NCBI RefSeq assembly: GCF_014199265.1
Contig: NZ_JACIJG010000005.1
Coordinates: 186,001 to 250,000 of the forward strand
DNA from: Brucella daejeonensis
Lineage (GTDB): Bacteria; Pseudomonadota; Alphaproteobacteria; Rhizobiales; Rhizobiaceae
Direction: 5' to 3'
DNA: 64,000 nucleotides
The notes under the pieces were generated by a model, which worked only from the letters and a program-made list of their open reading frames with translations, was not told the DNA's origin and searched no databases. Made by a program: the position numbers and the translations under genes. Position 1 is the stretch's first letter, and every line of letters starts with the position of its first letter. Positions 1 through 64,000 of the stretch are shown in pieces.

Positions 1-578
1 AGATCAATGCGGCGTCGCCCATGCTCAAGACGGAAAAGGGCGAAGTTCCGGCCTACAAGCTTTCCGTCAATGACATGATCATCAAGGCAACCGCTTTGGC
101 GCTGCGTGACATCCCGGAAGCCAATGTTTCCTGGACCGAAGGCGGCATGATCAAGCACAAGCGTTCGGATGTTGGTGTTGCCGTTTCCATTCCGGGCGGT
201 CTGATCACGCCAATCGTGCGCCATGCGGAGCAGAAGACACTTTCCGCCATCTCCAACGAGATGAAGGATCTGGCGAAGCGCGCGCGCGACCGCAAGCTGA
301 AGCCTGAGGAATATCAGGGTGGTTCGACCTCGGTGTCGAACCTCGGCATGTTCGGGGTCAAGGATTTTGCCGCCATCATCAACCCGCCGCATGCGACCAT
401 TTTCGCAATCGGCGCGGGCGAGGAACGCGTTGTGGTGAAGAAGGGCGAAATGAAGGTCGCGACCGTCATGTCGGTCACACTTTCCACCGATCACCGCGCA
501 GTGGACGGCGCGCTTGCCGCTGAACTGGCGCAGGCCTTCAAGCGCCACATCGAAAACCCGATGGGTATGCTGGTCTGA
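1..578 (+). CDS. pdhC: Pyruvate dehydrogenase E2 (dihydrolipoamide acetyltransferase), 3' fragment
   Basis: This is the C-terminal catalytic part of an E2 acyltransferase. The 5' end, with the lipoyl and peripheral-subunit-binding domains, lies outside the window, and the frame is open from base 3. The active-site signature DHRAVDGA sits near the C-terminus; in this family its His and Asp catalyse acetyl transfer from lipoamide to CoA. The stretch VSNLGMFGVKDFAAIINPP is typical of the catalytic domain. The E3 gene lpd follows 66 bases downstream on the same strand, which supports the pyruvate dehydrogenase E2 rather than the 2-oxoglutarate one. The E2 identity is clear; the choice of complex is inferred from context. 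Confidence 0.93.
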   Translation, partial: INAASPMLKTEKGEVPAYKLSVNDMIIKATALALRDIPEANVSWTEGGMIKHKRSDVGVAVSIPGGLITPIVRHAEQKTLSAISNEMKDLAKRARDRKLKPEEYQGGSTSVSNLGMFGVKDFAAIINPPHATIFAIGAGEERVVVKKGEMKVATVMSVTLSTDHRAVDGALAAELAQAFKRHIENPMGMLV

Positions 579-644
579 CGAGAACGAGCCGCGCCGGATT
601 ATATTCAGCGCGGCCTTTCGTCTTTCGAGAGCAAGGAAAAGATT

Positions 645-2108
645 ATGGCCGATATTTACGACGTTATTGTTATCGGATCGGGCCCCGGCGGTTACGTCAC
701 GGCGATCCGCGCCGCGCAGCTTGGCCTCAAGACGGCTATCGTCGAGCGCGAACATCTGGGCGGTATTTGCCTCAACTGGGGCTGCATTCCGACCAAGGCG
801 CTGCTGCGTTCGGCGGAAATCCTGCATTTTGGCGAGCATGCCAAGGATTATGGCCTGACGCTGGAAGGCAAGATCACGCCTGACGTGAAGGCGGTTGTTG
901 CACGTTCGCGTGGTGTTTCGGCGCGGCTCAATGGCGGCGTTGCCTTTCTTATGAAGAAGAACAAGATCGACGTGATCTGGGGCGAAGCCAAGCTCGTGAA
1001 GGGCGCTTCCGGCTCCAATCCGGCGGAAATTTCTGTCGGTAAAACGTCGAAGCAGCCGATGCTGCCGCAAAATCCGCTGCCGAAAGGCGTTCTGGGCGAG
1101 GGCAGCTATAAGGCGAAGCACGTTATCGTTGCGACTGGCGCGCGTCCGCGTGCGCTGCCGGGCATCGAGCCGGATGGCAAGCTGATCTGGACCTATTTCG
1201 AGGCTATGGTTCCGCAAGACCTGCCCAAATCCATGCTGGTTATGGGATCGGGCGCAATCGGCATTGAATTTGCCTCCTTCTATCATGACATGGGCGTCGA
1301 TGTGACGGTCGTGGAAGTCATGCCGCAGATCATGCCGGTGGAAGATGCGGAAATCTCCGCCATCGCTCGCAAACAGCTTGAAAAGCGTGGGCTTAAGATT
1401 GTCACTGAAGCCAAGGTTTCCAAGGTGGAGAAGGGCGCAAACAGCGTCACCGCCCATATTGAAACCAAGGACGGCAAGGTGCAGACGCTGACCGTTGACC
1501 GGATGATTTCCGCCGTTGGCGTTCAGGGCAATATCGAAAATCTTGGCCTTGAAGCGCTGGGCGTGAAGACGGATCGCGGTTGTGTTGTCATCGACGGCTA
1601 TGGCAAGACCAATGTGGACGGCATCTACGCCATTGGCGACGTTGCCGGTCCGCCGATGCTGGCACACAAGGCCGAGCATGAAGGCACGATCTGCGTCGAA
1701 AAGATCGCAGGTCTTCCGAATGTCCATTCGCTCGACAAGGGCAAGATTCCGGGCTGTACCTATTGCAATCCGCAGGTCGCATCGGTTGGCTTGACGGAAG
1801 CCAAGGCTAAGGAACAGGGCTTTGACATTCGGGTCGGACGCTATTCTTTTGGTGCCAACGGCAAGGCGATTGCGCTTGGCGAAGATCAGGGCCTCGTGAA
1901 GACGATCTTCGACAAGAAGACCGGCCAGCTTCTGGGCGCACATATGGTTGGCGCGGAAGTGACGGAACTCATTCAGGGCTTTGTCATTGCGATGAATCTG
2001 GAGACGACGGAAGAAGAACTGATGCATTCGGTCTTCCCGCATCCGACATTATCGGAAATGATGAAGGAAAGTGTTCTCGACGCCTATGGTCGCGTCCTGA
2101 ACGCATAA
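645..2108 (+). CDS. lpdA: Dihydrolipoyl dehydrogenase (E3)
   Basis: 487 residues. This FAD enzyme reoxidises the dihydrolipoamide of E2 with NAD+. The FAD-binding GSGPGG lies at residues 11-16, and the redox-active disulfide is Cys42-Cys47 in CLNWGC. A second dinucleotide fold (GSGAIGIEFAS) follows mid-protein, and the C-terminal FPHPT holds the catalytic His (about residue 466) used by the partner subunit. A loop of about 30 residues before KAKHVIVATGARPRALPG makes it slightly longer than the E. coli enzyme; similar insertions occur in other alphaproteobacterial E3 proteins. The start is an ATG preceded by AAGGAAAAG. It lies in the pdh operon between E2 and lipA. Confidence 0.96.
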   Translation: MADIYDVIVIGSGPGGYVTAIRAAQLGLKTAIVEREHLGGICLNWGCIPTKALLRSAEILHFGEHAKDYGLTLEGKITPDVKAVVARSRGVSARLNGGVAFLMKKNKIDVIWGEAKLVKGASGSNPAEISVGKTSKQPMLPQNPLPKGVLGEGSYKAKHVIVATGARPRALPGIEPDGKLIWTYFEAMVPQDLPKSMLVMGSGAIGIEFASFYHDMGVDVTVVEVMPQIMPVEDAEISAIARKQLEKRGLKIVTEAKVSKVEKGANSVTAHIETKDGKVQTLTVDRMISAVGVQGNIENLGLEALGVKTDRGCVVIDGYGKTNVDGIYAIGDVAGPPMLAHKAEHEGTICVEKIAGLPNVHSLDKGKIPGCTYCNPQVASVGLTEAKAKEQGFDIRVGRYSFGANGKAIALGEDQGLVKTIFDKKTGQLLGAHMVGAEVTELIQGFVIAMNLETTEEELMHSVFPHPTLSEMMKESVLDAYGRVLNA

Positions 2109-2112
2109 GGAG
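2107..2112 (+). promoter_or_regulatory. Shine-Dalgarno site deciding an ATT start
   Basis: AAGGAG overlaps the lpd stop codon and lies six bases upstream of the ATT at 2119. No ATG, GTG or TTG lies at suitable spacing in the open frame. The next conventional start, the GTG at 2167, has no good ribosome-binding site and would remove the cytoplasmic leader of the membrane protein. Confidence 0.55.
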
Positions 2113-2118
2113 TGAACC

Positions 2119-2382
2119 ATTCCGCTGATCGAAAATGGAGGGCCATGGCGGCGCGCCGCCTGGCCCGTGATCAAATGGTCTACCGTCACGGGTCTTGCGC
2201 TCGGCTTTCTTGCCGGCGTCTTGAGTCTCTCAAGCGGTAACACCATATCGGTCAACGGAACGGCGATTGCCGGTTGGTATGGCGTCTGGACACTGACATT
2301 GGCGCTTGGCGTCGGCGGTCTGGTCTTCGGCGTTATCTGCGCTCTGGTTTTCAGGGCGCTCGGGATGGCTGCCCGGCATTGA
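2119..2382 (+). CDS. Small two-helix membrane protein, probable ATT start
   Basis: 87 residues if translation starts at the ATT at 2119; 71 if it starts at the GTG at 2167. The leader is basic and rich in Trp and Arg (GGPWRRAAWPVIKW). It is followed by two hydrophobic helices, roughly at residues 21-40 and 53-78, joined by a short polar loop (GNTISVNGTAIAGW). An in-frame stop at 2113 bounds the frame. It sits in the pdh-lpd-lipA operon. I do not recognise a named family. The conserved-looking two-helix design and operon position suggest a real gene, but the function is unknown. Confidence 0.7.
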   Translation: MPLIENGGPWRRAAWPVIKWSTVTGLALGFLAGVLSLSSGNTISVNGTAIAGWYGVWTLTLALGVGGLVFGVICALVFRALGMAARH

Positions 2383-2490
2383 ATAGCCGATGGTCCAAGT
2401 TGACAGGGCCGGGGGCAAGGATTAGACCGGCGCAAATTGAGACGATTGCGGGTATGACCGCAAAAGCGCTCTGGATAGGCAGGATACAGC

Positions 2491-3459
2491 ATGGTTACAG
2501 TTGTCGATACGGTCAATCAGAGCGCACGTCTGCGGCACCCGGAAAAGGCGCATCGCCCCGACAATGAAATCCAGAAGAAGCCGGACTGGATCAGGGTCAA
2601 GGCTCCGGTTTCGCGCGGCTATAGCGAAACGCGTGACATTGTCCGCTCCAACAAGCTTGTGACCGTCTGCGAGGAAGCGGGTTGCCCGAATATTGGCGAG
2701 TGCTGGGAAAAGAAGCACGCCACTTTCATGATCATGGGCGAAATCTGCACACGTGCTTGCGCCTTCTGCAATGTCTCGACCGGTATCCCAACCGCGCTCG
2801 ATCCGAGCGAACCGGAAAATCTGGCCAAGGCTGTCAAACAGATGGGCCTGACCCATGTGGTCATCACCTCGGTTGATCGCGACGATCTGGCCGATGGCGG
2901 CGCGCAGCATTTTGCCGATGTCATCCGCGCCATCCGTGAGGCAACACCTGCAACGACGATTGAAATCCTGACACCGGACTTCCTGCGTAAGGAAGGCGCG
3001 CTTGAAATCGTGGTCAAGGCGCGGCCCGACGTGTTCAACCACAATTTGGAAACGGTACCGTCGAAATATCTGAAGGTCCGTCCCGGCGCGCGTTATTTCC
3101 ATTCGATCCGCCTGTTGCAGCGCGTGAAAGAACTCGACCCGACCATTTTCACCAAGTCTGGTATCATGGTGGGGCTGGGCGAGGAGCGTAATGAAATCCT
3201 TCAATTGATGGATGATCTACGTTCGGCGGACGTGGATTTCATGACCATCGGCCAATATCTCCAGCCGACGCGCAAGCACCATCCGGTAATCCGCTTTGTC
3301 ACGCCTGACGAATTCAAATCTTTCGAGACGATTGGCAGGACGAAGGGCTTCCTTCTCGTCGCTTCCAGCCCGTTGACGCGCTCTTCGCATCATGCGGGCG
3401 ACGACTTCGCAAAATTGAGGGCGGCGCGAGAGGCGCAGGTTGCGGCACAGGCTTCGTAA
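2491..3459 (+). CDS. lipA: Lipoyl synthase
   Basis: 322 residues. This radical-SAM enzyme inserts two sulfurs into protein-bound octanoyl groups to make the lipoyl cofactor of E2 subunits. Both cluster motifs are intact: the auxiliary cluster ligands Cys60, Cys65 and Cys71 ([12 protein letters not shown]) and the SAM-cluster ligands Cys86, Cys90 and Cys93 (CTRACAFC). The C-terminal region contains [11 protein letters not shown] and [11 protein letters not shown], the latter including the Arg-Ser-Ser-His motif typical of LipA. Its place after pdhC-lpd matches its role in maturing that complex. The ATG at 2491 has an upstream AGGA. Confidence 0.97.
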
Positions 3460-3462
3460 ACA

Positions 3463-3918
3463 ATGCCACAATTTACGACCGTCAGGCGGGTGCATCATCG
3501 GGCTGAGCAGATGTTCAGCCTCGTTGCGGATGTAGAAAAATATCCGCAGTTTCTGCCTATGTGCGAAGCTTTGTCGGTTCGTTCTCGCAAGGAACGGGAC
3601 GGGAAGGCGCTCCTCATCGCTGACATGACCGTTGGTTATAAGCTCATCCGTGAGACATTTACCAGTCAGGTGCTTCTCAAGCCCGATGAAGATACTATCG
3701 ATGTGAAATATCTCGACGGTCCGTTTCGTTACCTCGATAATCGCTGGACATTCCGGCCCGCTGGCGATGGGAGCGAGTGCGATGTCGAGTTTTTCATCGA
3801 CTATGAATTCAAAAGCCGCACGCTTGGCCTGTTGATGGGCACTATGTTCGATCTGGCGTTCAAGAAATTCTCGGAAGCATTCGAGAAGCGAGCCGATCAG
3901 ATTTACGGACTGGCCTGA
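3463..3918 (+). CDS. RatA/Coq10-like START-domain protein
   Basis: 151 residues forming one START/polyketide-cyclase fold. Characteristic stretches are FSLVADVEKYPQFLPMCE near the N-terminus and WTFRPAGDGSECDVEFFIDY further on. The family includes E. coli RatA and mitochondrial Coq10, which binds ubiquinone and supports respiration. In this setting a quinone- or lipid-binding role is more plausible than toxin activity, and no RatB-like partner lies next to it. The ATG lies three bases after the lipA stop, so the two are translationally coupled. The family assignment is firm; the ligand is not known. Confidence 0.88.
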   Translation: MPQFTTVRRVHHRAEQMFSLVADVEKYPQFLPMCEALSVRSRKERDGKALLIADMTVGYKLIRETFTSQVLLKPDEDTIDVKYLDGPFRYLDNRWTFRPAGDGSECDVEFFIDYEFKSRTLGLLMGTMFDLAFKKFSEAFEKRADQIYGLA

Positions 3919-3948
3919 AGAAGGCCCCGGTTTTCCATGGCTTTGCTG

Positions 3949-4689
3949 TTACTGTGCCGTGTAGCCGCCATCGACCAGTATGGAGGCTCCAGTAACGAAT
4001 GAAGCGTCGTCGCTTGCCAGAAACAGAACGACATTTGCTACTTCTTCGGCGCGTCCCAGACGACCTAACGGGTGCAGAGCTACGAGTTCCTGTTTCTTTT
4101 CGTCTGGAATGTCTTTCAGAAGAGGTGTGTCGATATAGCCGGGGCAGACGGCATTCACGCGGATATTCTGCGCACCGTAATCGATGGCGAGTGTCTGCGT
4201 CAGAAGTTTCACGCCGCCCTTTGCTGCCGCGTAGGCGGTGACACCCGATTTGCCGACATGGCTGTGGATTGATCCGCAATTGACGATTATGCCGCTACCC
4301 TGTGAGCGCATCTGATCGATGGCGTATTTATCGCATAGATAAACGCCGGTCAGGTTGATATCGATAGTTCTTTGCCATGCGGTTTCGTCCAGTTCGTCAA
4401 TCGGACCGTCAGCGGCGATGCCCGCATTGGCGAACATGACGTCGAGTCGACCGTAGGTTTCCACAGTCTTGGCGATGAGCGCTTGAACTGCCTTGCTGTC
4501 CATGACGTCCGTTTTGACGAAAAGCGCCTGTTCTGTAGTCCCTGCAAGTTCGCGCGCAAGTTCAGGTCCATGATCGGAAAGATCGGCGATAACGACTTTT
4601 GCACCCTCGCGAACAAAAGCGCGGACAGTCGCTTCACCGATCCCGCTTGCTCCACCGGTCACGATAACAATCTTGCCCTCAAAACGCAT
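3949..4689 (-). CDS. SDR-family NAD(P)-dependent oxidoreductase
   Basis: 246 residues; a classical short-chain dehydrogenase. It has the cofactor motif TGGASGIG near residue 12, NAG (ANAGIAA), a catalytic Ser in the VNCGSIHS region and the YAAAK catalytic Tyr/Lys pair. The C-terminal tail has PGYIDTPL and the usual DGG end. The acidic residue after the second strand (VIADLS) suggests NAD(H) preference. The ATG at 4689 is preceded by AGGAG; the frame stays open further upstream but without SDR sequence. It is the last gene of a minus-strand run below ispDF and the CinA-type amidase. Substrate unknown. Confidence 0.88.
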   Translation of the reverse strand: MRFEGKIVIVTGGASGIGEATVRAFVREGAKVVIADLSDHGPELARELAGTTEQALFVKTDVMDSKAVQALIAKTVETYGRLDVMFANAGIAADGPIDELDETAWQRTIDINLTGVYLCDKYAIDQMRSQGSGIIVNCGSIHSHVGKSGVTAYAAAKGGVKLLTQTLAIDYGAQNIRVNAVCPGYIDTPLLKDIPDEKKQELVALHPLGRLGRAEEVANVVLFLASDDASFVTGASILVDGGYTAQ

Positions 4690-4759
4690 GGCCTGTGCTC
4701 CTCGCTTCTGTTCCCAACCGGTAGAATAGGGCGACTGGTGCGAAAGTGTATGACTTCGA

Positions 4760-5257
4760 TCAATCTGACGAGAGATTTTCCAGCACCAGAGCGAGTGCGG
4801 CCAGAACCGTCGCGTGGCGGATTTCCGCACGGCTCAAGGGGCCAAAGCGACATTCGCGGTGCAGCGTTGACTGGCCTTTCCGTGCCGAAGCGATATGCAC
4901 TAGGCCGACTGGTTTTTCTTCCGAGCCGCCACCGGGGCCTGCAACGCCCGTTACCGCCACGCTGATAGCTGCGCGTGAATGGGCAAGGGCACCTTCTGCC
5001 ATGGCCAGCGCCACTTCGCATGACACGGCACCAACGCGCCCGATCAATTCCATCGGCACGCCGATCATTTCATTCTTGGCTTCGTTGGAATAGGTGACAA
5101 AGCCGCGATCCATGACATCGGATGATCCCGCAATGTCGGTAAGCGCACTGGCGATGAGGCCGCCGGTGCAGGATTCCGCCGTTGCAATCATTACGCCCGC
5201 CTTGCGGCAGGCATTCAGTACGGCGATAGCCTGTTCTTCTGCGATAAGGCTGCTCAT
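4760..5257 (-). CDS. pncC: CinA C-terminal family protein, nicotinamide-nucleotide amidase (PncC-type)
   Basis: 165 residues corresponding to the stand-alone CinA C-terminal domain. Enzymes of this family deamidate NMN to nicotinate mononucleotide in pyridine-nucleotide recycling. Seen here are [21 protein letters not shown] with the conserved Ser, FVTYSNEAK, and the Gly-rich [17 protein letters not shown]. There is no N-terminal molybdopterin-binding domain, so this is the short form. The ATG at 5257 overlaps the ispDF stop by four bases (ATGA), which fixes the start and suggests coupling. The amidase activity is inferred from the family. Confidence 0.9.
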
Positions 5258-6477
5258 TCCGGCACCTCGCCGGGATAGATCACGGTTGCCGTGGCAATCG
5301 CCGCAATGCCTTCGCGGCGACCGATAAAGCCCAGTTTCTCGTTCGTGGTCGCCTTGATCGAAACGCGGTCGGCGGCAATGCCCAGCATGTCGCAAAGCGC
5401 TTCCGTCATGGCGGCGCGATGCGGGCCGACCTTGGGCGCTTCGCTGATCAACGTCACATCGACATTGGCAATGCGTCCGCCAGCTTCACGCACGATACTG
5501 GCCGCATGTTCCACGAAGATGCGCGAGGCTGCGCCCTTCCATTGCGGGTCAGACGGCGGGAAATGCGTGCCGATGTCGCCCGCGCCACGCGTGGCGAGCA
5601 ACGCGTCGGTCAGTGCGTGAAGGGCAACGTCCGCATCAGAATGTCCGTTCAGCTTTGCCTCATGGGGGATTTTGACGCCGCACAAAGTGACATGGTCGCC
5701 CGGCTCAAACGAATGCACGTCATAGCCATTGCCTGTGCGAATGTCGGGAAACGAGACGTGGTCCTGCCTCAGGCGCTTATCAGCCATTTCGATATCCTTT
5801 GCCCAGGTGAGCTTCGTATTGTCTGCCGAGCCTTCGATGATGCGGACAGCGATACCTTGCCATTCGGCAATGGCAGCGTCATCCGTGAAATCAGAGCGAT
5901 GAAGCGCGAAGGCTTTCTCGTGTGCCGCGAAGATAGGCGCATATGGGAATGCTTGTGGCGTCTGAGCTGCGAAAAGCCCAGCGCGAGGAACCGTGGTCTT
6001 GACCGTTCCGTCGGGGGTGGATTGCTTGAGCGTGTCGGAGACGGCGAGTGCAGGCAGTACGCCTTCATCGGGAGTGAGGTTCCCGACGATGCGTCCAAGC
6101 AAATCCTGACTGACGAATGGTCTTACACCGTCATGGATCATCACATATTGCGGCGCGTATTCCTTCAGGGCAACGAGGCCCAGACGGGTCGATTCCTGCC
6201 GGGTTGCACCACCATCCACGACGAGGACATTGCTGTGATCGCCGGGAAACGCGCGTTCGTACAGTGCATGATCGTCGGGATGGATGACAACCACGATCCT
6301 GTCGACCAGCGGGCAGGCGGTAAAAGCGCGCAGGGTGCGGGCAAGCACGGCTTCGCCGCCGATGCGCCGATACTGCTTCGGCCCCTCGACGCTCTGTCCT
6401 GCTCGCTCGCCGCGACCGGCTGCCACAATGACTGCTGCTACGCTTGAAATGATTGTCACCTCTGCCAAAGGTTGCAT
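5254..6477 (-). CDS. ispDF: Bifunctional IspD-IspF (MEP pathway)
   Basis: 407 residues fusing two enzymes of isoprenoid precursor synthesis. The N-terminal cytidylyltransferase domain (IspD) shows [19 protein letters not shown] and HDGVRPFV. The C-terminal cyclodiphosphate synthase (IspF) begins at [15 protein letters not shown] and shows the metal-binding DVH, HSDADV and [12 protein letters not shown]. The fusion is typical of many alphaproteobacteria. Start choice is uncertain: the ATG at 6477 is used here. An ATG at 6522 would add 15 residues and a GTG a few codons in would shorten it; none has a strong ribosome-binding site. Confidence 0.95.
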
Positions 6478-6522
6478 CTGCTTATTTTTACGTTTGCAAG
6501 CCGAATAATGCCTTGCGCTCAT

Positions 6523-6540
6523 AATTGCCAGACGGCAATT
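6523..6540. promoter_or_regulatory. Inverted repeat between ispDF and dusB
   Basis: AATTGCC-AGAC-GGCAATT is a perfect 7-bp inverted repeat with a 4-base spacer. It lies in the divergent region between ispDF and dusB and overlaps the farthest upstream ATG of ispDF. It may be an operator or an RNA hairpin. No known site is recognised. Confidence 0.35.
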
Positions 6541-6640
6541 GATTTATCGTAACTTCGAGTGCGCTTTTCCTTGCGTTAAAAACGCGGATTGATTAAAGTC
6601 TGGGCTAATTGTGCTGTGCACATCAAATAGGCATTCACTG

Positions 6641-7648
6641 GTGACGCTTCTCAATCAACCTTTAAGTATAGGCGGTGTGACGCTTCCGAATCGCGTTTTT
6701 CTGGCGCCCATGTCCGGGGTTTCAGATTTGCCGTTTCGCAGACGTGCGGCGGAAGCGGGGGCGGGCATGGTCGTTTCGGAGATGGTTGCGAGCGCGGAGC
6801 TTTGTAACCGCCACAGGGAAAGCATGTTGCGTCTTTCCGGCGAAGGGCTGGGAACGCATGTGGTGCAGCTTGCGGGACGCGAAGCGCGCTGGATGGGCGA
6901 AGCCGCCAAGATCGCGGAAGGTGAGGGCGCGGATATCATCGATATCAATATGGGCTGCCCGGCCAAGAAAGTGACAGGCGGTTATTCTGGGTCCGCGCTT
7001 ATGCGCGATCTCGACCATGCAATGACCCTCGTCGAAGCTACGATTGCTGCCGTCAAGGTTCCGGTCACGCTCAAGATGCGGCTCGGCTGGGATGAGGCTA
7101 GCATCAATGCTCCGGAACTTGCCAGACGTGCCGAGGATGCGGGGATCGCCATGGTGACGGTCCACGGACGCACGCGCTGCCAGTTCTATGAAGGCTGTGC
7201 TGACTGGGATGCAATTGGAGCAGTTCGCGACGCGGTGACGATACCGCTTGTAGCCAACGGGGATGTAGCAAGCCGTCGCGATGCCGAAGAGATTCTGCGC
7301 CGCTCCGGAGCGGATGCCGTTATGGTCGGTCGCGCGTCTTATGGACAACCGTGGCTGGCTGGCGCTATCGCCGGAAGCGATTTTGCGCCGCACTGCCGAA
7401 AGGGAATTCTTCAATATATCATAAGGCATTACGAAGATATGCTTGAGCATTACGGTAGCGTTACAGGCGTTCGCCATTCCCGCAAGCATCTCGGCTGGTA
7501 TCTTGACCGTCATGCGGGCGGTACTGTCTCTTCCGCTGAAAAGGCGCAAGTGATGACCCTTACCGACAAAAGATCGGTTGTCGCGGCCTTGACCCGGATA
7601 TTCACGCGAGATGCTCTTCGCGTTGACTCTCTCAAAGAGGTTGCCTGA
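6641..7648 (+). CDS. dusB: tRNA-dihydrouridine synthase (DusB/NifR3)
   Basis: 335 residues from the GTG at 6641; a GTG at 6611 would add ten. This FMN enzyme reduces uridines in the tRNA D-loop. It is a TIM barrel with [13 protein letters not shown] at the start, the catalytic-Cys loop [20 protein letters not shown], and [15 protein letters not shown]. The downstream ntrB ATG overlaps its stop (TGATG), giving the nifR3-ntrB-ntrC order long known from rhizobia and Azospirillum. Start choice is uncertain because neither GTG has a convincing ribosome-binding site. Confidence 0.94.
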
Positions 7649-8781
7649 TGCGTGAACGAACGGAAACGGGCAATATTCCCTCAGTTGTTCTCGATGCCAT
7701 CAGCCAGCCGGTTATCATGGTCAGCGCCGAAAACTATATCGCCTATGCCAATCTGGATGCTGAACAGTTTTTTCGTTCCGGTTCGTCCATTCTGGCGCGC
7801 AACAGGCTTGAATCCTTTCTGCCGTTCGGCAGTCCGCTTCTGGCATTGGTCGATCAGGTTCGCGCCACCCAGATGCCGGTTAACGAATATCGTGTCGATG
7901 TTTCCTCGCCGCGTCTGGGTGCGGAGCGTATTGTCGATATCTATGTTGCTCCAGTGGCAGAATTGCCTGGAGCCGTGGTCATCCTCTTCAAGGAAAAGAC
8001 CATGGCTGAAAAAATAGACCGCCAGATGACACATCGTGGCGCGGCGCGTTCTGTTACAGGGCTTGCTTCCATGCTCGCTCATGAAATCAAGAATCCCCTG
8101 TCGGGTATTCGCGGCGCCGCGCAGCTTCTGGAACAGGTGGTCAGCGACGAGGATCGTGCTCTTGCGCGCCTCATCACCGACGAGACAGACCGTATCGTCT
8201 CGTTGGTCGACCGCATGGAAGTTTTCTCGGATGAGCGCCCTATCGAGCGAACGGCTGTCAATATTCATGCGGTTCTGGATCACGTAAAGGCTATTGCGAA
8301 AAACGGATTCGCGCGCACAATCCGCTTTGTGGAGGAGTATGATCCTTCGCTTCCTCCCGTACTGGCAAATCGCGATCAACTTGTGCAGGTGTTTCTCAAT
8401 CTGTTGAAGAACGCTTCTGAAGCGGTCGGCGACCGCGAGGGTGGGGAGATCGTCCTGTCCACGGCCTACCGTCCCGGCATCCGCCTACAAGTGCCGGGCG
8501 CCAGCGACCGCGTTGCGCTGCCTCTGGAGTTCTGCGTGCACGATAACGGGCCAGGTGTGCCGCCGGATATGCTGCCGCATCTCTTCGATCCCTTCGTGAC
8601 CACCAAGACCAACGGCTCGGGATTGGGGCTGGCGCTGGTCGCGAAAATTATTGGCGACCATGGCGGCATCATTGAATGCGACAGCCATCCGTCTCGTACG
8701 ACTTTCCGCGTGCTGATGCCCGCATGGAAGGGTGCAGGAATGTCAGATATTACGTCTGGCGATACCGGAGATAATGCATGA
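7648..8781 (+). CDS. ntrB: Nitrogen regulation sensor histidine kinase NtrB
   Basis: 377 residues, cytoplasmic, no membrane segment. An N-terminal PAS-like domain ([20 protein letters not shown]) is followed by the H-box [16 protein letters not shown] carrying the phosphorylated His. The ATPase motifs are all present: NLLKNASEA (N box), DNGPGVPPD (G1), LFDPFVTTK (F box) and GSGLGLALV (G2). In this family PII (GlnB) controls the switch between kinase and phosphatase activity toward NtrC. Start codon overlaps the dusB stop; its own end overlaps ntrC by four bases. GlnB is encoded at 26076-26414. Confidence 0.96.
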
Positions 8782-10250
8782 TCGCAGGACGTCCGACTGG
8801 AACGATATTGGTGGCTGACGATGATGCGGCCATTCGCACGGTGCTGAACCAGGCCTTGTCGCGTGCGGGCTACGATGTACGTGTGACGTCAAACGCCGCT
8901 TCGTTATGGCGTTGGGTGGCGGCGGGCGATGGGGATCTGGTGATTACCGACGTCATGATGCCGGACGAAAACGCCTTCGATTTACTGCCGCGTATCAAAA
9001 AAATGCGGCCGGAACTGCCCGTTGTCGTGATGAGCGCGCAAAACACATTCATGACCGCAATCCGCGCCTCCGAGGCTGGCGCTTATGAATATCTGCCCAA
9101 GCCATTCGATCTGTCTGAACTTATCAATATCGTCGGCCGCGCCCTTTCTGAACCCAAGCAAAGGCCCGTTGCGACGCTTCCTGACGAACAGGCGGACAAT
9201 ATGCCACTCGTCGGAAGGTCGCCTGCCATGCAGGAGATTTACCGCCTTCTTGCGCGTATGATGCAGACCGATCTGACTGTTATGGTCACAGGTGAATCGG
9301 GTACGGGCAAAGAACTCGTCGCACGCGCCTTGCATGAATATGGTCGCCGTCGAAAAGGGCCGTTTGTCGCGATCAATATGGCGGCTATTCCTCGCGATTT
9401 GATTGAATCGGAGCTTTTCGGACACGAAAAGGGCGCCTTCACCGGAGCTCAAAACCGCTCCAGCGGTCGTTTTGAGCAAGCCAATGGCGGCACACTGTTT
9501 CTGGACGAAATTGGCGATATGCCCATGGAGGCGCAAACCCGCCTTTTGCGGGTGTTGCAACAGGGCGAATATATGACGGTCGGTGGGCGTACGCCAATCA
9601 AGACTGACGTGCGCATCGTTGCTGCGACCAACAAGGACTTGCGTCAACTGATAGCGCAGGGGCTTTTCCGCGAAGATCTTTATTATCGGCTGAATGTCGT
9701 GCCGTTGCGTTTGCCGCCGCTGCGCGAGCGCAGCGAAGACGTGGCCGATCTCGTTCGACATTTTTTCAAGCGTGCGGCGGAAGAGGGGCTTCCCGAAAAG
9801 CGTATTACCAGAGCCGGTCTGGAGATGATGCGTCACTACCCTTGGCCGGGCAATGTGCGGGAACTGGAAAATCTCGTCCGACGCCTTGCCGCGCTCTATC
9901 CACAAGAGGAAATCGCGCCGGAAATCATCGAGACCGAACTCAAGGCTGAACTGGCAAAACCGGATGCGGTTCCTGTCGTCAGCAACGACATGGAAAATAT
10001 CTCCATTTCGCAGGCGGTCGAGCAGAACTTGCAGCGCTATTTTGCTTCCTTTGGCACGGATTTGCCGCCGCCAGGGCTCTATCATCGTATTCTGGTCGAG
10101 CTGGAATATCCGCTTATCCTCGCCTGTCTGACGGCCACTCGAGGAAATCAGATCAAGGCAGCTGACCTGCTGGGCCTGAATCGCAATACGCTACGCAAGA
10201 AAATTCGCGAACTTGGCGTCAATATATATCGCGGCAACAAAGGGAGTTGA
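8778..10250 (+). CDS. ntrC: Nitrogen regulation response regulator NtrC (sigma-54 activator)
   Basis: 490 residues. The receiver domain (VADDDAAIR, phosphoacceptor Asp in [12 protein letters not shown]) is followed by an AAA+ sigma-54-interacting domain. That domain has Walker A GESGTGKE, the GAFTGA loop that contacts sigma-54, Walker [13 protein letters not shown], and the arginine-finger region [14 protein letters not shown]-terminal Fis-type HTH ([20 protein letters not shown]) binds DNA. All key residues are intact, so it should activate -24/-12 promoters such as the one found upstream of glnB. It is the last gene of dusB-ntrBC; ntrYX does not follow. Confidence 0.97.
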
Positions 10251-10325
10251 TCTGTGGTCGCGAAAATCGTCTATTAACTATATTGCTTAATTCGCGATTA
10301 AGCCTGTTGGATTACTGTTGAGCAC

Positions 10326-10517
10326 ATGAAAAATCGACAGGCCATTCGCAGCGGAAAGCCGCGACGTATTCTGGAACCGGCAGTGCGGAGCGGTATTCTT
10401 GCCGCACCTTTAATACTCATGCTTGCGATTATAGCTGTCATGTCGGGAACTGAACCGCGACTTGCAGCAATGATCGATCAGACTTTTACAGGTTCGATCA
10501 GCCCGATCATAAGGTAG
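10326..10517 (+). CDS. 63-residue single-helix membrane ORF
   Basis: The sequence has a basic N-terminus (KNRQAIRSGKPRRI), one hydrophobic helix at about residues 24-42 (GILAAPLILMLAIIAVM) and a short polar tail ending SPIIR. That is the form of a small inner-membrane protein with the N-terminus inside. It begins 75 bases after the ntrC stop on the same strand, but the upstream sequence gives no strong ribosome-binding site. I recognise no family. It occupies the place where ntrY is usual in relatives and does not look like an NtrY N-terminus to me. It may be real or chance. Confidence 0.4.
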   Translation: MKNRQAIRSGKPRRILEPAVRSGILAAPLILMLAIIAVMSGTEPRLAAMIDQTFTGSISPIIR

Positions 10518-10594
10518 GCCGCGAGAGCACAACTTTCCGTCTCCAAGTTGGAGTGGAAAATATCTACTAAACCTCAGTTTCATGCTGGCATTTC

Positions 10595-10668
10595 TGGAGC
10601 GGGTAGCGGGAATCGAACCCGCGCGTTCAGCTTGGGAAGCTGACAGGCTACCATTACATCATACCCGC
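10595..10668 (-). tRNA. tRNA-Gly (anticodon CCC)
   Basis: Read on the minus strand it starts GCGGGTA and ends TACCCGC-T-CCA, giving a 7-bp acceptor stem, a discriminator T and an encoded CCA end. The anticodon stem TCAGC/GCTGA encloses the 7-base loop TTCCCAA, so the anticodon is CCC, decoding GGG. The T arm has GCGGG-TTCGATT-CCCGC, and the D loop has the conserved GGTA. All arms pair, so it looks functional. Confidence 0.96.
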
Positions 10669-10810
10669 AATCTGTAAAACATTCAGTACGTTAGGACCGT
10701 TTCCCGTAGAAAACGATTGAAGCATTTTACAGGGCGTCTGCAAGCTATGTTCTCATTCTGATCCAGTCAACCTGTTTTATTGGAACTGGATGCAGGATGA
10801 GTGGACAACG

Positions 10811-10845
10811 GAAAAAAGAACCCGCTTTGTTTAAAGCGGGCTTTA
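10811..10845 (-). terminator. Intrinsic terminator, minus strand
   Basis: The stem is CCCGCTTT-GTTT-AAAGCGGG on the plus strand (10821-10840). Read on the minus strand it is followed by TTCTTTTTT, the expected U tract; on the plus strand the run is much weaker. No minus-strand protein gene lies upstream of it before rlpA, so it probably ends an untranslated transcript. Confidence 0.75.
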
Positions 10846-11002
10846 ATCCAAGACGTTAGGTGACTGGCTCGGAGGTCATTTGAGCCGTTAAAACAACGTT
10901 CGAATGCGGGAAACGTTCCATTATTGGTAAAAACGCATGATTTGCCGTTATGCCGCAGGCTTGGTGAGCCGGGTCCTGCGACTAACGCCCGTGCGACTCA
11001 AC
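10812..11002 (-). ncRNA. Candidate small RNA ending at the 10811-10845 terminator
   Basis: The interval has no convincing protein frame and ends in a strong intrinsic terminator. Internal hairpins are seen on the minus strand, including GGCTC-loop-GAGCC (10866-10886). Its 11-base loop contains ACCTCC, complementary to Shine-Dalgarno sequences. That is the layout of anti-SD-loop sRNAs described in alphaproteobacteria. A weak promoter (TTGACG at 11032-11037 and GAATTT at 11009-11014, 17-base spacing) would start a transcript of about 190 nt. The 5' end is a guess, and the strand rests on the terminator. Confidence 0.35.
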
Positions 11003-11160
11003 TATCCGAAATTCCGAATGTTTTAATGATCCGTCAATCAATCGGTGACATCACTAATTTATAAAAGCGTGGTCAGTGTTTTCGGCTGCGTCTCTGGGTA
11101 ATGGGCGTGTGGCGTATGGATTTGAAACGAGGGCTGAAACACCCGATCAACGGCGAGGCA

Positions 11161-12390
11161 ATGAAACTGCGTGAAAGACGCGGGTCTATCGCGGCATTGT
11201 CATTCGTGGCAATTGCTGTTGCACTGGCCGGTTGCGCGTCTGGACCGCAACCGAAGTCGAAGACGAAGCGCTCGAAAGAATATTTCGCCGAGTCCAAATA
11301 CGGCGTGAAGGCCAGTCCCCGCGTCGCCTTTTCCAAGGGAAAGCCCTTGCGGCGCGGTGGCGGCCGTGACCAGACTGGTCGGCCGTATAAGGTAAAGGGG
11401 CGTTGGTATTATCCCAAGGAAGACAAGAACTATGTCAAGGTTGGCCACGCTTCCTGGTATGGTGAAGCCTTCCACGGTCGTTTGACCGCGAATGGTGAAG
11501 TCTACGATATGACGCATCTGACTGCGGCGCATCCGACCATGCCGCTGCCAAGTTATGCGCGTGTGACGAATCTTGCCAATGGCAGTTCTGTGATTGTACG
11601 CGTCAACGATCGCGGTCCGTACGAACATGATCGGGTTATAGACCTTTCTCAGAAGGCCGCTGAAATGCTCGATTATAGGCATCACGGCACTGCCAATGTG
11701 AAGGTCGAGTATGTTGGACGCGCGCCTCTTGACGGCAATGACGATGCGTTTCTGATGGCTTCCTATCGTCCTGTCGGTGGCGATCCAATTGGTCAGCCTG
11801 CCACGGGCGTCATGATGGCAATGAATGGGCCAACGCCTACATCTCCGAAATCCCGCATCCCCATACCTGCAATGGAACCGAGGCCGGTGCCGGCATCCGC
11901 GCCTGAAAATTCACCCTTTGCCGTTAATCCGGCTTATAGCGATCCGTCTGGCGCGAATGTACCGCTATTGCCTGCGAATGTGCCGGTGCCCTCGCATCGT
12001 CCGGGGTCCAGTTTCGGCGTTGCCAATATTTCCGGCGTGAGCGGTTTGGCAGGTTATGCTTCAGACCGGCTTGCAATGACTGCTTCTACTGAAGAGCGCA
12101 CCTACAGCGCCATCCTGACCAATGATGCCATTTCCAGCGCCTGGAAGCGCCGGAACGCCGAAGAACAGGGTGAGTATGTCGAACTCGGCACCTTCAAGAC
12201 GCTCAATGAAGCGAAGATCCTTCAGAAATCATTGCCACGTACGGCCAGGTTCACGCTTACGAAAATCCCGACGAATACCGGCGAGTTTTACGAGCTGACG
12301 GCAGTGGCAGAGGAGGGCGGAAACGATGCTCTGCTGCGCGCGGCGTGGAAAATGGGCGCTGTAGATGCCTTCGTCGTTCGTCTGAATTGA
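11161..12390 (+). CDS. rlpA: RlpA-type septal ring lytic transglycosylase lipoprotein
   Basis: 409 residues. A lipoprotein signal ends in the lipobox LAGC (near residue 25). A double-psi beta-barrel RlpA domain follows, with GHASWYGEAFHGRLTANGE and VRVNDRGPYEHDRVIDLS, which carries the catalytic-site residues. A Pro-rich linker leads to a C-terminal SPOR-like domain starting near GEYVELGTFKTLNEA that should bind denuded glycan at the septum. E. coli RlpA cleaves such glycans during division. The ATG at 11161 was chosen because it sits directly before the signal peptide; an ATG at 11116 would add 15 residues. Confidence 0.9.
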   Translation: MKLRERRGSIAALSFVAIAVALAGCASGPQPKSKTKRSKEYFAESKYGVKASPRVAFSKGKPLRRGGGRDQTGRPYKVKGRWYYPKEDKNYVKVGHASWYGEAFHGRLTANGEVYDMTHLTAAHPTMPLPSYARVTNLANGSSVIVRVNDRGPYEHDRVIDLSQKAAEMLDYRHHGTANVKVEYVGRAPLDGNDDAFLMASYRPVGGDPIGQPATGVMMAMNGPTPTSPKSRIPIPAMEPRPVPASAPENSPFAVNPAYSDPSGANVPLLPANVPVPSHRPGSSFGVANISGVSGLAGYASDRLAMTASTEERTYSAILTNDAISSAWKRRNAEEQGEYVELGTFKTLNEAKILQKSLPRTARFTLTKIPTNTGEFYELTAVAEEGGNDALLRAAWKMGAVDAFVVRLN

Positions 12391-12482
12391 TCTTTCACGA
12401 TAGGGTGATACCCGCGCCTGTATTGATTTTGGCCGGATTCGTTGCGTAAGCTCCACCATATTGCTCACCGGACGGGATTTGC

Positions 12483-13679
12483 ATGGGGCTTGTTTCAAGA
12501 ATTTTCGCGGTGACCCGAATCGCAACGGTCGGCTTTTTTCTGGCTTGTGCAATGCCGGCCGAAAGTCTTGCTGCGTCGGCGGAAACGGCTTTTGTGACAA
12601 AAGCTCCGCAGGTATTGCTGATCGATGATCGAAGCGGCACGGTACTGTTGTCCAAGAATGCCGATGTGCCAATTCCACCGGCCTCCCTCGCCAAGCTGAT
12701 GACAGCCGAAGTGGTGTTCGAAGCTCTGGAAAAAGGGGCAACTACGCTCGAAACATCGTACACGGTAAGCGAATACGCCTGGAGGACGGGCGGCGCACCT
12801 TCCGGGACTTCGACGATGTTCGCTCGTATCAAGTCGGCGCCGACGGTTGCCGACCTCTTGCAGGGCATGATCGTTCAATCGGCAAACGATGGAGCCATCG
12901 TGCTCGCTGAAGGGCTGGCTGGCAGCGAACAGGCATTCGCAAAACGCATGAACGACCGGGCGCAGGTACTGGGGCTTTCCGGTTCCAGATTCGTGAATGC
13001 GACGGGTTTGCCTGCGGAAGGGCAAGCCGTTTCGCTTCGGGATTTGCTCAAGCTTGCAAGGCATATAAGAACCGCTCATCCTGAATATTACAGATATTAT
13101 GCCCAGCCCGCTTTTACCTGGAACAATATCATGCAGCGTAACCGTAACCCCTTGCTGCGACTGGATATAGGGGCGGACGGTATGGGCACGGGATTTACCG
13201 AAGCGTCCGGTTTTGCGCTGGTAGGTTCGGCGGAACGAAACGGGCGCAGGCTTTATCTGGCAATGAGCGGCCTTGCCAGCATCAAGCAACGGGAAGAAGA
13301 GGCAAAGCGGCTTCTTCAATGGGGAATGACGGCCTTCAATGACGTGCAGCTTTTCCCCAAAGGCGAGATCGTGGGCGAAGCGCAGGTTTTTGGTGGCGCT
13401 CTTTCCCATGTTCCATTGATGGTGAAAGACAGCGTGGAACTGTTATTGCCGAAAAATGGCCCGGAGAAACTGAAAGCCCGTATCGTCTATGACGGACCAC
13501 TTCATGCACCGACTGTCGATAATGTGAAAGTGGGTATGTTGCAGCTTGAGCTGAACGGCAGTGTTCTTCGTCAGGTTCCTGTTTTTACGGCTAAACCGGT
13601 GAAAAGAGGTAGCCTTTTTCAGCGTGCTCGAGGTAGCGCCATTGAACTTTCTACAGGCTGGCTGAGAAAGTACCTTTAG
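12483..13679 (+). CDS. D-alanyl-D-alanine carboxypeptidase (S11 family)
   Basis: 398 residues with a signal peptide ending around SLAASA (about residue 32). This is a low-molecular-weight penicillin-binding protein that trims pentapeptide side chains. Motif 1 is SLAK (Ser68/Lys71) and motif 2 is SAN (Ser133/Asn135). Motif 3, normally KTG, reads GTG (Gly235-Thr-Gly) in GADGMGTGFTE, so the conserved Lys is absent. A C-terminal PBP5-type beta domain and a possible amphipathic tail (STGWLRKYL) follow. It lies between rlpA and tmk. The fold is clear; catalytic competence is open because of motif 3. Confidence 0.88.
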   Translation: MGLVSRIFAVTRIATVGFFLACAMPAESLAASAETAFVTKAPQVLLIDDRSGTVLLSKNADVPIPPASLAKLMTAEVVFEALEKGATTLETSYTVSEYAWRTGGAPSGTSTMFARIKSAPTVADLLQGMIVQSANDGAIVLAEGLAGSEQAFAKRMNDRAQVLGLSGSRFVNATGLPAEGQAVSLRDLLKLARHIRTAHPEYYRYYAQPAFTWNNIMQRNRNPLLRLDIGADGMGTGFTEASGFALVGSAERNGRRLYLAMSGLASIKQREEEAKRLLQWGMTAFNDVQLFPKGEIVGEAQVFGGALSHVPLMVKDSVELLLPKNGPEKLKARIVYDGPLHAPTVDNVKVGMLQLELNGSVLRQVPVFTAKPVKRGSLFQRARGSAIELSTGWLRKYL

Positions 13680-13737
13680 CGAAAATTCTAAAATTCGTTG
13701 AGTTGTTTCCGAGAAAGGTGATCGTGAAATCAAAGGC

Positions 13738-13760
13738 TCGACCTTGCCGTTGAAGGTCGA
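13738..13760. other. Hairpin between the carboxypeptidase and tmk
   Basis: TCGACCTT-GCCGTTG-AAGGTCGA forms a perfect 8-bp stem with a 7-base loop. The downstream run TATTAACTTT is only weakly T-rich, so termination would be partial at best. Confidence 0.35.
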
Positions 13761-13815
13761 TATTAACTTTGTGGAAGCCCTTCCGGGGGCATGAATCAAG
13801 CGTTCGGATGTCGGT

Positions 13816-14460
13816 GTGTCGGGATTGTTCATAACATTTGAAGGCGGTGAGGGAGCAGGCAAGTCGACACAGATCGCATTGCTCGCAAAACACTTGCGCG
13901 AAGACGGCTTCGATCCGCTCATCACGCGTGAACCGGGCGGTTCTCCCGGTGCAGAGGCCGTTCGGCACGTCATATTGAGCGGTAGTGCCGAGGAATATGG
14001 CCCCGCGATGGAAGCGCTCTTGTTCGCCGCCGCGCGGGCCGACCATGTCGATGAGCTTATTCGTCCGGCACTAAAGGAGGGCCGCATGGTTCTCTGCGAC
14101 CGTTTCATCGATTCAAGTCGTGTCTATCAAGGTGTTACCGGCAATCTGGACAGTACGTACATGGCCGCCGTGGAGCGTATCGCAATTGATGGCGCTATGC
14201 CCGATATGACGATCATTCTGGATATTCCTGCGGAAAAAGGGCTGCTGCGCGCTGGAAAGCGGCGGGGCGGCGAAACTGCCGATCGGTTTGAGAAGGAAGA
14301 CATCGCGGTTCACGAAGCACGGCGCCAGGCTTTCCTCGCTATAGCCGAAGCGGAACCCGAACGTTGCACAGTCATTGATGCCGATCGTTCGCAGAACGAA
14401 ATCGCTGCTGAAATCGCGGACAAGGTCGACTTCGTCCTGAAGGAAAAGAGGGCACTATGA
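13816..14460 (+). CDS. tmk: Thymidylate kinase
   Basis: 214 residues; phosphorylates dTMP to dTDP. The P-loop GGEGAGKST is at the N-terminus, followed by the REPGG substrate motif, the DRF motif (LCDRFIDSS) and a lid segment [15 protein letters not shown]. The start is a GTG at 13816; the ATG nearby is out of frame. The stop overlaps the holB start by four bases, so tmk and holB are coupled, as in many bacteria. Confidence 0.96.
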
Positions 14461-15533
14461 TCGAAGAGCTCGATATTCCCAAAGCTCACGATTCCATAGA
14501 AGGGGTGCCAGAGCCGTCGGCAAGCGACTATCTGACAGGGCATGACCAGATCGCCGATTTTCTGGCCCAGGCTTATCGCGAAGGCCGAATGCATCATGCA
14601 TTGCTTTTTGAGGGCGCTCAGGGGATTGGCAAGGCAACGCTCGCCTTTCATCTCGCCGGTCATATGCTTTCCCATGGCGACAGCAGCGAGGCGCCGCCAC
14701 ATATATCCGCCCCGGATTTTGCGAGGCCGCTCTGGCGACAGATCGCAGGCGGAATGCATCCCGCTGTATTGCATATCAATCGACCGTTCGATCAGAAGAG
14801 CGGTAAATTCAAAACGGGTATTCCTGTCGAGGAAATTCGTCGGGTTACGCATTTTCTGACACGAACGGCCTCGGACCATGCCTGGAGGATTGTGATTGTC
14901 GATCCTGCTGACGACATGAACCGCAGCGCGGCCAACGCGCTTTTGAAGACGCTGGAAGAGCCTCCAGCGCGGGCGCTCTTCATCCTCATTTCCCATTCGT
15001 CAGGACGTTTGCTGCCGACCATCCGGTCGCGCTGCCAGAGCATCGGTTTCAAACCGCTCGATGAGCGCTCGCTGAAAGAGGCATTGCTGCATATTGGTCC
15101 GAATGTGGGAATGGAAGCCAGCGCCATTACCGAAACGCTGCTCCGGCAATCGGAGGGAAGCGTGCGAAAAGCCCTTCTGCTCGTGGCGCATGGCGGTATC
15201 GAAATCTCCGGTACGGTCGATTCCATTCTTGAAGCGCAGAAATTCGACCTGCCGAAAGCGCAGGCACTTGGCGGCGTTTTGAGCGGGCGCGATTCGGAGG
15301 TGCAGTATGAATTGTTCCGCGATCATCTGATGGGGCGGATTGCGGCGGAAGCGCGTCGTCATGCGGAAGCCGGACAGTTGCGGGATGCGGACCGCTGGTC
15401 GAGGTTCTGGAGCGGTCTCATACGTGAAACCGTGGATGCCGAAACCTATAATCTCGACCGTCGGCAAGCCGTGGTGATCCTGTTGGAAAAAGCCCATCGT
15501 GCTTTTCGTACAGGCCAGCCTCCGCTTGCGTGA
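14457..15533 (+). CDS. holB: DNA polymerase III subunit delta'
   Basis: 358 residues. Part of the clamp loader, which opens the beta clamp at primer ends. The N-terminal AAA+ region has [15 protein letters not shown] (P-loop) and [20 protein letters not shown], the sensor/SRC-type region conserved in delta' proteins, followed by SRCQ. The C-terminal helical domain is divergent as usual. ATGA overlap with tmk fixes the start. Confidence 0.95.
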
Positions 15534-15537
15534 CATG

Positions 15538-15563
15538 GCGGCTGACATGGGGTATGTCACCGC
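15538..15563. other. Hairpin in the holB-metG gap
   Basis: GCGG-(C)-TGACAT, loop GGGGT, then ATGTCA-CCGC: ten pairs with one bulged C, five bases after the holB stop. GAATTTTCTC follows, not a clean U tract. It may be an mRNA-processing or weak termination hairpin. Confidence 0.35.
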
Positions 15564-15638
15564 TGACGAATTTTCTCCCGCGTACGCTTCATATTGCCTT
15601 GGGCGCGCGCTTCCAAACATCGAAAGACCGGGTCCATA

Positions 15639-17186
15639 ATGAGCCGCGAAAAATATTACATCACGACTGCGATTGCTTACCCGAATGGAAAGCCGCATAT
15701 CGGTCACGCTTATGAACTTATCGCGACCGATGCCATGGCGCGCTTCCAGCGGCTGAACGGCAAGGATGTTTTCTTTCTGACGGGCACGGACGAACACGGC
15801 ATCAAGATGCTGCAAAGCGCGCGCAAGGAAGGCATTACGCCGCGCGAGCTTGCGGATCGCAACACGGCGGCATTCCGTCATATGGCCGACGTGATGAATG
15901 CTTCCAATGACGATTACATTCGTACGTCTGAGGCGCGTCATTACAAGGCAAGTCAGGCGATCTGGAAGGCAATGGCGGATAACGGTGATATCTACAAGGG
16001 TGGATATGCCGGCTGGTATTCAGTGCGCGACGAAGCCTATTACGGCGAGGAAGAAACAGAGGTTCGTGAGGACGGGGTCCGTTACGGCCCACAAGGCACG
16101 CCGGTCGAATGGGTGGAAGAGGAAAGCTATTTCTTCCGTCTTTCGGCTTATCAGGACAAGCTGCTCGATCTTTATGAAAAGAATCCGGGCTTCATCATGC
16201 CTGCCGAGCGCCGCAACGAAATCGTGAGCTTCGTGAAGTCGGGCCTGAAAGACCTGTCGATTTCGCGCACCACGTTCGACTGGGGTATTCCGGTTCCGGG
16301 CGACGAAAAGCACGTCATGTATGTCTGGGTTGATGCGCTGACCAATTATATTACCGCGCTTGGCTATCCCGATACGACGTCGGACAAATGGGCCTACTGG
16401 CCAGCCGATGCACATATCATCGGCAAGGACATTTCGCGTTTCCATGCGGTCTATTGGCCAGCATTTCTGATGTCGGCTGGCATTCCACTGCCGAAGCGCG
16501 TTTTCGCGCATGGTTTCCTGTTCAACCGCGGCGAGAAAATGTCGAAGTCGGTCGGCAATGTCATCGATCCGTTCGATCTGGTTGAAAAATATGGGCTGGA
16601 TCAACTGCGCTACTTCCTGATGCGCGAAGTGCCGTTCGGTCAGGACGGCAGCTACAGCCATGACGCTATCGTCAACCGTACCAATGCCGACCTTGCCAAT
16701 GATCTCGGCAATCTGGCGCAGCGTTCGCTGTCGATGATCGCCAAGAATTGTGAAGGCAAGGTACCGGTTCCGCGCGAGTTTTCCGAAGCCGACAAGACCA
16801 TTCTCGATCAGGCCGATGCGGCGCTGGAAACAGCGCGCAAGTCCATGGCCGATCAGGCGCTGCATCTGGCGCTGGGTGCGATCTTCGGCGTGGTCGCGGA
16901 AGCCAACCGCTATTTTGCGGGGCAGGAGCCTTGGGCTTTGCGCAAGACCGATCCGGCGCGTATGGGTACGGTGCTTTATGTGACGGCGGAAGTGATCCGT
17001 CGTGTTGGGATCATGGTGCAGCCGTTCATTCCGCAGTCGGCGGAGAAACTGCTCGATATTCTGGCTATCCCTGCCGATAAGCGCCAGTTCGCCGATGTGT
17101 TGGCAAGCCGTCTTGTTGGCGGCGCCGAATTGCCCGCGCCGCAGCCGGTCTTCCCGCGCTATGTGGAAACCGAAGAACAGAACTGA
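15639..17186 (+). CDS. metG: Methionine--tRNA ligase
   Basis: 515 residues. A class I synthetase with the HIGH motif in [10 protein letters not shown] and the KMSKS motif in [11 protein letters not shown]. The connective region has the short form, apparently without the four-Cys zinc knuckle of E. coli MetG, and there is no C-terminal tRNA-binding EMAP domain. The ATG at 15639 is chosen because the next residues ([16 protein letters not shown]) match the family start; an ATG 45 bases upstream only adds non-homologous sequence. tatD follows eight bases after the stop. Confidence 0.96.
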
Positions 17187-17194
17187 GTTTGACC

Positions 17195-17986
17195 ATGCTT
17201 GTCGATACCCACTGCCATCTGGATTTTGCCGAATTCGAACCGGAGCGCGATGACGTCGTGCAGCGGGCGCTCGACGCTGGTATCAAGCGTATGGTGACGA
17301 TTTCCACGCGGGTGCGTAAGTTCGACACCATTCTCGCCATCGCGGAAACCTACGATAACGTCTATTGCTCGGTCGGTACGCATCCCAACAATGCGCATGA
17401 GGAACTCGACGTCACTGCCGATGATCTCGTGCGGCTTGCTGAACATCCGAAAGTCGTGGCTCTTGGCGAGGCGGGACTGGATTATCATTATGACTATGCT
17501 CCGCCGGAGGCGCAGCGTCAGGGTTTTCTTACGCATATCGAGGCTGCGAGGCGCACGCAGTTGCCGCTGGTTATCCATGCCCGCAGCGCCGATGAAGACA
17601 TGGCCGAAATTCTGGAGCAGGAAACGGCGAAAGGGGCTTTTCCTTTCATCCTGCATTGTTTCTCGTCTGGCCGCGCATTGGCGGAAAAGGGCGTTGAACT
17701 GGGTGGCTATATTTCCTTTTCCGGTATCCTGACCTTCAGGAACTCACCGGAAATCCGCGAAATCGCCACCATTGTCCCGCGTGATCGTCTTCTGGTGGAA
17801 ACCGATGCGCCGTTCCTCGCGCCGCTGCCGCATCGTGGCAAACGCAACGAGCCGTCCTTTGTTCAGCATACTGCGGCCATGCTTGCCGATACGATTGGCG
17901 TGAGCAGCGACGAGATTGCCCGGATTACGAGCGACAACGCATTCCGGCTATTCTCCAAAATGTCGCGTCCGTCAGAGGAAGTTTAA
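17195..17986 (+). CDS. tatD: TatD-family metal-dependent DNase
   Basis: 263 residues; a TIM-barrel metal hydrolase. Metal ligands are visible in DTHCHLDF (HxH), GEAGLDYH (Glu), IHARSADED (His), LHCFSSG (His) and VETDAPFLAP (Asp). Members such as YcfH and TatD have 3'-5' exonuclease or deoxyribonuclease activity. The ATG at 17195 puts the first metal motif at the N-terminus as usual. The order tmk-holB-metG-tatD-MBL is a common alphaproteobacterial operon. Confidence 0.93.
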   Translation: MLVDTHCHLDFAEFEPERDDVVQRALDAGIKRMVTISTRVRKFDTILAIAETYDNVYCSVGTHPNNAHEELDVTADDLVRLAEHPKVVALGEAGLDYHYDYAPPEAQRQGFLTHIEAARRTQLPLVIHARSADEDMAEILEQETAKGAFPFILHCFSSGRALAEKGVELGGYISFSGILTFRNSPEIREIATIVPRDRLLVETDAPFLAPLPHRGKRNEPSFVQHTAAMLADTIGVSSDEIARITSDNAFRLFSKMSRPSEEV

Positions 17987-17988
17987 GC

Positions 17989-18807
17989 GTGACTTCACCC
18001 CGCGATTGCTTGCGTTTCACGATTTTGGGCTGCGGTTCGTCGCCCGGTGTGCCGCGCATCAACGGCGATTGGGGCAATTGCGATCCGCTAAATCCGAAGA
18101 ACCGGCGCACACGCACCTCACTTCTGGTCGAGCGTTTCGATGCTGGCGGCAGGCACACGACCGTCGTTATCGATACGGGGCCGGATTTCCGAACACAGAT
18201 GATCAATGCCAACGTTCCATCGCTCGATGCGGCGGTTTATACGCACCCTCATGCCGATCATATTCACGGCATCGATGATCTGCGCACCTATGTGGTGGAT
18301 AATCGGCGACTGATGGATGTTTATGCCAATCGCTTTACGCGCAACCGGCTTTATGACGCTTTCGGCTATTGTTTCGAAACGCCTCCGGGATCGAGCTATC
18401 CGCCAATCCTGAGTATGCATGATATTGAGGCTGAAACGCCGTTTTCGGTCGATGGGCCGGGCGGCGAAATCCATTTCGTGCCATTTTCACAAGTCCACGG
18501 CGATATCGAATCCTTTGGATTTCGTATTGGCAATGTCGCCTATTGCACCGATGTCAGCGCTTTCCCTGATCAAAGCCTGCAATATATTCGCGGCGCGGAT
18601 GTACTGATTCTCGGAGCTTTGCAGCATCGTCTGCACCCAAGCCATTTTTCGCTACAGCAGGCGCTGGAATGGATTGAGCTGCTTCAGCCAAAACGCGCGA
18701 TCCTGACCCATATGCATATTCCGCTCGATTACGAAACGGTCATGCGCGAAACGCCCGATCATGTCGAACCCGCTTATGACGGGTTGCGTTTTGAAGTACC
18801 GCTCTGA
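17989..18807 (+). CDS. MBL-fold metallohydrolase (PhnP-like)
   Basis: 272 residues starting at a GTG with GAGGAA eight bases upstream. The beta-lactamase-fold metal motif is THPHADHIHG; further ligands lie in VIDTGPDF, FSQVHGDIE and THMHIPLDY. The N-terminal GCGSSPGVPRI and the Cys-rich following loop match the PhnP/YcbX-like phosphodiesterase branch. A cyclic phosphodiesterase role is possible, but the substrate cannot be told from sequence. Last gene of the run; a terminator follows at once. Confidence 0.88.
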   Translation: MTSPRDCLRFTILGCGSSPGVPRINGDWGNCDPLNPKNRRTRTSLLVERFDAGGRHTTVVIDTGPDFRTQMINANVPSLDAAVYTHPHADHIHGIDDLRTYVVDNRRLMDVYANRFTRNRLYDAFGYCFETPPGSSYPPILSMHDIEAETPFSVDGPGGEIHFVPFSQVHGDIESFGFRIGNVAYCTDVSAFPDQSLQYIRGADVLILGALQHRLHPSHFSLQQALEWIELLQPKRAILTHMHIPLDYETVMRETPDHVEPAYDGLRFEVPL

Positions 18808-18812
18808 ATTGA

Positions 18813-18838
18813 AAAAGCCCGGCACATGCCGGGCTTTT
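18813..18838. terminator. Bidirectional terminator between the MBL gene and ndvA
   Basis: AAAGCCCGGC-ACAT-GCCGGGCTTT (18814-18837) with an A run before and a T run after. It can serve both converging transcripts. Confidence 0.9.
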
Positions 18839-18850
18839 ATTTCGGGAAAA

Positions 18851-20635
18851 TCAGGCGCGAACCGGGAAAGGCATTACGTTATCAGCCTCGACGGGTTTTG
18901 CAGGCGTTTCCTCCAGCGCCAGACAGCCTGCGCGCAGCAGGTCGGAGAAGCGTCCGCCACGGGCGGCAAGCTCGGCGAAACTGCCGTGCTCGACCAGATG
19001 GCCCTTGTCCATGAACAGGACCTGATCGGCAGAGCGGACGGTTGAAAGCCGGTGTGCGATGATAAAGGTCGTGCGGTTCTCGCTCAGATCGTCTACGGCC
19101 TGCTTGACCTTTTCCTCCGTCTCGACGTCGAGTGCGCTGGTGGCTTCGTCAAGCACGAGGATGGGCGAGTCCTTCAAAATTGCGCGGGCAATCGCCAGAC
19201 GCTGGCGTTCACCGCCGGACAATTGTGACCCGCGTTCACCGACAACAGTGTCGTAACCATTGGCCTTCGCGAGAATGAAGTCGTGCGCTGCAGCGGCTGT
19301 TGCCGCGGCGTGTATATCTTCATGCGATGCATCTTCGCGACCGATGCGGATATTTTCTTCCACGGATCGGTTGAAGAGGCCAGCATCCTGAAACACGGTC
19401 GCGATGGCATGACGCAGCGAACGACGGCTGACGGTACGCGTATCTGTGCCGTCGATGAGGATGCGGCCTGCCGCCGGATCGAAAACGCGCTGAAGCAGAT
19501 TGATCAGCGTGGTCTTGCCCGCGCCGGTCGGGCCGACGATAGCAATTGTCTGACCGGGCTTCACTTCGAAGGAAACGTCATAGACGCCCTGACCCGAATT
19601 CGGGAATTCGAAGGTGACGTTGTCGAAGACAATACCGCCATTGACTTCCTTGAGATCGGTAACACCCTGTGGTTCCTGACGGTCGGCGGTGGCGTCTTCC
19701 ATCTCAAAGAATTCTTCGAGTTTGGCGCGCGCCGTGACGGTCTGGTTGATGAAGGCGCTGATCTGATCGAGACGGCCGATCATCAGTTGTGCGAAACCGA
19801 TGAAGGCAATCACGTCACCAACGCGCATCTGGCCTTTGGTCACGAAGTAAGCGCCAAGGACAAGAACGACGACCATCGAGAAGGTCGAGGCCATGCGGTT
19901 GAGGCCCGATGCCAGCGCCCACCAATTGAGAACCGGAAACTGTGCCGTTTCCAGATTTCTGGCATAATCGCGCAGCGACCGGGTCTCGGTTGCAATGCGG
20001 TTATAGCTCTGGACGACCGAAACGTTGCTGATCGTATCGCTGACATGCTCGAACAACTTGTGATGGTGCTTTTCGACAGCGGTCTGCCCGTCCTTGGTCT
20101 TGCGCATGACCAGTTGACCGATCATCACATAGATGACGCCAAGCACGATCAGTACCATTGACATGCGCAGGTCCATGTTCATTGCAACCGGTATAAGCGT
20201 GCCCAATGCCACAACCGTGGTCAGATGCTGGCGCATGAATTCCAGCCACAGGGTGAACAGCGAATCCGTTGCACGGATCAGCGTGTGCAATGCGTTGGAA
20301 GTGCCCCGTTTCTGATGCCAGGCGAGCGGCATCGTGATGATGCGCTCATAGGAGTCGATCATCACGCCAAGCCGACGCCGATGCGCAAGCCGGTCTGCTC
20401 CGCGTGCAACGAAAACTGCGGCGACGATATTGAAACCGCCAAGAACAGCCCACATCGCCAAAGGCGAGAAGATGTCACCTTTGTCGGAAATGGCCTGAAT
20501 GACCCGACCGAACAGAATCGGTTCGGCAAGGGTGACCAGGGCGACCAGTACACTGGCAACACACATGGTGATCGTTGCGGCCTTCTCGACCGCAAGATAC
20601 TGCATGGCGCGCCAGTAGATTTTGAGCAATGACAC
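18851..20635 (-). CDS. ndvA: Cyclic beta-1,2-glucan exporter, ABC ATPase/permease (NdvA/Cgt)
   Basis: 594 residues: an N-terminal six-helix transmembrane domain (about residues 15-305) fused to an ATPase. The ATPase has Walker A GPTGAGKTT, signature LSGGERQRLA, Walker B ILVLDEATSALD and the His switch IIAHRLSTV. The sequence matches rhizobial NdvA and Brucella Cgt, which export cyclic beta-1,2-glucan to the periplasm for osmoadaptation and host interaction. Length is close to the family's usual 590-600. The start is a GTG at 20635 with GGGAG seven bases upstream. The glucan synthase is not adjacent. Confidence 0.93.
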   Translation of the reverse strand: MSLLKIYWRAMQYLAVEKAATITMCVASVLVALVTLAEPILFGRVIQAISDKGDIFSPLAMWAVLGGFNIVAAVFVARGADRLAHRRRLGVMIDSYERIITMPLAWHQKRGTSNALHTLIRATDSLFTLWLEFMRQHLTTVVALGTLIPVAMNMDLRMSMVLIVLGVIYVMIGQLVMRKTKDGQTAVEKHHHKLFEHVSDTISNVSVVQSYNRIATETRSLRDYARNLETAQFPVLNWWALASGLNRMASTFSMVVVLVLGAYFVTKGQMRVGDVIAFIGFAQLMIGRLDQISAFINQTVTARAKLEEFFEMEDATADRQEPQGVTDLKEVNGGIVFDNVTFEFPNSGQGVYDVSFEVKPGQTIAIVGPTGAGKTTLINLLQRVFDPAAGRILIDGTDTRTVSRRSLRHAIATVFQDAGLFNRSVEENIRIGREDASHEDIHAAATAAAAHDFILAKANGYDTVVGERGSQLSGGERQRLAIARAILKDSPILVLDEATSALDVETEEKVKQAVDDLSENRTTFIIAHRLSTVRSADQVLFMDKGHLVEHGSFAELAARGGRFSDLLRAGCLALEETPAKPVEADNVMPFPVRA

Positions 20636-20985
20636 TTTCGCACTCCCGCTCGTTCTATTACACGGGACTAAATGGTATAGGCCCGATGTTCTATCAATAA
20701 TCGATGGCGGCTAGAAGTGGCGATTGGGTGTCAAGATCGACCATAAATTAAAAACGCATGTAACCGAGTGTGAAGATTCAGACTGGAAATTGAATTCTCC
20801 GCGGGCGCCATATAGGTCAGGCCGGAACACCAGAAAAGCAGTTTTCGGGAATTCCCCTAGCAATCATCGGGACTCGCGTCTATTGACAGATTAAGAGCGC
20901 ATCCCGAACAGCCAGCCGCTTTCGGATGAGGTGCGGCAGGCGCGTTGGTTCGTGCCGTGTTGAGAGATTTTGATCGGGTTTATTC
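20636..20985. other. Divergent intergenic region ndvA/rluC
   Basis: 350 bases with no supportable ORF. It must hold the promoters of ndvA (minus) and rluC (plus). TTGACA at 20884-20889 is a plausible -35 for rluC, but no good -10 follows at 17 bases. No clear operator was recognised. Confidence 0.5.
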
Positions 20986-21966
20986 ATGGCAGGTGTAGAA
21001 CAGAAGATTGTGGATGCAGGCGAGGCGGGTATGCGGCTCGATCGCTGGTTCAAGGTCCATTATCCCGGCCTTGGTTTCGGTCATCTGCAAAAGCTCCTGC
21101 GTTCGGGACAAATTCGCATCGACGGTTCGCGCGCTAAAGCTGATACGCGTATTCAATCCGGACAGACAGTCCGCATTCCGCCGCTTGGAGTCGATGAAAA
21201 AGCATCTGGACCCATGACGGCCAAAACCATCCGTAATCAGCAGGACGGCGACGTGCTTTCGCAGATGCTTCTCTACGAAGATCCGAAGGTGTTCGTTTTC
21301 AATAAACCGGCTGGTCTGGCGGTGCAGGGTGGCTCGGGCCTCGTGCGCCATATTGACGGAATGCTGGAAGCGTGGCGCAACAAGAAGGGCGAGAAGCCGC
21401 GCCTCGTGCACCGTATCGACCGCGATACGTCGGGCGTCCTTGTGGTGGCGCGCACACGCGGCGCGGCACAGGCGCTGACTGCCGCTTTTCGCGAACGCGA
21501 TACCAAGAAGACCTATTGGGCATTGGTGAAAGGTGTCCCGCGCAAGCGCGAGGACAAGATTTCCACCTGGCTTGTCAAGGAACAGACGCCGGATGGCGAC
21601 AAGATGCGTGTCTGCCAGCATGGCGAGCCGGATTCCGATCATGCCGTTTCCTATTACCGCATCATTGAAAAGGCCGGAAACAACCTGACCTGGCTGGAGA
21701 TGGAACCCTATACAGGCCGCACACACCAGCTTCGTGTCCATGCCGCCTATATAGGTCATCCGATCATCGGCGATCCGAAATATTTCGAGGCCGATCAGAA
21801 CTGGGAATTCCCCGGCGGCATTCAGAAGCGCCTGCATCTTCACGCACGGCGTATCCGTATTCCCAATCCATCGGGAGGCACGATCGATGTGACGGCGCCG
21901 CTGCCGCCTCATATGGTGCAGTCATGGAACCTTTTGGGTTTTGACGAGGAAAACGCGGAAGATTAA
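20986..21966 (+). CDS. rluC: 23S rRNA pseudouridine synthase (RluC/RluD family)
   Basis: 326 residues. An N-terminal S4 RNA-binding domain (MRLDRWFKVHYPGLGFGHLQ) is followed by the pseudouridine synthase domain with the catalytic motif HRIDRDTSGVLVVA (Asp of RxxDxxT), FNKPAGLAVQGG and PYTGRTHQLRVH. This fits RluC, which acts on helices 39 and 90 of 23S rRNA. The target position cannot be confirmed from sequence. It is followed after three bases by a transporter gene. Confidence 0.92.
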   Translation: MAGVEQKIVDAGEAGMRLDRWFKVHYPGLGFGHLQKLLRSGQIRIDGSRAKADTRIQSGQTVRIPPLGVDEKASGPMTAKTIRNQQDGDVLSQMLLYEDPKVFVFNKPAGLAVQGGSGLVRHIDGMLEAWRNKKGEKPRLVHRIDRDTSGVLVVARTRGAAQALTAAFRERDTKKTYWALVKGVPRKREDKISTWLVKEQTPDGDKMRVCQHGEPDSDHAVSYYRIIEKAGNNLTWLEMEPYTGRTHQLRVHAAYIGHPIIGDPKYFEADQNWEFPGGIQKRLHLHARRIRIPNPSGGTIDVTAPLPPHMVQSWNLLGFDEENAED

Positions 21967-21969
21967 ATA

Positions 21970-22893
21970 ATGTCAGGCGAAGCGGGGGGGCCGTCTCAGG
22001 GACGGGTTTCGTTCGATGGGCTGGCCATCATGCTGGTCATGTTCATCATGTTTAGCTGGGGGCTGAACCAAGTTGCCATCAAGATCGGCAATCAGGGTTT
22101 CAATCCCATGCTCATGGCGGCGGGCCGTTCTGCCCTGGGAGGCCTGTGCGTCTTTCTCTGGTGCTGCTGGCGTCGTATTCCATTGTTTAGCCGTGATGGC
22201 ACGCTCAAAGCAGGTATTGTTGCGGGGCTGTTGTTTGGAACGGAATTCGTTCTGATTTTCCTTGCGATGGAACTGACGAGTGCAGGACGCGTCACGCTCA
22301 TGATGAATGTCATGCCATTCTGGGTGGCGATAGGCAGCCATTTTCTTCTGGGTGAACGGATGTCCGTCCGCGCATTCATTGGTATGTGTGTTGCATTTCT
22401 GGGCGTGTTCCTGGTCTTCTCCGATCACATAAGCCGACCGGGGCCTTATGCTCTCTATGGAGATTTGATCGCGCTGGTGTCCGGTGTTCTGTGGGGACTG
22501 ACCACCTTGGTCATCAAGCGGAGCAAACTCGCAAATACCGCTCCGGAAAAGACGCTTCTCTATCAGTTGGTAGTTGCGGCTCTCGTACCGCTTCCGTTCG
22601 TTTCGTTGAGCGGCCCCTTGCTGCGTAATCCTGATGCGCTTTCCGTTGCGGCCTTCCTTTTTCAGGCCATGTTCGTGGTGGCTTTTACTTACCCGTTGTG
22701 GTTCTGGATGATGCGCCGATATCCCGCATCCAAACTGTCGAATTTTGCCTTTCTCACCCCGGCATTCGGCGTGCTATTGAGCGGTGCCATTCTGAACGAG
22801 CCTTTGAGCTGGAAAATATTCGCGGCTCTCGCATTGATCGGTTGCGGGCTCATGATTATCAATAAACCGGCAAAGGTCTCCAACGCCCGATGA
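21970..22893 (+). CDS. DMT-superfamily transporter (EamA family)
   Basis: 307 residues with about ten hydrophobic helices arranged as two EamA repeats (first starting near IMLVMFIMFSWGLNQVAIKIG, second near YALYGDLIALVSGVLWGLTTL). These carriers export metabolites or amino acids; the substrate is unknown. The start lies three bases after rluC and the end overlaps the HAD gene by four bases (ATGA), so the three genes form an operon. Confidence 0.9.
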   Translation: MSGEAGGPSQGRVSFDGLAIMLVMFIMFSWGLNQVAIKIGNQGFNPMLMAAGRSALGGLCVFLWCCWRRIPLFSRDGTLKAGIVAGLLFGTEFVLIFLAMELTSAGRVTLMMNVMPFWVAIGSHFLLGERMSVRAFIGMCVAFLGVFLVFSDHISRPGPYALYGDLIALVSGVLWGLTTLVIKRSKLANTAPEKTLLYQLVVAALVPLPFVSLSGPLLRNPDALSVAAFLFQAMFVVAFTYPLWFWMMRRYPASKLSNFAFLTPAFGVLLSGAILNEPLSWKIFAALALIGCGLMIINKPAKVSNAR

Positions 22894-23552
22894 AACTGGT
22901 ACTTTTCGACTGTGACGGAACGCTGGTCGACAGCGGCGATTTCATTCATCGGTGCATGGCGACGAGTTTTGCCGATGCCGGTCTGGAGCCTCCAGCAATC
23001 GAGAATACCCATTCTATTATCGGCCTCTCGCTTCCGTTGGCGATAGCGAAGCTGCTGAAGCGCGAACCGGACGACGAAGTGCATTGGCTGACGCAGCGTT
23101 ACAAGGAAAATTTCGTGACTTTGCGGCAGGCCCCCGATTTCAAGGAACCTCTCTATGACGGGATTTTGCCGCTATTGACCGAACTGGGGGCGAGAGACGA
23201 TCTTCTCCTCGGTATCGTGACCGGAAAGTCGCAGCGCGGCGTCCGTTCGGTTTTCGAACGACATGGCATAGGTCATCATTTCATGGTAACGCGCACGGCT
23301 GACGACTGCCCATCCAAGCCGCATCCCGCCATGGTGCTTGAATCCTGCGCCGAAACGGGAATAGATGCGAATCGCACGATCGTTATCGGCGATGCGGTTT
23401 ATGATATGCAGATGGCGCGCTATGCTGGCGCTATGGCCGCAGGTGTGTCATGGGGCTATCATGACAGGCAGGGTCTGATAGAAGCCGGTGCCCATCATAT
23501 TCTGGAAGCTCCGTCCGAACTCCATGCCTTGCTGCATGAAATGGGCGGATAA
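22890..23552 (+). CDS. HAD-superfamily hydrolase (phosphoglycolate-phosphatase-like)
   Basis: 220 residues. HAD motif I is FDCDGTLVDSGD with the nucleophile Asp. Motif II is GIVTGKS, the motif III Lys lies in SKPHPAMV, and motif IV is VIGDAVYDMQMA. An alpha-helical cap lies between motifs I and II, as in the Gph/PGMB subfamily. A second HAD of the same subfamily lies at 28500-29195. Substrate unknown. It is coupled to the upstream transporter. Confidence 0.88.
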   Translation: MKLVLFDCDGTLVDSGDFIHRCMATSFADAGLEPPAIENTHSIIGLSLPLAIAKLLKREPDDEVHWLTQRYKENFVTLRQAPDFKEPLYDGILPLLTELGARDDLLLGIVTGKSQRGVRSVFERHGIGHHFMVTRTADDCPSKPHPAMVLESCAETGIDANRTIVIGDAVYDMQMARYAGAMAAGVSWGYHDRQGLIEAGAHHILEAPSELHALLHEMGG

Positions 23553-23665
23553 GCTGAAAGAAATTGTTCGGGTGAAGTCCTGAAACGGCATGGCGGCGGA
23601 GTTTTGAGAATTCAACCAGATGGAGCTGTCGCCCGAAATGTCGGTGACATAGAACCGGAAAAAAC

Positions 23666-24451
23666 ATGCGTGACATTTTAAGTGATCTCGAGGCAGGAAA
23701 GCAGCTTTCCGACGAAAACCCGATTGTGCGAGCGCAAAAGCAGATGTTGGCGCAATTGCCCAAGCGCTTTTACGAAAAAGCCGAAGTGGTGGAAGTCGAG
23801 GGCGGATTCGCTGTCCACCTGGACGGACGCCCGGTAAAGACACCGGCGCGTAATCTTCTGCGCCTCCCGACATCAGCCGCTGCTCAAATGATTGCGGACG
23901 AATTTGCCGCTCAGGAAAAGGTCATCGATCCGGCGAAAATGCCGGCCACACGCCTTGTGAATACTGCACTTGATGGAATCGCCCAGGACCCTCAAGCGGT
24001 ATATGAGGACATTCTGCGTTTTTCCGGCACTGACATGCTTTGCTATCGAGCCGATAGCCCACAGGAACTCGTTTCGCGCCAAACCCGGCAATGGGATCCG
24101 TTGATCGACTGGCTGGAGGGGATGGGGGCTCGCTTCTCGCTCGCGGAGGGCGTGATGCATGTCGAACAGCCGCGGGAAGCGATTGCCGCTTTTGGCGTTC
24201 TTCTGGCTGCATTCAAAGACCCGATCGCACTGGCCGCATTGCATACGATGACCACGCTTACCGGGTCTGCCATCATTGCGCTTGCCATCGCAAAGGGTGA
24301 GGTGACAGCGGAACATGGCTGGATCATTGCGCATGTCGATGAGGACTGGACAATAGAACATTGGGGATCGGATGCGGAAGCCATGGCACGACGCACGATC
24401 CGTGAGGCCGAAATGACCGTTGCCGCCAGAATGCTGCAAGCCATTCAGTAG
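23666..24451 (+). CDS. ATP12-family F1-ATPase assembly chaperone
   Basis: 261 residues. Conserved ATP12 features are seen: FAVHLDGRPVKTPA, EFAAQEKVIDPAKMPATRL, DTMLCYRA-like DMLCYRADSP, QWDPLIDW and the late EDWTIEHWGSDAEA. In mitochondria ATP12 binds the F1 alpha subunit during assembly; alphaproteobacterial homologues are presumed to do the same. It lies 113 bases after the HAD gene and is followed by a terminator. Confidence 0.9.
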   Translation: MRDILSDLEAGKQLSDENPIVRAQKQMLAQLPKRFYEKAEVVEVEGGFAVHLDGRPVKTPARNLLRLPTSAAAQMIADEFAAQEKVIDPAKMPATRLVNTALDGIAQDPQAVYEDILRFSGTDMLCYRADSPQELVSRQTRQWDPLIDWLEGMGARFSLAEGVMHVEQPREAIAAFGVLLAAFKDPIALAALHTMTTLTGSAIIALAIAKGEVTAEHGWIIAHVDEDWTIEHWGSDAEAMARRTIREAEMTVAARMLQAIQ

Positions 24452-24472
24452 CTTCATCTTCGCTTGAAGAAC

Positions 24473-24486
24473 GTATCATATGATAC
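24473..24486. other. 14-bp perfect palindrome
   Basis: GTATCATATGATAC lies between the ATP12 stop and the terminator. It has no loop, so it resembles a protein site more than an RNA hairpin. No regulator is recognised. Confidence 0.3.
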
Positions 24487-24497
24487 TGATATAATGA

Positions 24498-24528
24498 AGA
24501 AACCCCGGAAATGCCGGGGTTTCTTTTT
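24498..24528 (+). terminator. Intrinsic terminator after ATP12
   Basis: AAACCCCGG-AAATG-CCGGGGTTT followed by CTTTTT. It ends the rluC-to-ATP12 run and may also help stop glnA transcripts from the other side. Confidence 0.9.
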
Positions 24529-24590
24529 GCACGCAATCATCAGGTGTTGCGCGTCGTTCCCCTCGGTAACTGAAATCAGTTGCTAGGATA

Positions 24591-24614
24591 GCGCGGACAT
24601 CTGAATGTCCGCGC
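24591..24614 (-). terminator. Hairpin downstream of glnA
   Basis: GCGCGGACAT-CTGA-ATGTCCGCGC: a perfect 10-bp stem ending eight bases from the glnA stop. No U tract follows on the minus strand, so it may protect the mRNA 3' end rather than terminate. Confidence 0.5.
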
Positions 24615-24621
24615 CTGTTGC

Positions 24622-26031
24622 TTAAACCGAGTAGTACATGTCGTATTCGACCGGGTGTGGCGTCGTTTCATAACGCATCACTTCGGCCATCTTGAGCTCG
24701 ATGAAGGAATCGATCTGGTCATCATCGAACACACCGCCGGCCTTCAGGAACTCGCGATCCTTGTCGAGAGACTGGAGCGCTTCGCGAAGCGAGCCGCAGA
24801 CGGTCGGAATCTTCTTCAGTTCCTTGGCAGGGAGATCGTAAAGATCCTTGTCCATCGCCTGACCGGGATGGATTTTGTTCTTGATGCCGTCGAGGCCAGC
24901 CATCAGAAGGGCCGCAAAGCAGAGATACGGATTTGCTGCCGGGTCCGGGAAGCGGACTTCAAGACGCTTCGACTTCGGCGAGGAGCCGAATGGAATACGG
25001 CACGAGGCCGAACGGTTGCGGGCCGAGTAAGCCAGAAGAACCGGTGCTTCGTAGCCGGGGACAAGGCGCTTGTACGAGTTGGTCGATGGGTTGGTGAAGG
25101 CATTCACAGCCTTGGCGTGCTTGATGACACCGCCAATGAAGTAAAGGCAGTTTTCGGACAGGCCGGCATATTCGTTGCCTGCGAAGGTCGGCTTGCCGTC
25201 TTTCCAGATCGAGAAGTGAACGTGCATACCCGAGCCGTTATCGCCAAAGACGGGCTTGGGCATGAAGGTTGCCGTCTTGCCGTAGGCATTGGCGACCTGA
25301 TGCACGACGTACTTGTAAATCTGCATCTTGTCGGCATTACGGACCAACGTATCGAACTTCACGCCGAGCTCGTGCTGGGCGGAAGCGACTTCGTGGTGGT
25401 GTTTCTCAACCGTTACACCCATCTCGGTGAGGACGGTCAGCATTTCGGAGCGCATGTCCTGAGCGCTGTCGACCGGAGGAACGGGGAAGTAGCCGCCTTT
25501 GACACGCGGACGGTGTCCGAGATTGCCTGTTTCGTAGTCGGTGTCGTCGTTTGACGGGAGTTCGGTCGAGTCGAGCTTAAAGCCGGTATTGTAAGGGTCA
25601 GCCTTGTATTTCACATCGTCGAAGACGAAGAACTCGGCTTCCGGGCCAACATAAACGGTGTCGCCGATGCCGAGCGATTTCATGTAGGCTTCGGCCCGCT
25701 TGGCGGTCGTGCGTGGGTCACGGCCATAGGCTTCACCCGAAATCGGGTCGAGAATGTCGCAGAAGATGACAAGCGTGGATTGCGCGAAGAACGGGTCGAT
25801 ATGAGCGGTCGTGGGATCCGGCATCAGAACCATGTCGGACTCGTTGATGGCCTTCCAGCCGGCGATCGAAGAACCGTCGAACATCACACCGTCAACGAAC
25901 ATGTCTTCGTCCACGAGGCCGATATCCATCGTAACGTGCTGTAGCTTGCCCTTCGGATCGGTAAAGCGAAGGTCGACAAACTTGATGTCGTTGTCTTTGA
26001 TCAGTTTGAGAATATCGTTGGCAGTCGTCAT
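24622..26031 (-). CDS. glnA: Glutamine synthetase type I
   Basis: 469 residues; makes glutamine from glutamate, ammonia and ATP as a dodecamer. Seen are the N-terminal [15 protein letters not shown], the Asp-Gly-Ser-Ser loop (FDGSSIAGW), the metal-site VGPEAEFF, and [15 protein letters not shown] with the catalytic His. NRSASCRIP is also present. The adenylylation Tyr lies in DLYDLPAKE, so GlnE-type control should apply. It is 44 bases downstream of glnB and presumably shares its sigma-54 promoter. Start is ATG at 26031. Confidence 0.97.
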
Positions 26032-26075
26032 TTTAATTCCCTGTTTGCACGACGATGGGTTGTATGCAGGTCGTA

Positions 26076-26718
<643 letters not shown>

Positions 26719-28221
26719 ATGTACGAACTGCTGACCCCGCATGAAATGGCACAAGCCGACAGCCGGACGATAGAGAGCGGTATCAAGGACGGGTTTTCGT
26801 TGATGCTGGCCGCTGGATATGTCGTTGCCGAGGTCGCGCAACGCATGTTTCCGCGCAACGCGCCCATCGCGGTTCTCTGCGGTCCTGGTAATAATGGCGG
26901 TGATGGCTATGTCGCGGCGCAGTTTCTGCTGAAAGCCGGGCTGGAGGTCATGTGCTTCGTGTCGGCTCCGCCCAGACGCGGTTCTGACGCGATGCTTGCG
27001 TCTCTTTTCTATAAGGGGCCGGTCACGAACCTGGCTGAGTTTTCGGTGGCGAGTTTCGGTGGTGTGATCGATGCGCTGTTCGGTGCGGGACTATCGCGCG
27101 AAATTCATGGGGCAGAGGCTGTGGCGATCGACGCCGTAAACGCTTCGGGTGTACCGGTGGTGGCTGTTGATCTGCCGAGTGGCATATCGGGCGAAAGCGG
27201 GGCCATACTGGGTACCGCGATCAGCGCGCGTGCCACGGTTACGTTTTTTCGCAAGAAGCCCGGTCATCTGTTGCAGCCGGGAAGGGCGCATTGCGGTGTT
27301 CTGCACGTTGCGGATATCGGTATTCCCGATCATGTATTGGCGACGATTGGCTTTCGTGCATTCGAGAATGCGCCGGACCTCTGGCTGAGCAGTCTGCCGG
27401 CCCTTGGCGTGGAAGCGCATAAATATAGTCGCGGACATGCGGTGGTCTTTTCAGGTGGGGTGCACGCGACCGGCGCGGCACGCCTGTCAGCGCTGGCCGC
27501 CGCTCGTAGCGGGGCAGGCGCGGTGACGCTTCTGTCGCCGCCGGACGCCATGGCGGTAAATGCCGCGCATCTGACCAGCATCATGGTTCGTGAAACACGA
27601 AGTTTGAAGGATGTCAGGCAGTTCGTCAGTGATCGCAAGGTTGCGGCTGCGGTTCTGGGGCCCGGCTATGGTAATCCCGCATTTGCGCGAGAACATGCAT
27701 TGCACCTCGCAAGTGGCGGTGTTGAAGGGCTTCATGGTCTGGTTCTGGATGCTGACGGGATTACAGCGTTCGAGCACGATCCAATGCAGCTTTTTGACGC
27801 GCGGCGCGAAACCGACGTAGCTCTCGTGTTAACCCCGCATGAAGGAGAATTCCGGCGGCTATTTCCCGATATTGCATCGCGAGAACTCTCCAAGCTTGAA
27901 AAGGCACGGGAAGCCGCCGGACGTGCCAATGCGGTCGTTATATATAAAGGACCTGATACCGTGATTGCCGAACCTGGCGGATTGGCGGTGATCAATGCCA
28001 ACGGTACGCCTTTGCTGGCGACTGCGGGTTCGGGCGATGTGCTCGCCGGTATCGTATGCGGGTTGCTTGCCCAACGCATGCCTGCTTTTGCTGCGGCCTG
28101 TGCGGCCGTATGGACACACGCCGATGCCGCGAGGCGCTTCGGTCATGGGCTTATTGCCGACGATCTGCCTCTCCAGCTTCCTGTGGTTTGGTCGGCGCTG
28201 GCGCAGCTCAAAAAAGGTTAG
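26719..28221 (+). CDS. nnr: Bifunctional NAD(P)H-hydrate epimerase/dehydratase
   Basis: 500 residues. The N-terminal YjeF domain (epimerase) shows CGPGNNGGDGYVAAQFL, and VVAVDLPSGISGESG follows. The C-terminal ribokinase-like ADP-dependent dehydratase shows LTPHEGEFRRLFPDI and NGTPLLATAGSGDVLAGI. Together they repair hydrated NADH and NADPH. The ATG at 26719 begins YELLTPHEMAQAD, the usual family start. The last four bases overlap the converging gene at 28218. Confidence 0.94.
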   Translation: MYELLTPHEMAQADSRTIESGIKDGFSLMLAAGYVVAEVAQRMFPRNAPIAVLCGPGNNGGDGYVAAQFLLKAGLEVMCFVSAPPRRGSDAMLASLFYKGPVTNLAEFSVASFGGVIDALFGAGLSREIHGAEAVAIDAVNASGVPVVAVDLPSGISGESGAILGTAISARATVTFFRKKPGHLLQPGRAHCGVLHVADIGIPDHVLATIGFRAFENAPDLWLSSLPALGVEAHKYSRGHAVVFSGGVHATGAARLSALAAARSGAGAVTLLSPPDAMAVNAAHLTSIMVRETRSLKDVRQFVSDRKVAAAVLGPGYGNPAFAREHALHLASGGVEGLHGLVLDADGITAFEHDPMQLFDARRETDVALVLTPHEGEFRRLFPDIASRELSKLEKAREAAGRANAVVIYKGPDTVIAEPGGLAVINANGTPLLATAGSGDVLAGIVCGLLAQRMPAFAAACAAVWTHADAARRFGHGLIADDLPLQLPVVWSALAQLKKG

Positions 28222-28484
28222 CGACCCGAAATCCGGCTGTTTCCGGTTCCGACGTCGATAGTAATGTCACCGGAAACTGACACGTCCGTATTGCCGATGC
28301 GGAAATTTTTCCATGTCTCGACCGGTGGCTGATCTGGTTCGGGAGCGGGCGGCGGCGCGGATATGATCGGCTTTGGTAGTTGGACACCAGGCAGCCCCGG
28401 CGAGCGGTCGTTTGCGAGAGCAAGAACTGTTGGAAAGATAGCTGAAAAAGCAACGCTAAACATAAGAAAACGTGGCATAATCAT
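28218..28484 (-). CDS. Small secreted Pro-rich protein
   Basis: 88 residues. A signal peptide (MIMPRFLMFSVAFSAIFPTVLALA, cleavage near residue 24) is followed by a Pro-rich stretch (ISAPPPAPEPDQPP) and a small C-terminal part with VSVSGDITIDVGTGNSRI. No Cys for lipid attachment was seen. It lies between nnr (convergent, 4-base overlap) and gph on the same strand, 15 bases after gph, so it may be co-transcribed. No family recognised; probably periplasmic. Confidence 0.65.
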   Translation of the reverse strand: MIMPRFLMFSVAFSAIFPTVLALANDRSPGLPGVQLPKPIISAPPPAPEPDQPPVETWKNFRIGNTDVSVSGDITIDVGTGNSRISGR

Positions 28485-28499
28485 CTATCTTCTCTTCGT

Positions 28500-29195
28500 C
28501 TATACGGGGTCGGCGACCGCATCGATGAGCTGTTCGGCCATTTCGAGTGTGAACTCATCATAATGCGAAATAACACGGCTTGGATCGTAATGCTGCACGG
28601 GCAGATCGGTATAGCCGAAATCGACGGCGACCACTGGAATGCCGGCTGCTTTCGCCGTATCGATATCGGTACGGCTGTCTCCGACCATGAGCGCCCGGTC
28701 GCGATGGCCGCCAGCGCGGGCAATGGTTTCGGTCAGGTGGCGTGGATCGGGCTTGCGATAGGGAAAGGTATCCGCACCGCAAATGGCGGCAAAGCGCCTT
28801 GCTTCACCCATTGCGGTCAAAAGATTGACCGAAAGGGTTTCGAACTTGTTTGTGCACACGGCCAGTTCGTAGCCACGTGCTGAAAAGCGGTCCATTGCGG
28901 CCAGAACACCCGGATAGAACGTCGAATTTCCCGGCATATGGGCGGCGTAATGTTCGCGGAACTCTTCCACCAGACGATCAAGCTGGGCTTCTTCGACCTG
29001 CTTTTGCTGTGCGGCAAAAGCGCGTTCGATCATGACCCGGCCTCCTTGGCCGACAAATTTCCGCAACGATTCACGATCAGCGGTCTTGAGACCGGATATG
29101 GCTAGACAGTGATTGAGGCTGTCGAGAAGGTCCGGCGCCGTGTCAACGAGCGTGCCGTCGAGATCAAAGACAATGATGGACCTTGGAGCAGACAT
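28500..29195 (-). CDS. gph: Phosphoglycolate phosphatase-like HAD hydrolase
   Basis: 231 residues. Motif I is [19 protein letters not shown], motif II VCTNK, the motif III Lys is in YRKPDPRHL, and motif IV is [17 protein letters not shown]. This pattern matches Gph, which removes 2-phosphoglycolate formed during DNA repair or photorespiration-like reactions. The ATG at 29195 is chosen over one 33 bases upstream because homology starts at residue 5. It is divergent from rpiA (196 bases apart). Confidence 0.9.
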
Positions 29196-29391
29196 GGGCT
29201 TCTCATATTCGAAATGGATGTCACGCATTCCTATCCGATTGTTTCCGTCGGCTCAACCTTGCGATCAAACTCGTCTGAAAGCCGAGATTCTGCGTCTTTA
29301 TTCGAATAGGCGCTTTGTTGTGTCGCCTCCACATGCTAGAGGCGAACCGGACCACGATGAGAATCCGCATGGGGATAACGGGAATTCAGAC

Positions 29392-30090
29392 ATGGACGAA
29401 GCCCGCAAGCTGAAAATCGCCGCCGCCGCCGAAGCACTGACGCATGTCAGGGATGGGATGCGCCTGGGGATCGGTACCGGTTCGACAGCCGAAGAATTTG
29501 TGCGTCTGCTTGCCGAAAAGGTAAAGGACGGCCTCAAGGTCATCGGCGTGCCGACTTCCGAGCGTACCGCCAGGCTCTGCGAGGAACTTGGCGTTCCGCT
29601 TACCACGCTTGAGGAAACACCGCATCTCGATCTCACGATCGACGGCGCCGACGAAGTTGACACCGACCTTTCGCTCATCAAGGGTGGTGGCGGAGCGCTA
29701 CTGCGTGAAAAGATCGTTGCCGCTGCGTCGGATGCAATGATCGTCATTGCCGATGGCTCGAAGGTTGTCGAAACGCTTGGACGTTTTCCCCTGCCTATTG
29801 AAGTCAATCGTTTCGGTCTGGGCGCGACCATGCGTGCAATTGAACAAGCTGCGGAGCGGAGCGGCCTTGCAGGCCCACTCAAGCTGCGTTTAAAAGACGA
29901 CTCACCCTTTGTAACAGACGGTGGGCATTATATCGTGGATGCATCTTTTGGCCGCATTCCCGATCCAAAGACACTATCTGACGCTCTCTTCGCGATACCT
30001 GGCGTTGTCGAGCATGGAATTTTCATCGGACTGGCACGTGTGGCCGTGATTGCCGGCAAGGACGGCATCCGCACCATGAACCGGTCCTGA
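29392..30090 (+). CDS. rpiA: Ribose-5-phosphate isomerase A
   Basis: 232 residues; interconverts ribose 5-phosphate and ribulose 5-phosphate. Family motifs seen are [15 protein letters not shown] (phosphate loop), [25 protein letters not shown] (catalytic region) and [10 protein letters not shown]. The frame is open upstream into the gph promoter region, but the ATG at 29392 gives the standard N-terminus. The DUF2059 gene follows within 26 bases. Confidence 0.96.
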
Positions 30091-30115
30091 ATTGTTTAAA
30101 CGGAGTACTGACCAT

Positions 30116-30646
30116 ATGATCCCGGCAACTGGCTTTCGCCGTCTGATAGCACCGTTTTCCGCGCTCGTACTGATGTCGGGCATTCATGCTGCTTCCGCAC
30201 AGGAAATCACCGACGCTCACCTGGAAGCTGCGCGCACCGCGATTTCCGCGATCAATGCGACCGAGCAGTTCGACGAAATTTTGCCGAATGCCGCTCGTGC
30301 TCTCAAGGGTGAGCTCATTCAGAAGGACCCGAATCTGGAAGCTCTCATCACCAAGACGGTCGATGACAAGGCCCTCGCTCTTGCCTCCCGCCGTGCAGAT
30401 CTGGAAACCGAATCCGCCCGCGCTTATGCCAAGGCGTTTTCTGAAGATGAGCTGAAAGCAATCGCGGCGTTCTATACTTCGCCCGCAGGCAAGAAGCTCC
30501 TTTCCGAAGGGCCAATCGTGACGCGTGAAGTCGTCAAGGCTGCAAATATCTGGCAGAACGGCATCGCCCGTGACCTGGCAACAAGCGTTGGCGAGGTTCT
30601 GGCCGCTCAGGCTGGCGCGGCAGCTCCAGCACAGCCAAAACAGTAA
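30116..30646 (+). CDS. DUF2059 periplasmic protein
   Basis: 176 residues with a signal peptide (cleavage near ASAQE, about residue 24). The mature part is helical, with FSEDELKAIAAFYTSPAGKKLL, the hallmark of DUF2059, followed by an Ala-rich tail (AAQAGAAAPAQPKQ). Function is not established for the family. The ATG at 30116 has CGGAG upstream. It is likely co-transcribed with rpiA and ends at a strong terminator. Confidence 0.88.
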   Translation: MIPATGFRRLIAPFSALVLMSGIHAASAQEITDAHLEAARTAISAINATEQFDEILPNAARALKGELIQKDPNLEALITKTVDDKALALASRRADLETESARAYAKAFSEDELKAIAAFYTSPAGKKLLSEGPIVTREVVKAANIWQNGIARDLATSVGEVLAAQAGAAAPAQPKQ

Positions 30647-30673
30647 TAATTTGCTGCGGTAACACCGAATATG

Positions 30674-30706
30674 AAAGCCCGGACACTTGGCCGGGCTTTT
30701 TCTTTT
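30674..30706 (+). terminator. Intrinsic terminator after the DUF2059 gene
   Basis: AAAGCCCGG-ACACTTGG-CCGGGCTTT followed by TTCTTTT. It separates rpiA and its neighbour from gor. Confidence 0.92.
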
Positions 30707-30746
30707 GCTTACATATTGGACAATCTGATTTTTTCTGGAGAATCCC

Positions 30747-32141
30747 ATGACTGGCTTCGACTATGATCTCTTCGTTATCGGCGGCGGCTCCGGCGGTGTA
30801 CGGGCAGGGCGTCTTGCCGGGGCTATGGGCAAGAAGGTTGGTCTTGCGGAAGAATACCGGATGGGCGGCACCTGCGTTATTCGTGGTTGCGTACCGAAAA
30901 AGCTTTTTGTGTATGCTTCGCAATTTTCCGAGCATTTCGAGGATTCGGCAGGATACGGTTGGGATGTCGGTACCACGAGTTTTGACTGGCGGAAGCTGAT
31001 CGAAGCCAAGGATAAGGAAATCGAGCGGCTTGAGGGGCTTTATACGAAAAGCCTTCAGAACTCGGAGGTTGAGATTTTTACAAGCCGTGCCGAACTGATT
31101 GACGAACACACTATCGAACTGAAGGCCGACGGGCGTCGTATCACGGCAGATCAGATATTGGTCGCGACCGGGGGGTATCCGAGTATGCCGGAATCGCTGC
31201 CGGGCCGGGAATATTGCATCAGCTCCAATGAAGCGTTTCATCTCGAAACACTGCCGAAATCGATTGTCATAGCCGGCGGCGGTTATATAGCGGTAGAATT
31301 TGCGAATATTTTTCATGGTCTTGGCGTGGAAACGACGCTGGTCTATCGCGGACGGGAAATTCTGTCGCGCTTCGATCCCGATCTGCGCCATCTGCTCCAC
31401 GAGACGATGGTGGCAAAAGGAATTCGGATCATCTGCGCTGCGGTTTTCGAGAAAATTGAGAAGCAGGCTGACGATTTTCTCAAAATATCGCTCAGCAATG
31501 GTGAAGAACTGCTGGCCGAACAAGCTATGATGGCTATCGGACGCAGGCCCAATACCGGAGGGCTCGGTCTGGACAAGGCTGGTGTCGAGATCGACGAACT
31601 GGGCGCGATCATCGTCGATGAATATTCGCGCACGAATGTTGCAAATATCTGGGCTGTGGGTGACGTTACGAACCGCGTCCAGCTAACCCCCGTCGCTATT
31701 CACGAAGCCATGTGTTTTCTTGAAACGGCATTCAAGGACAACCCGACGAAGCCGGATCACGAATTGATCGCCACGGCGGTATTCTCCCAGCCGGAAATCG
31801 GTACGGTGGGCCTGCCCGAGGATACGGCCGCAAAGAAATATCGCGAAATCGAGGTTTATCGAGCGCTCTTCCGCCCGATGAAGAACACACTTTCCGGTCG
31901 CAATGAGAAAACGCTGATGAAACTCGTCGTGGATACGGCAAGTCGTAAGGTCGTCGGTGCGCATATCATGGGCCCAGATGCCGGAGAGATGGCCCAGATT
32001 GTGGGAATTTCGCTGAAGTCGGGTGCTACCAAGGACGACTTCAACCGTACCATGGCGGTCCACCCGACTGCCGCGGAAGAACTGGTTACAATGTATAAGC
32101 CCACCTACCGGGTGGTGAACGGCGAAAAAGTTGAAGGCTGA
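30747..32141 (+). CDS. gor: Glutathione-disulfide reductase
   Basis: 464 residues. FAD motif GGGSGG (residues 12-17), redox disulfide Cys43-Cys48 in GTCVIRGCVPKKL, NADPH-binding GGGYIAVEFA, and the C-terminal MAVHPTAAEELV with the catalytic His. The GCVPKKL form distinguishes it from dihydrolipoyl dehydrogenase (GCIPTKAL at 645-2108). It keeps glutathione reduced in the cytoplasm. It has its own upstream region after the terminator. Confidence 0.95.
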   Translation: MTGFDYDLFVIGGGSGGVRAGRLAGAMGKKVGLAEEYRMGGTCVIRGCVPKKLFVYASQFSEHFEDSAGYGWDVGTTSFDWRKLIEAKDKEIERLEGLYTKSLQNSEVEIFTSRAELIDEHTIELKADGRRITADQILVATGGYPSMPESLPGREYCISSNEAFHLETLPKSIVIAGGGYIAVEFANIFHGLGVETTLVYRGREILSRFDPDLRHLLHETMVAKGIRIICAAVFEKIEKQADDFLKISLSNGEELLAEQAMMAIGRRPNTGGLGLDKAGVEIDELGAIIVDEYSRTNVANIWAVGDVTNRVQLTPVAIHEAMCFLETAFKDNPTKPDHELIATAVFSQPEIGTVGLPEDTAAKKYREIEVYRALFRPMKNTLSGRNEKTLMKLVVDTASRKVVGAHIMGPDAGEMAQIVGISLKSGATKDDFNRTMAVHPTAAEELVTMYKPTYRVVNGEKVEG

Positions 32142-32347
32142 TTGTTTCGTCGCAGGTTCGCCCGGTTAACGAATATTGCTGGCATAAAGTCTTCACCTGC
32201 ATTATATCAGCGCGACCACGCACGCCGGATTTTCTGGGCAGACTGGCGCTTTTGTCAGGTGCAGGCTGTCCGATCAGGAATTTCGGCTTTCGTGTAAGGA
32301 GGATATAATCCGAGAGAAATCGAGCGGATAAACAAACAGGTGCTAGA

Positions 32348-33727
32348 ATGACGAAGAACTGGACCCCGCATTCCTGGAGAAACAAGCCGATCAAGCAGGT
32401 GCCGTTTTATCCCGACGCACAGGCTCTGAACGATGTTGAGGCCCGTCTTCGCACCTATCCACCGCTGGTTTTTGCAGGTGAAGCGCGCAAGCTCAAGCAA
32501 CAACTGGCCGACGTCGCCGAAGGCAAGGCATTTCTGCTCCAGGGCGGCGACTGTGCCGAAAGCTTTGCCGAGCATGGCGCCGACAACATTCGCGATTTCT
32601 TCCGCGTCTTTCTTCAGATGGCGGTCGTGCTTACGTTCGGTGCGTCAAAGCCGGTCGTGAAGGTTGGCCGTATTGCCGGTCAGTTCGCCAAGCCGCGCTC
32701 GTCGGATATGGAAACGCAGAACGGCGTCGAGCTTCCGTCCTATCGTGGCGATATCATCAATGGTATCGAGTTCGACGCGGCTTCCCGCATCCCGGATCCA
32801 CAGCGTCAGGATATGGCGTACCGCCAATCGGCGGCGACGCTCAACCTACTGCGCGCATTTGCGCAAGGCGGTTACGCCAATCTGGAAAACGTTCACCAGT
32901 GGATGCTTGGATTCGTCGGCAAGAGCCCGCAGGCGGAGCGCTATGCAGCTTTGGCGCAGCGCATTTCCGAAACCATGAACTTCATGCAGGCGATCGGCAT
33001 CAACGCTGAAAGCAACCATTCGCTGCGCGAAACTGACTTCTACACGAGCCATGAAGCCCTGCTTCTGGGTTATGAAGAAGCGTTGACCCGTGTCGATTCG
33101 ACATCCGGTGACTGGTACGGTACGTCCGGCCATATGATCTGGATCGGCGACCGTACGCGACAGGCGGATCATGCGCATATCGAATATTGCCGTGGTATCA
33201 AGAACCCGCTCGGTCTCAAGTGCGGCCCGTCTTTGCAGCCGGATGATCTCATTCGTCTGATCGATCTCCTGAACCCTGAAAACGAAGCAGGGCGTCTGAC
33301 ACTGATTGCGCGTTTCGGTTACGACAAGGTCGGCGATCACCTGCCGCAACTGATCCAGGCTGTCGAACGGGAAGGCCGCAAGGTCGTATGGTCTTGTGAT
33401 CCGATGCATGGCAATACGATCACTGCCGGCGGCTACAAGACGCGGCCATTCGACCGTATCCTCAAGGAAGTGGAAACTTTCTTCGCCATCCACAGCGCGG
33501 AAGGCACCCATCCGGGTGGTATTCACATCGAAATGACGGGCAAGAACGTGACCGAGTGCACAGGCGGTGCCCGCGCGATCTCTGCTGACGATCTGCGAGA
33601 TCGCTACCATACGCATTGCGACCCGCGTCTGAACGCCGATCAGGCGCTGGAACTGGCATTCCTTCTGGCTGAACTGCTCAAGAAGGAGCGCGATGCCGGT
33701 GCTGAAAAGCAGGCCGCGAGCGCCTGA
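32348..33727 (+). CDS. 3-deoxy-7-phosphoheptulonate synthase, class II
   Basis: 459 residues. First enzyme of the shikimate pathway, joining PEP and erythrose 4-phosphate. The plant-like class II form is shown by [13 protein letters not shown] (metal-binding Cys), [20 protein letters not shown] and [17 protein letters not shown]. It lacks class I sequence motifs. It stands alone, with a 206-base upstream gap in which I saw no leader peptide or clear attenuator, and a terminator follows. Confidence 0.95.
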
Positions 33728-33753
33728 GGGTTTCGGCCTGATAGTTGAATTAT

Positions 33754-33790
33754 ACAGGGCGGAGGTTTAGATCTCCGCCCTGTTGCTTTT
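33754..33790 (+). terminator. Intrinsic terminator after DAHP synthase
   Basis: ACAGGGCGGAG-GTTTAGAT-CTCCGCCCTGT followed by TGCTTTT. An 11-bp perfect stem. Confidence 0.92.
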
Positions 33791-33840
33791 CAGGAAAACT
33801 CACCTATTGATTGCTTTGGCCAATTTCATTGGGGGTATGT

Positions 33841-34191
33841 ATGCAGCGCATTTTTCTGGCTTTTCTCAATTCCATGCGAGCGCTGAAATATCTTGCTGGA
33901 CATGAAAAGGCCGTGCAACAGGAACTGATGCTGTTCCTCGTGTCGTTACCTGTCGCTTTCTTTCTCGCCCCGAACTGGCTGTCGTTTTTCGTCATGACAG
34001 GAGCAATTCTGTTTCTCATACTGGTGGAAGTGCTCAACACGGGTATCGAGGCAACCTGCGACGCCGTTTCACGCGATTTTCACAAGGAGATTCAGATCGC
34101 CAAGGACTGCGGTTCGCTCGCGGTCCTGATCTCCATCGTGTTCGTGGTTGTTGCGTGGGGCTATATTCTGATCGACACCTATATTGTCTGA
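33841..34191 (+). CDS. dgkA: Diacylglycerol kinase
   Basis: 116 residues with three membrane helices. The signature EVLNTGIEATCD contains the conserved Glu/Asn/Glu active-site residues, and IQIAKDCGSLAVLIS is the following conserved helix start. In Gram-negatives it recycles diacylglycerol, for example from periplasmic glucan modification; NdvA-exported glucan is one possible source here. The ATG at 33841 gives the normal N-terminus. Confidence 0.93.
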   Translation: MQRIFLAFLNSMRALKYLAGHEKAVQQELMLFLVSLPVAFFLAPNWLSFFVMTGAILFLILVEVLNTGIEATCDAVSRDFHKEIQIAKDCGSLAVLISIVFVVVAWGYILIDTYIV

Positions 34192-34282
34192 CAAAGGAGC
34201 GGTTGATAAGCCGCATCCGTTGCATTCGCTTGTCCAGGCGCGCTAAAGCTGGGCAATGTTAGCCTCTCACGAGAATCTTGCC

Positions 34283-35935
34283 ATGCTTCGTATTGCTGTT
34301 GCACAGCTCAATCCCGTTATGGGTGATATTACCGGAAATCTGGCCAAAGCACGCGCCGCGCGTGCCGAAGCGGCCAGCATGAAGGCCGACCTCATTTTAT
34401 TCACGGAACTATTCATCTCCGGTTATCCGCCGGAAGACCTCGTTCTGAAACCATCCTTTCTTGCTGCCTGCGAGAACGCCGTGCGTGAACTGGCGAATGA
34501 TACCGCCGACGGTGGTCCGGGTGTTATCATTGGTACGCCGCTCAGCCGCCAAAGTGGCCTGCACAATTCGATTGCCGTTCTGGACGGTGGCGAGGTCATC
34601 GCCGAGCGATTCAAGGTCGATCTGCCGAACTACGGCGAATTTGACGAGAAACGCGTGTTTCAGGCTGGACCGATGCCGGGCCCCGTAAATTTTCGTGGCA
34701 TTCGCATCGGGATCCCGATTTGTGAAGATATCTGGGGCGATCTCGGTGTTGCCGAAACGCTGGCAGAAAGCGGAGCCGAAATTCTGCTGGTGCCGAACGG
34801 TTCGCCCTATCATCGCGCCAAGATGGACAGGCGCTATCAGGTTGTTCTCAAGCAGGTGATAGAGACCGAACTCCCTATGGTTTATGCCAATCAGGTAGGC
34901 GGTCAGGATGAACTGGTATTCGATGGCGGATCGTTTGCATTCAACGCCGACCGATCGCTGTGTTTGCAGATGCCGCAATTTGCGGAACAGATCACACTGA
35001 CCGCCTGGCATCGCGACGGCAATGGCTGGCGCTGCGAAGACGTCGGCAAGGCGAGACTTCCCGAAGGGTTGGAGGCCGATTATTCCGCCTGTATGCTCGG
35101 ACTTCGGGATTATGTGAACAAGAACGGCTTCAAGGATGTGGTTCTGGGGCTTTCCGGCGGTATCGACTCGGCGATCTGTGCAGCCCTTGGGGTGGATGCG
35201 CTGGGCAAGGAGCGGGTGCGCTGCATCATGCTGCCTTATCGTTACACATCGGAGGAATCGCTCAAGGATGCCGCAGATTGCGCCAAGGCGCTTGGTGTCC
35301 ATTACGATATCGTCCCGATTGCGGCTCCCGTCGAAGGATTCCTGGAGGCGCTCGATCCGCTCTTTGAAGGAACCGAGAGCGGTGTGACTGAAGAAAACCT
35401 GCAAAGCCGTACGCGCGGCACCATCTTGATGGCTGTTTCGAACAAGTTCGGTTCCATGGTGGTTACGACCGGCAACAAGTCCGAAATGTCGGTTGGCTAT
35501 GCAACGCTGTATGGCGACATGAATGGCGGATTCAATCCGATCAAGGATGTCTACAAGATGCAGGTCTATGCAATGTCGGAATGGCGTAACAGCCACGTTC
35601 CGCAGGGCGCGCTTGGGTCGGCAGGCGAGGTGATCCCGCATAATATCATATCAAAAGCGCCGTCTGCCGAGCTTAGAGAAAACCAGACCGATCAGGATAG
35701 TCTGCCGCCTTATCCTGTTCTCGACGATATTCTCGAATGTCTTGTCGAGGACGAGATGAGCAATACGGAAATCGCCGCGCGCGGTCATCCGCTCGAAACC
35801 GTGCAGCGGATTGAACATTTGCTTTATCTGGCGGAGTACAAGCGCCGGCAATCGGCGCCGGGTGTCAAGATTACCAAGAAGAATTTCGGACGTGATCGCC
35901 GCTACCCTATCACGAACCGTTTCCGCGACCGCTGA
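34283..35935 (+). CDS. nadE: Glutamine-dependent NAD+ synthetase
   Basis: 550 residues in two domains. The N-terminal nitrilase-like glutaminase has Glu in [14 protein letters not shown], Lys in [17 protein letters not shown] and Cys in [11 protein letters not shown]. The C-terminal synthetase has the PP-loop [13 protein letters not shown] and [19 protein letters not shown]. It converts deamido-NAD to NAD. gltX follows after 11 bases. Confidence 0.96.
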
Positions 35936-35946
35936 AAGACCGACAG

Positions 35947-37320
35947 ATGACAGTTACCGTTCGTTTTGCTCCATCGCCGACAGGCTATATCCATATTGGC
36001 AATACGCGCACTGCGTTGTCGAACTGGCTTTTCGCACAAAAGAACAATGGCAAGTTCATTCTGCGGTTTGACGATACGGATGTCGAACGTTCCCGCGACG
36101 AATATGCGCAGGCAATCGCGGTCGATCTCGACTGGCTCGGTGTCAAGCCCGATCGTGTAGAATACCAGTCGAAACGTTTCGATGTTTACGCCAAGGCGGT
36201 AGAGAAACTCAAAGAAGCGGGCCTTCTATATGCCTGCTATGAAACAGCCGAAGAACTGGAGCGTCGTCGCAAGTTGCGTCTTGCCCGTCGCCTGCCGCCT
36301 GTCTACGGCCGCGAGGGTCTCAAGCTGACCATGGAAGAGAGGGCTGCGTTCGAAGCTGAAGGACGCAAGCCGCATTGGCGTTTTCTGTTGCCCAATTTTG
36401 AATCCGATCCGTTCGATACAAGGCGTACGGAAGTGCATTGGGACGATCTGGTTCGCGGCCCGCAGACGGTGGATCTGGCATCCATGTCCGATCCGGTTCT
36501 TGTGCGCGAGGACGGCACCTATCTTTATACGTTGCCATCCGTAGTCGACGACATCGATCTGGGGATTACCCATATTATTCGCGGCGATGACCATGTGACC
36601 AACACCGGTGTGCAGATCGCGATTTTTGAGGCGCTCGGTGCCAAAGCGCCAATTTTCGGTCACCATAATCTTCTGACGACGATTTCGGGTGAGGGGCTTT
36701 CCAAGCGGAGTGGGGCGCTGTCCGTCGGATCGCTCCGTGAAGCGGGATTCGAAGCGATGGCTGTTGCCTCGCTTGCGGTGTTGATAGGCACATCGGAAAG
36801 CGTTGCCGCGGCGCCCGATATGAAAAAGCTGGCCGAGCGCTTCGACCTCGCTTCGATATCGAAGTCTTCCGCGAAGTTCGATCCAGCGGAACTGGACACG
36901 CTCAACCGCGCCCTGCTTCATGATATGTCGTATCCCGAAGCAAAGTCCCGTCTGGAGGCGTTGGGTATTTCGGGCGACAAGGCTGAAACCTTCTGGATCG
37001 CGGTGCGGGGAAATCTCGACCGTTTCAAGGATGTTGTCCATTGGTGGACCATTGTGACCGGCGATTTGCCGACGCCTCTCGAACCATCGGAAGAGGACCG
37101 TGAGTTTCTGAAACAGGCCTTTGCTCTCTTGCCGCCAGTTCCATGGGATCGCCAGACATGGAAGGTATGGACGGATGCGGTCAAGGCCGAGACTGGACGT
37201 AAGGGCAAGAACCTTTTCATGCCCTTACGTCTGGCACTCACGGGGCAGGCGCATGGGCCGGAACTAGCTGATTTGCTGGTGCTGATTGGTCCGGAAAGAA
37301 CGATGAGCCGACGACCCTGA
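35947..37320 (+). CDS. gltX: Glutamate--tRNA ligase
   Basis: 457 residues. Class I HIGH-type motif is [19 protein letters not shown], and the KMSKS counterpart is [10 protein letters not shown]. Alphaproteobacteria often carry two GltX paralogues, one of which may prefer tRNA-Gln for the transamidation route; this copy cannot be assigned from sequence alone. The 3' end overlaps a converging lipoprotein gene by 83 bases. It is probably co-transcribed with nadE. Confidence 0.94.
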
Positions 37321-37975
37321 CCTTGCTGTTGTCGTTGTAAAAACGCATCTGGGGTACTGGCCCCGACGGAGGTGCGATGTAAGTCGGCATCGCCGGAGCG
37401 GAGGCGATCGGCTCCGGTGCGTAGTTGATCGGCTGGATTTCCTGATCTGTGAACGTTTCCTCGTTCGGTTTGGTGGTATTCTTATTGAGCGGTCGTTTTC
37501 TTCGTTCGTCCACAGCCACGGTTTTTCGCGGTGCGACCGCAGATTTGGGTTTCTTCCGAGTTCGACGGACTATGATCCATGTCGCTTTGCAGGATTTAAC
37601 GTAGGTCGAAGAGGACGGGCGTCCTGCGAGCGCCGCGTTCAATTCGAGCAGACGCCCCTGAAGTGTTTCGATCTCGGTTTCCAGACGCTCAATCCGGCTC
37701 GTCAAACGGGTGCAGCGATTAGATTTGACAGCATGTGAAAACAGACTTCCCACGCATCGCTCATCCGTCGCAGCCTTTCGCTTTCGCGAAAGCTCGGCCT
37801 CTTTACGTCGCAGGCGCTTTTCGGTCGGGGTCACATATTTTCGAAGGCGCTGCTTTTCCGCAACCGAGCAGACTTCGGGAGGGCGCACTGTCGTACATGC
37901 GGTCAATATCCCCGACATGGCGAATAACGCTGCCAAGAAGAAAAGAACATTTATCTTGAATGATTTTAAAAACAT
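37238..37975 (-). CDS. Lipoprotein with coiled-coil and basic region
   Basis: 245 residues. The signal peptide ends in a lipobox (ILTAC, Cys near residue 27). Next comes a strongly charged, coiled-coil-like segment ([20 protein letters not shown] and [18 protein letters not shown]), a basic middle ([15 protein letters not shown]) and a Pro-rich tail ([18 protein letters not shown]). Four Cys in the mature part could form disulfides. No family recognised. The 3' end lies antisense to the last 83 bases of gltX. It is downstream of maeB with a large palindrome between. Confidence 0.7.
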
Positions 37976-38036
37976 AATCAGTCACCAAATTGAATAGTGT
38001 CCGAAAATGCTTGTTAAATATAGTTAATTAAATATT

Positions 38037-38068
38037 AACGTCGAGTATATTTTAGTATACTCGACGTT
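38037..38068. repeat. Perfect 13-bp inverted repeat in an AT-rich gap
   Basis: AACGTCGAGTATA-TTTTAG-TATACTCGACGTT. It lies 36 bases after the maeB stop and 62 bases before the lipoprotein start, in the most AT-rich stretch of the window. No U tract follows on either strand, so it is not a standard terminator; it may be a processing hairpin or operator. Confidence 0.7.
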
Positions 38069-38103
38069 ATATTCATTTATTATTGTGGACTTATATTCTC
38101 TGT

Positions 38104-40425
38104 TTATCTTTTGCGCTGGGCCGATTCGCCAGACTTCTGCAGGGCTTCCACGACTGCAAGCGCTGTCATATTGACCACGCCACGCGATGTGACCGACGGG
38201 GTCAGAATATGCGCGGGCCGGGCCGAGCCGAGCAGGATTGGGCCTACATGCAGGGCATCGGTGACGGTCTTGACCACATTCAGCGTGATATTTGCCGCAT
38301 CGAGATTCGGGAACACCAGGAGGTTGGCTTCACCCTTGAGGCGTGAATTCGGAAATACGCGATCACGCAGTGCTTGCGACAGCGCGGAGTCACCATGCAT
38401 CTCGCCATCGGATTCGAGGTCGGGTGCTTTTTCCGCAAGAATTGCTGCCGCTTCGCGCATTTTTTCCGCGCTTGCCGATTCCTTCGAACCGAAGTTGGAG
38501 TGCGAGACAAGCGCGGCCTTGGGGGCTATCCCGAAACGGCTGATTTCCTTTGCGGCAAGAATGGCCATTTCGGCAACCTCGTTCGCACCCGGCTCGACAT
38601 TGACATAAGTGTCGGTGAGAAAGAGTGCGCCGCGTTGCGATATAAGCAGGCTGAGAGCGGAATAATCGCGAATGCCGGGCACCTTGCCGATGATCTGGCG
38701 CACGACACGCAGATGCCTCTCGAACCGGCCTTCGAGGCCGCAGATCATCGCATCGGCTTCGTTGCGCATGACGGCGAGCGCCGCAATGGCGGTCGAGTTG
38801 GTGCGCACGATGGTACGCGCGGCTTCCGGCGTGACACCCTGCCTGCCTGTGTAGGACAGATAGAGGTCGACATAATCGCGGTAACGCGGATCGTCTTCCG
38901 GATTGATGAGATCGAAATCCGTACCGGGGCGAATTTTCAGACCGTAGCGACGCAGGCGGGTTTCGATGACCTGTGGACGTCCAACGAGGATCGGTGCGGC
39001 AATCCGCTCTTCGATCACGACCTGAGCGGCGCGCAGCACGCGTTCGTCTTCACCGTCGGCATAAATGACACGCTTCGGCTTTTCCTGCGCACGGGCGGCG
39101 GCGAATACGGGCTTCATGATGAGGCCGGAGCGGAACACGAAACGGTTCAGACGATCGAGATAGGCTTCCATGTCTTCGATCGGGCGGGTTGCAACGCCGG
39201 TATCCATGGCGGCCTTTGCAACAGCCGGGGCGATGCGCAGAATCAGGCGCTGATCGAACGGAGAAGGAATGATATAGTCCGAACCAAAGGTCGGCGTGTC
39301 GCCCGAATAGGCGCGCGCGGCGACGTCCGAAGGTTCCTCACGGGCAAGCGCTGCAATGGCGCGCACGGCTGCGAGTTTCATTTCCTCATTGATTGCGGTC
39401 GCGCCGACATCGAGCGCGCCGCGGAAGATATAAGGGAAGCAGAGGACGTTGTTCACCTGATTGGGATAGTCGGAACGCCCGGTGCAAATCATGGCGTCCG
39501 CACGCACTGCACGGGCTTCTTCCGGCATGATTTCTGGCTTCGGATTGGCGAGCGCCATGATCAACGGCTTCTCGGCCATCTGGCTCAGCAGTTCCGGTTT
39601 CAGCACGCCGGCTGCCGAAAGCCCCAGGAAAACATCGGCGCCGCCGATAACATCGGCGAGCACTCGCGCATCGGTCTTTTGCGCGTAGACATCTTTCCAG
39701 CGGTCCATCAGCGTGTTGCGGCCTTCGTAGACGACGCCGTCAATATCGCAAACCCAGATATTTTCGCGTTTTGCGCCGAGATTGACCAGAAGATTGAGGC
39801 AGGCGAGGGCCGCAGCTCCAGCACCAGAGGTGACGATCTTTGCATCCGCGATCTTCTTGCCGGCAAGTTCCAGACCGTTCAGCACTGCTGCGGCGACGAT
39901 AATCGCAGTTCCGTGCTGGTCGTCATGAAACACCGGAATGTTCATCTTGGTGCGGAGTTGTTCCTCCACTTCGAAACATTCCGGAGCCTTGATGTCTTCG
40001 AGATTGATACCGCCGAATGTCGGTTCCAGAGCGGAAACGACATCGACAATGCGATTGATCTCGTGAGCTTCGATTTCGATATCGAATACGTCGATATCGG
40101 CGAATTTCTTGAAAAGAACCGCTTTGCCTTCCATCACCGGCTTCGAGGCGAGGGCACCGATATTGCCAAGACCGAGAACAGCGGTTCCGTTGGAAACGAC
40201 GGCGACGAGATTTCCGCGCGCAGTATATTCGGCCGCAGTTGAGGGGTCTTCATGGATCGCGATGCACGGGGCGGCAACTCCGGGCGAATAGGCCAGCGCC
40301 AGGTCGCGCTGATTGCCGAGAGGCTTCGTGGCCTGAATTTCGAGCTTTCCGGGCTTCGGATAGCGGTGGAAAAACAGAGCTGATTCCTCAAAATCCGAAC
40401 GCGTGGAAGTCGTTTTCTTCGTCAT
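38104..40425 (-). CDS. maeB: NADP-dependent malic enzyme with phosphotransacetylase-like domain
   Basis: 773 residues. The N-terminal malic enzyme part (about 1-430) shows [47 protein letters not shown] and [11 protein letters not shown] (NADP fold). The C-terminal part (about 440-773) resembles phosphate acetyltransferase (e.g. [22 protein letters not shown]) and in MaeB has a regulatory, acetyl-CoA-sensing role. It decarboxylates malate to pyruvate. The ATG at 40425 is used; a TTG 18 bases upstream is less likely. Full family length. Confidence 0.95.
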
Positions 40426-40598
40426 GGTAGCATCGCTTTCCAAAGTCTTTCGCGTCAGTAGAGCTTTCCGCTGCGCGTGGAGCGTGCAGGTTTCTGCACG
40501 CCGGGCCTTTATCGTTTCTAGTCTATTGTCTCAAATTCCAGTAGGCCCGTTTTCGAGAATGAGTTTTTCCAAATTTGCAGGTCTGTTACAGGACGCCG

Positions 40599-41378
40599 TC
40601 AAAAAGCGCTCTGATACGCGCCGCCATCGATGAGTAGATTCTGTCCGGTTATGAATCCCGAATGCGCGGCGCAAAGAAAGGCACATGCCTGGCCGAATTC
40701 CCTGGGTTGGCCGATCCTGCCTGCCGGAATGGCTGCGGCGCGCTTTGCTGCTTCAGCCTCGGGAGTCGTACCATTTTTCTGGGCGGAGAACGCAAATCCG
40801 TTGCGCAGCCGGTCTGTATCGAAAGCGCCTGGCAGGATGTTATTGATCGTAACATTGGAAGCCGCGACGGTGCGTGCAACGCCTGCGAGAAAAGCCGTCA
40901 GCCCTGCGCGGGCGCCGGATGAAAGATCGAGCCCCGGAATCGGAGCGTAAACAGACGCCGAGGTGACGTTGACGATGCGGCCGAACTTTCGTTCGACCAT
41001 GCCGTCGATGACAGCTTTGATCAGTTCGATTGGCGTGACCATGTTCTGTGTAACGCCTTGCAGGATCGCGTCCCGGTCGAGAACCCGGAAGTCGCGAAAG
41101 GCGGGGCCGGCATTGTTGTTCACAAGAATGTCCGGAGCCGGGCAGGCAGCAAGAAGGGCCTCCTGTCCTTCTGCGGTCGATACATCTGCTGCGACAGGAG
41201 TGACCTTGACGCTGAAGGTTGCCCGGATCGCCTCGGCGGTCTCATCGAGAGTTTCCCGATTCCTGCCGTTCAGGACGATTTCACATCCAGCCTCCGCGAG
41301 CGCTTCGGCGCAGGCTCGCCCGAGTCCTTTGCTTGATGCACATACTATGGCTTTCCGTCCTTCAAGACCCAGATTCAC
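40599..41378 (-). CDS. Divergent SDR-family protein lacking the Tyr/Lys pair
   Basis: 259 residues. The cofactor loop is ASSKGLGRA and the motif NNNAG is present. At the place of YxxxK the sequence is SSGAR (in LDLSSGARAGLTAF), counted 13 residues after the presumed catalytic Ser of VNVTSASV. So Tyr is Ser and Lys is Arg. The C-terminal end with LLIDGGAYQ is normal. The GTG at 41378 has AGGA at good spacing; a TTG six bases further up does not. Activity is uncertain; it may be a non-catalytic or altered SDR. Confidence 0.8.
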   Translation of the reverse strand: MNLGLEGRKAIVCASSKGLGRACAEALAEAGCEIVLNGRNRETLDETAEAIRATFSVKVTPVAADVSTAEGQEALLAACPAPDILVNNNAGPAFRDFRVLDRDAILQGVTQNMVTPIELIKAVIDGMVERKFGRIVNVTSASVYAPIPGLDLSSGARAGLTAFLAGVARTVAASNVTINNILPGAFDTDRLRNGFAFSAQKNGTTPEAEAAKRAAAIPAGRIGQPREFGQACAFLCAAHSGFITGQNLLIDGGAYQSAF

Positions 41379-41404
41379 GATCAATCCTCACAACTTGTTC
41401 AATC

Positions 41405-41480
41405 CTAGTGGTCTGATTCCGACATTTGCATCCCTCTGATACAGGCGTTGAGCAAATGCCGGAATCGAAAAGACCACTAG
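41405..41480. repeat. Palindromic repeat element, copy 1
   Basis: A 76-bp imperfect palindrome. The outer arms are CTAGTGGTCT and AGACCACTAG (perfect), and inner arms pair GATTCC...CATTTGC with GCAAATG..GGAATC. The size and fold resemble the palindromic Bru-RS elements known from Brucella, but identity was not tested. It lies in the intergenic region beside the divergent SDR. Confidence 0.75.
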
Positions 41481-41493
41481 TAAGTTTATGTAT

Positions 41494-41571
41494 CTAGTGG
41501 ATTTTTCGAATTTAACGTTTGAAACAGCGTCTCATTCAGTCGGGATTCAAACGTCAATTTCAATCCACTAG
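41494..41571. repeat. Palindromic repeat element, copy 2
   Basis: A 78-bp imperfect palindrome 13 bases after copy 1. Outer arms CTAGTGGATT and AATCCACTAG are perfect; inner arms AACGTTTGAA and TTCAAACGT pair. It shares the CTAGTGG ends with copy 1 but has a different core, as expected for two members of a repeat family with common termini. Confidence 0.75.
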
Positions 41572-41725
41572 ACACATGCCACCAAGCGAGCGGTGCGATC
41601 AACCGGATTCTGGTTCATGAGCGCATATGTCCACCTCTTCCGGGGCATCGCGAACAATATTCCGTGACTATTACCGGGGATCGTCCGCGCTTTGCATTTG
41701 AATATCCTGACATTAGGCATTGTTA
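41572..41725. other. Spacer between the repeats and the HTH-citrate synthase gene
   Basis: 154 bases with no supportable gene. With the repeats it makes a 347-base gap (41379-41725) between two minus-strand genes. No T-rich terminator was seen. Confidence 0.5.
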
Positions 41726-42871
41726 TTATTCAATAGGGGGAATGAATTCTGCTCTCGGGCGAATGAGCGATCCGCTTTCGGCTTGCTCCAGCGCATGAGC
41801 GAGCCATCCCACAATTCGAGCGAGGGCAAAAAGATAAAGTGGGGCATTCGGTGGCAGATCGTAGATTTCGGCGATTGCAGAGAGAGCAAAATCGACATTG
41901 GGCTTCTCACCGAGAATTTCAGCGGCGTGGTGTTGCAGTTCGAGATATTGGGACGGCAGTTCAAGGTCCGCCAGCAATAGGCTGGCCCGAATATCGCCCG
42001 TTTCCCGATAGAGCAGGTGGCCAAAAGATTGAAGCGGGGTTCCGTGCAGGAGATTTAACCGGATTGCCTCTTCAGCACCGACAAGGCGTGCCCGCTCTAC
42101 TATAGCTGCGGTGGCGGTCGCCGCGCGCCCATGTAGCGGGCCTATCAGTGCGGACAATCCAGACAGTACGGCGGCAGACAGAGGTGCACCTGTGGAAGCG
42201 GTGACGCGTGCTGCGAAAGCTGACGCGTTCAGTTCATGATCGGCGAGTAGTACGAGCGCGCGTCGAATCGTATCCGCTGCATCAGGCCTGTCCCAGGTCT
42301 GCGCAATATGTTCATGCAAGAGCCCCCGTACGGTTTGTGCGCCCAGCACCGTGTCGTGAAAAAGCTGGAGAATATCCCAAGCTTCCCGTTTCAATATGCT
42401 GGGCGACCGGCCCATGCTTGGCAAATCGTTTGCCGCCCGGATGCCGAAGACCTTGAACAAACGCTCCAGCGGATGACCATCGACCGCCTCGCGGTTGTCC
42501 ATTATCTCTAGGTCACGTTCATTCGGCTCGGCCTGCCATAACAGGGCAACCACATCTTCCAGTGTCGCGGTTGGGGAGAGATCCGAGGCGTCATATCCGC
42601 GGTAGAGAAGACGGCCATCCGTAACGGTGGATATTGCCGAGCGCATGATGGGCAGTCCCCAACGGATCGTGTCCGCAGCAACCGCTCTCTCTCTTTTACG
42701 TCCGGGCCGACGCTCCGCCAGCCGATATACATCTTCCGATTTGTAAAGACTGCGCCTTGGATCGTCAGGAAAAGGCTTGGAGCGAACGCGTCCACGACTG
42801 ACATTTGCGTACAATGTTTGCGGCTTTGTCTGAAGAATAGCGAGGGCTTCCTCTGCGGTTAGCCAGTCCAT
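41726..42871 (-). CDS. Citrate synthase-family protein with N-terminal HTH domain
   Basis: 381 residues. The first ~60 residues (WLTAEEALAILQTKPQTLY, then RSLYKSEDVYRLAE) look like an excisionase/MerR-type helix-turn-helix. The rest is a citrate synthase fold with GPLHG (His), SFGHLLYRE (His) and NVDFALSA (catalytic-type Asp). The divergent neighbour at 42960 is a paralogue without the HTH. The combination suggests either a DNA-binding regulator that senses acyl-CoA or citrate, or an enzyme with an extra domain. ATG at 42871 with AAGG upstream. The function is unproven. Confidence 0.85.
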   Translation of the reverse strand: MDWLTAEEALAILQTKPQTLYANVSRGRVRSKPFPDDPRRSLYKSEDVYRLAERRPGRKRERAVAADTIRWGLPIMRSAISTVTDGRLLYRGYDASDLSPTATLEDVVALLWQAEPNERDLEIMDNREAVDGHPLERLFKVFGIRAANDLPSMGRSPSILKREAWDILQLFHDTVLGAQTVRGLLHEHIAQTWDRPDAADTIRRALVLLADHELNASAFAARVTASTGAPLSAAVLSGLSALIGPLHGRAATATAAIVERARLVGAEEAIRLNLLHGTPLQSFGHLLYRETGDIRASLLLADLELPSQYLELQHHAAEILGEKPNVDFALSAIAEIYDLPPNAPLYLFALARIVGWLAHALEQAESGSLIRPRAEFIPPIE

Positions 42872-42896
42872 CCTTGCTCCCTACATTGATCTATTT

Positions 42897-42914
42897 CGTC
42901 AAGATTGACGTCAA
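42897..42914. promoter_or_regulatory. Overlapping palindromes between the divergent citrate synthase genes
   Basis: CGTCAA-GA-TTGACG (42897-42910) is a perfect palindrome, and TTGACGTCAA (42905-42914) is a second one sharing a half-site. Three GTCAA half-sites thus lie in 18 bases, in the 88-base divergent gap and next to TATACT (42916-42921), a possible -10. This is a candidate operator for the HTH protein encoded alongside. Confidence 0.55.
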
Positions 42915-42959
42915 CTATACTTACTCTCAATGTCTCAAGGCAAACAAGGAGAAATCGCT

Positions 42960-44051
42960 ATGAGCAGCGGACTTGAAGATGTGATCGCCGCCGAAACCGT
43001 GTTGTCTGATGTTGATGGCCTTGCGGGGCGGCTGGTCATTCGCGGGCGGTCACTTGACGATCTGGTGCCGCAAAGCCGGGTTGAAGACGGAATCGAGCTT
43101 CTGTGGGACGGCTTTTTCGATGAGCTTCCAAAGGGGGAGGAATTGCAGAAAGCGCTCGGCGAAGCGCGTGTTCAGGTATTCGCACATACTGACGCACTCG
43201 ACGATACGCTGATGGAAATGTCTCCCATCGAGGCGCTGCGCGCATTGATGGCTCGTATCCCGGATGACGACGACCTGACTGTTGCACTGCACTTGATGGC
43301 GGCACCTGCGGTATTCACGACCGCCATCCTGCGTGGGCGCAAGGGCCGGCATCCCATATGTCCTGATCCTTCCCTTCCGCACAGTGTCGATATCCTGCGA
43401 ATGGTCAATGCCAGAATGCCGGATGAGGCTGAGATAGCCGGACTGGATACATATCTTATGGCCGTATCCGATCACGGCCTCAACGCATCGACTTTCGCGG
43501 CACGCGTGGTGGCGTCGACGAGGGCGGGTCTTACTTCTTCCCTTCTGGCCGCGATCAGCGCTCTCAAAGGGCCGCTTCATGGCGGGGCGCCGGGGCCGGT
43601 TCTCGACATGCTGGATGCGATCGGTGTCGCGGAAAACGCTGATAGCTGGCTGGAGGACGCTCTCGCAGACGGTGAAAGGTTGATGGGGTTCGGGCACCGC
43701 ATTTATCGCGTCCGCGATCCGCGGGCGGATGCATTGAAAGGGGCTTTGAAACGAATTGCCGAGATCGGAGGTGGGAACGGGCAACGTATCGAACTGGCCG
43801 AGGCTGTCGAACAGGCCGCTATTGCGCTTTTGAAACGCCACAAGCCGGGACGTTCACTCGAAACCAATGTCGAGTTCTACACAGCGCTCCTGCTTGAGCA
43901 ACTGGGCTTCCCCCGTGAGGCGTTTACCTGTGTTTTTGCCATGGGCCGGACTATGGGCTGGGTGGCTCACTGTCGCGAACAGGTGGCGGCAAACAAGCTG
44001 ATCCGCCCGCAGTCACGTTACATCGGCCCAAAGATCGATCTCGTCGCCTGA
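42960..44051 (+). CDS. Citrate synthase-family protein (no HTH), Asp-to-Glu at the active site
   Basis: 363 residues. The citrate synthase fold is shown by GPLHGGAPGPV (first catalytic His) and GFGHRIYRVRDPRA (second His). At the third catalytic position, NVDxxSG in the family, it reads NVEFYTA: the Asp is Glu and the following SG is missing. The ATG at 42960 has AAGGAG eight bases upstream. It diverges from the HTH paralogue. It is shorter than the main GltA (about 430 residues) and may act on another acyl-CoA or be partly regulatory. Confidence 0.85.
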   Translation: MSSGLEDVIAAETVLSDVDGLAGRLVIRGRSLDDLVPQSRVEDGIELLWDGFFDELPKGEELQKALGEARVQVFAHTDALDDTLMEMSPIEALRALMARIPDDDDLTVALHLMAAPAVFTTAILRGRKGRHPICPDPSLPHSVDILRMVNARMPDEAEIAGLDTYLMAVSDHGLNASTFAARVVASTRAGLTSSLLAAISALKGPLHGGAPGPVLDMLDAIGVAENADSWLEDALADGERLMGFGHRIYRVRDPRADALKGALKRIAEIGGGNGQRIELAEAVEQAAIALLKRHKPGRSLETNVEFYTALLLEQLGFPREAFTCVFAMGRTMGWVAHCREQVAANKLIRPQSRYIGPKIDLVA

Positions 44052-44089
44052 TCGGCTCATGAACTGGCGACGGTTGCGGAGCACGGGCA

Positions 44090-44107
44090 TCGTCATACGC
44101 CTGTGAC
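44090..44107 (+). promoter_or_regulatory. Pho box upstream of the plcP-agt pair
   Basis: TCGTCAT-ACGC-CTGTGAC matches the 7-4-7 direct repeat of PhoB sites (CTGTCAT-N4-CTGTCAC) at 11 of 14 positions. It lies 54 bases upstream of the plcP-like start, a normal distance for PhoB activation. Confidence 0.65.
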
Positions 44108-44161
44108 AAGAATCGGGTTTTCTGCGCTCAAATTCGGGTTGCCATTGAGAGGGACAACCAA

Positions 44162-45025
44162 ATGAGCACAGATAACCCGCAAACCAGGAAATTCCGAACC
44201 CTGTTCATTTCGGATGTGCACCTTGGTTCCAAAGCGGCGCAGGCCGACCTGCTTCTCGATTTCTTGCGTGTTCACGAGGCTGAGACGATCTATCTGGTCG
44301 GCGATATCGTGGACGGCTGGCGGCTGCGCCGTAACTGGCACTGGCCACAGGAACATAACGATGTGGTGCAGAAGCTGCTTCGCAAGAGCCGCAAGGGTGC
44401 CAACATTATCTATATTGCCGGTAATCACGACGAGATTCTGCGGAATTTTCAAGGTACGCATTTCGGTGGAATTGAAGTGATGAACCGGGCGATCCACGAA
44501 ACCGCGGATGGACGCAAATTCCTTGTCATTCACGGCGACCAGTTTGACGTCGTCGTGCGCAACGCCCGTTTCATCGCCTATTTGGGTGACTGGGCCTATG
44601 ATACCGCCATCTGGATAAACACGGTTATGAACCGCGTGCGCTCGTTCTTGGGTCTGCGGTACTGGTCGTTCTCGGCCTGGGCGAAGTTTCGAGTAAAGAA
44701 AGCCGTGAATTTCATCGGCCAGTTCGAGAATGTAGTGTCGGAAGAAGCGCAGCGTATCGGTGTCAATGGCGTTATCTGCGGCCATATTCACCATGCCACT
44801 ATCGAGAATATGAACGGTGTCGAGTACATCAACACCGGCGATTGGGTTGAAAGCTGCACCGCCGTCATCGAGCATTTCGATGGACGGATGGAATTAATCG
44901 AATGGACCGAGCGCCTGGACCGTCGACCGGTTGGCCCGATTCATCCCGGCGAGGACGAACAGGTGAAGGGCAGGGTCATTCGGTTGCCCCGCCCCGTTCG
45001 GGAACTGGCGAAAATCGGCCGATGA
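44162..45025 (+). CDS. plcP: PlcP-like phospholipase C (calcineurin-type metallophosphoesterase)
   Basis: 287 residues. Metal motifs are FISDVHLGS (Asp18/His20), LVGDIVDGW, IAGNHDEIL, VIHGDQFD and GHIHH. The fold is that of LpxH, and such genes are often labelled UDP-2,3-diacylglucosamine diphosphatase. In Sinorhizobium the same type, PlcP, is an intracellular phospholipase C that frees diacylglycerol from phospholipids during phosphate starvation. Three points favour PlcP: the downstream glycosyltransferase overlapping by four bases, the upstream Pho box and the 287-residue length. LpxH activity is the alternative. Confidence 0.78.
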   Translation: MSTDNPQTRKFRTLFISDVHLGSKAAQADLLLDFLRVHEAETIYLVGDIVDGWRLRRNWHWPQEHNDVVQKLLRKSRKGANIIYIAGNHDEILRNFQGTHFGGIEVMNRAIHETADGRKFLVIHGDQFDVVVRNARFIAYLGDWAYDTAIWINTVMNRVRSFLGLRYWSFSAWAKFRVKKAVNFIGQFENVVSEEAQRIGVNGVICGHIHHATIENMNGVEYINTGDWVESCTAVIEHFDGRMELIEWTERLDRRPVGPIHPGEDEQVKGRVIRLPRPVRELAKIGR

Positions 45026-46083
45026 AAAAAATCGTCATCGTTACCGATGCCTGGCACCCTCAGGTCAATGGCGTGGTGCGGACGCTGACCAAATGCCGTG
45101 ACCTGATGACCGCTCGCGGATACGACATGATCGTCATTTCGCCGCTCGACTACCGATCGGTCCCGTGCCCGACCTATCCTGAAATACGGCTGGCGCTGAC
45201 GACGCCCGGTGCTTTCAGGTGGCGGCTGGCGGCGTTGAAGCCGGATTATGTGCATATCGCGACCGAGGGGCCTCTCGGTTTCATGGCCCGGCGCGCTTGC
45301 CTGAAGATGGGCTGGTCCTTCACAACGAGTTTCCATACGCGCTTTCCCGAATATCTCGCGGAGCGTTTTCCTGTCCCTCCGAGCTGGAGCTACGCTTTTC
45401 TGAGGCGATTCCATAATGCGGCACTGCATACGCTCGTGCCGACCCAATCGATTCTCGATGATCTCAAGGCGCGCGGTTTTACGCGTCTCGACTTATGGAC
45501 CCGTGGTGTGGACAGGACGCTTTTCCACCCACGCCCGGACGTGACGAAGGACTTGCCGCAGCCCGTGTTCATTTGCGTTGGACGCGTCGCAGCGGAAAAG
45601 AACCTTCCGGCCTTTCTGGAGCTTGATCTTCCTGGCACGAAACTGGTCGTGGGCGATGGCCCATCTCTGGATGAGCTGAAAGCGCGTTTTCCTGACGCAC
45701 TGTTTGTGGGCAAAAGGGAAGGTGAGGCGCTGGCAAGCACCTATGCAACGGCCGACGTGTTCGTTTTTCCAAGCCGGACGGATACGTTCGGTCTTGTACT
45801 TCTTGAGGCAATATCGTCCGGCTTGCCTGTTGCAGCCTATCCGGTGCCCGGATCGCGGGATGTGGTCGGAGCGACCGGAGCGGGGGTGCTTTCCGAGGAC
45901 TTGCGGACGGCATGTCTGGCGGCGCTTGAAATGGGACCATTCGAACCTGGAGAGGTGTTGAAGCCATTTACCTGGGATGCTTGCGCGGACATTTTTGAAG
46001 ATGCCCTCGCGCCGATTCATGGAACCGGCAATGAGAGCTATCAACGCCTGTCTCATCCCCAGACGGCTGCTTCAGGCGGATAA
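45022..46083 (+). CDS. agt: Agt-like GT4 glycosyltransferase (glycolipid synthesis)
   Basis: 353 residues; GT-B fold. N-terminal VTDAWHPQVNGVVRTL and HIATEGPLGFMARR, then C-terminal FICVGRVAAEKNLPAFLE and the EX7E-type donor site PSRTDTFGLVLLEAISSGLP. It resembles enzymes that glycosylate diacylglycerol in rhizobia, including Agt of Agrobacterium, which makes glucosyl and glucuronosyl diacylglycerol under phosphate limitation. The start overlaps the plcP-like gene (ATGA). Donor sugar is not deducible. Its 3' end overlaps the epimerase gene tail-to-tail by 31 bases. Confidence 0.8.
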   Translation: MKKIVIVTDAWHPQVNGVVRTLTKCRDLMTARGYDMIVISPLDYRSVPCPTYPEIRLALTTPGAFRWRLAALKPDYVHIATEGPLGFMARRACLKMGWSFTTSFHTRFPEYLAERFPVPPSWSYAFLRRFHNAALHTLVPTQSILDDLKARGFTRLDLWTRGVDRTLFHPRPDVTKDLPQPVFICVGRVAAEKNLPAFLELDLPGTKLVVGDGPSLDELKARFPDALFVGKREGEALASTYATADVFVFPSRTDTFGLVLLEAISSGLPVAAYPVPGSRDVVGATGAGVLSEDLRTACLAALEMGPFEPGEVLKPFTWDACADIFEDALAPIHGTGNESYQRLSHPQTAASGG

Positions 46084-47033
46084 ACCAGAGCGCCGTCATA
46101 ACGCAGGCCGGGGTCGCGGTCGCGCGCAAGGAGCAATGGGCCATCGAGATCGACCACGCTGGCTTTCTGGGCGAGAAGAACGGCGGGCGCCATCCCGAGA
46201 GACGTGCCGACCATGCAACCAACCATGATCTGCAAACCAAGGTCGATGGCCTTATCACGCATGACGAGGCCTTCGGTCAGGCCGCCTGCCTTATCGAGCT
46301 TGATGTTCACGGCATCGTAACGTTTGGCGAGTTCTTCCAGGCCGACCGATGTGTGAACGCTTTCGTCGGCACAGATGGTGACGGGGCGCTCCATTTCACC
46401 AAGAATGTGATCCTTGTCGACCGGTAGGGGCTGTTCGATCAAGACGACGCCTGCGTCTGCCGCAGCCCGTATGTTTTCAGCAATGTTGTCTGCCGTCCAG
46501 CCTTCATTCGCATCGATGATGATACGGCTGTTTGGCGCGGCTTTGGCAACGGCCCGGATTTTCTCGATATCGTCATCGCCTCCCATCTTTGCCTTGATGA
46601 GCGGATAATGGGCGACTTTCGCCGTAGATTCCGCCATTTCTGAAGGTGTTCCCAGCGATACGGTGATAGCCGTCTCCAGCGGCCGCGCAGGCGTTCCGAG
46701 CATATGGGCGACACTCCCGCCGGACTGTTTGGCTTCCAGGTCCCAGAAGGCGCAATCTACCGCGTTGCGGGCGGCTCCGGCTGGCATCAGCTTCTGGATA
46801 TCCTGTCTTCCGGCGCCATGTTCGATAGCGGCGCGCGCTGCCTCGATCTGTGCGACGACGCTTTCGATGCTCTCTCCGTAACGCGCATAAGGGACGCACT
46901 CGCCCCGTCCCTCAAGAGAACCGTTGCCGATCACACACACCACGACGGCAGCTTCCGTCTTGGAGCCTCTGGAGATTGTGAATTTTCCGGCGATGGGATA
47001 GCGTTCGACAATGATATTCAAGGTATTGTGCAT
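46053..47033 (-). CDS. Dipeptide epimerase/N-acetyl-D-glutamate racemase-like (enolase superfamily)
   Basis: 326 residues of the muconate-lactonising subgroup. Catalytic features are all present: KAK in PLIKAKMGG, metal ligands Asp (IIIDANEGW), Glu (VLIEQPLP) and Asp (ICADESVH), and the second Lys in NIKLDKAGGL. Relatives are L-Ala-D/L-Glu epimerase (YcjG) for murein-peptide recycling and DgcA for D-glutamate catabolism. Neighbours do not decide between them. The ATG at 47033 is used; the frame runs open far upstream without homology. It diverges from the MlaE-like gene by 60 bases. Confidence 0.88.
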   Translation of the reverse strand: MHNTLNIIVERYPIAGKFTISRGSKTEAAVVVCVIGNGSLEGRGECVPYARYGESIESVVAQIEAARAAIEHGAGRQDIQKLMPAGAARNAVDCAFWDLEAKQSGGSVAHMLGTPARPLETAITVSLGTPSEMAESTAKVAHYPLIKAKMGGDDDIEKIRAVAKAAPNSRIIIDANEGWTADNIAENIRAAADAGVVLIEQPLPVDKDHILGEMERPVTICADESVHTSVGLEELAKRYDAVNIKLDKAGGLTEGLVMRDKAIDLGLQIMVGCMVGTSLGMAPAVLLAQKASVVDLDGPLLLARDRDPGLRYDGALVYPPEAAVWG

Positions 47034-47093
47034 GGAAGTGCCCTCTGGGACGCAGTATTTCGGTCGCGTGACGACTCGTATATGAGGTAGGCC

Positions 47094-48266
47094 ATGTTGA
47101 CCGACGCCGCCAACAAAGCAAGAGCCGACAATTCTGCGCCGATGATCAAAGTGGCGGAGGAAGAGGGGGTGCGCCGCATCCGATTGAGCGGTCGCTGGGT
47201 ATCCCAAAGCGTCAATCTCGTCGATGACAAGATGCGCGGTCTTGAAAAGGTGAATGGCGGCAAGTCCACCGTCATCGATATTTCTGGGGTTTCCGGTCTC
47301 GATACGGCAGGCGCCTGGCTGATCGAACGGATGCGTCAGCGGCTGGCTGCGGGGGGCGTCGATGCGCATCTTGACGGCGTACGCGAGGCCTGGCTTCCTC
47401 TCATGGAGGAAGTTGGAGGAGCCGTCGAACGCACTCTGGACATTCCGCGCCGCAGGAAGCCTTTCTTTTTGGTTTCCTTCCTCGCGGCCCTTGGAGGAGG
47501 AGTTATCTCCATGGGCAACGATTTCAAGATGGCGATGCATATTCTCGGTGCAACCATTCGTGGAGCCCAGCTGAAATACGGACGCGGCAGCGGCATTCCT
47601 TTCGCGGCCATCGTCACGCAGATGGACCGGATGGGCGTCGGAGCGATTCCGATCATCATCCTGATGTCGACGATCGTCGGTGCAATCATCGCACAGCAGG
47701 GCGCTTTTCAGCTTCGTTATTTCGGTGCGGAAATCTTTGTCGTGGATCTGGTCGGCATTCTGGTTCTGCGCGAACTTGGAGTGCTTTTGACGGCAATCAT
47801 GATTGCCGGCCGTTCGGGCAGCGCGATCACGGCTGAAATCGGCTCCATGAAAATGCGAGAGGAGACCGATGCCTTGACCGTGATCGGTCTCAATCCGGTC
47901 GGTGTGCTGGTTTTTCCTCGCCTTGTGGCGCTTGTGATCGTTTTGCCGCTTCTCACGATAATTTCTGACCTTGCCGCCCTTGTCGGAGCGGGCGGGGTCG
48001 CGTGGTTTTACTCAAATATTTCACCGGGAGCCTTTATCAGTCGCTTGCATGATGCGGTCGCGCTCAATACTTATTTTGCGGGTCTCATCAAGGCGCCTTT
48101 CATGGCCATGATTATCGGAATTCTCGCATCGGTAGAAGGCATGAAGGTTGGCGGAAGCGCAGAATCGCTTGGCCGGCGAGTGACGGCATCAGTCGTGAAA
48201 GCCATTTTTGTCGTTATCGTCGTCGATGGTCTGTTTGCGATGTTCTATGCGGCAATCGATTTTTAG
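47094..48266 (+). CDS. MlaE-family ABC permease with N-terminal STAS domain
   Basis: 390 residues. The first ~120 form a STAS-like domain (IDISGVSGLDTAGAWLIERM), normally a separate protein (MlaB) in E. coli. The rest is the MlaE permease with about five to six helices and the family motif RSGSAITAEIGSMKMREETDAL. It is the inner-membrane core of a retrograde or anterograde phospholipid transporter. The ATPase, MCE-domain and lipoprotein subunits follow in order. Confidence 0.9.
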   Translation: MLTDAANKARADNSAPMIKVAEEEGVRRIRLSGRWVSQSVNLVDDKMRGLEKVNGGKSTVIDISGVSGLDTAGAWLIERMRQRLAAGGVDAHLDGVREAWLPLMEEVGGAVERTLDIPRRRKPFFLVSFLAALGGGVISMGNDFKMAMHILGATIRGAQLKYGRGSGIPFAAIVTQMDRMGVGAIPIIILMSTIVGAIIAQQGAFQLRYFGAEIFVVDLVGILVLRELGVLLTAIMIAGRSGSAITAEIGSMKMREETDALTVIGLNPVGVLVFPRLVALVIVLPLLTIISDLAALVGAGGVAWFYSNISPGAFISRLHDAVALNTYFAGLIKAPFMAMIIGILASVEGMKVGGSAESLGRRVTASVVKAIFVVIVVDGLFAMFYAAIDF

Positions 48267-48377
48267 CAATCACTGATAATCATTGTTTTCAATGGGTTCT
48301 TTGAGACACAGTTGCACAGAAATTTGACCGGACAGCCCTGTTGGGCGGTTCAGTCCGAAGCCAAGCTCGGTTAAAGA

Positions 48378-49241
48378 ATGGTTATGGAGAACGGCATCGA
48401 CCATCGGTCGCAACCGCAGGACGAAGATAGTCGCCAGACGGCCGCACCGATAATCTCGGTGCGCGACGTTACGGTTTCGTTCGGCCGCCAGACTGTACTG
48501 GATGAGTTGTCGCTTGAAATTTATCAGGGCGAGGTGCTGGGTTTCATTGGCCCGTCCGGATCGGGCAAATCCGTGCTGATGCGGACCATTCTCGGTCTCA
48601 ACAGGAAGCAATCGGGCGAGATCGAGATTCTCGGTCGCAACATCGATGAGTTGAATGAACTGGAAAAGATGGCCATCGACATGCGCATGGGCGTTCTGTT
48701 CCAGCATGGCGCACTGTTTTCGGCATTGAATGTGCTGGAAAATATTCAGGTTCCGATGCGCGAATATCTCGATCTGTCACCCAAACTGATGGATGAACTG
48801 GCGCGACTGAAGATCGATCTTGTCGGATTGAAGCCGGATACGGCGGAAAAATTCCCGGCGGAGCTTTCCGGCGGCATGATCAAACGTGCGGCCCTGGCGC
48901 GTGCGCTGGCTCTGGATCCCGACATTCTGTTTCTCGATGAGCCGACATCCGGTCTCGATCCGATCGGGGCCGCGGAATTCGATGATCTTATCGCCAATCT
49001 GCGCGATACGATGGGGTTGACCGTCTATATGGTTACACACGATCTCGACAGTCTTTTTGCAATCTGCGATCGCATCGCGGTGCTTGGAAACAAGAAAGTG
49101 GTGGTCAGCGGTACCATCGAAGACATGCTGACGGTGGACGATCCGTGGGTTAAATCCTATTTTCGGGGCAAGCGCGCACGCCAGATCGATCCGTCGGCGC
49201 CAACGAGACGGCGGCCCGGCAACCGCTTGCAAACTGGGTAA
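48378..49241 (+). CDS. MlaF-like ABC transporter ATPase
   Basis: 287 residues. Walker A GPSGSGKSVLM, Q-loop MGVLFQHGALF, signature ELSGGMIKRAALARA, Walker B DILFLDEPTSGLDP and His switch MVTHDLDS. The SGGM form of the signature is usual for MlaF. The C-terminal tail is basic (TRRRPGNRLQTG). The second ATG two codons later is an alternative start. 111 bases after the permease gene; the MCE gene follows after three. Confidence 0.93.
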   Translation: MVMENGIDHRSQPQDEDSRQTAAPIISVRDVTVSFGRQTVLDELSLEIYQGEVLGFIGPSGSGKSVLMRTILGLNRKQSGEIEILGRNIDELNELEKMAIDMRMGVLFQHGALFSALNVLENIQVPMREYLDLSPKLMDELARLKIDLVGLKPDTAEKFPAELSGGMIKRAALARALALDPDILFLDEPTSGLDPIGAAEFDDLIANLRDTMGLTVYMVTHDLDSLFAICDRIAVLGNKKVVVSGTIEDMLTVDDPWVKSYFRGKRARQIDPSAPTRRRPGNRLQTG

Positions 49242-49244
49242 GAT

Positions 49245-50240
49245 ATGGAAACTAAAGCCAATTACGTACTGGTGGGTGTTTTTACGCTGATCGTCAGCCT
49301 GTTGGCTTTCGCATTCGTGTTCTGGATCGCCCGGTTTGGGGAGGCACGCGACTCATTGCCCCTCGATGTCCGTATTCCTGGTTCTGTAACGGGGCTTTCG
49401 CTGGGAAGTCAGGTCCTGTTCAACGGGATCAAGGTCGGCGACGTCCGCAAGCTTCATCTCGATGAAACCAATCCCGAGATGGTGATCGTCCAGACCCGCG
49501 TGAACGCGACGACCCCGATTACCCGCTCGACGGCAGCAACGCTCGGCTTTCAGGGATTGACGGGGCAAGCCTATATCGAGCTGAAGGGCGGGCGCCTTGA
49601 CGAGCCCAATCTTCTGACCGAAGCCGAAAAAGCGGAAACCGTGGCGCGCATCGATGCCGATCCGTCCGCCGTGAACAATCTCCTCGCTACCGCACAGGAC
49701 ATCGCCGCGCGCGCCAACGCCGTGCTGGAACAGCTTGAAGGGTTTGTGACGGATGCGCGCGGACCGCTTACGGATACGATCAACAATACGAAGACCTTCA
49801 CCGACGCCTTGGCGAAGAACGCGAACATCATTGAGGAACTCGGCGAAAACACCGGAAATATCAACCAGATCGTGACCGACGCGAAAGACATGATGAAGCG
49901 CTTGAACGAAGCTTCGGTTCGTGTCGATGCCATTCTCGCAAAAACCGACAAATTGCTTTCGAGCGATGACAAGGACGGTGTCGTTGCGCAGGCGAAGGCA
50001 ACACTGGAATCGATACGGCAGACGTCTGACAATCTCGATAAGAGGCTTGCACCGATTGCCGATAATCTGCAACGCTTTTCAGGACAGGGATTGCGTGACG
50101 TGCAGTCCGTCGTCGTGGACAGCCGTCGCTCCATCCAGCGCATAGAACAAGCTATTACCGACCTTGAGCGCAACCCTCAGCGCCTGATTTTCGGCGGGCA
50201 GGGCAACGTACCCAAATATGACGGGAGGACGCGACATTGA
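49245..50240 (+). CDS. MlaD/MCE-domain lipid-transport protein
   Basis: 331 residues: one N-terminal membrane helix (VLVGVFTLIVSLLAFAFVFWI, about 8-28), an MCE domain (PLDVRIPGSVTGLSLGSQVL, then GFQGLTGQAYIELKGG), and a long helical C-terminus with alternating charged residues (AKDMMKRLNEASVRVDAIL). MCE domains form hexameric lipid channels in the periplasm. The long helix would extend toward the outer membrane. The stop overlaps the next gene's TTG start. Confidence 0.92.
   Translation: METKANYVLVGVFTLIVSLLAFAFVFWIARFGEARDSLPLDVRIPGSVTGLSLGSQVLFNGIKVGDVRKLHLDETNPEMVIVQTRVNATTPITRSTAATLGFQGLTGQAYIELKGGRLDEPNLLTEAEKAETVARIDADPSAVNNLLATAQDIAARANAVLEQLEGFVTDARGPLTDTINNTKTFTDALAKNANIIEELGENTGNINQIVTDAKDMMKRLNEASVRVDAILAKTDKLLSSDDKDGVVAQAKATLESIRQTSDNLDKRLAPIADNLQRFSGQGLRDVQSVVVDSRRSIQRIEQAITDLERNPQRLIFGGQGNVPKYDGRTRH
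50223..50229 (+). promoter_or_regulatory. Ribosome-binding site favouring a TTG start
   Basis: GGGAGGA lies seven bases before the TTG at 50237, while the in-frame ATG at 50264 has no Shine-Dalgarno sequence. The TTG overlaps the MCE gene stop, which supports coupling. Confidence 0.6.
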
Positions 50241-50866
50241 TTTCCCTTGCCAGAATTGTCGACATGAAATCACATCGCAAATTTCGCCATACCGTCTCGG
50301 TTTCAGTTCTCTTCGGTGTGCTCCTTGCCGGGTGCGGAACGACTATGCCGCTGGATACCTTCAATCTTTCCGCTCCTGAGCCCGGCATATCTTCGCCGAA
50401 ACGCAAGGGAACGCAGTTGCTCGTTCCTACGCCGACCGCGTTGAAGGCGCTGGATAGCGAAAACATCGTGGTCAGTTCCGCGCCGGGTTCCATCGAATAT
50501 CTGAAAGGTGCCCAATGGGGCGACAGACTGACCAATATCGTGCAGTCGCGCATCATCCAGGCCTATGAGAATACCGGTCTTTTCGGCGGTATCGGACGCC
50601 CCGGAGACGGGCTTGCAATCAATTACCAGATACTGACCGATCTGCGCATGTTCGGCATTCAGGCTTACGCCTCACCCAAACTCGCAGTGGTTGAACTCGC
50701 CGTCAAACTGATGAACGACAAGAACGGCGAGGTTCGTGCGACGCGTGTGTTCCGCACTGCAATTCCGGTCAACGGCGCCAGCAATGCGGCTTATGTGAAG
50801 GCGCTTGACGCCGCATTCGAACGTACTGTGAGTGAAATCGTAAGCTGGACAGTGACGACACTCTGA
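50237..50866 (+). CDS. ABC-type transport auxiliary lipoprotein (PqiC-like)
   Basis: 209 residues from a TTG start. The signal peptide ends in LLAGC (Cys near residue 33). The mature protein has the PqiC/LptE-like mixed fold (DTFNLSAPEP, LVPTPTALKALDSENIVVS, LTNIVQSRIIQAYENTGLF). Such lipoproteins help MCE systems dock at the outer membrane. It is the last gene of the transporter operon; a terminator follows at 51039. Confidence 0.88.
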   Translation: MISLARIVDMKSHRKFRHTVSVSVLFGVLLAGCGTTMPLDTFNLSAPEPGISSPKRKGTQLLVPTPTALKALDSENIVVSSAPGSIEYLKGAQWGDRLTNIVQSRIIQAYENTGLFGGIGRPGDGLAINYQILTDLRMFGIQAYASPKLAVVELAVKLMNDKNGEVRATRVFRTAIPVNGASNAAYVKALDAAFERTVSEIVSWTVTTL

Positions 50867-51038
50867 ATAGCCTGTTCCAAAAGTCGCCTTGAGCGGCTGC
50901 GAATGAGGATTTGCGTCAAGCTCCGGGACTCGCAAATCACCATTTTCGCGCGCGCGTGTCGCTCTTTGATTCAGATTCTGACTGCTTGTTACAAACGGAT
51001 GCGCTTTGAACGACTTCGGAAATGAAGTTGGGCCAAAC

Positions 51039-51068
51039 AAAAAACGCGACCCAGAGGTCGCGTTTTTT
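51039..51068. terminator. Bidirectional terminator between the PqiC-like gene and the GPR-like gene
   Basis: AAAAAACGCGACC-CAGA-GGTCGCGTTTTTT: strong stem with A and T runs on both sides. Confidence 0.92.
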
Positions 51069-51101
51069 GTTCGTCCAGTTTTCTGCTTGCGGAAGAGAAC
51101 C

Positions 51102-51154
51102 TAAAGCGCGTTGCATTCAGTTGTACTCAAGCAATACGCTTTAAGCTTTTTTTT
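51102..51154 (+). terminator. Possible second terminator/repeat hairpin
   Basis: TAAAGCGcgTTGC pairs with GCAAtaCGCTTTA (two internal mismatches) and is followed by AGCTTTTTTTT on the plus strand. It lies beyond the strong terminator, so it may be a repeat element rather than a needed terminator. Confidence 0.4.
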
Positions 51155-51203
51155 CGCAGATGTCTCTATTCCAAAGCGGGTTCGCGCTTTTGGGAGACAT
51201 GCG

Positions 51204-54200
51204 TTAGCGAAGGCGTCCGCTTGCATGAGCCAGCATGGTGTAGACCTTGCCGGTATCGGACGTGAGATAGGTCTGCGTTACCATGTTGTCGCGGTCGTTG
51301 CGGGCTACGTCCTCGAGCAGGCGCTGGAAGTCATCCATGTAACGGTCCACCGCGCGGCGGAATTCTCCATCCGTCTGATACTTGCGCTTGATATCGTCGA
51401 ACGTCTGCTGCCCCTTCAGGGTGTAAAGGCGGCGGGTGAAGACGTTGCGCTCGCCGCGGCGATAGCGATCCCACAATTCAACGGAAGCCTCGTGATCGAT
51501 CGCACGGGCGATATCGACTGAAAGCGAATTCAGCGATTCAACCACATGGCTGGGCGAACGGGGCGTCGCGGTCGGTTGAGCCTTCGGATGCTGCGCCAAT
51601 TCCTCTTCTTCACGGGAAGCGCGAGCCAGAAGGTCCGATACCCATCCACGCGGCTTTTCTGGCTGCGGTGCCGATGCGGCCGGAGCCTTCGGAACCTCGA
51701 CCGCACGCTGGCGGATTGCAATCTCTGCCTGCGGTGCTGCGGGTGCCTGAACCGGAGCCGCCGGACGCGACGCTGCGGAAGCCGGACGCGAAACCGGACG
51801 GTCGGCGCGGTTTTCTCCGACATCGATCAGACGGCCTGATCTATTGACGATTTCCGCAAGTTCCTTGAGCGCGTTGATCTGCTCGCTGACTGCCTTGCGC
51901 ATGGCGCTTGTCGTTTCCTTCGCCTCGGCGGGCATATCCAGAACGCCGCGTTTCAGCTCGCCACGGGTCGTGTTGAGTTCGTTGCGGATTTCGCTCGCCG
52001 TGCGGCGGATATCGTCGGTGGCGGCAGAGAACTTCTGGGCGGCCTGTTCAACGATTTCCGATACGCTTTCACGCATCTTCTCCGCAGACGAACGGGTCTG
52101 GCCTTCTGCACGCTGGAATGCGGACGAAACCAGTTCTTCGAAGGACTGCATGAGTTTCTCGACGCCTTCCGACTTTTCGACCAGGCCGGAAGCCAGCTTG
52201 TCGAGCGCCTGATGACGGTCCTCAAGCGTGCTGACGAGGCCGTTCTGAGCCTTGTCGATCATACCGGAAGCCGAAGCGAGAACCTTTCCATGTTCCTCGA
52301 AACGGTCGGCAATGTCGGCGACTTGCGACAGCGTGCTGTCTGAGAGCGCACGCAGCGTGCCGATATTGTTGTCGATCAGTCCGGTCGAAGCCTGGAACAT
52401 CTGCGCCGCGCGGTTGGTATTTTCGACAAAGCTCGACGTGGTGTCGACCAGACGACCGTCGATGTCGGTGAGATTACGCGTGGCTGCGTCGATCAGCTTG
52501 CCAAGCTCGCCGTTGGAAGCCGCCAGACGATCGATCAGTTCGCTGACGTTTTCCGACAGGCCTGTCTTGGCCTGCTGAACCGCGGCAATCGTTTCCGCCG
52601 TGCGGCTCGCCAATGCGTTGACCAGAGCCGTATTCTCGGAACGCAGTCTATCGGTCGCGGCATGAGTCGCTTCTTCAAGTTGCTGGGCCAGTCCGCGACC
52701 ACTGTCCGCGAGGCGCTGTACGAGCGGCTCGGCCGTATCGTTGAGGATATTGGTAATCTCCTGCGAGCGGGCAGCAAGGACGGCGTTCAGTTCGCGGGTG
52801 CGCTCTTCCAGCGTAACGGCGGTCGTGTCGGTGACCTGCGCGATACGGGCCTCGACCGAGCCGAGTTCCATCGTAATGCGCGAGCCGATGTCGCCGAGAC
52901 GGGTTGCGATCGCATCGGCGCGCTCGGTAAGACGTGCCTCGGTGCCAGCGAGATTGTCGGCAACGCTGGCCGAGAAGGATTCGCTGTGGCCGGCAAGGGT
53001 TTCGCTCGTCTTGGAAGCCGTATCGGCGATGCGCGCCTCGATGGTGCTGAGTTCGCCGGTCAGGCGGTTTTCGATGGCTTCAAGACCGCTCGCGATAGCG
53101 TTGGCACGTTCGCTGAGGCGGTTTTCCGTGCCAGCCAGATTGTCGGCGACGCTGGCCGAGAAGGCTTCGCTATGACCCGCGAGCGTTTCACTCGTTCTGG
53201 CCGCCGTGTCGGCGATACGCGCCTCGATGGAGCCGAGTTCACCGGTAAGGCGATTTTCGATCTCACCCAGACGGCCGGCAATTGCGTCGGCCCGGTCGCC
53301 CAGACGGGCTTCGGTACCTGAGAGATTGTCGATGAGGTGCGCGCTGAATGCTTCACCGAAGCCGTTAAGCGCTTCGCCAGCCTTCGCGGCTTCGGCCGAA
53401 AGCGTGCTTGCGGCTTCACCGATCTTTTCACGCAGCGAACCGGCGACGACACCAGCGCTCTGTTCCAGCGCACGGCGAACATTGTCGACACCGATGGTGA
53501 GAGCCTTCTCCATCGTCTGGGTGCGTTCTTCGATGATGCCGGTCTGGCCTTCGAAGGCGCGGCTGATGGTCGAGCTGCTGTCGGTGATGGCGTTATAAAG
53601 ATTGGTCGTACGCTGTTCGAGAATGTCGCTGTGGTCCTGCAGTGTCTGGCTCAGCGATGCGGTGTTTTCGCTGAGGGTCGAGCGGATTTCGGCAGCGCGG
53701 CTTTCAATCGTCTGCTCATGGCTGTCCAGAATGTTGGCGAGCGCGGCGTTATGTTCGTTGAGAACGCCATGCAGGCCGCTCGTGCGCTCTTCGACCTGGC
53801 GAACATGATCCCCCAGAGCGGCGACGAAAGCATCGCGACCGGTGTTGATCGATTCACTCATGCTGCTTGCGCGTTCGTCAAGAATGCGAGCCAGCGTATC
53901 CTGGTTGTCGGCAATGAGAGATTGAATCGAGTGAACGCGTTCATCGAAAGTATGTGCGAGGATTTCGCGGTTTTCGTTGAAATTATCGCGCATTGCGGCG
54001 GCACGTTCATCCATCAGGTGAGCAAGTGCGGCCTGATTGTCCGAGATAACGCTGTGAAGCGCCGAGGCGCGTTCTTCCAGCGACCGGGCATGATCGGCAA
54101 AGCTTGCATCGAGCAGGGCGGATTGACCCACCATCGTTTCACGCAGCGCTTTTGTGCGTTCTTCCAGAATTGCTGCATGGCTGTCGGCAACGGAGTTTAG

Positions 54201-56054
54201 CGCGGAAGCGCTGGCGTTAACAGCGTTCTCGATATCGCTCGTGCGTGCAGCGAGCGTGTCGGCATGGCCGCGAATGACCGAGGAAACCCGTTCGGTTTCG
54301 CCTTCCAGCGAGGCAGCGAGCACGTCGCGACTTTCCGCAAGCTTGCCTGCGAAGGCATTGGCCTTCTCGCCGAGAATGTTGCCGACGCTTTCACCGATAG
54401 ACGTCAGGTCTTCGCCGATCTTGGTCTTTGTATCATCGATCATCGTGCTCAGCGACGTGCGGCCGCTGGAGAAGGTTTCCGCGATTTCCCGGGTGCGGGC
54501 GATGAGATTTTCATTGATCTGGCGCGAACGGGTCTCAAGCGCGGCATTGAGCTTTTCGGTGCTGCTGTCGAGAGCATGGGCGCGCGCCTCGAATTCAGAT
54601 AGCAGCGAGCGACCGCGCTCGGAAAGTGTGCTTTCGAGGTTTACGAGGCGGGTGTCGAATTCATCGACCATGGACTGCGTCGCGCCGCCGAGCAGGTTGG
54701 CGATGCCGGTTGTCCGCTCGTCCAATGCTTCGGAAAGGCGCTCCGATACCGTGCGCGATTGCTCATCGAGCGTTGCAATACGTGTATCGAGCAGGTTCGC
54801 GAATGCCTCGCCGGAGGTCGTGATGCGCGAGCCGATGTCGCCGGTTCGGGTTTCGATGGCTTCGGCAATCGCGCCACCGCTTTCATTGATGCTTCCGATG
54901 AGACGCTCACCGGATTCGCCCAGAAGCGTGCTCAATTGCTGCGAAGCGGAGAGGACATTGTCACGGATGATGTTGGAAGCACTCGACAGTTCTTCCTTGA
55001 GTTGTTCATGCGCGCCGGAGATCGAGGAACGTACGCGTTCTGCGTGGCTGACCACCGCTTCACGTTCATTACCGAGATCGCTGACCAGCGAGCGGATACG
55101 CACTTCGTTGTCGCTATAGGCGCGTTCGAGCTGATTGACTTCCGACTGGACGAGCGTTTCCAGTTCGACGGCGCGAGCAAGTGTGCGCTCAATGCCTTCG
55201 TTCATTGCTGCAACTTCACGACGCACGGCTTGTCCGAGTGTGGACACACGATCGCCGGAGACGGCTTCGGGCTGGAGCAGCCGCAAAGCGGCTTCAGACA
55301 TGCTGCGTGCAGCATTGTGCATTTCCTGCGCACGCTTCACGAGTTGAGTAAAGCCCCAGAACATCGCCACAGGAAGGGCCATGCCTGCGACAACACCCAG
55401 ACCGGCGGGCGAGGTGAAGAAATCCTTGGTCGCCTGAAGGCTTGAGAATACATCCGGACTGATGGACTTGCTGAGAGCGACACCGCCCGCTGCCCACAGA
55501 ACGCTGATGGCCGTGGTCGTCCAGAAAAGCCTGGAGGAGTTTTCGGTAACGCGACGAGGGGTAGCGACAATTGGCCGTTCGCTGCGCGAATCGTCATTGG
55601 CAGGCGTAAAGGCAGGCGATGCGCTGGCGCTGGCCGAGGCTACGGCTGGAGCAGCCTTGGCGGTAACTTCCGGCGCAGGAGTAGAGGGTGTCGGGCTGTT
55701 GGCTGCCTTGTGCGGAGTGCCGACAACGGTCCGTGGAGCCGCGCCAACCGCTTTAACGACCGGCGGCACAGGCGGTGCGGCGGGCGTTGCGATTACGGAC
55801 GCGGTTGTGATGGCAGCTACTTTTGCAGCGCTTTCCACCGGAGCGGGCTCGATGACCTTGCTCTTCTGCTCGGCCACGAGTTCTTCGGCAGCGCGCGAAA
55901 TCTGCTCTTCCAGATCGTCGACGGAAAAGCCGTCATCGATCGCACTCAAGTCCATGTCAATATCAAGATCGTCCCCGAAATCGATATCAAGAGCCTGTTC
56001 CAGTGCCTTTTCAACCTCAAGGTCGAGCTTCTGTGCCTTGGATTTGGAAGCCAT
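51204..56054 (-). CDS. GPR/RgsE-like growth pole ring protein (giant coiled-coil membrane protein)
   Basis: 1616 residues. The N-terminus is acidic (DIDFGDDLDIDMDLSAID), followed by an Ala/Pro-rich linker (about 70-165) and two membrane helices (about 177-195 and 216-237). A very long Ala/Glu/Arg-rich helical region with apolipoprotein-like heptads follows. Three near-identical 62-residue repeats lie at about 52815-53360. The C-terminal ~250 residues include a Pro/Ala linker and a compact helical end (DRYRRGERNVFTRRLYTLKG). This matches GPR of Agrobacterium and RgsE of Sinorhizobium, which shape the growth pole. GPR is near 2100 residues, so this one is shorter. Identity is inferred from architecture. 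Confidence 0.8.
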   Translation of the reverse strand: MASKSKAQKLDLEVEKALEQALDIDFGDDLDIDMDLSAIDDGFSVDDLEEQISRAAEELVAEQKSKVIEPAPVESAAKVAAITTASVIATPAAPPVPPVVKAVGAAPRTVVGTPHKAANSPTPSTPAPEVTAKAAPAVASASASASPAFTPANDDSRSERPIVATPRRVTENSSRLFWTTTAISVLWAAGGVALSKSISPDVFSSLQATKDFFTSPAGLGVVAGMALPVAMFWGFTQLVKRAQEMHNAARSMSEAALRLLQPEAVSGDRVSTLGQAVRREVAAMNEGIERTLARAVELETLVQSEVNQLERAYSDNEVRIRSLVSDLGNEREAVVSHAERVRSSISGAHEQLKEELSSASNIIRDNVLSASQQLSTLLGESGERLIGSINESGGAIAEAIETRTGDIGSRITTSGEAFANLLDTRIATLDEQSRTVSERLSEALDERTTGIANLLGGATQSMVDEFDTRLVNLESTLSERGRSLLSEFEARAHALDSSTEKLNAALETRSRQINENLIARTREIAETFSSGRTSLSTMIDDTKTKIGEDLTSIGESVGNILGEKANAFAGKLAESRDVLAASLEGETERVSSVIRGHADTLAARTSDIENAVNASASALNSVADSHAAILEERTKALRETMVGQSALLDASFADHARSLEERASALHSVISDNQAALAHLMDERAAAMRDNFNENREILAHTFDERVHSIQSLIADNQDTLARILDERASSMSESINTGRDAFVAALGDHVRQVEERTSGLHGVLNEHNAALANILDSHEQTIESRAAEIRSTLSENTASLSQTLQDHSDILEQRTTNLYNAITDSSSTISRAFEGQTGIIEERTQTMEKALTIGVDNVRRALEQSAGVVAGSLREKIGEAASTLSAEAAKAGEALNGFGEAFSAHLIDNLSGTEARLGDRADAIAGRLGEIENRLTGELGSIEARIADTAARTSETLAGHSEAFSASVADNLAGTENRLSERANAIASGLEAIENRLTGELSTIEARIADTASKTSETLAGHSESFSASVADNLAGTEARLTERADAIATRLGDIGSRITMELGSVEARIAQVTDTTAVTLEERTRELNAVLAARSQEITNILNDTAEPLVQRLADSGRGLAQQLEEATHAATDRLRSENTALVNALASRTAETIAAVQQAKTGLSENVSELIDRLAASNGELGKLIDAATRNLTDIDGRLVDTTSSFVENTNRAAQMFQASTGLIDNNIGTLRALSDSTLSQVADIADRFEEHGKVLASASGMIDKAQNGLVSTLEDRHQALDKLASGLVEKSEGVEKLMQSFEELVSSAFQRAEGQTRSSAEKMRESVSEIVEQAAQKFSAATDDIRRTASEIRNELNTTRGELKRGVLDMPAEAKETTSAMRKAVSEQINALKELAEIVNRSGRLIDVGENRADRPVSRPASAASRPAAPVQAPAAPQAEIAIRQRAVEVPKAPAASAPQPEKPRGWVSDLLARASREEEELAQHPKAQPTATPRSPSHVVESLNSLSVDIARAIDHEASVELWDRYRRGERNVFTRRLYTLKGQQTFDDIKRKYQTDGEFRRAVDRYMDDFQRLLEDVARNDRDNMVTQTYLTSDTGKVYTMLAHASGRLR
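52815..53360 (-). repeat. Three tandem 186-base repeats inside the GPR-like gene
   Basis: Copies of a 62-residue unit with TEARL/TENRL, RADAIA/RANAIA, ENRLTGEL, IEARIADT and SETLAGHSEAF follow one another exactly 186 bases apart (visible anchors at 52930, 53116 and 53301). The third copy is the most diverged. The edges are approximate. Confidence 0.85.
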
Positions 56055-57031
<977 letters not shown>

Positions 57032-57054
57032 TCTTCTTTAGAGAATGAGATGTG

Positions 57055-57663
57055 ATGGGCGTCGAACCGCAGCATGATGTAATTATAGTCGGTTGCGGCC
57101 CGGCGGCGCTTTTTACAGTTTTTCAACTCGGCCTTTTCGGCTTCAGGTGCCAGCTTGTCGATGCCATGGATCGGCCGGGCGGCCAATGCATTGCTCTTTA
57201 TGCAGACAAGCCGATTTATGATGTGCCAGGGTTTCCCGAAATCATGGGGGAGAAGCTTGTCGAGCGCCTCTTGCAGCAGATAAAACCCTACGCTCCGCTG
57301 TTTCATCTCAACCAGATCGTAGAAGGCATAACCGTCAGCGACGGCAGTGTTGCGGTGGCAATCGGGAACGGTACACGGTTGGAGGCCAGAGCCGTGGTGA
57401 TCGCTTCAGGTCTCGGTGCTTTCGGCGCGGATGGACGGATTGTTCGTCCCGATCCGCTGGCCGGGCTTCCATTGGAAAGGTCTGTCAATGGTCTGGCAGT
57501 GAGCGCGGAAACGTTCAGGACTTCGTGCCCGCGCATCTACGCTATCGGCGATGCCTGCCAGTATCCGGGGAAGTTGAGGCTGATCCTGTCGGGCTTCCAC
57601 GAGGCTGCGCTGATGACGCAGGCGATCCGGGCCGAACTGCGTCAGGCAAGTCGCCTTATTTAG
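57055..57663 (+). CDS. Miniature ferredoxin-NADP reductase-like flavoprotein lacking the NADPH domain
   Basis: 202 residues; the family (type 2 ferredoxin-NADP+ reductase, thioredoxin-reductase fold) usually has about 340. The first FAD half is intact: VGCGPAALF (residues 12-20), GGQCIALYADKPIYDVPGFP and QQIKPYAPLFHL. It then passes from VVIASGLGAFG straight to RIYAIGDACQYPGKLRLILS, the C-terminal FAD half. The central NADPH domain is missing, and the join is in frame. It has no CxxC disulfide. It lies next to the ferredoxin. It probably binds FAD but cannot use NADPH in the usual way. Confidence 0.8.
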   Translation: MGVEPQHDVIIVGCGPAALFTVFQLGLFGFRCQLVDAMDRPGGQCIALYADKPIYDVPGFPEIMGEKLVERLLQQIKPYAPLFHLNQIVEGITVSDGSVAVAIGNGTRLEARAVVIASGLGAFGADGRIVRPDPLAGLPLERSVNGLAVSAETFRTSCPRIYAIGDACQYPGKLRLILSGFHEAALMTQAIRAELRQASRLI

Positions 57664-58276
57664 AAACCTGCTGCGCCTGCTCCAGACGATAGGTCAGGAG
57701 CCGTTCGAAGCGGCGCTCGAAATTGATCGTTTCGACCCGGTCAAACCGCTCTTGGTCCTTGTCGTGCGCCTCCATAAGCGTGGTCGTGATCTTGTCGATC
57801 TCGGCGCGCAGGCTTGTGCAATCGGAACGTGTGCGCAGCCCGCGAATCTTGCGTTCCATTTCGCTTGCAAAACTGCGTGCGATGACGATGTGGCTTTCCT
57901 CGTGGCGGCGGATGTCCTGCGAAAGCGTGTCCCAGATCAGTGCCAGTTCTGCAGAAGCCTTGCGGCGCTGCCTCCAGCGGGGTAACGAAACCTTTGCGTG
58001 AACGTTCACATATACATTCTGAACCTTGCACGCTTTTCCGGGCGCACGGCCATAGCGGACTTTTGCATCGAAGCGGATTTCGGCCGCGCCAGGATGATGT
58101 TGGCCCGTTTTCTTGAGGAAGGGGCCATTGCGTGAAAGTGCCCTGTCCAGATCTGCGGCCGTTCTGCCGCTCACGGGATAATATCTGAAGTCGCGAAAGA
58201 TGGAGGCGGCTTCAGCCTGCGGGGCAACGATCGCGAGAACTGCCCCCATAGCCAGAACCTTTTTCCGCAAATTCAT
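57656..58276 (-). CDS. DUF922 secreted protein with HExxH-like motif
   Basis: 206 residues with a signal peptide (cleavage near AEAAS, about residue 24). The motif RRHEESHIVIARSF contains HEESH, a zinc-protease-like HExxH. The pair of Cys (KACKV and RSDCTS) is typical of DUF922, which is annotated as a predicted secreted Zn-dependent protease. Activity is not established. The 3' end overlaps the mini-flavoprotein gene by eight bases on the opposite strand. Confidence 0.85.
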   Translation of the reverse strand: MNLRKKVLAMGAVLAIVAPQAEAASIFRDFRYYPVSGRTAADLDRALSRNGPFLKKTGQHHPGAAEIRFDAKVRYGRAPGKACKVQNVYVNVHAKVSLPRWRQRRKASAELALIWDTLSQDIRRHEESHIVIARSFASEMERKIRGLRTRSDCTSLRAEIDKITTTLMEAHDKDQERFDRVETINFERRFERLLTYRLEQAQQVSK

Positions 58277-58435
58277 ATTCTGGCACCTCTTCTAAAACCA
58301 GTAAGAAACTCAGATTTTGCAGCCGCAAGCATGGCATGCAATCGTCAAGAGAACTATAACGTCATCGACAGAATGACTTTAGCCGGGTTGGTTGCATACC
58401 CCAGTCCCGAATGAAGCTTACAGGAACAGCCTGCT

Positions 58436-59284
58436 ATGACAAAAGAATGGCATCTGGCTCACGGACGGAATATCCGGTTGGGAGAAAAGTCCGTAATCAT
58501 GGGTATATTGAACGTCACGCCTGACTCTTTTTCCGATGGAGGGCATCATAACGATCTTGATCGGGCGATAGAGGCTGCCGAACGGATGCTCGGCGAGGGG
58601 GCGATGATCATCGATGTCGGTGGTGAGTCGACGCGTCCCGGAGCTGCAGTGGTAGATGCCGAAACAGAATCCGCCCGCGTGATTCCCGTGATCGAGGCAT
58701 TGGTGAGGCGGTATGACTGCATTATCTCGGTCGATACCTATCGGGCGTCTACGGCCAGGGTTGCCATCGACGCCGGCGCTCATATCGTCAACGACGTGTG
58801 GGGTCTCCAGCGAGAGCCCGAGATTGCTGCTGTCGCAAGGCAGACCGGAGCCGGACTGGTCGTCATGCATACCAGCCGCGAGCGGCAAGTGCTTGCGGAT
58901 GTCATCGATGACCAGTTTGCATTTTTGAATGTTTCTCTGGAAATTGCGGAGAAAGCGGGGATCGAGCGGTCCCGTATCGTGCTCGATCCCGGTTTCGGTT
59001 TTGGCAAGAACAAGGAACAGGATATTGCGTTGATGGCGAGAGCGGACGAATTGCAGAAGTTCGATCTGCCGCTTCTGGTCGGCACATCACGCAAACGCTT
59101 CATCGGCGCGATGACAGACAGGGACAATCCGCTGGATCGCGATATCGGAACGGCGGCGACGTCTACCGCACTGCGTCTGGCCGGTGCCGACATCTTCCGT
59201 GTTCACAATGTCGCTTTTAATAAAGATGCACTTGCCGTCGCAGATGGTATCCTTCAGGCCAGACGCAGCGAAAACAGAAAGTAA
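58436..59284 (+). CDS. folP: Dihydropteroate synthase
   Basis: 282 residues; joins pABA to the pterin diphosphate in folate synthesis and is the sulfonamide target. Motifs are MGILNVTPDSFSDGG at the N-terminus, IDVGGESTRPGA, ISVDTYRA, VNDVWGLQ, LDPGFGFGK and GTSRKRF. It begins the folP-folB-folK run and has its own upstream region. Confidence 0.96.
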   Translation: MTKEWHLAHGRNIRLGEKSVIMGILNVTPDSFSDGGHHNDLDRAIEAAERMLGEGAMIIDVGGESTRPGAAVVDAETESARVIPVIEALVRRYDCIISVDTYRASTARVAIDAGAHIVNDVWGLQREPEIAAVARQTGAGLVVMHTSRERQVLADVIDDQFAFLNVSLEIAEKAGIERSRIVLDPGFGFGKNKEQDIALMARADELQKFDLPLLVGTSRKRFIGAMTDRDNPLDRDIGTAATSTALRLAGADIFRVHNVAFNKDALAVADGILQARRSENRK

Positions 59285-59288
59285 AGCC

Positions 59289-59648
59289 GTGTATACGATC
59301 CGAATTATGAATTGCGCTTTCTTCGCGCATCACGGCGTTTTCGATGAAGAGCATAAGCTTGGCCAGCGTTTTTATGTCGATGCGGTTCTGGACGTCGATC
59401 CCGGCAACGCGCTTGAAAACGACGATATCGACGGAACCGTGCATTACGGAATAGCTTTTTCTGTTATTCAGGACATCATCACAGGGCGTCAGCGCTATTT
59501 GATAGAGACATTGGCGCTGGATGTGGCGAAGGCGCTGACAGCGCGGTTTCCGCAGGTCAAGCGGGCAGAAATAACGGTACGCAAACCGAATGCGCCTGTA
59601 CCGGGCGTTCTGGACCATATCGAAGTGACGGTGGTTTATCCGCAGTGA
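59289..59648 (+). CDS. folB: Dihydroneopterin aldolase
   Basis: 119 residues from a GTG at 59289, four bases after the folP stop. FFAHHGVFDEEHKLGQRFYVD is the usual N-terminal part; LIETLALDVAKAL and VRKPNAPVPG carry the conserved Glu and Lys. Upstream codons in the frame overlap folP and are not homologous. It makes 6-hydroxymethyl-dihydropterin, the substrate of FolK. Confidence 0.94.
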   Translation: MYTIRIMNCAFFAHHGVFDEEHKLGQRFYVDAVLDVDPGNALENDDIDGTVHYGIAFSVIQDIITGRQRYLIETLALDVAKALTARFPQVKRAEITVRKPNAPVPGVLDHIEVTVVYPQ

Positions 59649-60175
59649 TCGCTAACCGACATTATCGCGCCTGGCTCGGACTGGGCGGAAACATTGATGA
59701 TCCCGTCGCGTCGATGGGGAAGGCTTTGCGATTGCTGGACCGGCGGGCGGATACGCATGTCACAGCGGTCTCGCCGGTTTATCGCACACCGCCATGGGGG
59801 AAAACCGATCAGGCATGGTTTCACAATGCCTGTGCTGAAATCGAAACTTCCCTGCCGCCGCTGGAGTTGATCGCGATCTGCCTTGATGTCGAGCGGTCCT
59901 TGAAGCGTGTAAGGCTGGAACGCTGGGGTCCCCGCATCATCGACATCGATATACTGGCGGCTCAGGACGACCGCGGCAGGGATATCGTCATGAATGAGCC
60001 GGACCTGGAGCTTCCGCATCCGCGTCTGCATGAGCGAGCCTTTGTGCTCGTACCCTTGAACGATATTGCGCCCTCGCTGGAAATCGCGGGCAAGGCGGTT
60101 GCCGTGTGGAAATCCGAAGTCGCGCATTCCGAAATCGAAAAAGCCCGCACGGATGCGGGCTGGTGGCGCGAATAG
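59645..60175 (+). CDS. folK: HPPK, 6-hydroxymethyl-dihydropterin pyrophosphokinase
   Basis: 176 residues from a GTG overlapping the folB stop by four bases. LGLGGNIDDP, SPVYRTPPWG, FHNACAEIET, ERWGPRIIDIDIL (catalytic Arg/Asp residues) and PHPRLHERAFVLVPL are standard. Its 3' end encodes a perfect hairpin that serves as terminator for the opposite-strand gene. Confidence 0.95.
   Translation: MIANRHYRAWLGLGGNIDDPVASMGKALRLLDRRADTHVTAVSPVYRTPPWGKTDQAWFHNACAEIETSLPPLELIAICLDVERSLKRVRLERWGPRIIDIDILAAQDDRGRDIVMNEPDLELPHPRLHERAFVLVPLNDIAPSLEIAGKAVAVWKSEVAHSEIEKARTDAGWWRE
60142..60161 (-). terminator. Terminator embedded in the folK coding end
   Basis: On the minus strand AGCCCGCA-TCCG-TGCGGGCT is followed by TTTTTCG. 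It lies 25 bases after the stop of the minus-strand gene at 60186 and within the last codons of folK (EKARTDAGWW). Confidence 0.75.
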
Positions 60176-60185
60176 AGTGATTTCG

Positions 60186-60719
60186 TCAATTCTTTGCGAT
60201 GCTGCCGACCGCAATATTGTCGACGCGTTTCAGGCTCATGCCGATCACCGGAACCAGTTCCTTATCGACACGGACGGACACCGTCACATTCATTGTATTC
60301 GGGCTGGAAACGCGAGCCAGCATCGCGCCGTTAAGCTGTTTGCGGTTCAGGCCGAAAACAACCTTGTTGCCGCCGACCGAGCCTGACGTGATGTCGAGGC
60401 CCTTGCCTTCGGCTCCGTCGTTGAACTTGCCGGAATAGGCGGAGCCCACACGCTTGACCGTGGCCTTCATCTGCTGGGAGAAGACACCGACGCGGCAGGT
60501 GCCGTCAAGCGTCATTCCGACTTCCACGTCCGGCGTCGATCCGGCCAGATTGCAGACGAATTTCGTTCCCTTGTATTTGCCGGCAACGATTTCACCTGGA
60601 CCCGACCATTGGCCTTCGATTGTCTGAAAAAACTGCTTGTCCTTGTCGGCAGCCAAAACCGGCGCGGCGGAAAACGACACGGGCAGCAGCGTCAGGCAGG
60701 CGGCGATGCAGTTTTTCAT
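60186..60719 (-). CDS. Secreted hypothetical protein
   Basis: 177 residues. A signal peptide (MKNCIAACLTLLPVSFSA, cleavage near VLAAD) is followed by a mostly beta mature protein with GQWSGPGEIVAGKYKGTKF and AEGKGLDITSGSVGG. Cys residues in VCNLAG and TCRVG may pair. No family name recognised; it looks like a periplasmic beta-sandwich protein. The Met at 60719 starts the signal peptide; the frame is open upstream without homology. Confidence 0.75.
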   Translation of the reverse strand: MKNCIAACLTLLPVSFSAAPVLAADKDKQFFQTIEGQWSGPGEIVAGKYKGTKFVCNLAGSTPDVEVGMTLDGTCRVGVFSQQMKATVKRVGSAYSGKFNDGAEGKGLDITSGSVGGNKVVFGLNRKQLNGAMLARVSSPNTMNVTVSVRVDKELVPVIGMSLKRVDNIAVGSIAKN

Positions 60720-60992
60720 ATTAGGCTCTATCCCGTGTTCGCGACCTGGATTGGGCGTCATTCGTAATCGTTGTTCGCTCGCAAGTCACGGCCAAAAGCC
60801 TGCCATGCTTTGCAAACTGTCAGAAATCCCATATCACCCTGAAGCTCGTTTGATGGAGGGCCCGCACGGAAGTGCCGGTACACCGTATCGCTCGATTCTG
60901 GCACGGATTTCTATTCATCTATAATCGTTGCGAATGGTTAATGCTTTCTTTGCGTGAGCCAGAATGTCAACCGGCAGCGGGAAAACAGACAG

Positions 60993-62075
60993 CTATTTTG
61001 CGGAAGTCTTCCTGTCGGTCCGTTCGCTGCTCATTCGTGCAAGATCGCCAATAAAATCGCCAATGCCGGGGCGTTTTTCGGCATTGAAGGGAAATGGCCG
61101 CACGACATCCATGGCGGCAATGCCGATGCGTGCAGTCATGAGGCCATTGACCACGCCTTCGCCGAGCTTGGCCGAAAGGCGGGAGGCAAGGCCTTGACCA
61201 ACAAGCTGCTGGATTACACTGTCACCCATGGCGATTGTACCCGTTACCGCCAGATGTGCGATCACGCGGCGGGCAAGTTTCAGGAAACCCAGTGTTCCGG
61301 GACGCCCACCATAAAGTTGCGAAAGCCGGCGGATCAATCGAGCGGATTCAAAGATCACATAGCCGATATCGACCAGCGCGCGCGGGCTGATCGCCGTCAC
61401 GATGGATACTCGTTTCGAGGCGTTGAGGATCAGTGAGCGGGCGTCGCGGTCGAGTGGGCGGAGTATTTCCGTTTCGGCAAGCCGGATCAGGTTGCGCCCG
61501 TCGATGATGTCGTCGGTCAGTCCGTCCAGAAGCTGCCGTCCGCGTGCGGTCTCGGGCAAGCCTGAAGCGATCGAGCGCAGTTCATCGACTGCCTTGCGGG
61601 CCGTGGCCATGTCGTCCCGTTCAGCGGCGTCCGCCGCTTCCCTGCGCAGATGCTGCACCGATGCCAGGCGGCGAAGCGCCATCAACTCGCGCGCCGTAAT
61701 TCCGATGAAAGAGAGCAGGGCGACGATAGCGACGCCAAGAGCCGTCCAGCCCAGCCAGTCTGCCCGTGAAAACAATGCCCGGATAAGGTCTTCGGTCCAT
61801 ATGCCGATGGCAAATGAAACCAGAATACCGAGAGCGCCGAACAGAATCCCGCTGAGCGACCAGCCTTTGTGTTTCGGAGCCTCGAAGGATGGATCGAGTA
61901 TTTCCAGTTCGGCTTCTTCTTCCTCACTCAATGCGAAAATATCGGGTTGGGATATGACCGCATCGAGATCCTTGACCGCGCGCGGGCGGCGCGGGGCTTC
62001 TTCCATGGGGGCGGAATGGGCGGATGGTTCGCTTACCGTGAACGCAGCGGGTTTGCGTGGCGTCTTTTCTGTCAT
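60993..62075 (-). CDS. TIGR01620/DUF697 membrane protein (YcjF-like)
   Basis: 360 residues. The N-terminal ~75 are disordered and charged. Two membrane helices follow (LSGILFGALGILVSFAIGIW and LGWTALGVAIVALLSFIGI). The C-terminal DUF697 region contains the hydrophobic ISPRALVDIGYVIFESARLI and LKLARRVIAHLAVTGTIAMG. It overlaps YcjX by four bases (ATGA); the pair is conserved and is induced by envelope stress in E. coli. The exact role is unknown. Confidence 0.9.
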   Translation of the reverse strand: MTEKTPRKPAAFTVSEPSAHSAPMEEAPRRPRAVKDLDAVISQPDIFALSEEEEAELEILDPSFEAPKHKGWSLSGILFGALGILVSFAIGIWTEDLIRALFSRADWLGWTALGVAIVALLSFIGITARELMALRRLASVQHLRREAADAAERDDMATARKAVDELRSIASGLPETARGRQLLDGLTDDIIDGRNLIRLAETEILRPLDRDARSLILNASKRVSIVTAISPRALVDIGYVIFESARLIRRLSQLYGGRPGTLGFLKLARRVIAHLAVTGTIAMGDSVIQQLVGQGLASRLSAKLGEGVVNGLMTARIGIAAMDVVRPFPFNAEKRPGIGDFIGDLARMSSERTDRKTSAK

Positions 62076-63532
62076 GCGAGACGGTCCCCGATCAGAAACT
62101 GCAAAGCGCGATCCAGCCTGATATGCGGCAATGAGAGCGTCAAGCCTTCGGCTGTGCGTTCGAGCCTTGGCGGGCGAAAACGGACAAAGCGGATGGCGGG
62201 GTCGTCTTGTGCAAAATTTTCTTCGAAAATAACATTCGGATTCTTCGGCAAGTCACCGGGAAATATGGCTGTTTCGGTTTCACCATCGAATACTTCGCCG
62301 TCGATTTTTTCACCTTGAAGCGGTGTGCCGACGATGACGGGAAGCGTTTCCTTGCCTTGCGAGACGGTCGCTTCCCGCGTGGCGCGCACGGCTGCCATGG
62401 CGAGAACATCGATGTCGGCGCCGGAAAAATCGGCTCTTTCAATTGCCCGCTCCACCAGACGGCGCACGATTGCCTGCAGGCGGTCGTGGCTTTCGTGGTG
62501 CAGATGATCGGCCTTGGTCGCCGCAACGAGAATGCGTCCAATACGGCGTTGTATAAGACCCGTCAGCAGATTGGAGCGTCCGGGTCTGAAGCAGGACAGG
62601 ATATCGGTCAGGGCGCGCTCGAGGTCGGCGACCACTGCGCCGCCTGAATTCATTGCTTGCATGGCGTCGATCAGAACGATCTGCCGGTCTAGCCGCGCGA
62701 TGTGTTCCCGGAAAAACGGCTTGATGACATGGGTTTTATAGGCCTCATAGCGTCTCTCCATCATCGCACCCAGAGAACCGCTTTTCAGGTCTTCTGGCGT
62801 CAGGTTGGGAAGCGGGGCGAATGTCAGTGCCGGAGAACCATCGAGGTCGCCCGGCATCAGGAAACGCCCCGGCGGCAGGGTCGACAATGCGCGTTCGTCG
62901 GCCTTGCCTGCGCGGAGATAGGCGGTGAAGCTTCTGGCCAGGCGCTGAGCGGTCAGTTCATCAGCCTTTTCCGATGCATCGACGAGCGAGGCCTCGGTTA
63001 TCCATTCCCGCGCCAGATCCCTGTGGGTCGTTTCGTTTGCAAGCGCGAACGAATCGGCGCTGAATTCGGCGTAGGATTTTCCGAGTAACGGCAGGTCGAG
63101 AAGCCATTCCCCCGGATAGTCGACGATGTCGAGCGAGAGCCTGCCCGGCGATAGCCAGCGTCCCCAGGCGGATGCCGATTCATACTCTATCGTCAGGCGC
63201 AGTTGCGAGATTGCACGGGTCGAGTCCGGCCAGATGCGGTCATCGATCAGCGCCGAGAGGTGTTCTTCGTATTGAAAGCGGGGGACCGCATCGTCCGGCT
63301 GTGGCTCAAGGAGTGTTTTTGAAATGCGTCCCGACTTGTAGGCTTCGAACATCGGAAGCCTGCCGCCATGCAGCATGTTATGGACGAGAGCGGTGATGAA
63401 CACTGTCTTGCCCGCACGCGACAGGCCTGTAACACCCAGCCTGAGCGAGGGGGACAAAAGCCCGGTTGCACGATCCGTCAGCGTATCCAGTGCGATTTTT
63501 GCTTCGTCGCCGATACTCGTCAGCTTGGCCAA
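62072..63532 (-). CDS. ycjX: YcjX-family GTPase-like protein
   Basis: 486 residues from a TTG start with GAGGG upstream. The P-loop-like VTGLSRAGKTVFITALVHN is at residues ~33-50. Other stretches typical of YcjX/DUF463 are LSLDIVDYPGEWLLDLPLL, VLIDAMQAMNSGG and LVAATKADHLHHES, reminiscent of GTPase DxxG and xKxD motifs. It pairs with the TIGR01620 protein downstream. Confidence 0.9.
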   Translation of the reverse strand: MAKLTSIGDEAKIALDTLTDRATGLLSPSLRLGVTGLSRAGKTVFITALVHNMLHGGRLPMFEAYKSGRISKTLLEPQPDDAVPRFQYEEHLSALIDDRIWPDSTRAISQLRLTIEYESASAWGRWLSPGRLSLDIVDYPGEWLLDLPLLGKSYAEFSADSFALANETTHRDLAREWITEASLVDASEKADELTAQRLARSFTAYLRAGKADERALSTLPPGRFLMPGDLDGSPALTFAPLPNLTPEDLKSGSLGAMMERRYEAYKTHVIKPFFREHIARLDRQIVLIDAMQAMNSGGAVVADLERALTDILSCFRPGRSNLLTGLIQRRIGRILVAATKADHLHHESHDRLQAIVRRLVERAIERADFSGADIDVLAMAAVRATREATVSQGKETLPVIVGTPLQGEKIDGEVFDGETETAIFPGDLPKNPNVIFEENFAQDDPAIRFVRFRPPRLERTAEGLTLSLPHIRLDRALQFLIGDRLA

Positions 63533-63615
63533 TTATCCCTCACCGGCTTCATTGATCTGTCAGCGGTATAGATAGGGTGGTGTCCATGGGCTTGGCAAGG
63601 AAGCTTGCCAAAGCG

Positions 63616-64000
63616 TCATGAATTCTTCCGGGACAGGGGAAAGCTTTCGAGATAGCCGCTCCCGTGCTCGAGTTCACTAAGTGGACCTTCGAATACTATT
63701 GTCGCGAGAGCGGCGGTTGGAAACCCTGCACGAAGCTTGAGCAGTCCGTCCTTCATGCCATTTCCACAGAGAGCCAACGCCAGATCCTCCATGCTTGGAT
63801 TATGGCCGACCAGCATCAGTCTTTGCGCATCGCGATGTTTTGTTACGGCTTTCATATAGTCTGCCGCGCTACCGCTATATATCGTGTCGTCGATGACTGT
63901 CGGGACTTCTATTTCCAGCCGCTCAATAAGTCCGAATGCCGTCTCTCTGGTTCGGCACGAGCCGGAAAGAACGACGAGATCGGGATAGAGAGACGACGCT
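63616..64000 (-). CDS. SixA-type histidine phosphatase, C-terminal part (truncated by the window)
   Basis: At least 127 residues; the frame stays open to the window end, so the start and the RHG motif are outside. Seen are LVVLSGSCRTRETAF (second Arg region) and LMLVGHNPSMEDLAL with the second catalytic His, both typical of SixA phosphohistidine phosphatases. The tail ends in ESFPLSRKNS. Its role may be removing phosphate from PTS-Ntr proteins, but the target is unknown. Confidence 0.8.
   Translation of the reverse strand, partial: ASSLYPDLVVLSGSCRTRETAFGLIERLEIEVPTVIDDTIYSGSAADYMKAVTKHRDAQRLMLVGHNPSMEDLALALCGNGMKDGLLKLRAGFPTAALATIVFEGPLSELEHGSGYLESFPLSRKNS

Follow-up and report, generated by a model that had tools for sequence, protein, structure and literature searches.

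A winged helix-turn-helix protein with a citrate synthase fold probably acts as a local transcription regulator beside its divergent paralogue

Two genes in the window, i.e., the whole stretch of 64,000 nucleotides of Brucella daejeonensis DNA analyzed here, raise the question of why a protein with a citrate synthase (CS) fold should carry a DNA-binding domain, and what it does next to a second citrate synthase gene that is read away from it. The minus-strand gene, here called HTH-CS (41726..42871), encodes a winged helix followed by a CS fold in 381 amino acids, while the plus-strand gene, CS2 (42960..44051), encodes a PRK12350-type citrate/methylcitrate synthase of 363 amino acids with its start placed by homology, or of 373 amino acids from the alternative start at 42930. 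The two genes are separated by 88 bp (42872-42959), their products share 30% identity by BLAST, and the nearest named relatives come from Brucella/Ochrobactrum. Besides HTH-CS (detected in two pieces) and CS2, the source genome contains one further CS-fold gene, which is GltA-like, making three in all. We propose, with a probability of roughly 0.85, that HTH-CS serves specifically as a one-component regulator of local transcription and has re-used the CS fold as its sensor.

The original prediction placed a helix-turn-helix ahead of a CS fold in the minus-strand protein, and structure prediction of the N-terminus did yield a fold of the DNA-binding type. The AlphaFold model (mean pLDDT 86) contains a winged helix at residues 1-54 (42710..42871, minus strand), in which residues ~17-27 (PQTLYANVSRG) form the recognition helix, an ill-ordered linker at about residues 55-80 (42632..42709, minus strand; pLDDT below 50 at 58-71 and 73-76), and the CS fold at residues 81-373 (41753..42631, minus strand). 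Taken alone, the N-terminus resembles MerR and excisionase domains and has the winged helix of the MerR/Xis type. Its match to Pfam HTH_17 is weak (15.5 bits, under the gathering score of 27), and in set A1 a match to HTH_17 was obtained for 15/15 family members with an E value of 1 or less (1.3e-5 for the best of them) and to MerR_1 for 1/15. The CS domain matches Citrate_synt (PF00285, E 9.7e-51), and the top Foldseek matches of the model are citrate and methylcitrate synthases (TM-score ~0.66, rmsd ~6), with the best E value for 1a59 (1.5e-13) and 4.3e-13 for 3hwk, so that the predicted CS domain structurally resembles PrpC as well as the citrate synthases. HTH-CS scores below every curated NCBIfam CS cut-off, the best being TIGR01800 (133.6 bits vs. 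421.3), and so do the three relatives tested with it (4/4 including the window protein).

CS2, by contrast with the minus-strand protein, passes the NF009005 cut-off with 460.9 bits (cut-off 332). As the original prediction stated, Glu replaces the catalytic Asp in its NVE motif (43872..43874, plus strand), and this is true of 98/102 CS2 rows; among the other four, L017, L025 and L051 are seemingly broken or partial and L116 is a PrpC that was picked up. NVE is also present in two relatives of solved structure, CitA of Bacillus subtilis and CitA of Mycobacterium tuberculosis, and it is therefore a subfamily mark rather than a complement to the partner protein. Since the active site of HTH-CS is complete, the suggestion that the two paralogues carry complementary active-site changes is not supported. 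Man and co-workers reportedly found in 1991 that changing Asp to Glu at this position confers citryl-CoA lyase activity on the citrate synthase of E. coli.

Seven positions of HTH-CS, which by equivalence with the pig and E. coli citrate synthases we take to be catalytic or carboxylate-binding, are all present in the window protein (H212, H247, H285, R295, D327, R352, and R371), including the Asp327 of NVD (codon at 41891..41893, minus strand) that the original prediction described as retained. The three arginines are almost invariant among the 115 HTH-CS proteins that were compared with 102 CS2 rows (R295 and R371 in 115/115, R352 in 114/115), and the remaining four are kept nearly as often (H212, H247 and D327 in 113/115 each, H285 in 111/115). 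The residue that follows FGHxxY, which by pig numbering is presumably a CoA contact, is basic (R/K) in 100/102 CS2 rows, whereas in HTH-CS it is P in 99/115 and R/K in 10/115, the window protein being among those that retain R (R289). The segment R295-N325 measures 31 amino acids in 99/115 HTH-CS proteins compared with 45-50 in at least 96/102 CS2 rows, and W112-H212 mostly 96-97 compared with 124. We read this as a kept small-carboxylate pocket combined with an eroded acyl-CoA site and a trimmed small domain. The His/His/Asp set corresponds to the catalytic triad described for PrpC (PMC9765439). A divergent branch (L120 and L121; also L104 and L127) has no operator. In the alignment, none of the three catalytic residues is left in L120 and L121, although the three arginines are retained, and their type looks like a sensor without catalysis; a gene that appears uppP-like by eye adjoins HTH-CS in L120, L121 and L127.

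The intergenic DNA contains an operator-like site, TTGAT-CTATTTC-GTCAA-G-ATTGA-CGTCAA (42886..42914, plus strand), which emerged when upstream regions of different HTH-CS genes were set side by side; the consensus is TTGAT-N7-RTCAA-N-ATTGA with an optional fourth half-site. The site is matched once in the source genome at up to 3 mismatches. A consensus scan reported a single, weak promoter-like site, directed toward HTH-CS (TTGCCT, 18 nt, TATAGT; 42914..42943, minus strand), with 9/12 consensus matches where shuffles gave 0.2 expected, and its -10 element directly adjoins the operator-like site. A putative and likewise weak CS2 promoter was recognized by eye (42905..42933, plus strand; TTGACG at 42905-42910, 17 nt, CAATGT at 42928-42933) and was not reported by the consensus scan; its -35 element sits within the operator-like site.

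We assessed this site by counts, information content being partly circular for rows picked via the pattern. When the core form was sought within 160 bp upstream of HTH-CS at 115 loci, one of which (L086) is the window itself, it was present in 111/115 and the strict form in 107/115. L119 stands outside these 115, as tblastn at 1e-15 gave no match; it is the same place as L127, where no operator core was found in 12 kb, so that the full count is 111/116. Some of these loci may duplicate species of a second sample, which consisted of 299 whole Pseudomonadota genomes, the E-value limits for calling HTH-CS and CS2 being 1e-60 and 1e-75, respectively. A 23-mer operator pattern occurred in 35/299 genomes, namely in 29/36 with HTH-CS compared with 6/263 without (Fisher p 6.7e-28), and each of the 29 has one site, always oriented alike and at a distance of 4-42 bp from the start of HTH-CS. 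The reversed pattern, used as a control, was found in 3/299 genomes, and most of the six matches in genomes without detected HTH-CS (G371, G377, G507, G510, G565, and G616, one match each) may therefore be due to chance. Among the seven HTH-CS genomes that lack the exact 23-mer, G496 and G577 have the core and G581 has a site that is close by eye, and no core was found in G474, G362, G613 and G447. Scans with an exact 17-mer, irrespective of HTH-CS presence, matched 8/199 genomes of the order, in which G005 was matched twice at one overlapping palindromic place and the W in the first position missed the operator site of the window itself, and 9/151 genomes of the family, with one site apiece. 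Overall, the operator is conserved in two phyla, from Proteobacteria to Deinococcus.

The site also varies together with the recognition helix. In the 84 loci where residue 23 is N or S, the fourth half-site is GTCAA without exception (84/84), compared with 0/27 where residue 23 is Y, and helices that combine A18 with Y23 are paired with TTGATCAA in 10/13. The N/S23 rows form one group of 9 in the HTH-CS tree, mixing alpha-, beta- and gammaproteobacteria (92/94), and the change in helix and site may therefore be a single event.

CS2 is tied closely to HTH-CS. It was detected in 26/299 genomes, all of them among the 36 with HTH-CS (hypergeometric p 1.3e-29), and in 26/26 the two genes diverge, 83-149 bp apart. 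This constant pairing with a divergent HTH-CS in the sample distinguishes CS2 from the known PRK12350/NF009005 citrate synthases and their solved CitA relatives. Among the named loci (the best 80 of the matches listed), CS2 is present in 74/80; of the six others, L051 and L059 end at a contig edge, and L030, L048, L062 and L072 have other divergent genes with the operator retained. HTH-CS without CS2 at E up to 1e-75 was seen in 10/36 genomes. Several individual loci depart from the common arrangement while their HTH-CS match is full length: CS2 is ~1.5 kb away in L049, the CS2 match is partial in L017 and L025, and in G194 (C1:542385-543446) a TGA falls within it.

In loci without CS2, the divergent gene varies. 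In Xanthomonadaceae, HTH-CS is present in 10/50 genomes of the family sample (three of the ten being also in the phylum sample, and one, L155, having a stop inside the HTH-CS match), and in all ten it is divergent from prpB and has the operator core; prpB is usually followed by prpC, PrpC being seen in 9/10. At three xanthomonad loci, the PrpB, PrpC, AcnD and PrpF proteins that were tested exceed their NCBIfam cut-offs, and in L128 it is acnD-prpF that is divergent from HTH-CS. Elsewhere, the divergent gene encodes a family III CoA-transferase (L030, L062, L123, and L167), a 2-hydroxyacid dehydrogenase (L122 and L165), a DinB protein (L048 and L072, by Pfam on L048 only) or, in Deinococcus, an HMGL-like carboxyltransferase with the operator retained; in L166 and L168 a transporter gene comes first and a 2-hydroxyacid dehydrogenase gene follows. 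Eight plasmid loci were picked by hand out of 70 records with a match: L162, L163, L165 and L167 have the operator core (L163 together with CS2), L166 and L168 have an operator variant with GTTG, and no operator was found at L164 and L169, plasmids of Burkholderia and Caballeronia, in which HTH-CS is co-directional with and downstream of MFS and VOC genes. Targets in the methylcitrate cycle, the CS family, HMGL-like enzymes, CoA-transferases and 2-hydroxyacid dehydrogenases are what one would expect if the regulators sensed small carboxylates, with a different ligand in each lineage, whereas DinB has no obvious place in this picture.

Two other loci in the source genome may be mentioned. Within the window, 38104-40443 holds a malic enzyme-like gene whose C-terminal half is phosphotransacetylase-like by eye. 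L151 (G000:C16:58000-70000) encodes a PrpB-type lyase above cut-off, and judging by the open reading frames its neighbors look like a regulator of the GntR type, proteins of the MmgE/PrpD type and the binding protein of a transporter; the genome-wide search placed no CS gene there, and it is possibly a tricarboxylate catabolism locus.

How else could these observations be explained? HTH-CS and CS2 might be subunits of one hetero-oligomeric synthase, with the helix-turn-helix serving for targeting or structure, and the finding that CS2 does not occur in the 299-genome sample without an adjacent HTH-CS speaks for this. However, HTH-CS does without CS2 (at E up to 1e-75) in 10/36 genomes, which speaks against an obligate hetero-oligomer, adjoins unrelated enzymes elsewhere, mostly with the same operator, and is merely 30% identical to CS2; such an enzyme would also leave the operator unexplained, and we consider it very improbable. 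It is equally hard to credit that HTH-CS is a moonlighting enzyme with a vestigial helix-turn-helix, and that the conserved stretch between the genes serves as a promoter or is bound by another regulator. Although a TTGAC hexamer does lie within the site, the site accompanies HTH-CS through changes of target and into Deinococcus, is rare where HTH-CS is missing (6/263) and varies with the recognition helix.

A more serious alternative is a trigger enzyme, in which HTH-CS would be both regulator and active (methyl)citrate-type synthase or lyase, sensing the flux of its own reaction. The CS fold is recognized by Foldseek, the equivalents of the catalytic His/His/Asp are kept in 113, 111 and 113 of 115 proteins, and the window protein retains R289, but the shortened R295-N325 segment and the P after FGHxxY, each in 99/115, argue against it, as does L117, which carries the operator yet has H285N; we regard a trigger enzyme as rather unlikely. 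The broader version, a regulator family with a CS-fold sensor that extends with its operator from Proteobacteria to Deinococcus, switches targets among genes of carboxylate metabolism and includes some catalytically competent members acting as trigger enzymes, appears similarly doubtful. As to the direction of control, MerR-like heads are often those of activators, whose typical operator lies between -35 and -10 elements with a spacer of 19-20 nt, and the HTH-CS operator overlaps the putative CS2 -35 or is upstream of it; yet it is 4-42 bp from the start codon of HTH-CS itself, it adjoins the promoter-like site of HTH-CS, and the putative CS2 spacer is 17 nt rather than the 19-20 nt of MerR activation. 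Activation of the divergent gene thus has a real but minor chance of being right, and since in the scanned genomes the site precedes the gene's own start by 4-42 bp and coincides with the putative -35 element of the target or is close to it, HTH-CS is probably a repressor.

The one-component regulator reading, which the original prediction had raised as a regulator made from an enzyme and controlling its divergent partner, is strongly supported by the operator-like site, which is unique in the source genome and placed where the two genes share their promoter region, by the conservation of this site in two phyla and its agreement with the recognition helix, and by its retention whether the neighbor is CS2, found solely beside HTH-CS, or a prp, CoA-transferase, 2-hydroxyacid dehydrogenase or HMGL-like gene. 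We infer that HTH-CS senses a metabolite and binds DNA. Citrate synthases are dimeric, and their domains close when oxaloacetate binds. HTH-CS would dimerize through its CS domain in the same manner, and each half of the inverted repeat TTGAT-N7-RTCAA would be occupied by one winged helix of the dimer, with a TTGA half-site adjacent; the presence of this third half-site suggests that binding may be asymmetric or involve more than one dimer. A tricarboxylate or a 2-oxo/2-hydroxy-carboxylate in the pocket might then close both CS domains and shift the placing of the heads, which would release (or, less likely, activate) the divergent gene, in the window CS2 with its PRK12350-type (methyl)citrate synthase, together with HTH-CS itself, and the position of the operator suggests both autoregulation and repression of the target. 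Our best guess for the ligand in xanthomonads is 2-methylcitrate; oxaloacetate, citrate and 2-methylcitrate are candidates for the window protein. PrpC of P. aeruginosa is described as more compact when bound to oxaloacetate (PMC9765439).

The HTH-CS model has no long dimerization helix of the MerR type and its linker is disordered, unlike MerR/excisionase proteins such as BldC, CarH, Xis and SoxR, and dimerization presumably goes through the CS domain instead. In xanthomonads, HTH-CS holds the divergent place beside prpB where a prp regulator is expected. The PrpR of Salmonella is a sigma-54 type regulator of the prp operon. Searching HTH-CS with Pfam returned no AAA+ sigma-54 interaction domain (E up to 1) and no GntR match, and it thus differs from PrpR regulators in having a CS-fold sensor and a MerR/Xis-like helix-turn-helix. 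P. aeruginosa PrpR, for its part, is described as a putative ligand-responsive repressor (PMC9765439). The MocR subfamily joins a GntR head to an aminotransferase-like sensor (PMC5320631); MocR proteins share with HTH-CS the principle that a helix-turn-helix is joined to the fold of a metabolic enzyme, which still takes up that enzyme's ligand, and differ from it in both head and fold. No description of a CS-fold regulator was found in the titles and abstract starts of the open-licence literature, and in the main text of the regulon papers searched, neither PrpR nor PrpQ, propionate or methylcitrate is mentioned. Suvorova and co-workers are said to have described new regulators of propionate and malonate genes in 2012 (in J Bacteriol), and since these may include the protein under another name, the xanthomonad role of HTH-CS may not be new. 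While enzyme-fold regulators are already known, one with a CS fold and a deeply conserved operator appears to be new.

The relatives of HTH-CS that are annotated in the records examined are named "citrate synthase," "citrate/2-methylcitrate synthase" or "citrate synthase family protein," and in one case "hypothetical protein." Such proteins are likely miscounted as enzymes of the TCA or methylcitrate cycle, although they are most likely transcription regulators. If our reading is true, a fold of central metabolism would act as the sensor of a gene regulator whose operator can be read, offering a direct handle on carboxylate sensing in these bacteria, and HTH-CS would be a candidate regulator of the xanthomonad methylcitrate operon. 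It would also represent a new case of the evolution of an enzyme into a sensor, with forms that keep and forms that lose the catalytic residues.
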